This document shows positions 1 through 52,990 of a stretch of DNA of 52,990 nucleotides, in pieces. This DNA is from Bacilli bacterium (GTDB taxonomy: Bacteria; Bacillota_I; Bacilli_A; RF39; UBA660). Below the pieces are notes generated by a model. It was not told the origin of the DNA. It searched no databases and saw nothing but the letters and a program-made list of their open reading frames with translations. How positions within the stretch are numbered: the stretch's first letter is position 1; every line of letters starts with the position of its first letter. Where the stretch lies: positions 1 to 52,990 of the forward strand of contig JAQUVS010000002.1 in NCBI GenBank assembly GCA_028693275.1, in the 5' to 3' direction. The position numbers and the translations under genes were made by a program.

Positions 1-186
1 GACTATAGATTAATACATAATTTAATTTAAATTTTAAAAATATTTTTTTAAAATTCTTTTTGCATGTAATAATTTATTACTCCTTTTAAATTAAATTTTC
101 ATTGACTTCTTATAGTTAGTCACCTAAAGTAATTATAACTAAATAAAATAATATATGCAAATTTTATTTAAAATGACAAAAAACAT

Positions 187-215
187 TTGAAAATACTTTA
201 AATATAATGTATAAT
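187..215 (+). promoter_or_regulatory. Promoter of the yceD-rpmF pair
   Basis: A TTGAAA -35 box (187-192), a 17-base spacer and a perfect TATAAT -10 box (210-215) lie 21 bases before the start codon at 236. The sequence from 1 to 186 is AT-rich with no gene that I can support. Confidence 0.6.
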
Positions 216-235
216 GTACGTGCGGTGGTGATTAG

Positions 236-703
236 ATGAATATTGATTTAACAAAATTAAATAGTGGATTAGTCACAACGATTAACATTGAAGAAATAGT
301 AGATTTTAGTTCTAAATTAGAAGAATCGAATGAAATATTAGATCTTGTAGATGTTAATGTAAAGGTAGCCATAACTAAAAATTCAACAAATGAAAATGTA
401 TTAAATGCTACAATAAAAGGAAATATGATATTAGAAGACGCAATCAATTTAGAAGAATTATCTTATCCTTTTGAAACATCAATTATAGATGAAATATTAG
501 AAAAATTAGAAAATAATGAAAATAGTATTGATATTCTTGAAGTTTTATGGCAAAATATTATTTTAGAGGTTCCCTTAAAATTTACTAAAGTTAAAGATTT
601 AAGTGAATTTCATGGGAATGGTTGGAAATTAGTTAGTGAAGATGATTTAAAAGAAATTAATAATCCTTTTAAAGATCTAAAACATTTGATTGGAGAGGAG
701 TGA
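236..703 (+). CDS. yceD: YceD/DUF177 family protein
   Basis: A 155-residue acidic soluble protein of the YceD (DUF177) family, which is almost always encoded directly upstream of ribosomal protein L32. In other bacteria and in plastids the family is linked to 23S rRNA accumulation or processing; the exact role in Firmicutes is unsettled. The assignment rests on length, the acidic character and the 4-base gap to rpmF. The start at 236 follows a GGTGGTG ribosome binding site. There are no membrane segments and no signal peptide. Translation is probably coupled to rpmF, whose binding site (GGAGAGGAG) lies inside the last codons of this gene. No catalytic residues are known for the family. Confidence 0.75.
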
Positions 704-707
704 TAAC

Positions 708-890
708 ATGGCAGTACCATTTAGAAAAGTATCAAAAACAAGAAAAAGAATGAGAAGAAGTCACAATGCATTAACATTTGCAGGTGCAACTAAATGTCCT
801 AATTGTGGTGAAATGATTAAACCTCATAGAATTTGTCCAAAATGCGGATTCTACAAAGGAAAAGAAGAAATAGTAAAGGAAGCTAAATAA
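708..890 (+). CDS. rpmF: 50S ribosomal protein L32 (zinc-binding type)
   Basis: Sixty residues beginning [20 protein letters not shown], the classic basic N-terminus of bL32. It carries two CxxC pairs (CPNC and CPKC, residues 25-28 and 38-41) that form the zinc-ribbon version of the protein, so this is the zinc-dependent paralogue. The ATG at 708 was chosen over the in-frame TTG at 690 because bL32 starts MAVP and GGAGAGGAG ends seven bases before it; the longer frame would translate the ribosome binding site. A short hairpin overlapping the stop codon probably terminates the transcript. Confidence 0.97.
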
Positions 891-905
891 GCTTTCTTTT
901 TTCTT
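878..905 (+). terminator. Terminator after rpmF
   Basis: GGAAGCT pairs with AGCTTTC (one G-T wobble) around a five-base loop and is followed by a run of Ts. The hairpin includes the rpmF stop codon. Confidence 0.55.
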
Positions 906-947
906 TACTTTTAATCATATATTTAATACAATGGGGTTGGTGATATT

Positions 948-1673
948 ATGCAAAGATATTTTACAAAAGAATATAAAAATGATAATTTAGAAATGAATAA
1001 TGATGATTCATATCATATAATTACTGTAATGAGAATGAAAGAAAAAGATCAATTTGAATTGGTAATTAATCATAAACTATATATTGCAGAAATAACAAGT
1101 ATAGAAAATAAAAAAGTACTTGCTAAAATAGTTAAAGAAATAGAAGATGATAATAACCTATCTATGGATGTTACTTTAGTCCAATCCCTTATAAAAGAGC
1201 AAAAAATGGATTATGTCCTTCAAAAATCTACAGAACTAGGTGTAAATAAAATTATTCCTTATCAAGCAACTAGATCAATAATAAAAGTAGATAATAAAGA
1301 GGATAAAAAAATAGAAAGATGGTCTAAAATAGTTAAAGAGGCATCTGAACAATCAAAAAGAAATTCTATCCCAGAAATAATTAAAAGTTTAAATATAAAT
1401 GAACTTATTAAATTAGAAGATTATGATATCAAAATATTAGCAACAGTAAATGAAGTGTCAACAAACATAAAAAAAGTATTATCAAATGTAAGAATAAGTG
1501 ATAGAATAATAATAGTAATAGGGCCAGAAGGTGGTTTCACTGAAAAAGAAGAAAAACTACTAATGGAAAACGGATTTATATCAACTTCCCTTGGAAGGAA
1601 TGTTATGAGAACTGAAACAGTTGGATTATTTATTCTTTCAATATTACAATATAATTTTATGGAGTGTGAATAA
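948..1673 (+). CDS. rsmE: 16S rRNA (uracil-1498-N3)-methyltransferase RsmE
   Basis: A 241-residue SPOUT-class methyltransferase that makes m3U1498 in helix 44 of 16S rRNA using S-adenosylmethionine. The N-terminal part (1-70) is the PUA-like RNA-binding domain. The C-terminal trefoil-knot domain shows IGPEGGFTEKE near residue 190 and the LGRNVMRTETVG motif near 215, which form the cofactor pocket. LVQSLIKEQKMDYVLQKSTE near residue 83 is also typical. Length matches the family. The GGTTGGTGAT stretch before ATG 948 acts as ribosome binding site. The next gene begins three bases after the stop, so the two are probably cotranscribed. Confidence 0.93.
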   Translation: MQRYFTKEYKNDNLEMNNDDSYHIITVMRMKEKDQFELVINHKLYIAEITSIENKKVLAKIVKEIEDDNNLSMDVTLVQSLIKEQKMDYVLQKSTELGVNKIIPYQATRSIIKVDNKEDKKIERWSKIVKEASEQSKRNSIPEIIKSLNINELIKLEDYDIKILATVNEVSTNIKKVLSNVRISDRIIIVIGPEGGFTEKEEKLLMENGFISTSLGRNVMRTETVGLFILSILQYNFMECE

Positions 1674-1676
1674 TAT

Positions 1677-2699
1677 ATGGAAAATTTTTCATCTAATGGA
1701 ATAAGTAGTCAATTAATCATTATTTTTACTCTGGTACTAGTTGTTGGTTTACTACTAGTAGTAATTATTTTTTTAGATAAAAAAGAAAAACTTAAAAAGA
1801 AAAAAAATGATTATGAAGAAGATTATGATGATAATTTTACTTTTGAAGATTTATATCAAAAAGATTCTTCAAAGGAAGAAGAATTAATAGAATTAGAATC
1901 AGCAAATAAAATAATAGAAGAAGATAAAAATGAATCTATTCAAGAAAATTTAACTCCATATACTGAAAATTTATTAAAAGAAGAACCTAAAGTATTAGAA
2001 GAAGTAAAAACAGATGAAATATTAATTCCAAAATTAAATAAAATAAATGAAACAATAGATAATTTTAAACCATTAGAAGAAGAAAAAATAGATACTATTT
2101 CTACTAATGATATAGAAGTAAAAGAACCTTTTGTTGAAGAAGAAATATATATAGATGAAGAATTAGAAAAAACACAAGCACAATTAGAATTAAAAAAACT
2201 TACTGAAGAACTAGAAAAAGCTGCTAATGAAGAAAATAATATAGGGTTAACAACATTTGAATTAGAACAAGAAGAAAATGCAATAATTTCATTAGAAGAA
2301 CTTACTAAATTAAGTGATAAATTATATGATGAAAACGAAAGTACACAATATAGTGATGAAGGTGATGAACCTATAACCATAGATCAATTAAAAGAAAAAT
2401 TTAAAAAAGAGGAAGTAATTGATAAACCAATAATAGAAGAAAAAGAAGAATATAAACAAGTTACTTTAGATGATTTTATTACAATCGATAAAAAAGATAA
2501 TAATATAGAACCATTTAAATCTTCTCCTATTATTTCACCAGTTTATGGAATTGAACAAATGTCATTAAAAGATGAATTAAAATTAGAAGATCCTGAAATT
2601 AATATAGAAGAAGCTAATAGAGATGAACTTGAAATAGAAATGAGAAAGACTAGCGAATTTTTACAAACATTAAAAGAATTAAGAAAGAATTTAGAATAA
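1677..2699 (+). CDS. Acidic single-pass membrane protein of unknown function
   Basis: I do not recognise this 340-residue protein. Residues 13-34 form one strongly hydrophobic segment, followed by a short lysine-rich stretch (DKKEKLKKKK), which predicts a cytoplasmic C-terminal tail by the positive-inside rule. The remaining 300 residues are very rich in Glu, Asp, Lys and Ile and low in aromatic residues, with helical stretches near 165-185 and at the C-terminus (ELEIEMRKTSEFLQTLKELRKN). The body looks largely disordered or coiled. The start lies three bases after rsmE, with GGAGTG in the end of rsmE as ribosome binding site. The layout resembles one-pass scaffold proteins of the envelope or division machinery, but nothing in the sequence proves this. 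Confidence 0.6.
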   Translation: MENFSSNGISSQLIIIFTLVLVVGLLLVVIIFLDKKEKLKKKKNDYEEDYDDNFTFEDLYQKDSSKEEELIELESANKIIEEDKNESIQENLTPYTENLLKEEPKVLEEVKTDEILIPKLNKINETIDNFKPLEEEKIDTISTNDIEVKEPFVEEEIYIDEELEKTQAQLELKKLTEELEKAANEENNIGLTTFELEQEENAIISLEELTKLSDKLYDENESTQYSDEGDEPITIDQLKEKFKKEEVIDKPIIEEKEEYKQVTLDDFITIDKKDNNIEPFKSSPIISPVYGIEQMSLKDELKLEDPEINIEEANRDELEIEMRKTSEFLQTLKELRKNLE

Positions 2700-2733
2700 T
2701 CTTTCTTTTTTAATATCTAAATAAGGAGTGTTT

Positions 2734-3792
2734 ATGAAAAAATTAATTTATTCCGTAATAACAACAACTATTATTATCTTAATTCTTATTTTTATTTATG
2801 ATAATCCATTAATATCTTTAAGATTAAATGGAAGCAAAAAAATAGAATTATCTTATAAAGAATCTTATAAAGAATTAGGAGCTAAAAGTAGTATTTTTAA
2901 TAAACCTCTGAAGGTAAAAATCAATAGTAATGTTACAAATAATAAAGTTGGAAAATATAAAATTAATTATGAGGTTAATTACTTATTCACTAAGAAAAAA
3001 ATAATTAGAATTATAAATATAATAGATAAAGAAAAACCTGAAATAAAAATAGAGAAAAATGTCATATCTTTAAAATTAAATGAAAAATACCAAGAACTTT
3101 CATATTCTGCATATGATGAATATGATAAAGATATTACAAGTAAAGTTATAATAGAAAATAAAATAGATAATACTAAAAGTGGAACATATGAGGTTATTTA
3201 CAAAGTATATGATTCATCAAATAATTATGATGAGGTTAAAAAAACAGTTCATGTATATAATGGTACAAGCAACGATTATAATGATATAATATCTGGACCA
3301 ACTTATATAAAAGATATTTTAATTGTAAACAAAAAATATAATCTACCAAGTAATTATAATAAAGGAACTGATACAAAGGCAAAAGAAGCTCTTTTAAGAA
3401 TGCAAAATGATGCTAGTAAGATTGGACTTAATCTAAATCTAGTATCGTCATATAGGTCTTATAATACTCAAAATAGCCTATATAATAATTATGTAAGTAA
3501 ATATGGTAAAACAGAAGCAGATAAAATTTCAGCAAGAGCAGGACATTCTGAACATCAAACAGGTCTAGCTTTTGATATAGGAACATTAACAAGTAACTTT
3601 GGATCAACAAAAGAAGGAATATGGCTAAAAAATAATTGTTATAAATATGGTTTTGTTATTCGTTATCCTAAAAATAAAACACACATAACAGGATACTCAT
3701 ATGAACCATGGCATATAAGATATTTAAATATAGAATTAGCAACATATTTATCAGAAAATGAATTAACTTTAGAAGAATATTTAGGTATCTAA
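2734..3792 (+). CDS. Membrane-anchored D-alanyl-D-alanine carboxypeptidase, VanY family
   Basis: A 352-residue cell-wall peptidase. Residues 5-23 are an uncleaved membrane anchor. Residues about 28-98 and 100-175 are two bacterial Ig-like (DUF5011-type) modules with the KSGTYEVIYKVYDSS pattern. The C-terminal half is a peptidase M15B/VanY domain: SSYRSYNTQNSLYNNYV, the zinc motif SEHQTGLAFDI and EPWHIRYL supply the His, Asp and His ligands. The expected reaction is removal of the terminal D-Ala from peptidoglycan stem peptides outside the membrane. ATG 2734 was preferred to GTG 2728 because AAGGAG sits at 2723-2728, correctly spaced for 2734 but overlapping the GTG. A hairpin downstream ends the unit. 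Confidence 0.9.
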   Translation: MKKLIYSVITTTIIILILIFIYDNPLISLRLNGSKKIELSYKESYKELGAKSSIFNKPLKVKINSNVTNNKVGKYKINYEVNYLFTKKKIIRIINIIDKEKPEIKIEKNVISLKLNEKYQELSYSAYDEYDKDITSKVIIENKIDNTKSGTYEVIYKVYDSSNNYDEVKKTVHVYNGTSNDYNDIISGPTYIKDILIVNKKYNLPSNYNKGTDTKAKEALLRMQNDASKIGLNLNLVSSYRSYNTQNSLYNNYVSKYGKTEADKISARAGHSEHQTGLAFDIGTLTSNFGSTKEGIWLKNNCYKYGFVIRYPKNKTHITGYSYEPWHIRYLNIELATYLSENELTLEEYLGI

Positions 3793-3828
3793 AAATAGTT
3801 AAATATAAAACAAAATACATAATAATAT

Positions 3829-3852
3829 AACTAGTATAATACTAGTTTTTTT
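3829..3852 (+). terminator. Terminator after the VanY-type gene
   Basis: AACTAGTA and TACTAGTT form an eight-base stem with a TAA loop, followed by a T run. Confidence 0.75.
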
Positions 3853-3898
3853 AATGCTTTTATTGTATACTTATATAAGTTAGTGAGGGTGATTTAAC

Positions 3899-5179
3899 AT
3901 GAAGGTAGGAATTTATACATTAGGTTGTAAAGTAAACACTTATGAAAGTGAATATATAAAAAATCTTTTCACAAAAAAAGGTTATATAATATCTGATTAT
4001 GAAGATATTTGTGATATTTATATCATAAATACATGTACAGTTACCAATAATAGTGATAATAAAAGTATGAAAATAATAAGACAAGCTATTAAAAGAAATA
4101 AAGATGCTTGTATTGTTGCCATGGGATGTTTTATAGAAGCCAATAAAAATCTTTCAATAGAAGGTGTAAATATATTAATTGGTAATAAAGATAAAAGTAA
4201 AATAGTTGAATATGTAGAAGAATATCTTAAAACAAAAGAAAATATCATAAAACTATATAGTAATCTTGATAATGAATTTGAAAATATGGAAATAAACGCT
4301 TTTGAAAGTCATGCAAGAGCTTTTATTAAAGTTCAAGATGGCTGTGAGAATTTCTGTACATATTGTATTATTCCATATGTAAGAGGAAAGTGTAGGAGTA
4401 AACCATTTGATTTAGTAATAAAAGAAGCAAAAGAATTAGTTCTAAGTGGTCACAAAGAATTAGTTTTAACAGGTATTCATACAGGAAATTATGGAAGAGA
4501 TCTTGATAAAGAAATAAATCTTTATTCATTATTAAAAGAACTTGTAAAAATAGATAATCTAAAATTAATAAGAATTTCTTCTATAGAAATCACAGAATTA
4601 ACAGATGAAATAATAGAATTAATAAAAAACGAAAAGATTATAGCAGACCATCTTCATATTCCTCTTCAAGCTGGTACTGATGAAATATTAAAATTAATGA
4701 ATAGAAAATATGATACAAACTATTATAAAGAAAAAATATCATTAATAAGAAAAATAAGGCCAAACATATCTATAACTACTGATGTAATAGTTGGCTTTCC
4801 AGGAGAAACTGATGAATTGTTTGATCAAACATATAATTTTTGTAAAGAAATTAAATTTTCAAAAATACATGTTTTTCCATACTCGGTAAGAACTGGTACT
4901 CCAGCTGCTAAATTTAAAAACCAAGTACCAAATAATATCAAAAAAAATAGAGCAAAAAAATTAATTGAATTATCTGAAATCCTAGAAAAAGAATACTTAA
5001 CTAGTTTTATAGATAAAAAATTAGAAGTATTAATAGAAACTTCTAATACTGATTTTTCAACAGGTCATACTTCTAATTTCATCCAAGTTAAAATAAATGA
5101 ACAAATAAAAAGAAAAGAATTAATAGAAATAGAAATAGTAAAAGAAGAATACCCATATGCTATTGCTAAGAGGGTATAA
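3899..5179 (+). CDS. mtaB: tRNA (t6A37)-C2 methylthiotransferase MtaB
   Basis: A 426-residue radical-SAM enzyme that converts t6A to ms2t6A at position 37 of tRNAs reading ANN codons. Domains in order: N-terminal methylthiotransferase domain with three Cys of the auxiliary iron-sulfur cluster (YTLGCKVNTYES, NTCTVTNNSD, AMGCFIEA), the radical-SAM barrel with CENFCTYC near residue 150, and a C-terminal TRAM domain (about 365-426). GCKVN at the N-terminus separates MtaB from MiaB and RimO. The GTGAGGGTGAT stretch serves as binding site for ATG 3899. Two bases separate it from recD2, so they form an operon. Confidence 0.93.
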   Translation: MKVGIYTLGCKVNTYESEYIKNLFTKKGYIISDYEDICDIYIINTCTVTNNSDNKSMKIIRQAIKRNKDACIVAMGCFIEANKNLSIEGVNILIGNKDKSKIVEYVEEYLKTKENIIKLYSNLDNEFENMEINAFESHARAFIKVQDGCENFCTYCIIPYVRGKCRSKPFDLVIKEAKELVLSGHKELVLTGIHTGNYGRDLDKEINLYSLLKELVKIDNLKLIRISSIEITELTDEIIELIKNEKIIADHLHIPLQAGTDEILKLMNRKYDTNYYKEKISLIRKIRPNISITTDVIVGFPGETDELFDQTYNFCKEIKFSKIHVFPYSVRTGTPAAKFKNQVPNNIKKNRAKKLIELSEILEKEYLTSFIDKKLEVLIETSNTDFSTGHTSNFIQVKINEQIKRKELIEIEIVKEEYPYAIAKRV

Positions 5180-5181
5180 TT

Positions 5182-7371
5182 ATGAAATATATAAAAGGTA
5201 ATTTTAGAAAAACAATTTTTAAAAATGAAACAGGTTATACAATCGGTTTATTTAAAGTAAAAGAAACTGATGATGAAGAAGTAGAAGTGTATATTAATAG
5301 AGTAATAACTTACACAGGATATTTTCATGATTTAAATGAAGATGATACTTTTATATTGTATGGTAATCTTGTTAATCATGATAAATATGGCGAACAATTT
5401 CAAGTAGAAAAATATGAAAGATTAATGCCAGAAGAAAAAGATTCAATAATAGAATTTTTATCATCTGGATTATTTAAAGGAATAGGGGAAGCAAAAGCTA
5501 AAAAAATAGTAGATTATTTAGGTAAAGATACATTACAAGTAATATTAAATAATCCATCTAATTTACTTCTTATTCCAACCATCACTAAAAAACAAGTAGA
5601 CATATTACATACTAAATTAGTTGAATATGAAGCAAGTTATAGTACAATTCTAAGATTAAATGATTTAGGCTTTTCTACCAAAGATAGTTTATTAATTTAT
5701 AATAAATATAAAGAAAAAACAAATAAAATTATAGATGACAATTTATATTTAATAATTGAAGATATAGAAGACATAACTTTTAAAAAAATAGATTATATCA
5801 TGTTAAAACAAAACATTAGCAAAGATGATATAAGAAGAATAAAAGCTTCAATATTATACATAATGAATGAAATTTGTAATACCTATGGTCATCTATATTT
5901 ATATAAAGAAGAAATTTTTTCTTATATTCCAAGAGTATTAAATAATAATATAAGTAGCGATGAATTTGATATAAGCATAGAAGAATTAATTAAAGAATTA
6001 AAAGTTATTGAAGATGAAGAATGTTACTATACTAAGCAATTATATGATGCCCAAACAAATATTATAAATAGGTTCTCATATTTATCAAAGCAAGAAGAAA
6101 TAAAAGAAAAAAAGATTGATAAATATTTAACAGATTTAGAAAAATATAATAACATTGAATATAATAATGATCAAAAAGAAGCAATAAAAAAAGCTATAGA
6201 AAACAAATTTTTAATAATAACAGGTGGTCCTGGTACTGGTAAAACTACTATTATTAAAGCTATAACTGATTTATATAAAAATTTAAATGATTTAAATTAT
6301 GAGAAATTATCAAAAGAATTAGTTTTATTAGCTCCAACAGGAAGAGCAAGTAAAAGAATAAGTGAATCAACTCTATTACCAGCTTTAACAATCCATAGAT
6401 TTTTAAAATGGAATAAAGATAATAATAAATTTGCAGTAAATGAGTTCAATAAAAGTGATGCTAAGTTTGTTATTATAGATGAATCAAGTATGGTTGATAT
6501 TAATTTAATGGATAATCTTCTAAAAGGATTATCTTATAATACTAAGATTATTTTAGTTGGTGATTATAACCAATTACCATCTGTAGGACCAGGTGAAATA
6601 CTAAAAGATCTTATAGATTCTGATAGTCTACCAATAAAAAAATTAAATCAATTATATAGACAAGGAGAAGATTCAAATATAATAAATCTTGCTTATGAAA
6701 TAAATAATGGTATTTTAAATAATGAAACAATTATTAAAAATAAAGATTTAGAATTTATAGAAACAAACCCAATACTCTTAAAAGAAGAATTAATTAATAT
6801 ATGTAAGAATTATATAGATTATGATTATAAACAATTTCAAATATTAGTACCAATGTATAAAACAATAAACGGAATTGATGAAATAAATATAGCTCTTCAA
6901 AAATTATTTAACCCAAAAAATAAAATTAAAAAAGAAATAATAATAAATGGGATAATCTATAGGGAAAATGATAAAGTTATTCAATTAACAAACATGCCAG
7001 AAGAAAATGTTTTTAATGGTGATATTGGAATAATTGAAAGAATAGATAATAATACTAAAAAAGAAATTTATATTAATTTTGATGGGAATTTAGTTAAATA
7101 CACTGCAGCTAACTTCAATAAATTTAAGCATGGATATGCAATAAGTATTCATAAAAGCCAGGGAAGTGAATTTGATATAACTATATTACCAATAGTTAAA
7201 TCTTATGGTAAAATGCTATATAGAAAACTAATATATACAGCAGTAACAAGAAGTAAAAAGAAGCTATATATTATAGGTGAAGTAGAAGCCCTAAAAATAG
7301 CTATTAAAAATAATGAAAATGATGTTAGAAGAAGTAAAATGAGCACCAAGATTATTGAACATTTAAAATAA
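5182..7371 (+). CDS. recD2: RecD2/YrrC-type superfamily 1 DNA helicase
   Basis: A 729-residue ATP-dependent 5'-3' DNA helicase of the RecD2 type, found in bacteria outside the RecBCD complex and linked to DNA damage tolerance. The N-terminal OB-like and helix-hairpin-helix region (1-330, including GLFKGIGEAKAKKIVDYLG) marks RecD2 rather than RecD. The helicase core shows Walker A GGPGTGKTT (348-356), DESSMVD (Walker B), VGDYNQLPSVGPGEILKDL (motif III) and the C-terminal ISIHKSQGSEFD with the UvrD-like TAVTRSKKKLYI motif. Length is normal. It starts two bases after mtaB and ends 15 bases before the next gene. Confidence 0.93.
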   Translation: MKYIKGNFRKTIFKNETGYTIGLFKVKETDDEEVEVYINRVITYTGYFHDLNEDDTFILYGNLVNHDKYGEQFQVEKYERLMPEEKDSIIEFLSSGLFKGIGEAKAKKIVDYLGKDTLQVILNNPSNLLLIPTITKKQVDILHTKLVEYEASYSTILRLNDLGFSTKDSLLIYNKYKEKTNKIIDDNLYLIIEDIEDITFKKIDYIMLKQNISKDDIRRIKASILYIMNEICNTYGHLYLYKEEIFSYIPRVLNNNISSDEFDISIEELIKELKVIEDEECYYTKQLYDAQTNIINRFSYLSKQEEIKEKKIDKYLTDLEKYNNIEYNNDQKEAIKKAIENKFLIITGGPGTGKTTIIKAITDLYKNLNDLNYEKLSKELVLLAPTGRASKRISESTLLPALTIHRFLKWNKDNNKFAVNEFNKSDAKFVIIDESSMVDINLMDNLLKGLSYNTKIILVGDYNQLPSVGPGEILKDLIDSDSLPIKKLNQLYRQGEDSNIINLAYEINNGILNNETIIKNKDLEFIETNPILLKEELINICKNYIDYDYKQFQILVPMYKTINGIDEINIALQKLFNPKNKIKKEIIINGIIYRENDKVIQLTNMPEENVFNGDIGIIERIDNNTKKEIYINFDGNLVKYTAANFNKFKHGYAISIHKSQGSEFDITILPIVKSYGKMLYRKLIYTAVTRSKKKLYIIGEVEALKIAIKNNENDVRRSKMSTKIIEHLK

Positions 7372-7386
7372 TTTAGGAGGAAAATC

Positions 7387-8355
7387 ATGAATAAAAAGGG
7401 ATTTACATTAATAGAAATATTAGCAGTAATAGTAATACTGGGAGTAATAATGGTAATAGCAGTACCATTTGTAACGGGGTATATTGAAAGAAGCAAAAGA
7501 AATGCTTTATTATCTACAGCAGATGGGTTTATAGATAGTGTAGTTTTATATCACTCAAGTAATGTAGAAGAAAGTGATAAAGTATTTATTTTTGATGCAA
7601 CAAGAAATGGTGAAACAACAGACGGAGAAAAAATAGATTTTAAAGGAAAGTTTACAGGAACAGGTAGTGTAAGATTATATCAAGATGGTAAAACAGCTAT
7701 TTGTATATCAGACGGAAAATATTTTGCTTTAAAAAACATAAATGATACTGAAATAAAAACAGGAGAAGGTCTATGTTCTTATGATGAAGCAACTAATAAC
7801 TATAGTAGTATAGAACTAGTAAGTAAGGAACAAGTTGATGAGTTACAAAATCAATTAGATCAAGCAAACGCAAAAATTAGTGAATTAAACAATAAGATTT
7901 CTATTGATGAAAATAATTTAACATCATTATTAACAAACAAAGGAATAACATTAACTGGTGATGAAGAATTATCTGACCTTATTGATTTAGTTAGTACTAT
8001 AAAAGGTGATATAACTCATCAAACTTTTAGTTTTGATCATACCATAAGTAATAAAACTTCTCCAACATATACTGATACTTTTCAATTACCTGCAGGTAAA
8101 TATTATATTATTGTAAGTAGCATGTGCTATGTTTCAAACGAATACCATACAAATACTCAAACACTTGCTAATTCATCAGGTACACTTACTAAAATAGCCT
8201 CTAGAATACCAAGATATCACGAAGACATAACAGATTACTTTACAGCAGAATTAACTGAGAATACTAATTTTTCACTAACAGTAAGCTATGTATACAATTC
8301 AGATGATTATGCAAGACCTACAAATTCATTTGTATTTGTCGTTAAAATAGCATAA
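7387..8355 (+). CDS. Type IV pilin-like protein (pseudopilin) with coiled coil and beta-rich head
   Basis: A 322-residue class III-type prepilin. The N-terminus MNKKGFTLIEILAVIVIL has a short basic leader, the Gly-Phe prepilin peptidase site and Glu at mature position 5, followed by a long hydrophobic helix. Residues about 135-180 (VSKEQVDELQNQLDQANAKI) form a heptad-like coiled coil. The last 110 residues are rich in Thr, Ser and Tyr and look like a beta-sandwich head. The start follows AGGAGG at 7375-7380. The gene lies 15 bases after recD2 and may share its transcript. It probably takes part in a pseudopilus powered by the ATPase at 38063-39355; ligand unknown. Confidence 0.85.
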   Translation: MNKKGFTLIEILAVIVILGVIMVIAVPFVTGYIERSKRNALLSTADGFIDSVVLYHSSNVEESDKVFIFDATRNGETTDGEKIDFKGKFTGTGSVRLYQDGKTAICISDGKYFALKNINDTEIKTGEGLCSYDEATNNYSSIELVSKEQVDELQNQLDQANAKISELNNKISIDENNLTSLLTNKGITLTGDEELSDLIDLVSTIKGDITHQTFSFDHTISNKTSPTYTDTFQLPAGKYYIIVSSMCYVSNEYHTNTQTLANSSGTLTKIASRIPRYHEDITDYFTAELTENTNFSLTVSYVYNSDDYARPTNSFVFVVKIA

Positions 8356-8370
8356 AAAATTAGATAATAC

Positions 8371-8399
8371 TTGGTTATTACCAATAACTATGATAATAT
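8371..8399 (+). promoter_or_regulatory. Possible promoter of the AI-2E-family gene
   Basis: TTGGTT (8371-8376), a 17-base spacer and TAATAT (8394-8399) precede the next gene. The boxes are imperfect. The -35 half also forms a small TTGGT/ACCAA hairpin without a T run. Confidence 0.35.
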
Positions 8400-8425
8400 T
8401 AAAATAGAAAATAAGAGGTGAGAAT

Positions 8426-9577
8426 ATGTTTAAAAAACATGAAAAAGATACTTTAAATTATTCTAAGTTAAATGAAGGAATTAATTTAGGTGTTACAATT
8501 TTAAAAATATTATTTATTTTACTTATTGTAGCATTAGTTTATATAACTAGTATGTTACTAGCAAAGTGGCAAGTATTACCATTTATAAAAACATTATTAG
8601 GAGTAATTTCTCCACTATTTATAGGAATATTAATAGCATGGTTATTTGATCCAATTGTAACAAAAATAAGTAGTAAAGGCGTAAATAGAGTTCTTTCAAC
8701 AGCCTTTGTATATGTAGTTTTCTTATTTACAATCTTTATTGTAGTAAAATTGATGATACCATCAGTTGCTTCTCAGTTAAATGATATAGGAAAACAAGCT
8801 CCATCATTTATCAATTATCTTAAAGATTCAATAGATGGATTCTTACATGGGATAGAATCATCTACAAATTATGATATGGCAGATATACAAAAGCAAGTAT
8901 ATTCAGCAATTAATGGTTTTGGAAAAACAATTTCAGTAGATTTACCAGGAACTCTAATGGGTATTATAAAAACATTTATTAATGGAAGTATAACATTAAT
9001 ATTTGGACTTATTATTGGTTTCTATATGTTATTTGATTTTAACAATGTAAGAGAACATTTAATAACATTACTACCATTTAATTGGAGAAAAGATGCCTAT
9101 AAATTAACTGACTTATTAAATAATAACCTTAGAAAATATATTCAAGGTACATTAACAATTATGTTAATCTTATTCGTTTTCCAATCTATAGGATTAGGAA
9201 TAGCTGGTTTAAAAGCATCAATGGTTTTTGGATTATTTTGTGCAATAACAAATATAATTCCATATGTAGGACCATATATAGGAGGAATTCCAGCTATATT
9301 AGTAGGTTTTTCAATAAGTCCAACTACAGGTATAGGATGTCTTATTTCTGTATTAATAGCGCAGTTATTAGAAAGTTATTTATTACAACCAGTAGTAATG
9401 GGAAAAACAATGAAATTACACCCAGTTACAATTATGATTGGGTTATTGATATTTGGACATTACTTTGGTATAATAGGTATGTTGCTTGCAACACCAATTA
9501 TTTCAGTAGTTAAAACAATATATAATTACTTTGATAATAAATATAATATATTTGAAAAAATATTTAAAAACAGTTAA
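8426..9577 (+). CDS. AI-2E family transporter (TqsA/YdbI-like)
   Basis: A 383-residue polytopic membrane protein of the AI-2E transporter family (PF01594). About eight hydrophobic segments can be seen, including the N-terminal pair (residues 24-45 and 53-75) and the C-terminal block. The family signature appears in IQGTLTIMLILFVFQSIGLGIAGL and in GLLIFGHYFGIIGMLLATPI near the C-terminus. Members have been tied to autoinducer-2 export or to Na+/H+ antiport; the substrate here cannot be read from sequence. AGAGGTGAG before ATG 8426 is the binding site. It precedes the T-box leader of alaS, an arrangement common in Bacillota. Confidence 0.9.
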   Translation: MFKKHEKDTLNYSKLNEGINLGVTILKILFILLIVALVYITSMLLAKWQVLPFIKTLLGVISPLFIGILIAWLFDPIVTKISSKGVNRVLSTAFVYVVFLFTIFIVVKLMIPSVASQLNDIGKQAPSFINYLKDSIDGFLHGIESSTNYDMADIQKQVYSAINGFGKTISVDLPGTLMGIIKTFINGSITLIFGLIIGFYMLFDFNNVREHLITLLPFNWRKDAYKLTDLLNNNLRKYIQGTLTIMLILFVFQSIGLGIAGLKASMVFGLFCAITNIIPYVGPYIGGIPAILVGFSISPTTGIGCLISVLIAQLLESYLLQPVVMGKTMKLHPVTIMIGLLIFGHYFGIIGMLLATPIISVVKTIYNYFDNKYNIFEKIFKNS

Positions 9578-9586
9578 AACTTATAA

Positions 9587-9785
9587 TAGAAGATAAGTAA
9601 TATAAACAAGTATTTTAAGAGAGTTAATGGATGGTGAAAATTAACAATACCTTTATATGAAAGCTACTTCTTAAGTGATTAATAATAATCCGGGTAAAAC
9701 CGTTATCTAAATTAAGATCTAAATTAGGATGGTACCGCATAAATATATGCTCCTAGTATAGGTCTTTTAGTTTACTAAAAATATA
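9587..9785 (+). promoter_or_regulatory. T-box leader controlling alaS
   Basis: This stretch between the transporter and alaS has T-box riboswitch features. An AGAGAG-like stem I element lies near 9618. A specifier loop GAAAGCTACTT gives the Ala codon GCT at 9663-9665. The T-box core AGGATGGTACCGC lies at 9726-9738. The GCATA-AATA-TATGC hairpin follows. Uncharged tRNA-Ala is expected to pair with the specifier and with the antiterminator bulge to raise alaS expression. I do not see a GC-rich terminator with a T run after the T-box, so whether control is transcriptional or translational is unclear. Confidence 0.9.
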
Positions 9786-9801
9786 GAAAAGAGGAACAAA
9801 T

Positions 9802-12483
9802 ATGAAAAAAATGACAAGTACAGAAATAAGAAATATGTGGATTAGTTTTTTTGAATCAAAAGGACATAAATTAATGGAATCAGCTCCTTTAGTACCAATT
9901 GATGATGATAGCTTACTTTGGATAAATGCAGGAGTTACTCCTTTAAAAAAATATTTTGATGGAACTCTAGTACCAGAAAATAAAAGAATTGTAACAATTC
10001 AAAAATGTATTAGAACTAATGACATAGAAAATGTAGGAATGACTAAAAGACATCAAACATTTTTTGAAATGATGGGAAACTTTTCTATAGGTGATTATTT
10101 TAAAAATGAAGCTATTGAATTTTCATTTGAATTATTAACTAGTGATGAATGGTTTGCTATTCCCAAAGAAAAAATATATGTAACAGTATACCCTAGCGAT
10201 ATTGAAGCATATAATAGATGGATTGCTGTTGGATTAGAAGAATCACATATAGTTAAATTAGAAGAAAACTTTTGGGAAATAGGTGAAGGACCATGTGGAC
10301 CAGATAGTGAAATATTCTATGATAGAGGAGAAAAATATGATCCTAACAATGATGCTTTAGAAAAATTTAAAAATGATCAAGATCAAGAAAGATATATAGA
10401 AATTTGGAATAATGTATTTTCACAATTTAATTCTAAAGAAGGAACACCAAGAAGTGAATATAAAGAATTGCCAAGTAAAAATATAGATACAGGTGCAGGA
10501 TTAGAAAGATGGGCATGTGTTTTTCAAGATGTAGATAGTAATTTTGATACAGATTTATTTCAACCTATAATTAAAAAAATAGAAGAAATAAGTGGAGTTT
10601 TATATAACGGTGATTATACATTTAAAATAATAGCAGATCATATTAGAGCAATAACATTTGCGCTATCAGATAATGCAATGTTCGAAAATGTAGGAAGAGG
10701 ATATGTTTTAAGAAGACTTTTAAGAAGAAGTATTAGAATGGGTAAAAAATTGGGTCTTAATGAACCATTTCTATATAAACTAGTAAATGTAGTAGCAGAT
10801 ATAATGAAAGACTCTTATACAAATTTAATTGAACAAGAAGCTAGAATAAAAGTTATAGTTTTAGAAGAAGAAGAATTATTCTATAAAACATTATCATCAG
10901 GAGAAAAAAGACTTGCAGAATTAATGGAAGAAAATAAAAGTACAAAAGTTATTTCTGGAAAGGATGCCTTCAAACTGTATGATACTTATGGATTTCCATT
11001 TGAATTAACATTAGAATATTTAACTGAAAAAAATTATACTACTTCTTTAGAAGAATTTAATACTTATATGGAAGAACAAAAAAGATTAGCTAAACAAAAT
11101 AGAAAACAAGAAACAACAATGAATGCTCAAAGTGAAGTACTATTAAACTTCAAAAAAGAAAGTGAATTTTTATATAATACTTATACAACTACTGGAAAAG
11201 TAATAGGATTATTTAATGATGATAAAATAGTTGAAAGTATTAAAAAAGAAGGATATATAATATTAGATAAAACTTGTTTCTATGGAGAAGCAGGTGGTCA
11301 AGTAGGGGATACTGGAATGATTATAGGAAATAACTTTAAAGCTAGAGTTATTGATACAAAAAAAGCTCCTAATGGACAAAACATTCATAAAATTAAACTA
11401 TTAGATGGAATTATAATAGAAAATGATGAAGTAACTTGTAAAGTTGATGAGTTTAGACGTAGTAGTATTGAAAAAAATCATTCATCAGTGCATTTAGTAC
11501 AATATGCACTTAGAACATTAGTTTCTAATCAAATTCATCAAGCAGGATCAAAGGTAGATGAAAATGATTTAAGATTTGATTTTAACTACACAGGTAAACT
11601 AATTGACGATGAAATTATAAAAGTAGAAAAATTAGTAAATGAATTAATAAACAAAGAATTAATTGTAGATACTAAAATAATGACTATAGATGAAGCTAAA
11701 GAAACAGGAGCAATGGCTCTATTTAGTGAAAAATATGGAAGCAATGTAAGAGTTGTATCTATGGGAGAATCCAAAGAATTATGTGGTGGTACACATGTTT
11801 CAAATACAAAAACAATTAATAAATTTGCTATAGTAAATGTAGAATCAAAAGGAAGTAATGTTTTTCGTTTAACAGCTGTAACAGATAAAGAAATAGAAAC
11901 AACTTTATTAAATGAAATAAAACCTTATAATGATGAAAAAATAAAACTTCTTATGAAAGCAAAAAATATATTACAAAGTGCTAAAAAAGAAAATATTATT
12001 CTTAATTTTGATGTAGAAATAAACAATAATGAACCAACTAGTTATAAAGATATCCTTTTTGAAAAAAATGAGCTAGAATACGTTCAAAATGAGCTTAAAA
12101 CACTTGAAAAAAATTATAATACAGCAAAAGAAAAACAAGCTTTATCAGATTTATCTCAATTTGAAAAGAATATTGAAGAAATAAACGGAACAAAAACTAT
12201 TATTATGAAAACTAATAATATTGAAAGTTCTATTCTAAAAGAAATAGTAGATACACTTCTTAATAAATTAGAAACAGGATTAATATTTATTGCTAATATT
12301 AATAATGATAGTGTTAACTTTATAGCAAGAAGTAATACTAAATTCAATGCAGGAACACTCGTTAAAGAAGCATCAACCAAATCCTTAGGAAATGGGGGAG
12401 GAAGTCCTACATTTGCTCAAGGTGGAGGAAAAACAACAGAATTTATCGATGAAATTCTAACTAATATTAAAAATAATATATAA
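9802..12483 (+). CDS. alaS: Alanyl-tRNA synthetase
   Basis: An 893-residue class II synthetase, full length. The catalytic domain shows KGHKLMESAPLVP, the motif 2 region RHQTFFEMMGNFSIGDYF and GAGLERW. The editing domain has the zinc-type residues HSSVH (His560, His564) and CGGTH (Cys661), though the usual NHTATHLL is changed to NHSSVHLVQ. The C-terminal C-Ala domain ends with GNGGGSPTFAQGGGK. The enzyme charges tRNA-Ala and clears mischarged Ser or Gly. AAGAGGAA precedes ATG 9802. The Ala-specific T-box upstream agrees with this identity. Fourteen bases separate it from holA. Confidence 0.97.
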   Translation: MKKMTSTEIRNMWISFFESKGHKLMESAPLVPIDDDSLLWINAGVTPLKKYFDGTLVPENKRIVTIQKCIRTNDIENVGMTKRHQTFFEMMGNFSIGDYFKNEAIEFSFELLTSDEWFAIPKEKIYVTVYPSDIEAYNRWIAVGLEESHIVKLEENFWEIGEGPCGPDSEIFYDRGEKYDPNNDALEKFKNDQDQERYIEIWNNVFSQFNSKEGTPRSEYKELPSKNIDTGAGLERWACVFQDVDSNFDTDLFQPIIKKIEEISGVLYNGDYTFKIIADHIRAITFALSDNAMFENVGRGYVLRRLLRRSIRMGKKLGLNEPFLYKLVNVVADIMKDSYTNLIEQEARIKVIVLEEEELFYKTLSSGEKRLAELMEENKSTKVISGKDAFKLYDTYGFPFELTLEYLTEKNYTTSLEEFNTYMEEQKRLAKQNRKQETTMNAQSEVLLNFKKESEFLYNTYTTTGKVIGLFNDDKIVESIKKEGYIILDKTCFYGEAGGQVGDTGMIIGNNFKARVIDTKKAPNGQNIHKIKLLDGIIIENDEVTCKVDEFRRSSIEKNHSSVHLVQYALRTLVSNQIHQAGSKVDENDLRFDFNYTGKLIDDEIIKVEKLVNELINKELIVDTKIMTIDEAKETGAMALFSEKYGSNVRVVSMGESKELCGGTHVSNTKTINKFAIVNVESKGSNVFRLTAVTDKEIETTLLNEIKPYNDEKIKLLMKAKNILQSAKKENIILNFDVEINNNEPTSYKDILFEKNELEYVQNELKTLEKNYNTAKEKQALSDLSQFEKNIEEINGTKTIIMKTNNIESSILKEIVDTLLNKLETGLIFIANINNDSVNFIARSNTKFNAGTLVKEASTKSLGNGGGSPTFAQGGGKTTEFIDEILTNIKNNI

Positions 12484-12497
12484 TAGGAGGTACTTAA

Positions 12498-13427
12498 ATG
12501 ATTTACTTAATAATCTCAGAAGATAATTTTTCTATAACTCAAGAATTAAATAATATTATTACTAATAATAAAGATTCAGAGATTATTAAGTATGATCTCC
12601 TAGAAACAAAATTAGATACTGTTATAGAAACATTAGATACATATAATTTTTTTAGCAATAAAAAAATAGTAGTATGTGAAAATCCAACTTTTATTACTAA
12701 TGAACAAAATAAATTAATTACAGATAATGATCTATTAAAATTAGAAAATTATTTAAATAATCCAAGCAAAGAAAATATTCTTATTTTTATAGTAAAGACA
12801 AAATTAGATGAAAGAAAAAAACTTACTAAAAAGATAAAAGAAGTATCTGCAATATTAGATAAACCATTAAATATAAATTCTTACATAAAAAATCATTTAG
12901 AAGATTATAAGATGGATCTAAAAACAATAGATTATTTAATAAGACATTGTAAAGATAATAAAGATAGAATAATTAATGAATTTGAAAAACTAAAATTATT
13001 TAAATATGATAACAAAATAATTGATATTAATGATATAAATAATTATGTAACTAAAACTATGGATGATAATATTTTTGATTTAATAGATTCAATTATAAAA
13101 AAAGATAAGAAAAAAGCTTTACAAATATATGAAGAATTAATTAGTCAAAATGAAGAACCAATAAAAATATTAGTTCTAATAGCTAATAAATTTAGAACAT
13201 TATATCAAATAAAAGTTTTATCAAAAAAAGGTCTTAATAATGATGATATAGCTAAGAAACTATCTCTTCATCCTTATACAGTAAAATTATCAAAAGAAAT
13301 GGCTTTAAATTACTCAGAAACAGAAATATTGAATAATCTTCTTAAACTATCTCAAATAGATTATGATATAAAAGTAGGTAATACATTTAATAATATTTCA
13401 TTAGAACTATTTATAATAGAATTATAA
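12498..13427 (+). CDS. holA: DNA polymerase III delta subunit
   Basis: A 309-residue clamp-loader delta subunit, which opens the beta sliding clamp. The N-terminal Rossmann-like part starts MIYLIISEDNFSITQELNNI; the degenerate P-loop region lacks Walker residues, as usual for delta. The stretch NFFSNKKIVVCENPTF and the C-terminal helical collar (EPIKILVLIANKFRTLYQIKVLSKKG, HPYTVKLS) are characteristic. AGGAGGT lies before ATG 12498. It probably shares the alaS transcript and stops at a bidirectional terminator facing rnhC. Confidence 0.92.
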   Translation: MIYLIISEDNFSITQELNNIITNNKDSEIIKYDLLETKLDTVIETLDTYNFFSNKKIVVCENPTFITNEQNKLITDNDLLKLENYLNNPSKENILIFIVKTKLDERKKLTKKIKEVSAILDKPLNINSYIKNHLEDYKMDLKTIDYLIRHCKDNKDRIINEFEKLKLFKYDNKIIDINDINNYVTKTMDDNIFDLIDSIIKKDKKKALQIYEELISQNEEPIKILVLIANKFRTLYQIKVLSKKGLNNDDIAKKLSLHPYTVKLSKEMALNYSETEILNNLLKLSQIDYDIKVGNTFNNISLELFIIEL

Positions 13428-13430
13428 AAG

Positions 13431-13459
13431 AAAACCGTTATTACATAATAACGGTTTTT
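13431..13459. terminator. Bidirectional terminator between holA and rnhC
   Basis: AAAACCGTTATT and AATAACGGTTTT form a perfect 12-base stem with an ACAT loop. The stem is flanked by A and T runs so it works on both strands. It covers the rnhC stop codon. Confidence 0.9.
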
Positions 13460-14349
13460 AATATTCTATCAGTATTTTTAAAATTAATTTTAGCTACTTC
13501 GTAAAGTTTATCTTTACCATATTTTTCAACAACTTCTTCACCCACTTTATCTACATTACTTCCTGCACCTTTAGGAAGGGGAATATGAAGACTATCAGAC
13601 AGTTTATCAAATTCTTTTAAGAAAATATATCTACTAATAATAGAAGCACAAGCAACAGCTAAATTTTTATCTTCTGCCTTTGTTAAAAAAGTTATCCCTC
13701 TTTGAACAAAGTTCGAATCCTTTAAATAGTCATAATATCTAGACTCTCTAGCAAACTCATCAACAATAATATAATCATAAATAGGTTTTTCTTCATTTAT
13801 TAATTGAAGAAGTGCTTTATTATGTAATATAGCTTTAATTTTATTCATATTATTATCTTTTTCATGATTAATATTATAATCTTTATTATTTAATATTAAA
13901 CTTCTATATTTAACTTTTTTAATAATTAAAGGAGCCATTTTTAATATTTTATCATCATCTATTTTTTTAGAGTCACCAACACCAAGTTCCTTTAAATAAG
14001 TAATATCTTCTTTATTAACATAGGCTGCACTTACAACTATAGGACCAAAATAATCTCCAGTACCAACTTCATCACTTCCAACAGAAGAGCAATCAAAGTA
14101 TTTTTTATCACTTTCTTTTACTTCTTTTTGACTAACATTTTGTCCATCTATTTCTTTCCACATAGTGGCATCAACATCTGCAGTAGTACCTTGAAACATT
14201 ACTTTTCCAGATGTATACATTGTAATTACAGTATCTTCTTCATCTGCTTGAAAAACAACATAAGGAATTTCTTTATCTCTTTTTTTATTTTTATAATAAT
14301 CAATCATTTTATTTTTAGTAGGTTCACTAACTTTTATTACAATATTCAT
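13441..14349 (-). CDS. rnhC: Ribonuclease HIII
   Basis: A 302-residue type 2 RNase H that cuts the RNA strand of RNA-DNA hybrids. The N-terminal domain (1-80) is the TBP-like substrate-binding domain found only in RNase HIII. The catalytic domain opens with SSVGSDEVGTGDYFGP, giving the Asp93-Glu94 pair. GVGDSKKIDD, the Asp of VDEFARESRY and AVACASIISRY complete the active site region. The start has AAAGGAGAT upstream. It is transcribed towards holA and away from the next pseudopilin-like gene. Confidence 0.95.
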   Translation of the reverse strand: MNIVIKVSEPTKNKMIDYYKNKKRDKEIPYVVFQADEEDTVITMYTSGKVMFQGTTADVDATMWKEIDGQNVSQKEVKESDKKYFDCSSVGSDEVGTGDYFGPIVVSAAYVNKEDITYLKELGVGDSKKIDDDKILKMAPLIIKKVKYRSLILNNKDYNINHEKDNNMNKIKAILHNKALLQLINEEKPIYDYIIVDEFARESRYYDYLKDSNFVQRGITFLTKAEDKNLAVACASIISRYIFLKEFDKLSDSLHIPLPKGAGSNVDKVGEEVVEKYGKDKLYEVAKINFKNTDRILKTVIM

Positions 14350-14472
14350 ATTTATCTCCTTTATAAGATATTATGTAAATATTATATCAAATATAATCTT
14401 TTTTACAAGAAAACTTTACTTGACAAAAAATTAGTGTATAATTAACTTATAAAATATATGGAGGCTTATTAT

Positions 14473-16518
14473 ATGAAGAATAAAGGTTTTGTATTATCCG
14501 TTACCCTTTATTTAGTAGTTATTTTAATTAGTTTACTCCTTGCTATGATAACAACAACAAATAAAACAATACTAAATGATCAAAAAAAAATTATAACAAG
14601 TACTAAAGAAAAATTTTTAGATAAAGAAATAAACTATGTTGAAGATCCAACTGCTACTCCTTGGAATTGTTTTGATTTTGATCAAAGTACTGGTACGTTA
14701 GTAAAGTATACATGTACTAATACAAAATTAATTATTCCTGAAAGAATAGAAGGGGTTAAAATATTAAAAATAGGAGACTATTTTAATGCTTACTCTGGCA
14801 ATACTCCAATTATAGAATTAGATTTAAGTAAAACTATCTATTTAAAAAGTATAGGAAATTCTTCATTCTCAGGTAACCAAATTTCTTCTATAGTAATTCC
14901 TTCAAATATAAAAACCATAGAAACATACGCATTTTATAATAATAATATTTCAAATATAACATTACAAGAAGGTCTTGAATATATTGGCAATGGAGCTTTT
15001 GAACAAAATAGTATATCTAATTTGGCAATACCAAGTACAGTTACACATCTAGATGGATTTGATGATAATAATATAACTGCGGTTACTATACCTAATAATG
15101 TAACTTATCTTGGAGGATTTTCTTATAATAACTTAACATCAATAAATATTCCAAATTCAGTTTCAACAATAGGAAGTTGGGCATTTAGTTCTAATTCTAT
15201 TTCTACATTAACAATACCAAGTAGTGTAACGAGTATTGAGCAATATGCTTTTAGTAACAATTCTATTTCTAGTTTAAATATGAATAATACTGTTACGTCA
15301 ATGGGAAAAGCAGTTTTTTCAAGCAATCAATTAACAACAGTATCTATTCCAACATCATTAACTGCAATTCCAGATTCGACATATGAAAACAATTTTATAG
15401 AAACATTAACGATACCTAGTAACATTAAAACTATCGGTTCACTTGCTTTTAATTATAATGATTTAACTACATTAATAATACCAAATACTGTTACATCAAT
15501 TGGAGATGGTTCATTCCAAAACAATAATATAAGTTCTTTAACATTATCAAATACATTAACCATTATTCCAAGTGCAGCATTTAATGGGAATAGTTTGCCA
15601 ACTGTAACATTTCCAAGTGCTATTACAACAATAGGTTATAGATCATTTAGTTCTAATAAGATAACTACCTTAAATATACCTTCTACAGTTAAAATGATAG
15701 ATTCATATGCTTTTCATAACAATTTAATTAACAATTTAACATTGAATGAAGGTTTGCTTACTATAGGATATAATTCATTTCAAAGAAATAATTTAACATC
15801 AATAAATATTCCAAATTCTGTAACTAATCTGGGAGGCGGAGCCTTTACAAATAATAAAGTTCCTATAGCAAACGCAATAATATACGATAAAAAAACGGAT
15901 GGTACTTATGATACAACTATATTAAACTCATATGCAGCAGAATCTAGTCCAACTACAATTCCGTCAACAATCATATATATAGAAAAACAAGCTTTTCTAG
16001 ATGCAGGATATGGTTCCATAATCTTGCCACCTAATCTTTTAAGTTTAGGAGAGCGCTCATTAAGAGGTAATTCATTAACAGAAATCACCTTACCAAATAA
16101 ACTTGAAGGAATAGGAGACTATGCACTTTCTAATAATGAATTAAGTAGCATTACTTTACCGGCAACCACCAAAGTAATAGCATCACATGCATTTGAAAAT
16201 AATAATTTAACAACTGTAGTTATACCAAAAAATGTTACTTTAGTGGACTCCTATTCTTTTGCTGGAAATAATCTTACACAGGTAACATTTGAAACTGGAA
16301 TAAATATAATGTCAGGAATGATTTGGGACCACGCATTTTATAAAACAAATAACCCATCATATGGAATATCAAATATTAACTTAACAAAAATAATATATCC
16401 TACAGCAACATATCAAAAATGGGAAGATGCCATCTTAGGTACTAATACAGGAAATTATACATATCCTCCTGCGACAATTGTTTCACCTTTGGGAAATGTA
16501 ACAATTTCTTCAAATTAA
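14473..16518 (+). CDS. Prepilin-like protein with BspA-type leucine-rich repeats, lacking Glu5
   Basis: A 681-residue surface protein. The N-terminus MKNKGFVLSVTLYLVVILIS has a prepilin leader and Gly-Phe site, but mature position 5 is Val, not Glu. Residues about 70-610 are a long array of BspA/Treponema-type leucine-rich repeats (LRR_5), each about 22-23 residues with the pattern I-P-x-x-[VI]-xx-I-xx-x-A-F-xx-N-x-[IL]. The C-terminal 40 residues depart from the repeats. ATG 14473 was chosen over ATG 14458 because GGAGG lies between them at 14460-14464. LRR_5 arrays mediate adhesion in several host-associated bacteria, and a Glu5-less prepilin suggests a pilus-tip subunit; both points are inference. 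The next gene is a second member of the same N-terminal type. Confidence 0.8.
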   Translation: MKNKGFVLSVTLYLVVILISLLLAMITTTNKTILNDQKKIITSTKEKFLDKEINYVEDPTATPWNCFDFDQSTGTLVKYTCTNTKLIIPERIEGVKILKIGDYFNAYSGNTPIIELDLSKTIYLKSIGNSSFSGNQISSIVIPSNIKTIETYAFYNNNISNITLQEGLEYIGNGAFEQNSISNLAIPSTVTHLDGFDDNNITAVTIPNNVTYLGGFSYNNLTSINIPNSVSTIGSWAFSSNSISTLTIPSSVTSIEQYAFSNNSISSLNMNNTVTSMGKAVFSSNQLTTVSIPTSLTAIPDSTYENNFIETLTIPSNIKTIGSLAFNYNDLTTLIIPNTVTSIGDGSFQNNNISSLTLSNTLTIIPSAAFNGNSLPTVTFPSAITTIGYRSFSSNKITTLNIPSTVKMIDSYAFHNNLINNLTLNEGLLTIGYNSFQRNNLTSINIPNSVTNLGGGAFTNNKVPIANAIIYDKKTDGTYDTTILNSYAAESSPTTIPSTIIYIEKQAFLDAGYGSIILPPNLLSLGERSLRGNSLTEITLPNKLEGIGDYALSNNELSSITLPATTKVIASHAFENNNLTTVVIPKNVTLVDSYSFAGNNLTQVTFETGINIMSGMIWDHAFYKTNNPSYGISNINLTKIIYPTATYQKWEDAILGTNTGNYTYPPATIVSPLGNVTISSN

Positions 16519-16567
16519 TATTTATAAATTACTATTATTAATGTATAATAATAATAGGTGATAATAT

Positions 16568-17899
16568 ATGAAGAATAACAAAGGGTTTGTAATATCAACA
16601 ATCATATATGGATTGGTAATGATAATTTGTATGATTGTTTTAGTTTCTTTTGGAACTATAAAAGAAATACATACTAACCAAGAAAGTATTAATTCAGCTA
16701 CTAAAAACAAAATAATAGATAAAGAATATTTTTATAAAGATACATCAAATGCTAGTACTCCTGTCCTTTATCAAGGAATGATACCTGTAGTTTACGATAC
16801 TTCAGTTAGTAAATGGAAAAAGGCTAATTTAAAAGAAGAATGGTATGACTACAATAAGTATAATTGGGCTAATGCAGTAACAGTCAAAACTGCTGGTACT
16901 CAAACTAGATCTTATTATCAAAATGCCGTAGCAGGTACTATAATACCGATAGAAGATATAAATACAATGTGGGTTTGGATACCAAGATATGAATATAAAT
17001 TTACGACTACAACATTAAGTGAAATATTGATTAATTTTACATCAAATACAACACCTACATCTGGATATACAATTCATCCAGCATTCACATTTAATAATAA
17101 AAATTTACAAGGATTATGGTTTTCCAAATTTGAAGTTTCAGGGACTATATCTGATTTAAAAATAATTCCCAATGTAACGTCATTATCAAGTACAAGTGTA
17201 AGTAATTTATTTACCGCTTCAAGAAATATGGAATCTACTTATAGTAGTAATTATGGTTTTAATGGATTAGAAATAGATACCCATATGATGAAAAATATAG
17301 AATGGGGAGTAGTAGCTTATTTATCAAACAGTAAATATGGTAAATATGGTAATCCAGTTTATACGGGAGCAAATAAAGAAATTTACCTAAATAATTATTA
17401 TAATTCAAGTACTTGGGCAACAATAACAGGGTGTTCTTCTGGAGTTCCATCAACAACAGGAAATACAACATCTTGTTCATATACTTATGAAAAAGAAAAT
17501 ACAGGAACAGGAGCATCATCAACAGGAACAATCTATGGAGTATATGATTTAAACGGAGGTAAATGGGAATTTACAATGGGAAATATGCTAAATAGTGGAG
17601 GAGCTTTTTATTCTTCTTCAGCAGGCTTTTCAGCAGCTCCTGACATAAAATATTATGATTCTTATGCATATAGTACTTTATATTCTGACTATGCAACAAG
17701 AGGTAAGATAGGAGATGCAACAAAAGAAACAGTAAATTGGTATTCAGATGAACCCACCATGCCAGAAAATGCTAATGCCTGGTTCAGTAGAGGTGGTAAT
17801 GCCTCTTTTGGTACGAAAGCTGGAACATTTACTTTTTCAAGACATACTGGTGGTGTTGTAACAGATACAACAACAAGAATAGTAATAACAAAAGAATAG
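16568..17899 (+). CDS. Prepilin-like protein with SUMF/FGE-like C-terminal domain, lacking Glu5
   Basis: A 443-residue protein beginning MKNNKGFVISTIIYGLVMII. It has the Gly-Phe prepilin site but Thr at mature position 5, like its upstream neighbour. The ectodomain shows WVWIPRYEYKF, GLWFSKFEVSG, GVYDLNGGKWEFTMG and, near the C-terminus, WFSRGGNASFGTKAGTFTFS. These are spaced like the formylglycine-generating enzyme/C-type-lectin-related fold used by many retroelement-diversified proteins. The catalytic Cys residues of true FGE are not apparent, so a binding role is more likely than catalysis. AATAGGTGAT precedes ATG 16568. It starts 49 bases after the LRR gene and ends ten bases before cvpA. 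Confidence 0.75.
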   Translation: MKNNKGFVISTIIYGLVMIICMIVLVSFGTIKEIHTNQESINSATKNKIIDKEYFYKDTSNASTPVLYQGMIPVVYDTSVSKWKKANLKEEWYDYNKYNWANAVTVKTAGTQTRSYYQNAVAGTIIPIEDINTMWVWIPRYEYKFTTTTLSEILINFTSNTTPTSGYTIHPAFTFNNKNLQGLWFSKFEVSGTISDLKIIPNVTSLSSTSVSNLFTASRNMESTYSSNYGFNGLEIDTHMMKNIEWGVVAYLSNSKYGKYGNPVYTGANKEIYLNNYYNSSTWATITGCSSGVPSTTGNTTSCSYTYEKENTGTGASSTGTIYGVYDLNGGKWEFTMGNMLNSGGAFYSSSAGFSAAPDIKYYDSYAYSTLYSDYATRGKIGDATKETVNWYSDEPTMPENANAWFSRGGNASFGTKAGTFTFSRHTGGVVTDTTTRIVITKE

Positions 17900-17909
17900 G
17901 AGAATATAT

Positions 17910-18629
17910 ATGAATATAACAAATATAGTAGACGTAATAATAATTTTATTTATCCTTTTATTTGGAGTAGTTGGCTTCAAAAGGGGATTTATTAAACAAT
18001 CAGTATCATCTATCGGATTAATAATAATATTAATTTTAGCGTTTAAATTTAAAGATCCTTTAGGAAACTTCCTAACTCTTAATCTTCCTTTTATTCCTTT
18101 CCATGGAATGATAAAAGGAGTAACTGCTTTAAATATAATTTTATATCAATTAATAGCTTTTATAATAATATTTACAATATTACAAATTGCTTTAATGATT
18201 ATTATTAAATTAAGTGGAATAGTAGAAACATTCTTGAAAATGACTATTATTTTAGGAATACCATCTAAAATATTAGGTGGAGTATTGGGATTAGTAGAAG
18301 GATTTATAATAGTGTTTATTGCTTTATTTATATTAAAACAACCAACTTTTAATATAAAAGAAATAGGAAAATCAGAACTTACACCAAAGATATTAAACTC
18401 TACACCATTATTATCTTCATTTTCATCAAATACAAATAAAGCAATAACAGATATAATTTCATTAAGTAATAAGTATAAAGATGAAGAAAACAAAAATAAT
18501 TTTAATAAAGAAGCAATTGATATTATGTTAAAATATAAAATTGTTAAAGTAGATTTAATTGAAAAATTAGATAAAAGTGATAAAATAAATATAAGTAATT
18601 TAGATAAATTATTGGACAAATACAGATAA
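17910..18629 (+). CDS. CvpA family membrane protein
   Basis: A 239-residue CvpA-family protein (PF02674). The N-terminus NIVDVIIILFILLFGVVGFKRGFIKQSVSSIG is the family signature, with four hydrophobic segments within the first 150 residues. The last 80 residues are hydrophilic and helical. Homologues are required for colicin V production in E. coli and for envelope stress tolerance elsewhere; the activity is unknown. AGGAGAATAT precedes ATG 17910. Eleven bases separate it from trxA, so the two likely share a transcript. Confidence 0.85.
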   Translation: MNITNIVDVIIILFILLFGVVGFKRGFIKQSVSSIGLIIILILAFKFKDPLGNFLTLNLPFIPFHGMIKGVTALNIILYQLIAFIIIFTILQIALMIIIKLSGIVETFLKMTIILGIPSKILGGVLGLVEGFIIVFIALFILKQPTFNIKEIGKSELTPKILNSTPLLSSFSSNTNKAITDIISLSNKYKDEENKNNFNKEAIDIMLKYKIVKVDLIEKLDKSDKINISNLDKLLDKYR

Positions 18630-18640
18630 GGAGAACAAAC

Positions 18641-18934
18641 ATGAAAGAATTAACAAATGAAAATTTTAATGAAGAAATAAAAAAAGATATTATATTAGTA
18701 GATTTTTTTGCTAATTGGTGTGGTCCTTGTAAAATGATGCATCCAATATTAGAGCAATTTAACAATGATACAAAAATCGAAGTTTTAAAAGTAGATGTAG
18801 ATAAGTTCGAAGAATTAGCAAGAGAATATGGAGTAATGTCTATTCCAACACTTATATTATTTGAAAAGGGTAATATAAAAATTAAAAAGACTGGTTTTCA
18901 AACTTTAGATGAACTAAATAATTGGACAAAATAA
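18641..18934 (+). CDS. trxA: Thioredoxin
   Basis: A 97-residue thioredoxin fold with the active site WCGPC at residues 26-30, the buried Asp in LVDFFANWC and the cis-proline loop SIPTLILF. It reduces protein disulfides in the cytoplasm. There is no signal peptide or lipobox. TAAGGAGAAC precedes the start. It is slightly shorter than E. coli thioredoxin but complete. It ends at a bidirectional terminator. Confidence 0.95.
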   Translation: MKELTNENFNEEIKKDIILVDFFANWCGPCKMMHPILEQFNNDTKIEVLKVDVDKFEELAREYGVMSIPTLILFEKGNIKIKKTGFQTLDELNNWTK

Positions 18935-18954
18935 AAGACCTTAAAGGTCTTTTT
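18933..18954. terminator. Bidirectional terminator between trxA and yigZ
   Basis: AAAAGACC and GGTCTTTT form an eight-base stem around TTAAA, with A and T tracts on either side. Confidence 0.8.
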
Positions 18955-19525
18955 CTATTTTTCTTTTTTCTAAAATTGAATAATTGTAACTATTTATCTT
19001 ATTTAAGTCTTCCTCTTCAATATCTACTATAAAAGAAAGTTTTTCATCAAAATTTTTCTCAACAATACTATTTTCTTTCAGCAAATATTCTAATTTATCT
19101 ATTTGATTATAATCTAATTCTATTAAAACTCTATAACCATCTATTAATGATACTCTATTACATAAATTTAAGGCTTCCTTAGCAGCCAAACTATAAGTCC
19201 TAATTAAACCTCCAGCCCCAAGTTTTATTCCTCCAAAGTACCTAACAACTACTGCTAAACAATAATTAATTTTATTTTTCTTTAATACTTCCAAAATTGG
19301 TATTCCAGCTGTGTTACTAGGTTCACCATCATCACTAGCTTTTTGATAATTATCAATTATATAAGCATAACAACAATGAGTAGCATCACTATGTTTTTCT
19401 TTAATTTTACTAATTAAATTATTACAACTTTCTATATCGTAAACTTTATATAAATAAGTTATAAAAACTGATTTTTTTACTTCAATTTTATTAATAAAAT
19501 CATCTCTAATTGTATAATTCATCAT
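18941..19525 (-). CDS. YigZ/IMPACT family protein (UPF0029)
   Basis: A 194-residue protein of the YigZ/IMPACT family. Signature segments are IKVKKSVF-like IEVKKSVFITYL near residue 13, HCCYAYIIDN, the SDDGEPSNTAGIPILEVL motif and VVVRYFGGIKLGAGGLIRTYS. The last 60 residues are the ferredoxin-like UPF0029 C-terminal domain. Bacterial members have been crystallised but their biochemical role is not settled; the eukaryotic homologue inhibits Gcn2 activation. AGGGATGAT precedes the start; the second Met one codon later is equally possible. Confidence 0.9.
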   Translation of the reverse strand: MMNYTIRDDFINKIEVKKSVFITYLYKVYDIESCNNLISKIKEKHSDATHCCYAYIIDNYQKASDDGEPSNTAGIPILEVLKKNKINYCLAVVVRYFGGIKLGAGGLIRTYSLAAKEALNLCNRVSLIDGYRVLIELDYNQIDKLEYLLKENSIVEKNFDEKLSFIVDIEEEDLNKINSYNYSILEKRKIEKDL

Positions 19526-19611
19526 ATCATCCCTAACTCATTACATTATAACATATTAATCTATCTTTTTTTAGAAATATATGATATAATATGTGACATT
19601 GGGGTGGCAAT

Positions 19612-20544
19612 ATGAGTGAATACAATAATAAAGAAATAAAAAAATTATTAGATTCCATTTTTGAATTAGATAGGTCAATGTTACAATTATATAAAAATTT
19701 AGCTAAACTAGAAATAGAAAATAATAAAAACACAAAAGAATACAAAGAAACTATTGAATTTATATTAATGATTAGAGAAATCACAGAAAAAAAATATAAA
19801 TTATTACAAGAATTTAAACCAGAAGAATTTAATAAAGGATCAAAAAAGTTTTTAAGTAGTAAAGATATATATATTACTAATCCAACTACTCTTGAACAAT
19901 TAATTGAAACAGATGATAATACTATTATTTATGATAAAATGATTCATAAAGTAAGTGATATAATTTCTGAATACTATATAGATTCATTAAAAGAAGCAGA
20001 CGAAGATAATGATTTAGTATTTCAAGAAGAAAGAAAAATGCTAAGAATAAATAATTTAATATCTAAAACTCTAGCCTTAAATATAATAAATAATCTTAAT
20101 TCAGTTATAGCAAAAACAGAAGATAAAAATACCAAAGAAGAACTTATTAGGATTAAATATAATTATGCTTTTTATTATGAAGATATATTTTTATTATTAA
20201 TCAAAAGAAACTTTCAAGTATCTGAAGAAGATCTAAAATATAGTCCTAATTTTATAAGATATAATTACTCTACACCAGAATTCTATAGAAAAGAAAAAAA
20301 TAGAATTTGTATGGCATTTATCGATTTTGAAAGTAAAAGTAATGATGTTGCTAAATATCCAAGAAGCAAAAGAAAAAATATAGAACTTATTAAAAAAATC
20401 CTAATTAAATCAGGTATAGACTTCATTGATAATCCATTATATTTAGAAAGAATTAAGTATGAATTCTTAAATGATTTTGAATTATTTAAAGATGATAAAA
20501 TAACAAAAGAAAAACAAATACAACAAACAAAAATTACTTATTAG
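19612..20544 (+). CDS. Uncharacterised soluble helical protein
   Basis: A 310-residue protein I do not recognise. It is rich in Lys, Glu, Ile and Asn, with no membrane segment or signal peptide. Residues 1-75 are predicted long helices (LLDSIFELDRSMLQLYKNLA) with a coiled-coil tendency. Residues 140-210 form another helical block. RYNYSTPEFYRKEKNRICMAFID near 225 is the most conserved-looking part. GGGGTGGC precedes ATG 19612 and a TATAAT box lies at 19585-19590. It is transcribed alone and ends at its own terminator, just upstream of uvrC. A DNA-repair link from position alone would be a guess. Confidence 0.65.
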   Translation: MSEYNNKEIKKLLDSIFELDRSMLQLYKNLAKLEIENNKNTKEYKETIEFILMIREITEKKYKLLQEFKPEEFNKGSKKFLSSKDIYITNPTTLEQLIETDDNTIIYDKMIHKVSDIISEYYIDSLKEADEDNDLVFQEERKMLRINNLISKTLALNIINNLNSVIAKTEDKNTKEELIRIKYNYAFYYEDIFLLLIKRNFQVSEEDLKYSPNFIRYNYSTPEFYRKEKNRICMAFIDFESKSNDVAKYPRSKRKNIELIKKILIKSGIDFIDNPLYLERIKYEFLNDFELFKDDKITKEKQIQQTKITY

Positions 20545-20555
20545 TAATTTTTTTT
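20530..20555 (+). terminator. Terminator after the 310-residue unknown gene
   Basis: AAAATTACT and AGTAATTTT pair around TATT and are followed by Ts. The stem includes the stop codon. Confidence 0.7.
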
Positions 20556-20568
20556 ATTTATATACATA

Positions 20569-20577
20569 TGGTATAAT
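20569..20577 (+). promoter_or_regulatory. Extended -10 promoter of uvrC
   Basis: TGGTATAAT is an exact extended -10 element, 19 bases before the uvrC start. No good -35 box is visible; the matching region is the T run of the preceding terminator. Confidence 0.5.
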
Positions 20578-20595
20578 AATATTACGGAGGTACTT

Positions 20596-22371
20596 ATGGA
20601 AAAAATAGAATATATTAAAGAAAAACTAAAATTAGTACCTACTAAACCAGGTAGTTATCAAATGAAAAACAAAGATGGTATTATAATATATGTAGGAAAA
20701 GCAAAGAACTTAAAAAATAGATTAAAAAGTTATTTTATTCAAAATCAAACAGGTAAGACAAAAATGCTTGTTAATGATATAGATGATTTTGAATACATAG
20801 TAACAACAACAGAATTAGAATCATTAATTTTAGAAATAACATTAATTAAAAAATATAATCCTAAATATAATATTTTACTTAAAGATGATAAAAGTTATCC
20901 ATATATAGAATTAACAAACGAAAAATTTCCTAGATTAAAAATTGTAAGAAATATAAATAGAAAAAAAAATAAAAATAGATTATTTGGTCCTTATCCAAAT
21001 GTAACAGCTGCAAGGAAAACTGTTAATATAATAAATAGAATTTATCCTCTTAGAAAATGCGAAATTTTAAAGAAAGATCTTTGTCTTTATTACCATATAA
21101 ATGAATGCTTAGGTTACTGTAAAAAAGATATAGATGAATCAATTATAGATAATATGAATAATGAAATTATCTCATTTCTTAAAGGAAACAATAAAAATAT
21201 AATAGAAAAATTAGAAGAAAAAATGAACAAAGCTAGTGATTCTCTCAATTTTGAAAAAGCCTTAGAATATAAAAATATGTTAGAAGACATAAATATAACT
21301 CTAATAAAACAAAAAATATCTATAGATACAAAACATAATTTTGATCTATTTGCTTATTACACTAATAACAATTTTATTTCTATTCAAGTTTTTTATATAA
21401 GAGAAGGATTACTATTTGGAAAACACAATGATATAATTCAAGCAGTAAATGATAAAGAAGAAATTTTAACTGAATATATAATTAAATTTTATGAAAGAAA
21501 TAATATTATTCCAAATACAATCATAGTTCCTGAAATAGATAATGAATTACTTAGTGAATACTTAAAAACAAAAGTTTTAGTTCCTAAGAAGGGATTACTA
21601 AAGAATTTATATAAAATGGCAGAAGATAATGCAAAAATTCTTTTAGAAGAAAAAGAAGAAACAATAGAAAAAGATGATTTAAAAAGAGAAGAAGCAATTA
21701 ATGAATTAAAAAATATTCTTAATATTCCTGCTTCTAATGTAATAGAAGCTTTTGATAATTCCCATTTATTTGGAACATTTTATGTTGGGGGAATGGTTAG
21801 TTTTACTGATTTTAAGCCCAATAAAGATAATTATCGTAAATATAAACTTGATGTTAATACAACAAATGATTTAGATGCTATGAAAGAATTAATTTATAGA
21901 AGATATTATAAAGTTTTAATGGAAAATATACCACTACCAGATATTATTTTAATAGATGGTGGTGAATTACAAGTTAAAATAGCAAAAAATATAATAGACT
22001 CACTAAATTTAAATATTAAAATTATAGGTCTAAAAAAAGATAGTAAACATAAAACTAATTCAATAATAGATGATAATTTAAATACTATTAATATTGATTC
22101 TCATAGTAATTTATTTTTATTTTTAAGTAGAATCCAAGAAGAAGTACACAATTATGCAATTACTTATCATAGAAATATTAAAAGTAAAGGTTCCCTTGCA
22201 ACTACCCTAAATATGGTTGAGGGAATAGGTAAGATAAGAGAAAAAGAATTATTAAAAAAATTTGGATCATTAAAAAAGATCAAAGAAGCAAGTTTAGAAG
22301 AATTAGAAAAAGTATTACCAAAAGAAACAGCTTTAAAACTATACAATTATTTAAAAGCACTAGATAAATAA
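20596..22371 (+). CDS. uvrC: Excinuclease ABC subunit C
   Basis: A 591-residue UvrC nuclease of nucleotide excision repair, making both incisions around UvrB-bound lesions. Domains in order: GIY-YIG endonuclease (PTKPGSYQMKNKDGIIIYVGKAKNLKNRL, residues 15-45), a cysteine-bearing region (CEILKKDLCLYYHINECLGYC, about 157-177), the UVR motif (SDSLNFEKALEYKNML, near 215), the RNase H-like 3'-side... domain with EAFDNSHLFGTFYVGGMVSF and DIILIDGGELQ, and C-terminal helix-hairpin-helix motifs (MVEGIGKIREKELLKKFGS). The RNase H-like domain makes the 5' cut. ACGGAGGTAC precedes ATG 20596. Length is normal. Confidence 0.96.
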   Translation: MEKIEYIKEKLKLVPTKPGSYQMKNKDGIIIYVGKAKNLKNRLKSYFIQNQTGKTKMLVNDIDDFEYIVTTTELESLILEITLIKKYNPKYNILLKDDKSYPYIELTNEKFPRLKIVRNINRKKNKNRLFGPYPNVTAARKTVNIINRIYPLRKCEILKKDLCLYYHINECLGYCKKDIDESIIDNMNNEIISFLKGNNKNIIEKLEEKMNKASDSLNFEKALEYKNMLEDINITLIKQKISIDTKHNFDLFAYYTNNNFISIQVFYIREGLLFGKHNDIIQAVNDKEEILTEYIIKFYERNNIIPNTIIVPEIDNELLSEYLKTKVLVPKKGLLKNLYKMAEDNAKILLEEKEETIEKDDLKREEAINELKNILNIPASNVIEAFDNSHLFGTFYVGGMVSFTDFKPNKDNYRKYKLDVNTTNDLDAMKELIYRRYYKVLMENIPLPDIILIDGGELQVKIAKNIIDSLNLNIKIIGLKKDSKHKTNSIIDDNLNTINIDSHSNLFLFLSRIQEEVHNYAITYHRNIKSKGSLATTLNMVEGIGKIREKELLKKFGSLKKIKEASLEELEKVLPKETALKLYNYLKALDK

Positions 22372-22393
22372 TATTATTCTAGTGCTTTTTTTT
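22353..22393 (+). terminator. Terminator after uvrC
   Basis: AAAAGCACTAGA and TCTAGTGCTTTT form a 12-base stem, followed by a T run. It overlaps the uvrC stop codon. Confidence 0.85.
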
Positions 22394-22396
22394 GCT

Positions 22397-22423
22397 ATCC
22401 ATATTATAATAATTATTATGGAT
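22397..22423. repeat. Inverted repeat over the mutL promoter
   Basis: ATCCATA (22397-22403) and TATGGAT (22417-22423) are exact inverted repeats flanking a TATAAT-like sequence about 25 bases before mutL. It could be an operator or a start-site hairpin; neither can be proved here. Confidence 0.4.
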
Positions 22424-22432
22424 GTGATATAA

Positions 22433-24187
22433 ATGGGAATAATAAAAGTAATGTCAGAACACCTAGCTAATCAAATAGCAGCAGGGGAAGTAGTAGAAAA
22501 AACTTTAAACGTAGTAAAAGAGTTAGTTGAAAATTCAATTGATGCTAAAAGCACGGAAATAAAAATTGAATTAATAGATTCTGGAGTAAAAGAAATAAAA
22601 ATTACAGATAATGGAATTGGAATGGATAAAGAAGATGCTCTAACAGCATTTTCAAGACACGCTACATCTAAATTAATAGATGAAGATGATTTATTTAATA
22701 TTAATTCATTAGGATTTAGAGGGGAAGCCCTACCATCTATTGCTTCTGTATCTCATATAATAATGAATACTTCTAAAAATGAAGTAGGAACATATGTAGA
22801 AATTGATGGTGGAACTTTAAAAAGTATATCATCAGCCCCCTTTAGACAAGGAACAATAATTACTGTAAAAGATTTATTTTATAATACTCCAGTAAGACTA
22901 AAGTACTTGAAAAATCTTTATATAGAACTTGCTAATATCACTGATTATATAAATAAAATAGCCCTATCTTACCCTGATATTAAATTTACACTTATAAATA
23001 ATGATAAAAAGCTTTTAGCAACAGACGGTAAAGGAAGATTATTAAAAGTTATAAGTGATATTTATGGTATAGAAGTAGCAAAAAAAATGATTGAAATTAA
23101 CAGTAGTAACGATGATTATGAAATTAATGGTTATATTTCATACCCTGAAATAGTAAGAGCAAATAAAAATGTCATAACTACATTAGTAAATGGAAGAGTA
23201 ATAAAAAACAATGAAATAAATAGAATGATTTTAGATTCATATCATACTTATATTGCAGTAGATAAATTTCCAATAGTAGTTTTAAATATAGAAGTAGATC
23301 CAATTCTTGTAGATGTAAATATTCATCCTACAAAAACAGATATTAAATTTTCTAAAATAGAACCATTAAAAGCAATTATAAAAGAAACTATAGAAGAAAA
23401 ATTAAAAAAATTAACATTGATTCCAACAATTGAAAATATATCAGAAGAAGAAAAAACAGTTTTAGAAAACAATCTATTTAAAGAAGTTAATTACACAATT
23501 AGTGATAGTGAAGAAAATGTTTCTTACGAAAATATAAATATTGAATTTGATACAGAAATTAGTTATACCGATAACACAATAGAAAAAACTTTTGAAAAAG
23601 AAGAAAGAATAAAAAAACTTTATCCAGTAGGATTAGTTCATGGTACTTATATAATAGCAGAAAATGAGTTAGGAATGTTTATAATAGACCAACATGCTGC
23701 TAATGAGAGAATAAATTATGAGTTGTTCTTAGAAAAAATGAGTAATAAAGAAAAAGAAGTAATGGATTTATTAATACCTATTACTATTGAATTGACTAAC
23801 TCAGATTTTATTATTTTAAAAGAAAATTTTAATATTTTAGAAGACTTGGGGATAAATTATGAACTATTTGGAATAAATACAATCTTAATTAGAAGTGTAC
23901 CAAATTGGTTACCTAAAAACAATTTAGAAGAAGCTATTAATAAAATAATTTATATTATTATTAGTAAAGAAGATTTTAGTATAGAAAAGTTTATTGAGAA
24001 AGTAGCTATAACATTAGCTTGTAAAATGTCTATTAAAGCAAATGATCATATTACTCATAGTGATATGGAATACTTATTAGATAAACTTAGAAGTTGTAAT
24101 AATCCCTTTACTTGTCCTCATGGTAGGCCAACAATTATTACATATAGTAAATATGAATTAGAAAAATTATTTAAAAGAGCGGAGTAG
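22433..24187 (+). CDS. mutL: DNA mismatch repair protein MutL, endonuclease type
   Basis: A 584-residue MutL. The N-terminal GHKL ATPase shows ELVENSIDAKS, DNGIGMDKEDA and LGFRGEALPSIASVS. The C-terminal dimerisation domain carries the metal-dependent nicking motif DQHAANERINYE (DQHAxxExxxxE), plus ACKMSIKAND and CPHGRPT. This is therefore the endonuclease type used by organisms without MutH. MutL couples MutS recognition to strand nicking. MutS is encoded 20 kb away at 42851, so the usual mutS-mutL pair is split. Start ATG 22433 follows GATGTGATAT. Seven bases separate it from miaA. Confidence 0.96.
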   Translation: MGIIKVMSEHLANQIAAGEVVEKTLNVVKELVENSIDAKSTEIKIELIDSGVKEIKITDNGIGMDKEDALTAFSRHATSKLIDEDDLFNINSLGFRGEALPSIASVSHIIMNTSKNEVGTYVEIDGGTLKSISSAPFRQGTIITVKDLFYNTPVRLKYLKNLYIELANITDYINKIALSYPDIKFTLINNDKKLLATDGKGRLLKVISDIYGIEVAKKMIEINSSNDDYEINGYISYPEIVRANKNVITTLVNGRVIKNNEINRMILDSYHTYIAVDKFPIVVLNIEVDPILVDVNIHPTKTDIKFSKIEPLKAIIKETIEEKLKKLTLIPTIENISEEEKTVLENNLFKEVNYTISDSEENVSYENINIEFDTEISYTDNTIEKTFEKEERIKKLYPVGLVHGTYIIAENELGMFIIDQHAANERINYELFLEKMSNKEKEVMDLLIPITIELTNSDFIILKENFNILEDLGINYELFGINTILIRSVPNWLPKNNLEEAINKIIYIIISKEDFSIEKFIEKVAITLACKMSIKANDHITHSDMEYLLDKLRSCNNPFTCPHGRPTIITYSKYELEKLFKRAE

Positions 24188-24194
24188 TGATAAA

Positions 24195-25073
24195 ATGATT
24201 TATGTTATTGTAGGACCAACAGGAGCAGGTAAAACTAAATTAAGTATAGAACTAGCTAAAAGTATCAATGCAGAAATAATTAATGGTGATTCTATGCAAG
24301 TATATAAAGAGCTAAATATTGCTACTGCTAAAACAAAAGAAAACGAAAAAGAAAATATCATCCATCACTTATTTGATATATGTGAAGTAGGAGATAATTA
24401 TACTGTATATGATTATCAAAAAGATTGTAGAGCAAAAATAGAAGAAATTACTAAAAAAGGTAAAAATGTAATTATAGTAGGAGGAACTGGTTTATATATA
24501 AAAGCAGCTCTTTATGATTATGAATTTAAAGAAGAAGATAATAATATAGATTTATCTAATTACTCAAATATAGATTTATTAAATAAAATAAAAGAATATG
24601 ATTTTAATACAGATATTCATATTAATAATAGAAAAAGATTAGAAAGAGCATATATTAAATATTTAAATAATAATATTAAAACAATTAATGGAAATAATAA
24701 AATATATAATTTTATGGTAATAGGATTAACCACTGATAGAGAGATTCTTTATGATAAAATAAATAAAAGAGTAGACAATATGGTAGTAGAAGGATTAATA
24801 GATGAAAGCAAGTCTTTATATGACAGAAATATTCATTCTAAAGCAATAAACACAGGAATAGGATATAAAGAGTTGTATAAATACTTTGATGGTACACTAA
24901 GCTTAGAACAAGCCTTAGAATTAATAAAACAAAACTCAAGACATTATGCAAAAAGACAATATACATTCTTTAATCATCAATTAGAAGTAAATTGGTTTAA
25001 AACAGATTATGATGATTTTAATAATACTATCAAAGAAGTACTGAAATATATTCAAAATGAAAAGCTTTTATGA
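24195..25073 (+). CDS. miaA: tRNA dimethylallyltransferase
   Basis: A 292-residue enzyme that puts the isopentenyl group on A37 of tRNAs reading UNN codons. Visible motifs are the P-loop GPTGAGKTKLS (residues 7-17), the substrate Asp region NGDSMQVYKELNIATAK, VGGTGLYIKAAL and the C-terminal NTGIGYKEL and SRHYAKRQYTFF. It is cotranscribed with mutL, a frequent arrangement in bacteria. It ends in TGA, which supports the standard genetic code. A hairpin across the stop codon terminates the uvrC-mutL-miaA block. Confidence 0.95.
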   Translation: MIYVIVGPTGAGKTKLSIELAKSINAEIINGDSMQVYKELNIATAKTKENEKENIIHHLFDICEVGDNYTVYDYQKDCRAKIEEITKKGKNVIIVGGTGLYIKAALYDYEFKEEDNNIDLSNYSNIDLLNKIKEYDFNTDIHINNRKRLERAYIKYLNNNIKTINGNNKIYNFMVIGLTTDREILYDKINKRVDNMVVEGLIDESKSLYDRNIHSKAINTGIGYKELYKYFDGTLSLEQALELIKQNSRHYAKRQYTFFNHQLEVNWFKTDYDDFNNTIKEVLKYIQNEKLL

Positions 25074-25082
25074 GCTTTTTTC
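25060..25082 (+). terminator. Terminator after miaA
   Basis: AAAAGCT and AGCTTTT pair around TTTATG and are followed by Ts. The hairpin includes the TGA stop. Confidence 0.65.
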
Positions 25083-25084
25083 TA

Positions 25085-25113
25085 TTGAAACAAAAAAGAC
25101 AAAATGATATACT
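25085..25113 (+). promoter_or_regulatory. Promoter of the giant pseudopilin gene
   Basis: TTGAAA (25085-25090), a 17-base spacer and TATACT (25108-25113) lie 28 bases before ATG 25142. The gene thus has its own promoter right after the miaA terminator. Confidence 0.6.
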
Positions 25114-25141
25114 AAGGATAATAGAATAGTAGGGTGAGATT

Positions 25142-28100
25142 ATGAAGAAGAAATATCATTTTTATGAAGAAAAAAAAGGTTATACGTTAATAGAAATATT
25201 AGCTGTTTTAGTAATTATGGGAGTAATAGCAACAATAGCAATCTTTGGAGTACTAGAATTAATCCAATGGTCAAAGATGGAATCTTTTAGAGCAACAGCA
25301 ATAAATATTTCAGGAGCATCATCTCTTTACGCAAGTGATAAAGGAATGGAAGAAGGAGACGAAAAGATAGTAATAAAGTACCCAGATGATAAAAACACCT
25401 TAGAAATAAGAGGTAAATTACCAGATTATGGAAAAGTAGTAATTGAAACAGAAAATGATATAACTATGAATCTATATAGTAGAGAATTAAGAACGTGTGC
25501 ATATAAAGATAAAATATCAACAAAAGTTAGATTAGTAAGAAGTATGACAGCCTACGAATGTTACATATACGAAGGAGAAGAAGGAGAAAACAATGGTTCT
25601 GGAGGAAATTCTGATAACACTGATTTAGCTAATGGAGGAAATACATCATTTTTAGGATGGATAACACTACATTTATTCTATCCAGAGGAAAGTTATGACA
25701 GAATGTGGCGCCTAGATACTAACGGAGAAGTAAGAACAAATGAAGATGATTGGCAAGAATATACAGGACCAATAACAATCCCAATAGATAGAGTAGAAGA
25801 TGTATGGATAAAATATAAATTAGATGAAAGTGGTTATAAAATAATCGCTCCAAATGGAAAAGCAGTAGTAGATATAGTACCAGATGAAACAAAAAAATTA
25901 GTAGAAAAAGTAAAAATAAGAATAGACTATGACGAAAATGCAACAAAAAAATTATATAGAATAGATTATGGAACATGGCAAGAATATACAAAAGAGTTTT
26001 ATGTCACAGAAAATGTAATAATAGAAGCAAAAGTAGAGAAAAATGTAGATATTTTTGATAATTTAGGAAATAAAGTTGGAACAAAAAAACTAACAGGAAG
26101 AGACTCATATGAAATTGAAAATATTAAACCAGCAGATCCAGTGCCAGGAATACCTGCTCCTATAATTACAAGAACAACACCAGACGTTGGAAATGTAGCA
26201 GCAGTAATAATAACATATCCAGAATCTTCAAAAAACAAAACATATAAAATAGATTATGGAATAGCTATGACATATAGCGAAAAAGTAAATTTCAAAACAT
26301 ATGACCATGTAATTCAAGCATACTACTATACTTTAGATGGAAAGAAAAGTATGGTTGCAAAAAAAATAATTGATGAGCCTGATACAGAACAAGTAAATCA
26401 AGGACCAGGAGGAACTGGTGGAGGAGGAATATGTACAAAAGATTGTCCATTAGATGAACCGATTATCAATGCAAACCCAGAATCAATAGCAACATCAGTA
26501 AGTGTAACAGTCGATTATCCAATCGAAGCAATTGATAAATATATAAAAATAGGTTCAGGAAAATATGAAAAGTATACAGGAGCAAAGATATTAACCTCCC
26601 AAGCTATGGTATATGCATATTATCTAGACATTAATGGTGAAATGTCTCCAATTGCAGTAAGAAATATTAATAATTTCTTAACCCCACCAGGTCCAGGTGG
26701 AAGTGGGAAAGTATACCCATCAGTTTCTATAGAATTAGAACCATTAAGAGATAGAACAACATCAGTAAATGTAAAAATATATTCATCTGATGCAACAGAA
26801 GTACTATATAGTTTTGATGGTCATAACTATTTACCATATACAGGAGCATTCAATGTAACGAAAAACACAGCGATATATGCAGTTGCAAGAAATGCAAATG
26901 GAGAAGATACTGATCAGGCATATATAACAAATATAGGAACAAATCCACCTATAAAAGATAAATTATCAGTAGATATAGTTGCTAAACCAGACTTAACTGG
27001 AACAACAACAAAAACAGATGAAGTATTAGTAACAATAGTATATGATATAAGAGCTACAACAAAGAAATATAGTTTAGATGGAACAACATTTATAGACTAT
27101 ACTGGTCCTTTTAAAGTAACAAAAAATACAACTATAACAGGAATAGCTACATCACAAACAGGGTATGGAAGTAGAAAAAAACTAATAACAGGAATAGGTA
27201 CTCCAGAAGTAGCAGTACCAGTTATAACAATAAATCCAGAAGAAACGATAACAAGTCAAGTAGAAGTATCAATAGCATATGGAACAGAAACAACTATTAA
27301 ACAATATAGAATTGGTAGTGGAGAATTAACAAACTATACAGGACCATTTATAGTAAAAGAAAATACAACTATATATGCATATGCATCAAATGGTACAGAT
27401 GAAAAAATATCCTCAAGAAATATAACTAATATAAAAACAGAAGCAACAGTAGATAAAGTAACAATAATAGAAATGGATAAATATTTCTTGTTAAAACTAA
27501 ATTATCCAAAAACGGCCTTTATAAAAGAATATAAATATACAGAAGCAGGGACATGGAAAACATATCCAACAGATGGAATTTTATTAATCAAAGCAGAATA
27601 CAAAGATGAAATAGTAAATAATTCAAAAGTTATCATTAAAATAAAAGATGAAAACGGACTATATAAAGTATTTAATGGGGATTATTATTTTATACAAGGA
27701 TCTGTTTATGATATAAGAGATTCAATATATATGAGATGGGATATGACAAAACCAACAGGGCCAACATACTTAATTGATGATACGTCATATACAGATAGAG
27801 TAAATGTAAGTGTAATAAATTCAAGTAAATGTATATCAAGTGAATATAGTATAATGGAACCAGGTTTAGAAAGAACAGAATGGACAAAATATACAAATCC
27901 AATAACAGTAACAAAAAATAATACAGTTATATATGGAAGATGTATAAATGCTTTTGAAGTATATTCACAAGAAACAAATTATAAAGTAATAAATATAGAT
28001 GACACAGCACCAGTTATTTCATCAGTAACAAATGTAACAAGAAGTTCATCTATAACAATAACAATAAATGCAAATGATCCAGAAAGTGAATTATATAAAT

Positions 28101-31100
28101 ATGAAGTAAGATTAAATTCTGGAGAATGGATAGATACAAATATGTCCAGTACATATAAATTTAATGGTTTAACAGAAGCAACAGCATATGTAATAGATGT
28201 AAGAGTTAAGAATATATTAGGTTTAACAAGTGAAGTTAAAACATATAATATAACAACACCAATAATGGAACTGCCACTAATAACAGTTACTGATTTAGCT
28301 GTTTGGAAACCGATTAAAAATGTAACTTTTACAATACCATCAAATCAGCCATTAAATGAATATACATATTTATATAGTTTTGATAATGTAACATGGAATA
28401 ATTATATAGGCCCTTTTGGTTTAATATATAATACAAGTTTATATGTAAAATTAATAGATTCAAATGGTGTTGTAAAAACAACAAATTTAATTATAGATAA
28501 AATAGATAACACGGTACCAACAATTAATCTAAATTCAGTTCCTAGTTTGGTAACATTGGGGTCGAGTTATACTTTACCTACAACTTATACACTCAATAGT
28601 AGTTTGTCAGGTGGAACAGTTACATGTAAATCAGGAACAACAAATTATACAAATACAGAAGTTATGCAAATAGGAATATACAATTTAGTGTGTACAGTCA
28701 CAACAGGTGCAGGAAATGTTGCTACTGCATCTAAAACAATAGAAGTAAAAAATGGAATTCCTATAGTAGCAGATAACTTGTATGAGTTATTAAATTCTAA
28801 TAAAATGATAGACAACCAAAGTTATTCAGTAACATTTTCAAATGACCAAATAATAGATATTGAATATCATGAAATAGGTGGAGATGTCACATATTCAAGT
28901 AATCCAACATTATGTAATAATTTGATGGATACATACATGTGCGTTTACAAGTATACTGGTAATTTGACAATAAATTCAGGAGTAACTTTAACACCTCAAG
29001 TTAGAAAGAAAGGATTGTTAATATATGTTAATCAAACGTTAACAAATAATGGAACAATCTCAATGACTGCAAGAGGTGCAAGTGCAGTAGGACAAGATGT
29101 TTTGCTTTATAAAAATTCAAATAGTTCATATGAATACGTTCCCGCACTTGGAGCAGTTGGCGGAGGAGGTATAGGGGGACTATATGCTAAAGCTGCCGGT
29201 AATCCGGGACACTCAGCTAGTACTGTCTTAACATCAATAAGAGCAACAGGAGGCGGAGGAGGCGGATCTGTTTATAATTCATTAACTGACAGAGGAATAG
29301 GTACTCCAGAAGTAGCAGTACCAGTTATAACAATAAATCCAGAAGAAACGATAACAAGTCAAGTAGAAGTATCAATAGCATATGGAACAGAAACAACTAT
29401 TAAACAATATAGAATTGGTAGTGGAGAATTAACAAACTATACAGGACCATTTATAGTAAAAGAAAATACAACTATATATGCATATGCATCAAATGGTACA
29501 GATGAAAAAATATCCTCAAGAAATATAACTAATATAAAAACAGAAGCAACAGTAGATAAAGTAACAATAATAGAAATGGATAAATATTTCTTGTTAAAAC
29601 TAAATTATCCAAAAACGGCCTTTATAAAAGAATATAAATATACAGAAGCAGGGACATGGAAAACATATCCAACAGATGGAATTTTATTAATCAAAGCAGA
29701 ATACAAAGATGAAATAGTAAATAATTCAAAAGTTATCATTAAAATAAAAGATGAAAACGGACTATATAAAGTATTTAATGGGGATTATTATTTTATACAA
29801 GGATCTGTTTATGATATAAGAGATTCAATATATATGAGATGGGATATGACAAAACCAACAGGGCCAACATACTTAATTGATGATACGTCATATACAGATA
29901 GAGTAAATGTAAGTGTAATAAATTCAAGTAAATGTATATCAAGTGAATATAGTATAATGGAACCAGGTTTAGAAAGAACAGAATGGACAAAATATACAAA
30001 TCCAATAACAGTAACAAAAAATAATACAGTTATATATGGAAGATGTATAAATGCTTTTGAAGTATATTCACAAGAAACAAATTATAAAGTAATAAATATA
30101 GATGACACAGCACCAGTTATTTCATCAGTAACAAATGTAACAAGAAGTTCATCTATAACAATAACAATAAATGCAAATGATCCAGAAAGTGAATTATATA
30201 AATATGAAGTAAGATTAAATTCTGGAGAATGGATAGATACAAATATGTCCAGTACATATAAATTTAATGGTTTAACAGAAGCAACAGCATATGTAATAGA
30301 TGTAAGAGTTAAGAATATATTAGGTTTAACAAGTGAAGTTAAAACATATAATATAACAACACCAATAATGGAACTGCCACTAATAACAGTTACTGATTTA
30401 GCTGTTTGGAAACCGATTAAAAATGTAACTTTTACAATACCATCAAATCAGCCATTAAATGAATATACATATTTATATAGTTTTGATAATGTAACATGGA
30501 ATAATTATATAGGCCCTTTTGGTTTAATATATAATACAAGTTTATATGTAAAATTAATAGATTCAAATGGTGTTGTAAAAACAACAAATTTAATTATAGA
30601 TAAAATAGATAACACGGTACCAACAATTAATCTAAATTCAGTTCCTAGTTTGGTAACATTGGGGTCGAGTTATACTTTACCTACAACTTATACACTCAAT
30701 AGTAGTTTGTCAGGTGGAACAGTTACATGTAAATCAGGAACAACAAATTATACAAATACAGAAGTTATGCAAATAGGAATATACAATTTAGTGTGTACAG
30801 TCACAACAGGTGCAGGAAATGTTGCTACTGCATCTAAAACAATAGAAGTAAAAAATGGAATTCCTATAGTAGCAGATAACTTGTATGAGTTATTAAATTC
30901 TAATAAAATGATAGACAACCAAAGTTATTCAGTAACATTTTCAAATGACCAAATAATAGATATTGAATATCATGAAATAGGTGGAGATGTCACATATTCA
31001 AGTAATCCAACATTATGTAATAATTTGATGGATACATACATGTGCGTTTACAAGTATACTGGTAATTTGACAATAAATTCAGGAGTAACTTTAACACCTC

Positions 31101-31894
31101 AAGTTAGAAAGAAAGGATTGTTAATATATGTTAATCAAACGTTAACAAATAATGGAACAATCTCAATGACTGCAAGAGGTGCAAGTGCAGTAGGACAAGA
31201 TGTTTTGCTTTATAAAAATTCAAATAGTTCATATGAATACGTTCCCGCACTTGGAGCAGTTGGCGGAGGAGGTATAGGGGGACTATATGCTAAAGCTGCC
31301 GGTAATCCGGGACACTCAGCTAGTACTGTCTTAACATCAATAAGAGCAACAGGAGGCGGAGGAGGCGGATCTGTTTATAATTCATTAACTGACAGAGGAA
31401 CAAGTGGTTCAGGAGGAGCTGGATCTTCTTACTCTGGAGGAACAGGAGGCGGATCTTCTGATTCAAGAAAATATAACGCTGGAAATGGTGCTCCAAACGG
31501 TGGTGCCGGTGGATTTGCAGAAGCTGCTGCTGGTAGTGGCGGTGCTGGTAATCCAGGAGGAAGCGCTGGGGATAGTTGGAAGACTTGCGTTGCAGGTGCA
31601 AATGGAACTGGTGGATTACTAATGATATATTCCAATAGTTTAATAAATAATGGAACATTACAATCAAATGGTATTCAAAATGTTGTAACCAATAAATATC
31701 GTCCAGATACTTCTGGTGGTTCTTCTGGTGGTGGAAGTATAAATATATTTTATAAAAATTCCTTTTCTAACACAGGAACTATATCTTCAGCTGGTGGATT
31801 GGCTACTACCGGTGCGGCCTATAATGGTGGAGCTGGTGGAACTGGTTCTGTAACAATAGGATCAATAGAAACAGGGACATTTATAATTAACTAA
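25142..31894 (+). CDS. Giant pseudopilin-anchored surface protein with Ig-like/chitobiase-type repeats and Gly-rich tail
   Basis: A 2250-residue protein. The start GYTLIEILAVLVIMGVIATI gives a prepilin cleavage site (Gly-Tyr) and Glu at mature position 5, after an unusually long charged leader of about 13 residues. From about residue 200 there are repeated modules resembling the chitobiase/beta-hexosaminidase C-terminal domain, each containing Y-x-[IL]-x-x-G-x-x-x-x-Y-T-G-P-F and ending with a [TI]-x-[IV]-x-A-x-A pattern. These are followed by fibronectin/Ig-like modules, a beta-rich module with TLTNNGTISMTARGA and a glycine-rich tail (GGTGGGSSDSRKYNAGNGAP). A 701-residue block (about 684-1385) is repeated in tandem, so the Gly-rich domain appears once cut short and once complete. 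The binding site is AGGGTGAG. It is probably a very large pseudopilus subunit or adhesin. Confidence 0.8.
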   Translation: MKKKYHFYEEKKGYTLIEILAVLVIMGVIATIAIFGVLELIQWSKMESFRATAINISGASSLYASDKGMEEGDEKIVIKYPDDKNTLEIRGKLPDYGKVVIETENDITMNLYSRELRTCAYKDKISTKVRLVRSMTAYECYIYEGEEGENNGSGGNSDNTDLANGGNTSFLGWITLHLFYPEESYDRMWRLDTNGEVRTNEDDWQEYTGPITIPIDRVEDVWIKYKLDESGYKIIAPNGKAVVDIVPDETKKLVEKVKIRIDYDENATKKLYRIDYGTWQEYTKEFYVTENVIIEAKVEKNVDIFDNLGNKVGTKKLTGRDSYEIENIKPADPVPGIPAPIITRTTPDVGNVAAVIITYPESSKNKTYKIDYGIAMTYSEKVNFKTYDHVIQAYYYTLDGKKSMVAKKIIDEPDTEQVNQGPGGTGGGGICTKDCPLDEPIINANPESIATSVSVTVDYPIEAIDKYIKIGSGKYEKYTGAKILTSQAMVYAYYLDINGEMSPIAVRNINNFLTPPGPGGSGKVYPSVSIELEPLRDRTTSVNVKIYSSDATEVLYSFDGHNYLPYTGAFNVTKNTAIYAVARNANGEDTDQAYITNIGTNPPIKDKLSVDIVAKPDLTGTTTKTDEVLVTIVYDIRATTKKYSLDGTTFIDYTGPFKVTKNTTITGIATSQTGYGSRKKLITGIGTPEVAVPVITINPEETITSQVEVSIAYGTETTIKQYRIGSGELTNYTGPFIVKENTTIYAYASNGTDEKISSRNITNIKTEATVDKVTIIEMDKYFLLKLNYPKTAFIKEYKYTEAGTWKTYPTDGILLIKAEYKDEIVNNSKVIIKIKDENGLYKVFNGDYYFIQGSVYDIRDSIYMRWDMTKPTGPTYLIDDTSYTDRVNVSVINSSKCISSEYSIMEPGLERTEWTKYTNPITVTKNNTVIYGRCINAFEVYSQETNYKVINIDDTAPVISSVTNVTRSSSITITINANDPESELYKYEVRLNSGEWIDTNMSSTYKFNGLTEATAYVIDVRVKNILGLTSEVKTYNITTPIMELPLITVTDLAVWKPIKNVTFTIPSNQPLNEYTYLYSFDNVTWNNYIGPFGLIYNTSLYVKLIDSNGVVKTTNLIIDKIDNTVPTINLNSVPSLVTLGSSYTLPTTYTLNSSLSGGTVTCKSGTTNYTNTEVMQIGIYNLVCTVTTGAGNVATASKTIEVKNGIPIVADNLYELLNSNKMIDNQSYSVTFSNDQIIDIEYHEIGGDVTYSSNPTLCNNLMDTYMCVYKYTGNLTINSGVTLTPQVRKKGLLIYVNQTLTNNGTISMTARGASAVGQDVLLYKNSNSSYEYVPALGAVGGGGIGGLYAKAAGNPGHSASTVLTSIRATGGGGGGSVYNSLTDRGIGTPEVAVPVITINPEETITSQVEVSIAYGTETTIKQYRIGSGELTNYTGPFIVKENTTIYAYASNGTDEKISSRNITNIKTEATVDKVTIIEMDKYFLLKLNYPKTAFIKEYKYTEAGTWKTYPTDGILLIKAEYKDEIVNNSKVIIKIKDENGLYKVFNGDYYFIQGSVYDIRDSIYMRWDMTKPTGPTYLIDDTSYTDRVNVSVINSSKCISSEYSIMEPGLERTEWTKYTNPITVTKNNTVIYGRCINAFEVYSQETNYKVINIDDTAPVISSVTNVTRSSSITITINANDPESELYKYEVRLNSGEWIDTNMSSTYKFNGLTEATAYVIDVRVKNILGLTSEVKTYNITTPIMELPLITVTDLAVWKPIKNVTFTIPSNQPLNEYTYLYSFDNVTWNNYIGPFGLIYNTSLYVKLIDSNGVVKTTNLIIDKIDNTVPTINLNSVPSLVTLGSSYTLPTTYTLNSSLSGGTVTCKSGTTNYTNTEVMQIGIYNLVCTVTTGAGNVATASKTIEVKNGIPIVADNLYELLNSNKMIDNQSYSVTFSNDQIIDIEYHEIGGDVTYSSNPTLCNNLMDTYMCVYKYTGNLTINSGVTLTPQVRKKGLLIYVNQTLTNNGTISMTARGASAVGQDVLLYKNSNSSYEYVPALGAVGGGGIGGLYAKAAGNPGHSASTVLTSIRATGGGGGGSVYNSLTDRGTSGSGGAGSSYSGGTGGGSSDSRKYNAGNGAPNGGAGGFAEAAAGSGGAGNPGGSAGDSWKTCVAGANGTGGLLMIYSNSLINNGTLQSNGIQNVVTNKYRPDTSGGSSGGGSINIFYKNSFSNTGTISSAGGLATTGAAYNGGAGGTGSVTIGSIETGTFIIN
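27190..29297 (+). repeat. 2.1-kb tandem repeat, copy 1
   Basis: First copy of a directly repeated block with a period of 2103 bases (701 codons). Lines compared across the block appear identical. The copy starts and ends at AGGAA. In this copy the Gly-rich module breaks off after residues SLTDR and runs straight into copy 2. Confidence 0.95.
29293..31400 (+). repeat. 2.1-kb tandem repeat, copy 2
   Basis: Second copy, offset exactly 2103 bases from the first. It shares the five bases AGGAA with copy 1 at 29293-29297, and the same AGGAA occurs at its end (31396-31400). After 31400 the reading frame continues into the complete Gly-rich tail. Confidence 0.95.
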
Positions 31895-31902
31895 TATTTT
31901 AA

Positions 31903-31957
31903 AAAAGAATACATGTGTGATCTAAAAATGAAAAAGATTACACATGTATTCTTTTGT
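31903..31957. terminator. Strong terminator after the giant pseudopilin gene
   Basis: A 16-base perfect stem (31903-31918 with 31940-31955) of the form AAAAGAATACATGTGT, around a 21-base loop, ending in a short T-rich stretch. The A tract on the other side lets it act on both strands. Confidence 0.85.
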
Positions 31958-31961
31958 TATT

Positions 31962-31994
31962 ACACAAAAAAAGCAATCATTTAATAATGATTGC
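31962..31994 (-). terminator. Terminator of the transglutaminase-like gene
   Basis: GCAATCATT and AATGATTGC form a nine-base stem (31973-31994) around TAAT. Read on the minus strand it is followed by a run of seven Ts. Confidence 0.8.
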
Positions 31995-32010
31995 ATAAAC
32001 TGAATTATAA

Positions 32011-32925
32011 TTAATTATTTGTAGCTTCTACATATATAGTTTTATCGAAGAAATGTTGATCAGTTTCTAAATTAGCAAGTTCACTACTAGTTATTAAGAA
32101 ATAATCATATTCAAGTATATTATTGCCACTAGAAGAAACAGGATCATCCCAAGTGAGATCTAAATGTAGCCATTTACCATCTAAATATACTAAATTCCAA
32201 ATATGATTTTCACTTGATATTTTATAATTAGGTATGCCAAATCTATCTAAAAATAACTTCATAGCATCAGCATATCCACTACAAATACCATATCCTTGAA
32301 TTAAAACTCCATACGCTGTATCAGAACTATAAGTAGTTACTTTCTTATCACTTCTAGCTGAATCATAAACACTATTATTAATTATATAATCGTGTATTGT
32401 TTTTATTTTTTCTACGTCAGTCATATTCATTGTAATATTTTGACTAATAATACTATCTATTTTTGTATTCAAAATAGATATTTTATCTTCTGTATAAGCA
32501 TGTTGTAATCTTATTGTAACTTCACCAATAGTGCTATATTCTGTTTCTATATGATTAAAAGTATTAAATACTCCAACAAAATTATTAACATAAGATAATA
32601 AAGCTTGATTATTAGCTATGTAATCCACATCACTTAAACAACTAATATATGAGTCCGGACAATAAAAAGAAAATTTAGTCATACCTGAGTTTATAACTTC
32701 ATAATATATATTTTTAATATCTTCTTTATTTTCTGGAACAAAGGTTGTTGGAGCAGTAACATAATTATAATTTCTAGGAACATAATATTGATTTTTTTCT
32801 ACAGTATCAACCTTTGTTTGAACACCAAAGAACTGAGTTAAATAAAAACCAACTATTTCTTCCCTAAAAGCAACTGTCACTCCCAATATAATTAATAAAC
32901 AACCTAATACAACTATTTTCTTCAT
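32011..32925 (-). CDS. Membrane-anchored or secreted transglutaminase-like protein
   Basis: A 304-residue protein. The first 20 residues (KKIVVLGCLLIILGVTVAF) form a signal or anchor segment. Residues about 165-270 match the transglutaminase-like/papain-type fold: GYGICSGYADAMKLFLDRFGIP holds the nucleophile Cys, SENHIWNLVYLDGKWLHLDLTWDDP holds the catalytic His and Asp. It is likely a cell-surface cysteine peptidase or amidase; real cross-linking activity is not established. The Cys at residue 9 is not in a good lipobox. The gene converges on the giant pseudopilin gene, with a separate terminator for each, so a surface-related link is possible but unproved. Confidence 0.8.
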   Translation of the reverse strand: MKKIVVLGCLLIILGVTVAFREEIVGFYLTQFFGVQTKVDTVEKNQYYVPRNYNYVTAPTTFVPENKEDIKNIYYEVINSGMTKFSFYCPDSYISCLSDVDYIANNQALLSYVNNFVGVFNTFNHIETEYSTIGEVTIRLQHAYTEDKISILNTKIDSIISQNITMNMTDVEKIKTIHDYIINNSVYDSARSDKKVTTYSSDTAYGVLIQGYGICSGYADAMKLFLDRFGIPNYKISSENHIWNLVYLDGKWLHLDLTWDDPVSSSGNNILEYDYFLITSSELANLETDQHFFDKTIYVEATNN

Positions 32926-32950
32926 TATTTTATCACCTATATTAATTATA

Positions 32951-32989
32951 ACAAAAAAAATAGAGTAATAAAACTATTTTATTACTCTA
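32951..32989 (-). terminator. Terminator after rpsT
   Basis: A 13-base perfect stem (32961-32973 with 32977-32989, TAGAGTAATAAAA) with a three-base loop, followed on the minus strand by eight Ts. Confidence 0.85.
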
Positions 32990-32990
32990 A

Positions 32991-33248
32991 TTATATATTT
33001 TTCATCTTTGAAATTTTTGATTTTTGTCTAGCTGCTTTATTTTTATGTATTAAACCACTTGATAATGCTTTATCAATTCTTTTAATTGCAATATTAGCAT
33101 TAGCAACGATTTCTTCTTTAGAACCATTCTTTACTGCTTTTTCAGCATTTTTAACAGCAGTCTTCATACTAGATTTTCCATAAGTATTAATTAAATTCTT
33201 AGTAGCACTAGTTTTAACACGCTTTTTAGCACTTTTAATATTTGGCAT
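32991..33248 (-). CDS. rpsT: 30S ribosomal protein S20
   Basis: An 85-residue basic helical protein starting MPNIKSAKKRVKTSATKNLIN, the bS20 signature, with KAARQKSKIS at the C-terminus. It binds 16S rRNA early in 30S assembly. GAGGTG lies seven bases before the ATG on the minus strand. It is a single-gene unit with a strong terminator, divergent from lepA. Confidence 0.96.
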   Translation of the reverse strand: MPNIKSAKKRVKTSATKNLINTYGKSSMKTAVKNAEKAVKNGSKEEIVANANIAIKRIDKALSSGLIHKNKAARQKSKISKMKNI

Positions 33249-33349
33249 TTGTTTTCACCTCACTTTTTCAATACTCTAATTCTAACAAAAAATTAAATAA
33301 AAAGCAAATAAAAGTTAAAATTTTAAATAAAAATATTCTCTATTAATAA

Positions 33350-33379
33350 ATGACATTACTATAATATACATGGTATAAT
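33350..33379 (+). promoter_or_regulatory. Promoter of lepA
   Basis: ATGACA (33350-33355), an 18-base spacer and extended -10 TGGTATAAT (33371-33379) lie 17 bases before ATG 33397. Confidence 0.6.
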
Positions 33380-33396
33380 AATGAAAGGTGATATAA

Positions 33397-35193
33397 ATGA
33401 AACAAAAAAACATTAGAAATTTCTGCATAATTGCACATATCGATCATGGTAAAAGTACATTAGCAGATAGAATACTTGAAGAAACTGGTTCTATTACCAA
33501 AAGAGAATCTAAAGAACAAATGTTAGATAGTATGGATATAGAAAGAGAAAGAGGTATAACGATAAAGTTAAACTCTGTTGAACTAAATTATAAATATAAT
33601 AATGAAGATTATATTCTTCATTTAATAGACACTCCTGGTCATGTAGATTTTACTTATGAAGTATCTAGAAGCCTAGCAGCATGTGAAGGAGCTATATTAG
33701 TAGTTGATGCGGCTCAAGGAATAGAAGCACAGACATTAGCTAATCTTTACTTAGCAATGGAACACGATTTAACAATTATACCAGTAATTAATAAAATAGA
33801 TTTACCTAATGCTGATATTGATAAAGTAAAAAAAGAATTAAAAACTAATCTTGGTTTTGATGAAGATGAAATAGTTTGTACAAGTGCTAAAAATGGTATA
33901 GGTATAAAAGAATTAATTGAAGCTGTTATAGAAAGAATACCAAGCCCCCTTGGAGATGAAAACAAAGAATTACAAGCATTAATATTTGATAGTATATTTG
34001 ATCCTTATAGAGGAGTTATAATTATGGCTAGAATAGTTAATGGTAGTATTAAAAAAGGAGATACAATCAAATTAATGCAAACAAATGCAGAATATGAGGT
34101 TGTAGAAATTGGGGTAACAACTCCTAAAGATTTAAAAAAAGATATCTTGTCAGCAGGAGATGTTGGATATATAACAGGTAGTATTAAGTCTATAGAAGAT
34201 ATAAAAGTAGGGGATACAATAACTAATAAATTTAAACCTGCAAAAAGTCCATTAGATGGTTACAAGCCTATGAAATCAATGGTTTTTTGTGGTTTATATC
34301 CAATTGAAGCAAATAAATATGATGACTTAAAAGAAGCTTTAGAAAAACTAAAATTAAATGATGCCTCTCTTGTATTTGAAGTAGAAACATCAAAAGCATT
34401 AGGTTTTGGTTTTAGATGTGGATTTTTAGGATTATTACATATGGAAATAATTGAAGAAAGAATAGAAAGAGAATTCAATATAGAAATAATTGCTACATCT
34501 CCTTCAGTAATATATGAAGTAGAAATGACAGATGATTCAGTAATTACTATTGATTCTCCAACAAAATTACCAGATAAAACAAAAATAAAAGAGATAAGAG
34601 AACCTTATATAAAAACTAGTATTTTTTCACCATCAGAATATGTAGGACCAATTATGGAATTATGTCAAAATAAAAGAGGAACATATATAAGACTTGATTA
34701 TATAGATGATAAAAGAGTAAACATCCATTATGAAATACCTTTATCAGAAATAGTATATGATTTCTTTGATAAATTAAAATCATATACAAAAGGTTATGCA
34801 TCATTTGATTATGACATTATAGGATATAAGAAAAGTGATTTAGTAAAAATGGATATTCTATTAAATGGTGAAATAGTTGATGCCTTAAGTACTATAGTTC
34901 ACAAAGATTTTGCTTATAATCGAGGTAAAGCAGTAGTAGAAAACTTAAAAAAATTAATTCCTAGACAAATGTTTGAAGTCCCAATTCAAGCCTCTCTTGG
35001 TAGTAAGATTATTGCAAGAACTGATATAAAAGCTATGAGAAAAGATGTTTTAGCTAAATGTTATGGTGGAGACGTATCTAGAAAAAGAAAACTTCTTGAA
35101 AAACAAAAAGAAGGTAAAAAGAGAATGAAAAGAATAGGATCAGTAGAAATACCACAAGAAGCATTCCTATCAGTATTAAGTATGGATGAATAA
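33397..35193 (+). CDS. lepA: Translation elongation factor 4
   Basis: A 598-residue translational GTPase. The G domain shows [13 protein letters not shown], the switch [21 protein letters not shown] and NKIDLP. Domains II, III and V follow, with the LepA-specific C-terminal domain ending [25 protein letters not shown]. It acts on ribosomes under stress or in initiation and assembly; the precise function is debated. AAGGTGAT precedes the start. Length is exactly typical. Eleven bases separate it from mscL. Confidence 0.97.
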
Positions 35194-35204
35194 AGGAGTA
35201 TTAT

Positions 35205-35660
35205 ATGAAAAAAAATGTAAAAGAAAAATCTAAGAAAATAGTTAAAAAAATAGAAAAAGAATTAAATAAAAAAGAAATAAAATCTAATATTACAGAATTA
35301 AAAGAATTTATTATGAGAGGTAATATAATAGATATGGCTGTAGGGGTAATTATAGGAGCAGCTTTTGGTAAAATAGTTACATCTTTAGTAAATGATATAT
35401 TAATGCCTATTATTAGTCTTATTTTAAATGGAGTTGATTTTAGTAGTTTAACTTTTAAAGTTAATGATGCAGTTATAAATTACGGAATCTTTATTCAAAA
35501 TATTGTAGATTTCTTAATTATAGCAATAAGTATTTTCTTCTTCCTTAAAACTATGAATAAAATTATGAATAAGAAAAAAGACGAAGTAAAAGAAGAACCT
35601 CCAAAAAAATCTAATGAAGAACTATTGCTAGAAGAAATAAGAGATTTACTAAAAAAATGA
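35205..35660 (+). CDS. mscL: Large-conductance mechanosensitive channel
   Basis: A 151-residue channel subunit. [20 protein letters not shown] is the MscL N-terminal helix plus TM1; TM2 is [20 protein letters not shown]. The C-terminal helix ([16 protein letters not shown]) forms the cytoplasmic bundle. The protein opens under membrane tension and releases solutes at hypo-osmotic shock. An extra N-terminal stretch of about 35 residues, very rich in Lys and Glu, precedes the usual start. The only later Met (IMRGN) lacks a ribosome binding site, while AAAGGAG precedes ATG 35205, so the long form is favoured. The stop overlaps the hemW start by four bases. Confidence 0.93.
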
Positions 35661-36766
35661 TAGAATCAGCATATATACATATCCCTTTTTGTACTAATAT
35701 ATGCACTTATTGTGACTTTTGTAAGATGTTTTACAACAAAAAAATGGTAAACAATTATCTTTTAGCCCTAGAAAAAGAAATAAACTCTCTTTATAAAAAC
35801 GATATATTAGAAACAATCTATATAGGAGGAGGAACACCTTCTTCTTTTGATATTGAAGACTTAAATAAATTATTTATTATTCTTAGAAAACTTAACAAAA
35901 GTGATAATATTGAATATACAATAGAATGTAATATAGAAAATATAGATGAAGAAAAATTAATATTTTTTAAAGAAAATGGTATTAATAGAATCAGTATAGG
36001 AATAGAAAGTTTTAACGAAGATATTCTTAAATTCCTAGGTAGAAAATATACAAAAAAAGATATAGTAGAAAAAATGAATATAATAAAAAAATATTTTGAT
36101 AATATAAATATTGATTTAATTTATGCAGTACCTATTCAAAGTATAGAGATATTAAAAGAAGACTTAAATAATTTTATAGATTTAGATATAAAACATATAT
36201 CTACTTATTCTCTTATAATAGAAGATAATACAAAACTTAAAAATGATAAAATTAAGTATATTGATGAAGACTTAGATCAAGAAATGTACGAACTAATAAA
36301 AGAAACATTAAAAGAAAATAATTTTATTCATTATGAAATAAGTAATTTCAGTAAAGATACTTATCAATCTAAACATAATCTTAATTATTGGATGAATAAT
36401 AATTATTATGGATTTGGATTAGGTGCCAGTGGTTTTATAGATAATAAAAGATATACAAATACCAGAAGTATAAATAATTATTTATTAGGTAAATATATAT
36501 TAGAAGAAGAATATTTAGATAATGAAAAGAATTTAGAAAATGAAATAATGCTTTTATTAAGAACTAATATTGGATTAAATAAAAAAGAATTATATAATAA
36601 ATATAAAATAGATATAGATACTAAATATAATATAAAAGAAATGATTAAAGATCATTTAATAGAAGTATTAGATAACGGTAATTATATAATAAGTAAAGAT
36701 AAATGGTATATTGAAAATAGTATTTTGATATATTTTATAGGAGGAAATACATATGGACAAAATTAA
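35657..36766 (+). CDS. hemW: Radical SAM protein HemW (heme chaperone family)
   Basis: A 369-residue radical-SAM protein. The cluster motif [11 protein letters not shown] (Cys12, 16, 19 and the extra Cys22) is that of HemW rather than Hem[35 protein letters not shown] and [10 protein letters not shown] follow. HemW binds heme for delivery to respiratory enzymes. No heme pathway gene is present in this window, so its role here is open. ATGA overlap with mscL implies translational coupling. The gene for the HD protein starts within its last codons, after GGAGGAAA. Confidence 0.9.
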
Positions 36767-37334
36767 TGCTTTTAATAAGGAAATAAATTATATAAAAAAT
36801 AATAATTTTAAAGATGATGTAACTAAATTAATTAATAAATTACCAGATTATTTTTTTGAAATAGAAGCTTCATCAACAGGCAAATATCATCCAAAATACA
36901 CATTAGGAGTAGGTGGATTACTAAGACATACTAAAGCTGCTGTAAGAATAGCTTATGAATTATTAAATAATCCAACAATAGGAGATAAGTATACAAATGA
37001 TGAAAAAGATCTAATGTTAATTGGTTTAATATTACATGATGGTTTAAAATCAGGAGAAGTAAAAGAAAAGTATACTAAAGTAGATCATCCTTTACTTGTA
37101 GCAAACTTTATAGAAGAAAACAAAAATGAATTATCATTTAAAGAAGAAGAAATAACTTTATTAAAAAGTGTTATTTCTTCACATATGGGTCCATGGAATA
37201 AAGATTATAATGATAATGAAATCTTACCTAAACCTAAGACTAAATATGAAAATTTTGTTCATATGTGCGATTATTTAGCTAGTAGAAAAGCCCTTTTATT
37301 TGAATTTGATAATGATAATAACATTATAGATTAA
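36753..37334 (+). CDS. HD-domain phosphohydrolase-like protein
   Basis: A 193-residue protein with an HD-domain pattern: LLRHTKAAVRIAYELL supplies the first His, GLILHDGLKSGE the His-Asp pair and VISSHMGPW plus HMCDYLASRK the later His and Asp ligands. Such proteins usually hydrolyse nucleotides or cyclic dinucleotides, or cut RNA ends; the substrate cannot be told here. It overlaps hemW by 14 bases and is the last gene of the lepA-mscL-hemW series before a new promoter. Confidence 0.75.
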   Translation: MDKINAFNKEINYIKNNNFKDDVTKLINKLPDYFFEIEASSTGKYHPKYTLGVGGLLRHTKAAVRIAYELLNNPTIGDKYTNDEKDLMLIGLILHDGLKSGEVKEKYTKVDHPLLVANFIEENKNELSFKEEEITLLKSVISSHMGPWNKDYNDNEILPKPKTKYENFVHMCDYLASRKALLFEFDNDNNIID

Positions 37335-37364
37335 TTGACACAAACACTTGTTTGGGTATATAAT
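37335..37364 (+). promoter_or_regulatory. Strong promoter of the dTMP kinase gene with internal operator-like palindrome
   Basis: A perfect TTGACA (37335-37340), an 18-base spacer and a perfect TATAAT (37359-37364). The spacer begins with CAAACACTTGTTTG (37341-37354), a palindrome with two central bases that resembles a LexA/DinR box. Any protein bound there would block the promoter. Confidence 0.75.
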
Positions 37365-37389
37365 ATTAATATATAGTAGAGGTGATTAT

Positions 37390-38076
37390 ATGGTAGGTAA
37401 AATAATAGTTATTGAAGGGACAGAATGTTCAGGAAAAGATACTCAAAGTAAACTTTTAGTAGAAAAATTAGCAAGTAGGGGAATTAAAGCAATTCATTTA
37501 GGATTTCCAATGTATGATTCTGCTACTGGTAAAATAATAAAAGGACCTTATTTAGGTAAAGATGAAGAAATAAATTCTTATTTTAAAGAAGGGCCAATAA
37601 ATGTTGATCCTAAAATAGCTTGTCTTTATTATGCAGCAGACAGACTATATAACATAGATAAAATAAAAGAATATGTTAAAGAAGGATACTACGTAATATT
37701 AGATAGATATATAAGTTCTAATATGGCTCATCAAGGATGTAAAATAGAAGATAAAGATGAAAGATTTAATATGTTTCAGTGGATTGATAAACTAGAATAT
37801 TGGTTATTGAATCTTCCAAAACCAGATATAACTATCTTACTTAAATTACCTTATGAATATAATAATATATTAAAATCAAAAAGAAAATGTGTTCAAGGAG
37901 ATGAAGAACACCAAGAATATTATAAGAATGTAGAAATTACTTATAATGAATTATCAGGTTTATATAATTGGGATACAGTCGAATGTGTTAAAGACAATAC
38001 TATTAGAGAAATAGAAGATATAAATACTGAAATATTAAACATAATAATAGAAAAAAAAGAAACTATTCATTACTGA
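37390..38076 (+). CDS. tmk: Thymidylate kinase family protein
   Basis: A 228-residue P-loop kinase. EGTECSGKDTQSKLL (residues 8-22) is the P-loop region, DRYISSNMAHQG the DRY/DRH motif and KSKRKCVQGDEEHQ the lid region. It should phosphorylate dTMP to dTDP. ATG 37390 was chosen because the in-frame ATG at 37348 lies inside the promoter, while AGAGGTGAT immediately precedes 37390. The sequence around the P-loop (TECSGKDT) is less standard than in most Tmk (DGxGKT/S), so another (deoxy)nucleoside monophosphate kinase is possible. Confidence 0.82.
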   Translation: MVGKIIVIEGTECSGKDTQSKLLVEKLASRGIKAIHLGFPMYDSATGKIIKGPYLGKDEEINSYFKEGPINVDPKIACLYYAADRLYNIDKIKEYVKEGYYVILDRYISSNMAHQGCKIEDKDERFNMFQWIDKLEYWLLNLPKPDITILLKLPYEYNNILKSKRKCVQGDEEHQEYYKNVEITYNELSGLYNWDTVECVKDNTIREIEDINTEILNIIIEKKETIHY

Positions 38077-39355
38077 TAGTTTCTTTTTTATTTTTTATTT
38101 CTTCTTTTTCATCATCTTGTTCTTGTTGTCTAGCTAATTGTAATATTAAATTAACTTGATTATCTAAAGCATCTTCTATTTCAATCATCTTATATATTTC
38201 TTCAAAAGTAGTAAATCCATCTAATACTTTTTCAAGTCCATCTTGTAACATTGTAATTACATTATTATTATCATATACAAGTTCTCTCAAATCTTCTTTT
38301 TTAAGATTAGGATTATTAATAGCATCTCTTAAATCTTCATTTATAACAAGTACTTCATGAACTGCAATTCTTCCATGGTAACCATTCATACATTGATCAC
38401 ATTTTCCTGGTTCATAAACTTCAACTACGTCTTTACCAATCATTTCTTTAAATACTTGTTTTTCAAAAGGAGTAGTATTTCTTAATTTACGACAATGAGG
38501 ACATAATGTTCTAGCAAGTTTTTGTGAAATAATTCCAGATAAAGCACTAGATAATAAATATCTTTCAACATCCATATCAAGTAATCTTTCAATAGTAGAT
38601 AAAGAGTTATTAGTATGGATTGTAGATAAAACTAAATGTCCTGTAATAGAAGCTCTAACAGCTATTTGAGCAGTTTCACTATCACGAATTTCCCCAATAA
38701 GTATAATATTAGGATCTTGACGTAAGATGGAACGTAAAACACTAGCAAAAGTTAAACCAATCTCGCTATTTACCTGAACTTGATTAACTCCTTCAATATT
38801 CATTTCTATTGGATCTTCAACAGTAATAATATTAGTATCTTCTTTATTTAATTCTTGTAGCATACAATATGTAGTAGTAGATTTACCACTACCAGTAGCT
38901 CCGGTAACAAGAATAATACCATTAGGAATAGCCATCATTTTCATTAACTTTTTATAATTCTTTCTAGAAAAACCTAAAGAAGTAATTCCTCTTAAACTTC
39001 TAGAGTAGTCAAGAATACGAATAACAACTTTTTCACCTTCATTAGTAGGTAAAACAGAAACACGCATGTCCAAATCCATATCATCAATGCGTCCCTTAAT
39101 AGCCCCATCTTGAGGTAATCTATTTTCTGTAATATTCATCATAGAAATTAATTTAATTCTTGTAACTAAATTACGCTCAAATTCTTTAGGTATAATAGTA
39201 TGATCACGAAGATTACCATCAACCCTCATACGTATTTTAATTCCATCTTCTATTGGGTCAAAGTGAATATCTGAAGCACCCAGTTTAACTGCTGCTACGA
39301 TAATTTTATTTGCCAAATCAACTATAGGTATATTTGCTACATCATATTTTATCAT
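38063..39355 (-). CDS. GspE/PilB-type assembly ATPase
   Basis: A 430-residue secretion ATPase of the type II secretion/type IV pilus family. It has the N2 domain (LGASDIHFDPIEDGIKIRMRVDG), Walker A GATGSGKST (152-160), the Asp box, Walker B NIILIGEIRDSETA and the His box. A four-cysteine zinc site is formed by CPHC (285-288) and CDQC (319-322). It is shorter than most PilB because the N-terminal N1 domain is absent. It drives pseudopilus extension from the cytoplasmic face. AAGGGG precedes the start. It is divergent from two pseudopilin genes at 39474-41344. No GspF/PilC platform or prepilin peptidase lies in the window. Confidence 0.92.
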   Translation of the reverse strand: MIKYDVANIPIVDLANKIIVAAVKLGASDIHFDPIEDGIKIRMRVDGNLRDHTIIPKEFERNLVTRIKLISMMNITENRLPQDGAIKGRIDDMDLDMRVSVLPTNEGEKVVIRILDYSRSLRGITSLGFSRKNYKKLMKMMAIPNGIILVTGATGSGKSTTTYCMLQELNKEDTNIITVEDPIEMNIEGVNQVQVNSEIGLTFASVLRSILRQDPNIILIGEIRDSETAQIAVRASITGHLVLSTIHTNNSLSTIERLLDMDVERYLLSSALSGIISQKLARTLCPHCRKLRNTTPFEKQVFKEMIGKDVVEVYEPGKCDQCMNGYHGRIAVHEVLVINEDLRDAINNPNLKKEDLRELVYDNNNVITMLQDGLEKVLDGFTTFEEIYKMIEIEDALDNQVNLILQLARQQEQDDEKEEIKNKKETISNE

Positions 39356-39473
39356 TTTATAACCCCTTTTATCTTTTTTATTCTTTCACATTAATTTACT
39401 CTTTACTATGGTAATTTAACTTAATTTATTATATAATATTTTCAAGATATAATCAATAAAGGAAGTGAAATTT

Positions 39474-40784
39474 GTGATAAATTTGACTAATAAAGGATTC
39501 TTGCTTGTTGAAACACTTGTTGTAACTGTATTCGTAATGGGAATATTTTTATTTGTTTACAACAACACAGTACCAATGATAGCCCAGTTAGAAAAAATGA
39601 GTAATTACGATGATATGGAAAGTGTTTATGGGGCAGAACTTATTAAAAATATGGTAAAGGGAGATAATAATTTTTCATCTATAATTTCAAATCTAGATGA
39701 AGACACTTTCTATTATGACATTACTGATTGTACAAATTATACTGATCAAGAATTTTGTACTAATCTTAAAAGTAGTCTTAAATTATTAACTACTGATACA
39801 ACAGTTAATGGTAAAACAGCCTATAGTGACAGAATAATTATCACAGATTATAATATAAAAAAATTACAAGAAGAAATTAATAAAGGGAACCTTTTCTTTA
39901 CTAATAGAGATAGGGGACTTAAAGAATATATAACTACTTTAGAAGATTATTCAAATGATGGATCAATCACAGTAGGTAATTATAGAGTTATTATTTCAAG
40001 AACAACAATGGATGGAAATTCATTTACAAAAAAATATGCTAATATAGAATTAATTGATAATTTAGAGCCTGTAGTTCCTGTTGTCTATGGAAATGGAACA
40101 GCCGTATATTTTAATCCAGTAACAGGAGCAAAATGTACAGCAGGAGAAGCAGTAAGCACAACTGGCACTAAAACGGGATGTATGAAATGGTATGCATTTA
40201 ATGATGGTGGAGCGTCTACTGATACTATCAATTTGATACTAGACCATAATACTACTGCTTTAGTAGCATGGAATTCCACAGGAAGCAATGTAAGTGGCCC
40301 AACAAACGTAATGACACAGCTTCAAACTGATACTAGTGCTTGGGCAGGAGTACCAACAAGAACAGATAGTTATAGTGTAAGTAATGGAACTGCTACTTAT
40401 ACAATAAATTATAGTACATATAAGGCTAGACTAATAAAGGCATCTGAAATAGCTACAATAACAGGAAATAGTAGTTTTGTAGAGGCAACAGCGACATATA
40501 AAAGTTCGTTTTATTTAGATAGTAATAATCAAACACAAACAGCAACTACAACTGGAGCAAGTAATTATGACTGGCTATTTGATTATACAAACGGATGTAC
40601 TAGTTACGGATGTAATATAGATGATGCAAGTAACTATGGGTACTGGACATCTACAGCTATCTCTGGCGCTACTAGCGAAGCTTGGGCCGTGAGTAGGGGC
40701 GGCAACTTGGGCAACAGCCTCGTAGTTCGTGCAGACAGCCGCGGCGTGCGCCCAGTTATAACTCTTCCAAAATCAATGTTATAA
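39474..40784 (+). CDS. Pseudopilin with lectin-like C-terminal domain and GC-rich variable-region-like end
   Basis: A 436-residue prepilin. The leader MINLTNKG is followed by FLLVETLVVTVFVMGIFLF, with Glu at mature position 5. The middle (about 30-190) looks like a pilin body. Residues about 200-436 resemble the DUF6273/DUF1566-like C-type-lectin-related domain: MKWYAFNDG, KARLIKASEIATITG, WLFDYTNG, YGYWTSTAISG and the ending GVRPVITLPKSML. The last ~40 residues are encoded by unusually GC-rich, NNC-rich DNA. GTG 39474 was chosen because AAAGGAAG lies at 39458-39465, well spaced; the in-frame GTG at 39465 overlaps that site. It is likely a surface-exposed, possibly diversified adhesin. Confidence 0.8.
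   Translation: MINLTNKGFLLVETLVVTVFVMGIFLFVYNNTVPMIAQLEKMSNYDDMESVYGAELIKNMVKGDNNFSSIISNLDEDTFYYDITDCTNYTDQEFCTNLKSSLKLLTTDTTVNGKTAYSDRIIITDYNIKKLQEEINKGNLFFTNRDRGLKEYITTLEDYSNDGSITVGNYRVIISRTTMDGNSFTKKYANIELIDNLEPVVPVVYGNGTAVYFNPVTGAKCTAGEAVSTTGTKTGCMKWYAFNDGGASTDTINLILDHNTTALVAWNSTGSNVSGPTNVMTQLQTDTSAWAGVPTRTDSYSVSNGTATYTINYSTYKARLIKASEIATITGNSSFVEATATYKSSFYLDSNNQTQTATTTGASNYDWLFDYTNGCTSYGCNIDDASNYGYWTSTAISGATSEAWAVSRGGNLGNSLVVRADSRGVRPVITLPKSML
40659..40755 (+). other. Candidate diversity-generating retroelement variable region
   Basis: By hand count 63 of the 100 bases at 40661-40760 are G or C, in a strongly AT-rich genome. From 40659 to 40754, 16 of 32 codons end in C (GGC, AAC, AGC, CTC, GAC, CGC), whereas the surrounding gene mostly uses A- or T-ending codons. 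This is what adenine-specific mutagenesis of AAC template codons yields. It codes residues 396-427 of a lectin-like domain, the position where variable regions sit in known target proteins. No template repeat or reverse transcriptase is seen in the window. Confidence 0.6.
40756..40784. repeat. Inverted repeat just after the GC-rich region
   Basis: TTATAAC (40756-40762) and GTTATAA (40778-40784) are a perfect inverted pair with a 15-base loop, ending on the stop codon. Hairpins after variable regions aid retrohoming in some retroelements, but this one is AT-rich with a long loop and may be chance. Confidence 0.35.
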
Positions 40785-40813
40785 TATAAAATTATGAAAG
40801 AATGGTGATAATC

Positions 40814-41344
40814 ATGAATAATAATAAAGGTTTTACTTTAGTAGAATTAGTTTTAAGTTTTGCTCTTATTATGATAGTAATAATGGGTATGTTAACAATT
40901 ATTATGAATTACAAATTAAAAGCAAATCTTCAACAAGCAAGAAGTAATATGATTACATATAAAGATACTTTAACTAAAGATATCCAAGATGATATTCATG
41001 ATTTAGGGGTGTCTTCAATAGCTACCTGTACTACTAACCCAGATACTTGTGTTGATATAAATTTTATGAATAGTACTACAAAAAAATTATATACAAATAA
41101 AACTGATTTAAGAAATAAATATATTATTTACGGAGATATTATATATAGAATAGAAGATAATATTCCTCAAAAAGTAGATAATGCAAATCTTGCAACATAT
41201 CAAAATATTGAACTATTACCAACTGCTACTCCTATTTTAAATACTTACGTAGGAAGTAGTAAAACTATATATACAATATCTATTCCTATCATAAACAAAG
41301 ATTTAGAAAAAGATTTTGGAATATATATAACAGTAGTAAAATAA
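40814..41344 (+). CDS. Pseudopilin (minor prepilin)
   Basis: A 176-residue prepilin. MNNNKGFTLVELVLSFALIM has the Gly-Phe cleavage site and Glu at mature position 5, then a hydrophobic helix. The head is short with four Cys (CTTNPDTC and others), PEDICTABLY small as in minor pseudopilins. ATG 40814 follows GGTGAT at 40804-40809; the in-frame ATG at 40802 overlaps that site. It starts 29 bases after the lectin-like pseudopilin and is likely cotranscribed. It ends at a clear terminator. Its partners are presumably the neighbouring pseudopilin and the divergent ATPase. Confidence 0.85.
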   Translation: MNNNKGFTLVELVLSFALIMIVIMGMLTIIMNYKLKANLQQARSNMITYKDTLTKDIQDDIHDLGVSSIATCTTNPDTCVDINFMNSTTKKLYTNKTDLRNKYIIYGDIIYRIEDNIPQKVDNANLATYQNIELLPTATPILNTYVGSSKTIYTISIPIINKDLEKDFGIYITVVK

Positions 41345-41347
41345 TAA

Positions 41348-41376
41348 TATAAATACTTAGGTATTTATATTTTTTT
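41348..41376 (+). terminator. Terminator after the pseudopilin pair
   Basis: ATAAATAC and GTATTTAT pair around TTAG and are followed by a long T run. Confidence 0.75.
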
Positions 41377-41387
41377 AAGGAGAACTA

Positions 41388-42392
41388 ATGATAAGAAAAT
41401 CAGATAAATTATTAATTATTACAACATTTTTATTATTAATTATATTAATATTAAGTTTTATAAATTTTCCATACTATGTAACAGTAGGTGGAGGAATTAC
41501 AGAAATGAATAATAACTACATCAAAACAGATAATGAAAGTGAAAGTAAGGGATCATATAATATTACTTTTGTAAAAGAAGCTAAAACTAATATTCCTCTT
41601 TTTTTACTAGCCCATATTATTCCTAATTGGGAAATTTCTAAAATAGAAGATTATAAATATAATGATTTTGAAACAGCTAATGATATAGATAAAAGAGATA
41701 AAATGGAATTAAATATAGCTAATGCTACTGCAATTAAAAATGCTTATCTTAAAGCAGGTAAATATTATAAAGTAACAGAAACTAATATTGAAATAGCAGC
41801 ACTATCTAAAAAAGATTCTAAATTAAAAATAGGAGATATTCTTTTAAAAATGGATAACACTAAAATAGATGATATAGAAGATGTTTCTAAAATAATAAAA
41901 AGAAAAAATATTAATGACATTGTAAAAATTGAAATAAAAAGAAATAACAAAACTATAACTATTAATGAAACTATAAAGTTAGATAAAGAAACCAATAGAA
42001 AAATATTAGGAATATATTATATAACTACAAGAAAATATGATACTAATCCTAAAACAAAAATAACATTTAAAGCTAGTGAATCAGGCCCATCAGCTGGTTT
42101 AATAGTTGCTCTTAGTATTTATGATAAATTAGTAGAAGAAGACCTTACTAAAGGCTTAAAAATAGTAGGAACTGGTACAATAGATTATGATGGTAACGTA
42201 GGATCTATTGGTGGTGTTAAATATAAATTACAAGGAGCCGTTAAATCTAAAGCAGATGTCTTTATAGTTCCAGATGGAGATAATTATAAAGAATGTGTTA
42301 AATTAAAAGAAAAATATAACTATAAAATCAAATTAATTCCAGTTAAAACATTTGATGATGCAGTTGATAAATTAAGAAATTTGGAGAAATAA
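41388..42392 (+). CDS. Membrane-anchored PDZ-Lon-type serine protease (YlbL-like)
   Basis: A 334-residue protein. Residues 7-27 are a membrane anchor. A PDZ domain follows at about 135-215 (KIGDILLKMDNTKIDDIEDVSKIIK). The C-terminal part is a Lon proteolytic domain (peptidase S16): SESGPSAGLIVALSIYD contains the Ser nucleophile and GTIDYDGNVGSIGGVKYKLQGA the catalytic Lys. It has no ATPase domain. B. subtilis YlbL, of the same layout, degrades the division inhibitor YneA; the substrate here is unknown. TAAGGAGAAC precedes ATG 41388. One base separates its stop from the next gene. Confidence 0.87.
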   Translation: MIRKSDKLLIITTFLLLIILILSFINFPYYVTVGGGITEMNNNYIKTDNESESKGSYNITFVKEAKTNIPLFLLAHIIPNWEISKIEDYKYNDFETANDIDKRDKMELNIANATAIKNAYLKAGKYYKVTETNIEIAALSKKDSKLKIGDILLKMDNTKIDDIEDVSKIIKRKNINDIVKIEIKRNNKTITINETIKLDKETNRKILGIYYITTRKYDTNPKTKITFKASESGPSAGLIVALSIYDKLVEEDLTKGLKIVGTGTIDYDGNVGSIGGVKYKLQGAVKSKADVFIVPDGDNYKECVKLKEKYNYKIKLIPVKTFDDAVDKLRNLEK

Positions 42393-42393
42393 T

Positions 42394-42786
42394 ATGAAAA
42401 AAACGATTGATTGTTTGATAAAAGATAAAAAAAATTTAGTAAGAAATACTTATTCATACCAAGAAGAAGATTTAATTTTTATATTTAACAAAGAAGATCC
42501 TCTAAATAAATATTTTAGATTGATGTTAGAAAATAATGAAATAAATTTTACTAGTCTATATAGCTTTTTATTAGTAGATGACAGTATTAATACTAAAGAT
42601 GTTATTATAAATAAGATAATCAATTTTTTAAGTATTTTTAATTATGAAACTAAAAAGATTATTATTTTATCAGAAGAAGACAAAAAATTACAAAGCCACA
42701 TTATAGAAGATAAAAAAGCTACTATAAATAAACTAGTAATAGACTTAATTGAAGAAAAAACTATACTAAATAAGATAATAAAATAG
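42394..42786 (+). CDS. Uncharacterised small protein downstream of the Lon-like protease
   Basis: A 130-residue soluble protein I do not recognise. It is rich in Lys, Ile, Asn and Asp and appears mixed alpha/beta (SYQEEDLIFIFNKED near residue 21, KKIIILSEEDKKLQSHIIED near 85). No membrane segment, signal peptide or metal motif is visible. Its start lies one base after the protease gene, with TTTGGAG in that gene's end as binding site, so the two are cotranscribed and may act together. Confidence 0.6.
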   Translation: MKKTIDCLIKDKKNLVRNTYSYQEEDLIFIFNKEDPLNKYFRLMLENNEINFTSLYSFLLVDDSINTKDVIINKIINFLSIFNYETKKIIILSEEDKKLQSHIIEDKKATINKLVIDLIEEKTILNKIIK

Positions 42787-42823
42787 AACTTAGGTTCTTT
42801 TTCTTTTATTTTTAATTAATAAT

Positions 42824-42832
42824 TGTTATAAT
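42824..42832 (+). promoter_or_regulatory. Extended -10 promoter of mutS
   Basis: TGTTATAAT matches the extended -10 consensus 18 bases before ATG 42851. The -35 region is only T-rich. Confidence 0.4.
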
Positions 42833-42850
42833 ATTATCAGGTGATTTACT

Positions 42851-45394
42851 ATGAAAAGAAGCGAAGTAGATATAGAAAAAGTATCTCCTATGATGAAACA
42901 ATATTTAGATATAAAAAAAGATTATGAGGATACTATAATCTTTTTTAGGCTTGGAGACTTTTATGAAATGTTCTTTGAAGATGCCTTAATATGTAGTAAA
43001 GAAATAGAATTAACTTTAACTGGAAAGAATTGCGGATTAGAAGAAAGAGTTCCTATGTGTGGAGTACCATACCATGCATATTCTAATTACTTAGACAAAC
43101 TTATTGATAAAGGTTATAAAGTAGCCATATGTGAACAACTAACCAATCCTAAAGAATCAAAAGAAATGGTAAAAAGAGATGTTGTTCAAGTAGTAACTAA
43201 AGGAACTAGATTAGATAATTCACTAGACGCTAAAAATAATAATTACATAGGAAGTATCTATGATTTTGAATATTGTTATGTTTTATCATATAGTGATATA
43301 TCAACTGGATATTTTTATTCTATTATTATAGAAAATGATCAAGATAAACTGACAAAAGAAGTCTTAAACAGAAATATTAAAGAACTAATTGTAAATAATA
43401 AAATAGATAGAGTAATAATTAATGCATTAAGAGAAAATTACAAAATAATAATAACTATTGAAGATGAATTATATGAAAATGATGATTATACATATATTTA
43501 TAAAGATATTAAAGACATTAGAATAATTACAGGTAGTAAACATTTATTGAATTATTTATTAGAAACTAAAAAAGGTAATTTATCCCATTTACAACCAATA
43601 GAAGTAGTAAATGTAAATCAATACTTATTATTTGATATTCATACTAAAAATAATTTAGAATTAATAGAAACAATAAGAAATAGAGATAAAACATATTCAC
43701 TACTATGGTTACTAGATAAAACAAACACTGCAATGGGTTCTAGATTATTAAGACAAAATATAGAGAATCCTTTAACTAATAAAGATGAAATAGAACGTAG
43801 ATATAATATTATTGATAAATTATTAATTGAATTCATTTTAAGAGAAGATTTAAGAAAAGAATTAAAAGAAATTTATGATTTAGAAAGATTATCTAGTAGA
43901 ATAAGTTATGGTAATTTAAATGCAAGAGATTTAATTCAATTAAAAAATTCTATCAAAGTATTACCTAATATTTATCATATTTTAAAAGAATTAAATTATG
44001 ATAAAAATATAGAAACATTAGATGATTTATATAACTTATTAGAAAATTCTATTAATGAAGATGCTCCCATTACTATTAAAGAAGGTTCTATCATTAAGGA
44101 TGGATATAATAGTGGATTAGATGAATTAAAAAATATAAGAAAAAATAGTAAAAATTATATTTTAAAAATAGAAAATGAAGAAAAAGAGAAAACTGGTATT
44201 AAAACTTTAAAAATAGGATTTAATAAAGTATTTGGTTATTACATAGAAGTAAGTAAAGGCCAAATAGATTTAATTAAAGATGAATATGGATATATAAGAA
44301 AACAAACTTTATCTAACTGTGAAAGATTTATAACTCAAGAATTAAAAGAAAAAGAAGATATTATTCTTGGAGCAGAAGAAAAAATAATTAATTTAGAGTA
44401 TTTATTATTTACTCAAATAAGAGATATAGTTAGAAATTATATAAATAAAATACAAAAAATAGCTAGAGTAATAGCTGAAATAGATATGATGACTTCTTTA
44501 ACTATTGTTGCTGAAGAAAATAATTATATTAGACCTATTATTACTGATAATAGAAATATTAATATTAAAGATGGAAGACATCCTGTAGTAGAAAAAGTTA
44601 TTAAAAGTGAATATATTACTAATGATGTAATTATGGGAAACAATACTGATATCTTATTAATTACAGGCCCAAATATGGCTGGTAAATCTACTTATATGAG
44701 AGAATTAGCTATCATTATTATCATGGCTCAGATGGGTTCTTTTGTTCCATGTAAAAGCTGTAGTATTCCTCTTTTTGATAGAATTTTTACAAGAATTGGA
44801 GCTAGTGATGATTTAGTTAGTGGAGATTCTACTTTTATGGTTGAAATGAAAGAAGCAAATATAGCTATTAGTGAAGCAACAGATAAAAGTCTAATTCTTT
44901 TTGATGAATTAGGTAGAGGTACAGCTACTTATGATGGTATGAGTATTGCTCAAGCTATCTTAGAATACATTCACGATAAAATTAAAGCTAAGACTTTATT
45001 TTCTACTCATTACCATGAATTAACTACTTTAGCTAATGATTTATCTAACTTAAAAAACGTTCATGTTAGTGCCATTGAAGAAGATGGAAATTTAACATTC
45101 TTACATAAAGTTAAAAATGGAGCAGTAGATAAATCCTATGGGCTTAATGTAGCATCATTAGCTAAATTACCTAAAGAATTAATAGATAGAGCTAAAGATA
45201 TACTTAATATATATGAAAATAACAAAAATAAAAAACAAGAATTTACTCAAACAACTCTCTTCTTAACTCAAGAAGAAGTAAAAGAAGAAAAAAATGAAAT
45301 AGAAGAAAAATTAAAATCTATAGATCCATTAAACATAACACCTATAGAAGCAATTAATATTTTATATGAGTTAAAAAAACATCTAAACAAATAA
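42851..45394 (+). CDS. mutS: DNA mismatch repair protein MutS
   Basis: An 847-residue MutS1. The N-terminal mismatch-binding domain has FFRLGDFYEMFFEDA with the Phe-x-Glu wedge. Connector, lever and clamp domains follow. The ATPase shows TGPNMAGKSTYMREL (Walker A), DSTFMVEMKEA, LFDELGRGTATYDG (Walker B) and STHYHELT. It recognises mismatches and small loops and recruits MutL (encoded at 22433). Length is normal. GGTGATTTACT precedes the start. It ends at a strong hairpin. Confidence 0.97.
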   Translation: MKRSEVDIEKVSPMMKQYLDIKKDYEDTIIFFRLGDFYEMFFEDALICSKEIELTLTGKNCGLEERVPMCGVPYHAYSNYLDKLIDKGYKVAICEQLTNPKESKEMVKRDVVQVVTKGTRLDNSLDAKNNNYIGSIYDFEYCYVLSYSDISTGYFYSIIIENDQDKLTKEVLNRNIKELIVNNKIDRVIINALRENYKIIITIEDELYENDDYTYIYKDIKDIRIITGSKHLLNYLLETKKGNLSHLQPIEVVNVNQYLLFDIHTKNNLELIETIRNRDKTYSLLWLLDKTNTAMGSRLLRQNIENPLTNKDEIERRYNIIDKLLIEFILREDLRKELKEIYDLERLSSRISYGNLNARDLIQLKNSIKVLPNIYHILKELNYDKNIETLDDLYNLLENSINEDAPITIKEGSIIKDGYNSGLDELKNIRKNSKNYILKIENEEKEKTGIKTLKIGFNKVFGYYIEVSKGQIDLIKDEYGYIRKQTLSNCERFITQELKEKEDIILGAEEKIINLEYLLFTQIRDIVRNYINKIQKIARVIAEIDMMTSLTIVAEENNYIRPIITDNRNINIKDGRHPVVEKVIKSEYITNDVIMGNNTDILLITGPNMAGKSTYMRELAIIIIMAQMGSFVPCKSCSIPLFDRIFTRIGASDDLVSGDSTFMVEMKEANIAISEATDKSLILFDELGRGTATYDGMSIAQAILEYIHDKIKAKTLFSTHYHELTTLANDLSNLKNVHVSAIEEDGNLTFLHKVKNGAVDKSYGLNVASLAKLPKELIDRAKDILNIYENNKNKKQEFTQTTLFLTQEEVKEEKNEIEEKLKSIDPLNITPIEAINILYELKKHLNK

Positions 45395-45397
45395 AGA

Positions 45398-45425
45398 AAA
45401 AGTCACTTAAAGCAAGTGACTTTTA
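45398..45425 (+). terminator. Terminator after mutS
   Basis: AAAAGTCACTT and AAGTGACTTTT form an 11-base perfect stem around AAAGC, with a short T tail. Confidence 0.75.
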
Positions 45426-45450
45426 CCTATATTTATGATAAAATCATACT
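45422..45450 (+). promoter_or_regulatory. Promoter of the nusB-xseA-xseB operon
   Basis: TTTACC (45422-45427), a 17-base spacer and CATACT (45445-45450) precede nusB. The boxes are imperfect, but a promoter is needed after the mutS terminator. Confidence 0.4.
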
Positions 45451-45465
45451 AGGTTGGAGGTAAAT

Positions 45466-45876
45466 ATGAAAAATCGTAGCGAACTAAGAGAAATAATCAT
45501 GAAAGTAATGTACCAAATTTATATATTAGAAGATGCAAAACTTGAATATAATCTAGATTATTTAATAAAAGAACAATTAGAAGTAGAAAATGAATTTATT
45601 AATAATACTGTAACAGGAATATTAAAAGAACAAGTAAGTATTGATTTACTTGCTAATAAATATTTGAAAAATTGGGAAATTAATAGATTAAATAAAGTAG
45701 ATAAAGGAATTGTATCTTTAGGTATATATGAATTAATGTATACAGATACACCATCTGTAGTGGCAATCAACGAAGCAATAGAATTATCGAAGAAATATAG
45801 TGATGAAAAAGTTACTAAAATGATTAATGCTGTTTTAGATGAGATATTCCATAATGAATTAGAGGAACAAAAATAA
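45466..45876 (+). CDS. nusB: Transcription antitermination factor NusB
   Basis: A 136-residue all-helical RNA-binding protein. It starts MKNRSELREIIMKVMYQIYI and shows the C-terminal core WEINRLNKVDKGIVSLGIYELMY, PSVVAINEAIELSKKYSDEK and FINAVLD-like KMINAVLDEI. With NusE it binds boxA of rRNA transcripts to prevent premature termination. ATG 45466 was chosen because GGTTGGAGG lies before it and overlaps the alternative TTG at 45454. Its stop codon overlaps the xseA start by one base. Confidence 0.94.
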   Translation: MKNRSELREIIMKVMYQIYILEDAKLEYNLDYLIKEQLEVENEFINNTVTGILKEQVSIDLLANKYLKNWEINRLNKVDKGIVSLGIYELMYTDTPSVVAINEAIELSKKYSDEKVTKMINAVLDEIFHNELEEQK

Positions 45877-47222
45877 TGAATGATAAATATATCACAGTAG
45901 GGCAACTAACTAGATATATTAAATTTAAAATAGATAAAGATGAACATCTAAATCAAGTATTTTTAAGAGGAGAAATATCTAATTTTAAAGCTCATACAAG
46001 AGGTCATTTATATTTTACTATTAAAGATGAAGAATCAAGAATAAACGCTGTTATGTTTGCTAATAGTGCGGCTAAATTACCATTTCCTCCTGTAGATGGA
46101 ATGAAAATAATGGTTGTGGGTAAAGTAAGTGTTTATGAAGCAACAGGCGGATATCAAATTTATGTAAATGAAATGATTGAAGATGGAGTGGGTAACTTAT
46201 ATATAAAATATGAGAAACTAAAGAAAAAGTTAGAAGAAGAAGGTTTATTTAATCAAGAACACAAGAAAAATATTCCTAAATTTCCAAATAAAATTGGTAT
46301 AATTACAGCCCCTACTGGAGCTGCAATTAGAGATATTCTATCAACTATTGAAAGAAGATGGCCTTTAACAGAAACAATACTTTTTCCGAGTTTAGTACAA
46401 GGAGAAAGTGCTGCTCCTGAAATAGTAAAACAATTAAAAAAAGCCGATACTTATAATTTAGATTTAATAATAGTAGGTCGAGGTGGAGGATCTATAGAAG
46501 ATATGTGGTGTTTTAATGACGAAGAAGTTGCTAGAACAATATTTAATATGAATACTCCTATAATATCAGCAGTAGGACATGAAATTGACTTTACAATAGC
46601 TGATTTTGTAGCTGATTTAAGAGCTCCTACTCCTACTGGTGCAGCTGAAATGGCTGTTCCAAATAGAAATGATATTATCAAATTACTAAATCAAATAAAT
46701 ATTAGAATAAATCAAAATATAAATAATGTTTTAATATATAATAGAGAAAAATTAAATACATTAGTAAATAGTTATGTTCTTAAAAATCCTATTAATATAT
46801 ATAGGCAAAAAGAAGAAAAATTTGATAACATCTTTGAAAGATTACAATTATCTATATCAAGTATAGTTCTTCAAAATAAAGAAAAATTAAATTATTTAAA
46901 AAATTCCTATATTCTTGTAAATCCAGATAAAATATATACTGATAAAAAAATCAAATATAATACAATTATTGATAATTTAAAAAATAATATTAATAAAATA
47001 ATAGATAATAAAAAAAATATTTACTTAAATAAAATCAATAAATTAGAAGCATTAAATCCTTTATTAACTATAAAAAGAGGATATAATGTAACTAGAAAGA
47101 ATAATATAATTATTTCTAATATTAATAATTTAAATAAAGATGATAATATAAATATTGAATTTAGTAATGGTAATATAGATGCCAAAGTATTAAATATTAA
47201 TTTAATAAATAAAGGAGAATAA
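45876..47222 (+). CDS. xseA: Exodeoxyribonuclease VII large subunit
   Basis: A 448-residue nuclease subunit. The N-terminal OB-fold shows FLRGEISNFKAHTRGHLYFTIKD. The catalytic domain shows FPNKIGIITAPTGAAIRDI, DLIIVGRGGGSIEDMWCFNDE, SAVGHEIDFTIADFVADLRAPTPTGAAE. A long Asn/Ile/Lys-rich helical segment (about 270-400) follows and binds the small subunits. The enzyme degrades single-stranded DNA from both ends. The start overlaps the nusB stop by one base. Confidence 0.96.
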   Translation: MNDKYITVGQLTRYIKFKIDKDEHLNQVFLRGEISNFKAHTRGHLYFTIKDEESRINAVMFANSAAKLPFPPVDGMKIMVVGKVSVYEATGGYQIYVNEMIEDGVGNLYIKYEKLKKKLEEEGLFNQEHKKNIPKFPNKIGIITAPTGAAIRDILSTIERRWPLTETILFPSLVQGESAAPEIVKQLKKADTYNLDLIIVGRGGGSIEDMWCFNDEEVARTIFNMNTPIISAVGHEIDFTIADFVADLRAPTPTGAAEMAVPNRNDIIKLLNQINIRINQNINNVLIYNREKLNTLVNSYVLKNPINIYRQKEEKFDNIFERLQLSISSIVLQNKEKLNYLKNSYILVNPDKIYTDKKIKYNTIIDNLKNNINKIIDNKKNIYLNKINKLEALNPLLTIKRGYNVTRKNNIIISNINNLNKDDNINIEFSNGNIDAKVLNINLINKGE

Positions 47223-47224
47223 AT

Positions 47225-47449
47225 ATGAAAGATAAAGAAAAAAGCTTTGAAGAAAGCTTATTAGAATTAGAAACAATTGTTAAAAATTTAGAAAATGGTA
47301 ATGTACCATTAGATGAAGCAATAGAAAAATTTAATGAAGCTATGAAATTAGCTAATGCATGTGATAAAAAACTTAAAAGTGCTGAAGAACTAGTTAGTAA
47401 AATTTTAAATAATAATAATGAATTAGAAAACTTCAAAATAGAAGAATAA
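47225..47449 (+). CDS. xseB: Exodeoxyribonuclease VII small subunit
   Basis: A 74-residue helical hairpin protein. SFEESLLELETIVKNLENGNVPLDEAIEKFNEAMKLANAC is the XseB signature. Several copies wrap around the extended helix of XseA. It follows xseA by two bases, with AAAGGAG in the xseA end as binding site. No clear terminator is seen after it. Confidence 0.95.
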   Translation: MKDKEKSFEESLLELETIVKNLENGNVPLDEAIEKFNEAMKLANACDKKLKSAEELVSKILNNNNELENFKIEE

Positions 47450-47559
47450 ATATAATATCTTAAAAATATTTATTTTAAGTAATAGTAATTCCAATAATAT
47501 TTTTCTTATTAAGCAAGGGAATTCAGGTAAATATGAATTTATATAAATTTATTGAAAGA

Positions 47560-47590
47560 TTGACAACCCCTAATAACTTAATGTTAATAT
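47560..47590 (+). promoter_or_regulatory. Promoter in front of the truncated pseudopilin
   Basis: A perfect TTGACA (47560-47565) is followed by GTTAAT at 17 bases, or by the extended -10 TGTTAATAT at 19 bases. It lies about 35 bases before ATG 47622. Confidence 0.5.
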
Positions 47591-47621
47591 ATACAAATAA
47601 TAGTCTCGTAGGAGAGTAAAT

Positions 47622-47699
47622 ATGAAGAAAAAAAATGGATTCACTCTAATAGAATTTTTAGCAATCATTGTAATACTTGGAATAATAATAAACTATTAA
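47622..47699 (+). pseudogene. Truncated pseudopilin: prepilin signal only
   Basis: A 25-codon reading frame with a GGAGAG binding site and promoter. It encodes a basic leader, the Gly-Phe site, NGFTLIEFLAIIVILGII and then stops at TAA. Glu5 and the start of the hydrophobic helix are intact but no head domain follows; about 40 AT-rich bases separate the stop from a strong terminator. It looks like the 5' end of a deleted pseudopilin gene. It could still be expressed as a tiny membrane peptide. Confidence 0.7.
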
Positions 47700-47736
47700 T
47701 TAAACATTCTTATAATTTAAATTTTATTATTAAAAT

Positions 47737-47772
47737 AGAACCCCAATTCAACATAACCTGAATTGGGGTTCT
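47737..47772. terminator. Strong bidirectional terminator
   Basis: AGAACCCCAATTCA and TGAATTGGGGTTCT form a 14-base perfect stem with an eight-base loop. It serves the truncated pseudopilin on the plus strand and the 30-residue gene on the minus strand. Confidence 0.85.
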
Positions 47773-47796
47773 AAATTCTTTTTGAATAATCTTTAA

Positions 47797-47889
47797 TTAC
47801 ATAAAATAACCAACAATACCTATAACAAAACCGCTAACCATTACTAGAAGTAATAATATAGATATAAATTTAACTACTTTCTTGTTCAT
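47797..47889 (-). CDS. Thirty-residue membrane peptide
   Basis: A short reading frame encoding MNKKVVKFISILLLLVMVSG followed by FVIGIVGYFM. It consists of a basic N-terminus and a single hydrophobic helix. A GAGGTG binding site lies seven bases before the ATG and a strong terminator follows the stop, which favours a real gene. It resembles small DUF4044-like one-helix proteins of Firmicutes in size and layout, but I cannot assign a family. Function unknown. Confidence 0.55.
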   Translation of the reverse strand: MNKKVVKFISILLLLVMVSGFVIGIVGYFM

Positions 47890-47930
47890 TTTTAACACCT
47901 CTATATCTATTATATAATAAAATTATATAA

Positions 47931-47958
47931 AATAAAATACTATACCATAATTTTACTT
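47931..47958 (+). repeat. 28-bp direct repeat, left copy
   Basis: This 28-base AT-rich sequence (starting AATAAAATACTATA) recurs at 50688-50715 with a single mismatch. It ends exactly where the left end of the IS begins. Confidence 0.8.
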
Positions 47959-49078
47959 GTACATTTGTAAATGATGTGAGACAAAATTTATAAAAAATTA
48001 ATAAGCAATATGATATAGTTATTTTGTAATTATTGAATATTGTTTTTTTCTATAATTTGTTGTCTCATTTCTAATGGAGTAAGCCAGTTAAGTGATTGCC
48101 TAGGAATATTATTTGAACGTTTAAGATATGCTTTCATTTGAATAGTTAAATCACTATAAGAATAGAATTTAAGGAATGTATAGAATCTTTATTGATCGTT
48201 TCTATGACTTCTTTCGACTTTTCCATTATGTCTTGGAGTTCTTGGTTTAATAAGTTTATGAGTTATATTTAATGAATTTAGTAAGATATCTAATGGATGT
48301 ACTTTATCGGTTCTTTTAATGTGAGTAAATTCTTGACCATTATCAGTTTGCATAATTTCTAGTTTATATCCGAAATAAACAATAGCTCTTTTAACAAAAT
48401 CAATGGTTGAATAAGACGATTGTTCTTTATATGGGTAAATAAATCTTTCACGAGAAGCTTCATCAATAATTGTATATTGGTAAAATTTATCCGGCATTTG
48501 ACCAACATAACATTGTTTAGGGATAACTTTAACATCCAATTGCCATTTAACACCAATATTGGTAGGAGTGTCATATTTTTTAGGAATGTATTTAGAATGA
48601 TGTTCTGCATTAACGGGATACTTCATTTTTCTAACTATTCTAAACAATGAACATGCATGTCTTGAATAACCTTTATCAACCCTTAATTTACCATATAATT
48701 CACAAAGAGAAATATTTGGATTTCTTCTAATATAATTTTTAATCCAATTAAGTTCTTCCTCAGTATGCGAATTAGGATGTGGATTAAAAGGTCTATGTGA
48801 TTTATCGATTAAGGATTCTTTAGTTCCATCAAATTTTTTATTCCAGCGCATAAGAGAGGCTTTAGAACATTTATATCTTCTACATACAAAAGATATAGGA
48901 TTTCCTTTTCTATATAATAAAATTGCATAATATTTAGTATTTAAACTATGTGGATAATGTGATATACTTTTCATAGCAATAAGTCCTTTCTAATTGAAAT
49001 GTTTCTGATAATTACATTTTACTAGACTTATTGCTTTTTTACTATATATAAAAGTCTCACATCAATTGTAACACTACA
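47958..49078 (-). mobile_element. IS481-like insertion sequence
   Basis: An element of about 1.12 kb with TGT...ACA ends. The left end has TGTACATTTGTAAATGATGT then GAGAC. The right end, read on the minus strand, is TGTAGTGTTACAATTGATGT then GAGAC (49054-49078). They share the inner TGATGTGAGAC. A single transposase frame, broken by one stop, fills it on the minus strand. No clear target duplication is seen. The family call rests on the single-frame DDE protein and terminal TGT. Confidence 0.7.
48030..48974 (-). pseudogene. IS481-like DDE transposase interrupted by an in-frame stop
   Basis: The intact frame (48189-48974) encodes 261 residues: an N-terminal helix-turn-helix (SFVCRRYKCSKASLMRWNKK), a second HTH and the integrase core with WQLDVKVIP, IIDEASRERFIYPY, MQTDNGQEF and PRHNGKVERSHRNDQ, giving the D, D and E residues. 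A TAA at 48189-48191 then interrupts it. The same frame continues without shift for 52 more codons (RFYTFLKFYSYSDLTIQMKA ... LNWLTPLEMRQQII) to the natural stop at 48030. A GAA-to-TAA change would explain the stop. The DDE residues lie before it, but the C-terminal tail is lost, so activity is doubtful. Confidence 0.85.
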
Positions 49079-49086
49079 AATTTTTG

Positions 49087-49121
49087 TTATAAATTTGTTT
49101 CACATCATTTACAAATATACA
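49087..49121. repeat. Solo IS terminal repeat outside the right IS end
   Basis: These 35 bases, read in reverse complement, match the left IS end (47958-47993) with two mismatches and one gap. They match it better than the proper right end at 49054-49078 does. They look like the tip of a second, inverted copy that was otherwise lost. Confidence 0.65.
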
Positions 49122-49122
49122 A

Positions 49123-49320
49123 TTTTGTAGTAAAGTAAAAGAATTAGCAAAGGATTATAATTTATCTTTCTTTGTAGTAACTGACGGTGCTAGTGCTATT
49201 TCAAATAATGGATGTGAAGCTGTAAAACACGCTAGGGACTGTCATATTGAGTGGGAAAAGCAAAATAACTATGATCCTTATGAAGATTGGTTAAAAGATA
49301 AAGGTAAAAACAATGAATAA
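49123..49320 (+). pseudogene. C-terminal fragment of a gene cut by the IS region
   Basis: An open frame runs from the end of the IS remnant to TAA at 49318, encoding about 65 residues: FCSKVKELAKDYNLSFFVVT, then DGASAISNNGCEAVKHARDC, then HIEWEKQNNYDPYEDWLKDK. The pattern VTDGASAxSNNG...AVKHAR...IEWE recalls the end of a small conserved Firmicutes protein family (possibly DUF5661), which I cannot name with certainty. No start codon or 5' part remains, and none lies left of the IS. Its last codons overlap the next gene's start. Confidence 0.6.
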
Positions 49321-50269
49321 AATAAATGAAATAATGAATATACTAGACACTATAAACTATGGATTTATAGATGATAATGGAACTAATATATTTAATAATG
49401 ATTTAAATGTTGAATATATATTTAATCAAGTATATCACTTAATGTCACCAGAAGAATTATTAAAAAAGAAATATGGAGTATGTTGGGATCAAGTAGAACT
49501 TGAAAGGAAATTATTTAGTGAAACTAATATCCCATTTAAAACATATTTTATATATACTGATGATCAAAATTATTTGCCTTCTCATACATTTCTTGTGTAT
49601 GAAGAAAATGATAAATATTATTGGTTTGAGCATTCTTGGTATGATGAAAAAGGAATTCATGAATATAATAGTTTAAATGAATTATTAAATGAAATTGTAG
49701 ATAAACACGAAAAAGCACATGGCGATGAAATTAAAGATAATTATGGTACAACTATTTATGAATATAATAAGCCAAATTATAATATTAATTGTGATGAATT
49801 TTATGAATTTATTTATAAGCAAAAAAGAGTTTATAATTACATTTTAGAAGATTCTACTGAAGAAGATATAGATAGACTAAAATATTACAAACTAAAAAGC
49901 ATAGTTGATTATGCAGAAAATCTATCAGAAGATGAAATGAGTAAAATAGATTCTTATATACAATCTAATATTCCTAAACAATTAAAGGATTATAAAAATA
50001 TAAAGCATAATAATAAAGTAATTGGCTGTTTATTAGTTTCTACAGAAGATAATGAAATACTATTGGATGAAATATACTTAGAAAAAAAATACCGTAAGAA
50101 AGGTATTGGTTCAAATATTATAAAGACTATTATTAAAGAATCAACAAAAGATATAATTTTATGGTTATACAAAAAAAATGTAAATGCATATAACTTATAT
50201 TTGAAATTAGGATTCAAAATATTAAATGAAACTGATACAAGATATAAAATGATTATAAGAACTAAATAG
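49313..50269 (+). CDS. Transglutaminase-like domain fused to a GNAT acetyltransferase
   Basis: A 318-residue two-domain protein. Residues 1-135 resemble a transglutaminase/papain-like domain: KKKYGVCWDQVELERKLF holds a candidate Cys, LPSHTFLVYEENDKYYWFEHSWYD the His and following acidic residues. Residues about 170-318 are a GNAT domain with VIGCLLVSTEDNEILLDEIYLEKKYRKKGIGSNII (acetyl-CoA loop RKKGIG) and NAYNLYLKLGFKI. There is no signal peptide, so it should act in the cytoplasm, perhaps modifying a small molecule or protein. It starts inside the stop region of the truncated gene and ends at a strong terminator. It lies in the IS-rich island. Confidence 0.75.
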   Translation: MNKINEIMNILDTINYGFIDDNGTNIFNNDLNVEYIFNQVYHLMSPEELLKKKYGVCWDQVELERKLFSETNIPFKTYFIYTDDQNYLPSHTFLVYEENDKYYWFEHSWYDEKGIHEYNSLNELLNEIVDKHEKAHGDEIKDNYGTTIYEYNKPNYNINCDEFYEFIYKQKRVYNYILEDSTEEDIDRLKYYKLKSIVDYAENLSEDEMSKIDSYIQSNIPKQLKDYKNIKHNNKVIGCLLVSTEDNEILLDEIYLEKKYRKKGIGSNIIKTIIKESTKDIILWLYKKNVNAYNLYLKLGFKILNETDTRYKMIIRTK

Positions 50270-50293
50270 TAAGCAATATGTACGTGAACAAAA

Positions 50294-50336
50294 ATAACCA
50301 CACTGGAGTAATTAACTCCAATGTGGTTATTTTTTG
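50294..50336 (+). terminator. Terminator after the transglutaminase-GNAT gene
   Basis: ATAACCACACTGGAGT pairs with ACTCCAATGTGGTTAT with one mismatch, and a T run follows. Confidence 0.85.
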
Positions 50337-50389
50337 TCCCATTTGAAAGCGTCATCTAAACATTTTTTATTAAATCCCTAAATGAAACT

Positions 50390-50682
50390 CACAAATGATG
50401 AATTTTTTTCATTTTCTCTTGATTACAAGTGAATTCAGTTCCGTTATCTGTCTATATTTCTTCAGGTTTGTATCCGTAAAATAGAAATCATCTATAAATA
50501 AAATTTACAGTATTAGCAGGATTATGAGCATTATAGTGATAAATAAATCTTTCACGTGATGCTTCATCAATACAAGTCCACTGATAAAATCTTATATCCT
50601 CAGGTAAATTACTTGATTTACATTGGTTAGGAACAAATTTAACATCTATCTGCTATTTAATTCCAATATCTTTAGGAGTAAC
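50390..50682 (-). pseudogene. Decayed DDE transposase fragment
   Basis: One minus-strand frame reads VTPKDIGIK*QIDVKFVPNQ, then YQWTCIDEASRERFIYHYNA, then a stop, FLFYGYKPEEI, a stop and TDNGTEFTCNQ. It aligns with residues of the transposase at 48189-48974 (WQLDVKVIP, IIDEASRERFIYPY, QTDNGQEF), but three codons are now stops (two at Trp, one at Gln) and both ends are missing. It is the core of a related but older element. Confidence 0.85.
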
Positions 50683-50687
50683 ATTAC

Positions 50688-50715
50688 AATAAAATACTAT
50701 AACATAATTTTACTT
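50688..50715 (+). repeat. 28-bp direct repeat, right copy
   Basis: Matches 47931-47958 with one mismatch (27 of 28). It lies six bases past the decayed transposase and just upstream of the mnmA promoter. Confidence 0.8.
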
Positions 50716-50718
50716 TTA

Positions 50719-50747
50719 TTTACTTATAGTCCTTAATGTCGTATAAT
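50719..50747 (+). promoter_or_regulatory. Promoter of mnmA
   Basis: TTTACT (50719-50724), a 17-base spacer and TATAAT (50742-50747) lie 18 bases before ATG 50766, followed by AGGAGGTGAT. Confidence 0.6.
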
Positions 50748-50765
50748 ATTAGGAGGTGATGGAAT

Positions 50766-51872
50766 ATGAAAAAAGTAGTAATAGGTATGTCTGGAGGAGT
50801 AGATAGTAGTGTAGCTGCTATTATTCTAAAAAAACAAGGATATGAAGTAATAGGTTTATTTATGAGAAATTGGGATTCTTCTATAAACGGAGATTTTTTA
50901 GGTAATCCAAATATAAATGATAATATTTGCCCACAAGAACAAGACTATAATGATGCTCTTGCTGTATGTGAAAAAATAGGAATTCCTCTACATAGAATAG
51001 ATTTTTCAAAAGAATATTGGGATTATGTTTTTATGTATTTCTTAGATGAATTAAAAAAAGGTAGAACTCCTAATCCAGATATTATGTGCAATAAATATAT
51101 AAAGTTTGATTATTTCATAAAGGAAGCAGAAAAACTAGGAGCAGATTATATAGCTACTGGACACTATGCTAGAATGATAAATAACCAACTTTGTAGAGCA
51201 ATTGATGAAAATAAGGATCAAACATACTTTCTTTCTCAATTGAACGCTAATCAGCTTAAAAATGTCTTATTTCCAATAGGTGATATAGAAAAATCTGAAG
51301 TAAGAAAAATAGCAAATGAATATAATTTAATTACAGCAACAAAAAAAGATTCAACAGGTATATGTTTTATAGGAGAAAGAAACTTTAAACAATTTTTAAA
51401 AAATTATTTGCCAAATATACCCGGTAAAATAATAAATATAGATACTAACGAGGTAGTAGGGGACCATATAGGTCTAATGTACTATACAATTGGTCAAAGA
51501 AAAGGATTAGATATTGGTGGTACTAAAGATAAAACATTTGTAGTTGGAAAAGATTTAGAAAAAAATATATTATATATAGCACTTGGAGAAGATAATAAAT
51601 ATTTAGTATCTGATAGTTGCATAATAGATAGCGTTAATTTTAATTGTGATTTAAGACCAACAAAAGCAACCGCTAAATTTAGATATAGACAAAAAGATAA
51701 TGATATAGAAATAGAATATTTAGAAAATAATGAATTACTTATTAAATATAATAATGTAAAATCAGTTACACCAGGACAAGCATGCGTTATTTATGTAGAT
51801 GACAAATGTATTGGTGGCGGTATAATTAAAGAAGTAAGAAAAAATAATGAAAAACTATGGTATCTACTGTAA
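50766..51872 (+). CDS. mnmA: tRNA-specific 2-thiouridylase MnmA
   Basis: A 368-residue enzyme that thiolates U34 of tRNAs for Lys, Glu and Gln. The N-terminal PP-loop pyrophosphatase motif is GMSGGVDSSVAA (residues 7-18). NPDIMCNKYIKF carries the nucleophile Cys and DSTGICFIGE the persulfide Cys. TGHYARM and the C-terminal beta-barrel ending PGQACVIYVDDKCIGGGII are typical. AGGAGGTGAT precedes ATG 50766. It is the first housekeeping gene after the IS island and has its own promoter. Confidence 0.96.
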   Translation: MKKVVIGMSGGVDSSVAAIILKKQGYEVIGLFMRNWDSSINGDFLGNPNINDNICPQEQDYNDALAVCEKIGIPLHRIDFSKEYWDYVFMYFLDELKKGRTPNPDIMCNKYIKFDYFIKEAEKLGADYIATGHYARMINNQLCRAIDENKDQTYFLSQLNANQLKNVLFPIGDIEKSEVRKIANEYNLITATKKDSTGICFIGERNFKQFLKNYLPNIPGKIINIDTNEVVGDHIGLMYYTIGQRKGLDIGGTKDKTFVVGKDLEKNILYIALGEDNKYLVSDSCIIDSVNFNCDLRPTKATAKFRYRQKDNDIEIEYLENNELLIKYNNVKSVTPGQACVIYVDDKCIGGGIIKEVRKNNEKLWYLL

Positions 51873-51948
51873 AGTAATTTGTAAAGTTTACTCTTGCTTT
51901 TTTTTCTATTAATGATAAAATTATATTATACATAGGAGGTTTTTATTC

Positions 51949-52716
51949 ATGGATCAATTAAACAAAATACTATCAGAATTAGGCATTTCTAAAGTTAGAC
52001 TAGCTAAGTATTTAGGTGTATCTAGACAAATGTTATACAATTACTTAGGACAAGGAAACTTAAATGAATGGCCTAAAGAAAAAGAAATGAAAATAATGAG
52101 TCTCTTAGGTATTAAAGATCGTAACGAGATAGATAATATAGTAGTAGATGGAGATTATATAATTAAAGTAGAAGGTAAGCTTAATGAAGGTGTTAGAAAT
52201 AATAATGCCAAAGAAGTAATGGCTGATTTAAAAGGATTTAATAAAAAAGAACAAGAATTATTATCAGATATAATAAATTTATTAAAAGAAAAATTAGCAG
52301 AAGACAAAAGCAAAGATACTTATAATAGTTATAGATATTTATTTTATTTTCTTCAATCAATGGAAACTACTAAAGAATTAAAATATATATTAGCATATAT
52401 GTCTAAATCAATGGGATTTGTAGAACCTCTTGAATATACATTTAATGAGAATCAACAATTAATATTTGAAAGTATTTTATTCTCTGCAATGACTCTTTAT
52501 AACAATGGGGGAGCTTCAAGAGCTAAGATAGCTGAAACTCACAAAAAGTTTGTTCAAGAAATAGAAAAGAAAAAAGAAGAAAGATTAAGTAGAACCCAAG
52601 AATTAAATACAGCTAAAATGCAAGCATTAAAAGAACTTGGTTACACTGAAATAAATAATTCTAATGCTAAAGATGTATTAGAAAAAATAGCTGAAATTCA
52701 ATCTAGAAAAGTTTAA
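51949..52716 (+). CDS. Helix-turn-helix protein of unknown function
   Basis: A 255-residue protein with an N-terminal XRE/HTH-like domain (residues 4-55: ILSELGISKVRLAKYLGVSR then QMLYNYLGQG). Residues 75-255 are mostly helical with no recognised domain; the last 70 residues (QEIEKKKEERLSRTQELNTA) have coiled-coil character. There is no membrane segment. It is probably a DNA-binding regulator with an oligomerisation tail. ATAGGAGGTTTTT precedes ATG 51949. It stands alone between mnmA and a terminator. Confidence 0.7.
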   Translation: MDQLNKILSELGISKVRLAKYLGVSRQMLYNYLGQGNLNEWPKEKEMKIMSLLGIKDRNEIDNIVVDGDYIIKVEGKLNEGVRNNNAKEVMADLKGFNKKEQELLSDIINLLKEKLAEDKSKDTYNSYRYLFYFLQSMETTKELKYILAYMSKSMGFVEPLEYTFNENQQLIFESILFSAMTLYNNGGASRAKIAETHKKFVQEIEKKKEERLSRTQELNTAKMQALKELGYTEINNSNAKDVLEKIAEIQSRKV

Positions 52717-52726
52717 TAAATTAAAT

Positions 52727-52765
52727 AAAGAACTAATATTATTCTATATATAGTTCTTTTTCTTT
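52727..52765 (+). terminator. Terminator after the HTH gene
   Basis: AAAGAACTA and TAGTTCTTT pair around a 15-base loop and are followed by a T-rich tail. The 225 bases after it (to 52990) are AT-rich and I see no gene in them. Confidence 0.65.
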
Positions 52766-52990
52766 TATTTGTCAACTTCCTATAATTGATATTATGTTAA
52801 CTTCTATAACAAATCTTTTTTTTGTTTATCTTATATATAATATAATACTATTACAATCCTAATAAAATATATTTTCTTTTGTTTTAGTTTTATAATTACT
52901 CAATCGTTATAATTTAAATTTATATATACACAATTAATATTAAACATTTTTAATTTTTCAATTAACTAATTACATATTCATTTATATATA

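What the first reader, a model, noticed from the sequence alone, without database searches (positions are those of the whole stretch)
40659..40784. Pseudopilin with a GC-rich, NNC-codon C-terminus: a likely retroelement-diversified pilus adhesin
Seen: 63 of 100 bases at 40661-40760 are G or C, and 16 of 32 codons from 40659 end in C, in a gene that otherwise avoids such codons. The frame is unbroken, and the segment codes for the end of a lectin-like domain (SRGGNLGNSL through GVRPVITL). Known: diversity-generating retroelements (DGRs) replace template adenines at random, mostly in AAC codons, in C-type-lectin-fold domains at the target's C-terminus. Inference: the gene is a DGR target whose template and reverse transcriptase lie outside the window, and diversity is shown on a pseudopilus subunit (prepilin N-terminus with Glu5). 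Gene conversion from a GC-rich paralogue or local transfer are the alternatives.
Basis: partly seen in the sequence, partly recalled or inferred. Interest (0 to 1): 0.92.

Follow-up and report, generated by a model that had tools for sequence, protein, structure and literature searches.

The report
Retroelement-written tip domain on a pilin
In an uncultured gut-type Bacilli genome, the end of a minor pilin gene (a type IV pilus subunit) carries the mark of a bacterial hypermutation machine that rewrites the binding face of surface proteins; related bacteria carry the complete machine with matching templates, but it was not found in this organism's incomplete assembly.

Summary
The 100 bases at 40661-40760 hold 63 G+C; the window mean is 25 and no other 100-base stretch reaches 63. 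Sixteen of 32 codons from 40659 end in C, against 31 of the 398 codons before them (p=6e-9). The stretch is the variable repeat (VR) of a diversity-generating retroelement (DGR). Three homologues in relative G106 share the flanking domain (84-89% aa identity) but differ in this stretch mostly at codon positions 1 and 2. The variable columns fall on template adenines of DGR template repeats found beside reverse transcriptases in relatives (25 of 28 A columns vary, against 9 of 44 non-A; p=6.6e-9). G106, G075 and G073 hold DGR machinery (RT, Avd; a MutS_I-domain protein too in G106 and G075). The own assembly (93% complete) has no DGR RT, Avd or template, so current activity is unproven. The gene is a modular minor pilin: its first ~200 residues are orthologous to a conserved pilin beside the pilus ATPase, which in relatives stands alone or carries other modules (LamG, LRR, glycine-rich, DUF6273). 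The VR domain looks grafted on, probably by lateral transfer.

The parts
39474..40064 (+). pilin module of the target gene (class III signal NKG|FLLVE, Glu+5); orthologue of a conserved minor pilin next to the GspE/PilB-like ATPase
   Evidence: tblastn synteny in relatives; weak ComGD/ComGF profile matches
40083..40781 (+). grafted C-terminal variable-protein domain (about 234 aa; AlphaFold pLDDT 96.6); 78-84% aa identity to three copies in relative G106
   Evidence: families DUF6273/Lcl_C matched by relatives
40659..40757 (+). variable repeat (VR): GC-rich, NNC codons; variable columns coincide with template adenines of related DGR template repeats
40743..40755 (+). GGCGTGCGCCCAG: constant GC-rich 3' end of the VR, shared with related VRs and partly with the G075/G073 template repeats; candidate IMH (initiation of mutagenic homing) site
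   Evidence: inference from alignment
38063..39355 (-). GspE/PilB-like assembly ATPase, divergent neighbour (PF00437, 8e-120)
   Evidence: conserved neighbour in relatives
40802..41344 (+). second prepilin, downstream neighbour (N_methyl PF07963, 4.6e-7)
   Evidence: conserved neighbour in relatives

Best explanation
The gene encodes a modular minor pilin of a ComG-like type IV pilus. Its first ~200 residues are the conserved pilin; the C-terminal ~235 residues are a ligand-binding-type domain of the DUF6273/Lcl_C kind, acquired from related Bacilli. The last ~33 codons of the VR stretch (40659-40757) are a DGR variable repeat: an error-prone reverse transcriptase copied an AAC-rich template, changed adenines at random, and the cDNA replaced this stretch. 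This explains the C-ending codons and the high GC in an AT-rich genome. The likely purpose is to vary the binding face of a pilus adhesin. SHOWN: the VR signature; matching template repeats with RT and Avd in sister genera; the module fusion at a conserved pilin locus. INFERRED: tip position, ligand binding, lateral transfer. NOT SHOWN: that the organism still carries the DGR.
For: Three G106 homologues plus the window: differences per codon position are 0.10/0.12/0.25 in the flanking domain but 0.37/0.33/0.14 in the VR (Fisher p=2.9e-9). Variable columns fall on template A of the G075 TR (25 of 28 A against 9 of 44 non-A, p=6.6e-9) and of the G073 TR (22 of 25 against 12 of 47, p=3.4e-7). The window VR against the G075 TR: 18 of 28 template adenines changed, 8 of 44 other bases (p=1.2e-4). 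The G075 TR lies beside RT, Avd and a MutS_I protein; the G106 cassette has Avd above the DivGenRetAVD cutoff. Template-like sequences were found in 7 of 196 relatives with zero hits for the reversed control pattern; in G075, G073, G006, G081 and G108 one lies within about 1.2 kb of an RT. In G106 a second prepilin target and its TR differ at 15 of 160 sites, 14 at template A; a G073 VR/TR pair shows 10 A against 1 other mismatch. All four VRs have GC 0.55-0.65 and about half NNC codons, while homologues such as L004 and L114:8460-9383 have AT-rich ends, so the signature is not intrinsic to the domain. Fusion: syntenic orthologues end near residue 200 or bear different modules.
Against: No DGR RT, Avd or template in the own assembly; its only RT is a truncated group II intron protein. 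G106's template for this VR class was not found either. The comparison is between genera, not strains, and the templates used are not the organism's own. A few VR changes fall on inferred non-A sites (e.g. GTT for GAC). The C-type-lectin fold is weakly supported (PDB FGE matches E about 3).
Confidence: 0.87

Rival explanations
1. Frozen VR: the segment was written by a DGR in the past, or arrived already diversified with the grafted domain, and the organism no longer has the machine. It now evolves as an ordinary gene end.
For: No RT, Avd or TR in a 93% complete assembly, although the same family searches find them in relatives. The domain appears laterally acquired: 4-fold-site difference to G106 is 0.33, against 0.58 for LepA. 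A G106 homologue with an AT-rich VR shows that ends without the GC-rich signature exist.
Against: The window VR keeps the strongest GC signature of the set, so little time for base-composition drift has passed. About 7% of the genome is missing and 52 contigs leave gaps.
Confidence: 0.4
2. Active DGR in this organism, acting on this gene from a distance: the cassette lies in the unassembled part of the genome or on a mobile element.
For: Targets in G106 and G073 lie on contigs away from the RT. Action in trans was inferred for other bacteria in PMC10907252. The VR is open and its signature is fresh.
Against: No trace of the cassette in the assembly.
Confidence: 0.45
3. Gene conversion or transfer from a GC-rich paralogue, without a DGR.
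For: The segment is compositionally foreign to the genome.
Against: No similar copy in the own genome. The GC-rich excess is confined to about 100 bp, and differences to homologues sit at codon positions 1 and 2 and at template adenines, which conversion from one donor does not predict.
Confidence: 0.04
4. Chance or protein composition: a Gly/Arg/Ala/Ser-rich tail gives GC-rich codons.
For: The tail is rich in Gly and Arg.
Against: Arg is written CGC/CGT/AGG and Gly GGC in an AT-rich genome, and 16 of 33 codons end in C against at most 8 in 13 other genes. Homologues with the same domain but AT-rich ends exist.
Confidence: 0.01

Closest known systems
Diversity-generating retroelements (Bordetella phage BPP-1 type: RT, Avd, TR, VR)
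   Same: C-terminal VR with A-limited, NNC-codon variation. Relatives have RT, Avd, an AAC-rich TR ending in a GC-rich block, and targets on surface proteins.
   Different: In the window only the target is present. The target is a type IV minor pilin, and a MutS domain I protein accompanies Avd and RT in G106 and G075.
DGR-diversified tip pilins of type V pili in Bacteroides (Macadangdang 2024, as cited in PMC12632263)
   Same: Diversity shown on a pilus tip adhesin in a host-associated bacterium.
   Different: Type V pili of diderms are lipoprotein-derived; here it is a class III prepilin of a type IV pilus in a Bacilli lineage, an unrelated filament.
Modular type IV pilins, e.g. PilB and PilC of Streptococcus sanguinis (PMC8179133)
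   Same: Small pilin module with a grafted C-terminal adhesin module; the same locus in relatives bears LamG, LRR, glycine-rich or DUF6273 modules.
   Different: The grafted module carries a DGR variable repeat. 'Diversity-generating retroelement' with 'prepilin' gave no paper in the held library.
DUF1566 (Lcl_C) DGR variable proteins, some with putative pilin structures (PMC6642488)
   Same: Domain class typical of DGR targets; 7 of 51 members of the alignment weakly match Lcl_C and 19 match DUF6273.
   Different: The window protein itself matches neither.

Membership tests
DGR target (VR-bearing gene) | C-terminal repeat whose variation is confined to template adenines | tested here: met
   Met against template repeats of sister genera, not the own template: 25 of 28 A against 9 of 44 non-A columns variable; codon-position test p=2.9e-9.
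DGR target (VR-bearing gene) | Template repeat in the same genome | tested here: not met
   No match in the 93% complete own assembly; the assembly is incomplete, so absence from the organism is not shown.
Complete DGR | DGR reverse transcriptase in the genome | tested here: not met
   Only a truncated group II intron RT; the same family search finds RTs in relatives.
Complete DGR | Avd accessory protein | tested here: not met
   NF033474 finds it in six relatives but not in the own assembly.
DGR target (VR-bearing gene) | C-type-lectin (or Ig) fold | tested here: inconclusive
   High-confidence model (pLDDT 96.6); matches DUF6273 phage proteins (E 3e-5); FGE and C-type lectin matches in PDB not significant.
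DGR target (VR-bearing gene) | A-limited variation among strains or reads | not testable with these tools
   No reads or second strain are held.
Modular type IV pilin | Class III prepilin signal with Glu+5 | tested here: met
   Sequence NKG|FLLVE; the profile match is weak, supported by synteny.
Modular type IV pilin | Extra C-terminal module absent from plain orthologues | tested here: met
   About 14 syntenic orthologues are plain, six genomes carry other modules.
Modular type IV pilin | Module mediates adhesion at the filament | not testable with these tools
   Inference from S. sanguinis PilB/PilC (PMC8179133).

The most novel reading that the evidence does not exclude
A lineage of small-genome Bacilli uses DGRs to diversify adhesin modules that move between species and are grafted onto the conserved minor pilin of the type IV pilus, so that pilus binding specificity is both swapped (module exchange) and hypermutated (VR rewriting), with this gene served in trans by a DGR elsewhere.
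Probability: 0.4. Interest if true: 0.8.

Novelty: new variant of a known kind. Interest (0 to 1): 0.66.

Why it matters
It joins two known strategies, modular type IV pilins and targeted hypermutation, in an uncultured Bacilli lineage. If active, the pilus could sample many ligands within one population. It also gives a practical sign (GC-rich, NNC-ended gene tail in an AT-rich genome) for finding DGR targets whose machine is on another contig; surveys of contigs miss such remote targets, as noted in PMC8144416.

Tried and rejected
Near-identical copy of the VR in the own genome: none. A template pattern (each base as is or A) over the own genome: only the VR itself. The own-genome RT as a DGR RT: rejected, it is a group II intron with an RF02005 RNA and a truncated ORF near a contig end. 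The own paralogue C24 (L004) as donor or second target: same domain class, AT-rich end, no signature. G106's template for the window-type VR: not found in the loci or by pattern. Viral contigs: one template-like pattern match (L225, not examined), no relative of the domain. PDB by sequence: no match. The other GC peaks in the window: the largest is glycine-rich coding sequence, not a VR. An ungapped template scan with loose limits gave mostly A-rich noise and was replaced by a weighted score.

Full report
WHAT WAS CLAIMED AND WHETHER IT IS THERE. The claim is a GC-rich, C-ended codon tract at the end of a prepilin gene. It is there: 63 of 100 bases at 40661-40760 are G+C, the window mean is 25.0 (sd 6.3), and no other 100-base stretch reaches 63. 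Sixteen of 32 codons from 40659 end in C; the best 33-codon run in 13 other genes of the window is 8. The gene is 39465-40784 (439 aa, or from GTG 39474), with a class III prepilin signal NKG|FLLVE. The window is the first 53 kb of contig C49 (82 kb) of a 969-kb, 52-contig, 93% complete assembly.

THE TRACT IS A DGR VARIABLE REPEAT. Three of them share 78-84% of the domain but differ strongly in the last ~33 codons. In the flanking domain the differences are those of an ordinary gene, highest at codon position 3 (0.10/0.12/0.25 per position); in the tract they are reversed (0.37/0.33/0.14; p=2.9e-9). In the alignment many codons read nnC or nnT, with first and second bases free and the third fixed. 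That is what random replacement of the adenines in AAC/AAT codons gives.

TEMPLATES IN RELATIVES. In G075 an AAC-rich template lies beside an RT, an Avd-like protein and a MutS_I-domain protein. It reads ...NAWNVNNNGNLNNNNVDNANNNGVR... The window VR aligns to it without gaps over 72-73 bases: 18 of 28 template adenines are changed but only 8 of 44 other bases (p=1.2e-4). Over the four VRs, 25 of 28 adenine columns vary against 9 of 44 others (p=6.6e-9); with the G073 template it is 22 of 25 against 12 of 47 (p=3.4e-7). A pattern search found such templates in 7 of 196 relatives and none with the reversed control pattern; in G075, G073, G006, G081 and G108 one lies within about 1.2 kb of an RT. 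The machinery in relatives makes real VR/TR pairs: in G106 a second prepilin (FGE-like end) differs from its template at 15 of 160 bases, 14 of them template adenines; in G073 a VR/TR pair shows 10 adenine and one other mismatch.

THE OWN GENOME. No template, no DGR RT and no Avd were found. The same family searches find RT and Avd in relatives, so they can detect them. The only RT is a truncated group II intron protein beside an RF02005 RNA. The cassette may be in the missing ~7%, or lost. The GC signature in the window is the strongest of the set (0.65) while some homologues have AT-rich ends, so the last rewriting was probably not long ago (inference). I put an active DGR in the organism at about 0.45 and a frozen VR at about 0.4.

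A GRAFTED MODULE ON A CONSERVED MINOR PILIN. The first ~200 residues have syntenic orthologues in many relatives, between the divergent GspE/PilB-like ATPase and a second prepilin. About 14 of those examined stand alone (about 155-270 aa). Others carry an extra C-terminal module, different each time: LamG lectin (G084, twice), glycine-rich domain (G090), LRR_5 (G066), DUF7507/DUF11 (G063), DUF6273 (G041), and an unassigned end with a similar IRPVINL motif (G035). I sampled long frames on purpose, so this is not a frequency. The window's module belongs to the DUF6273/Lcl_C-like group: 19 and 7 of 51 aligned sequences match weakly, the window itself does not. AlphaFold gives a confident model (pLDDT 96.6); Foldseek matches DUF6273 phage proteins (E 3e-5) and an IgA peptidase entry (E 5e-4), with FGE and C-type lectins far from significant. 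A C-type-lectin fold is therefore plausible from family knowledge but not shown.

LATERAL TRANSFER. Between the window and G106 the domain flank is 84-89% identical with 0.33 difference at 4-fold sites; LepA is 77% identical with 0.58. The domain is thus closer than a highly conserved housekeeping protein, which points to transfer. This rests on one marker gene and is an inference.

COMPARISON WITH KNOWN SYSTEMS. DGRs with C-terminal VRs, Avd and CLec-type targets are well known, including targets with putative pilin structures (PMC6642488), tip pilins of type V pili in Bacteroides (PMC12632263) and action in trans (PMC10907252). Modular type IV pilins with grafted adhesin modules are known from Streptococcus sanguinis (PMC8179133). 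I found no paper in the held library with both 'diversity-generating retroelement' and 'prepilin', nor with DGR and Mollicutes; most subscription papers are not held. From memory, MutS-like accessory genes have been described in DGR surveys; I could not check that here.

VERDICT. A real and well-supported finding: a DGR-written variable repeat on a modular type IV minor pilin. The mechanism is known; the carrier is a new variant. What is missing is the organism's own template and RT, or reads that show variation.

Noticed in passing
window 25142-31894 (+): A 2250-aa protein with a prepilin N-terminus (N_methyl 3e-5), fn3 domains and glycine-rich repeats; several of the other GC peaks of the window lie here. 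Possibly another, giant modular pilin.
   Followed up: partly
L002 790-1704 (own genome C35): Group II intron RNA (RF02005) followed by a maturase ORF that stops early.
   Followed up: partly
L004 105-1247 (own genome C24): A prepilin with the same class of C-terminal domain but an AT-rich end without the VR signature, next to a leucine-rich-repeat-like protein.
   Followed up: partly
L038 3972-7879 and L086 5259-9166 (G106): Two copies of one DGR cassette (prepilin with FGE-like end, TR, MutS_I protein, Avd, RT), 99.9% identical over 2367 bases, far apart on one contig.
   Followed up: partly
L131-L186 (MAG Lapin-018__bin91, contigs as in G073): One rabbit-gut MAG holds roughly thirty genes with the same variable domain, many at contig starts; at least some carry VR-like GC-rich ends. 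An unusually large DGR target repertoire.
   Followed up: no
L038 6124-6495, L092 2326-2748: A small MutS domain I (mismatch-recognition) protein sits directly before Avd and RT in DGR cassettes of this family; its role in mutagenic homing is unknown to me.
   Followed up: no
L193 (G084): Two copies of the conserved minor pilin locus in tandem, both with Laminin_G_3 modules.
   Followed up: partly
L225 1038-1070 (-): One viral contig of 163,674 bases holds a template-like sequence of this class.
   Followed up: no
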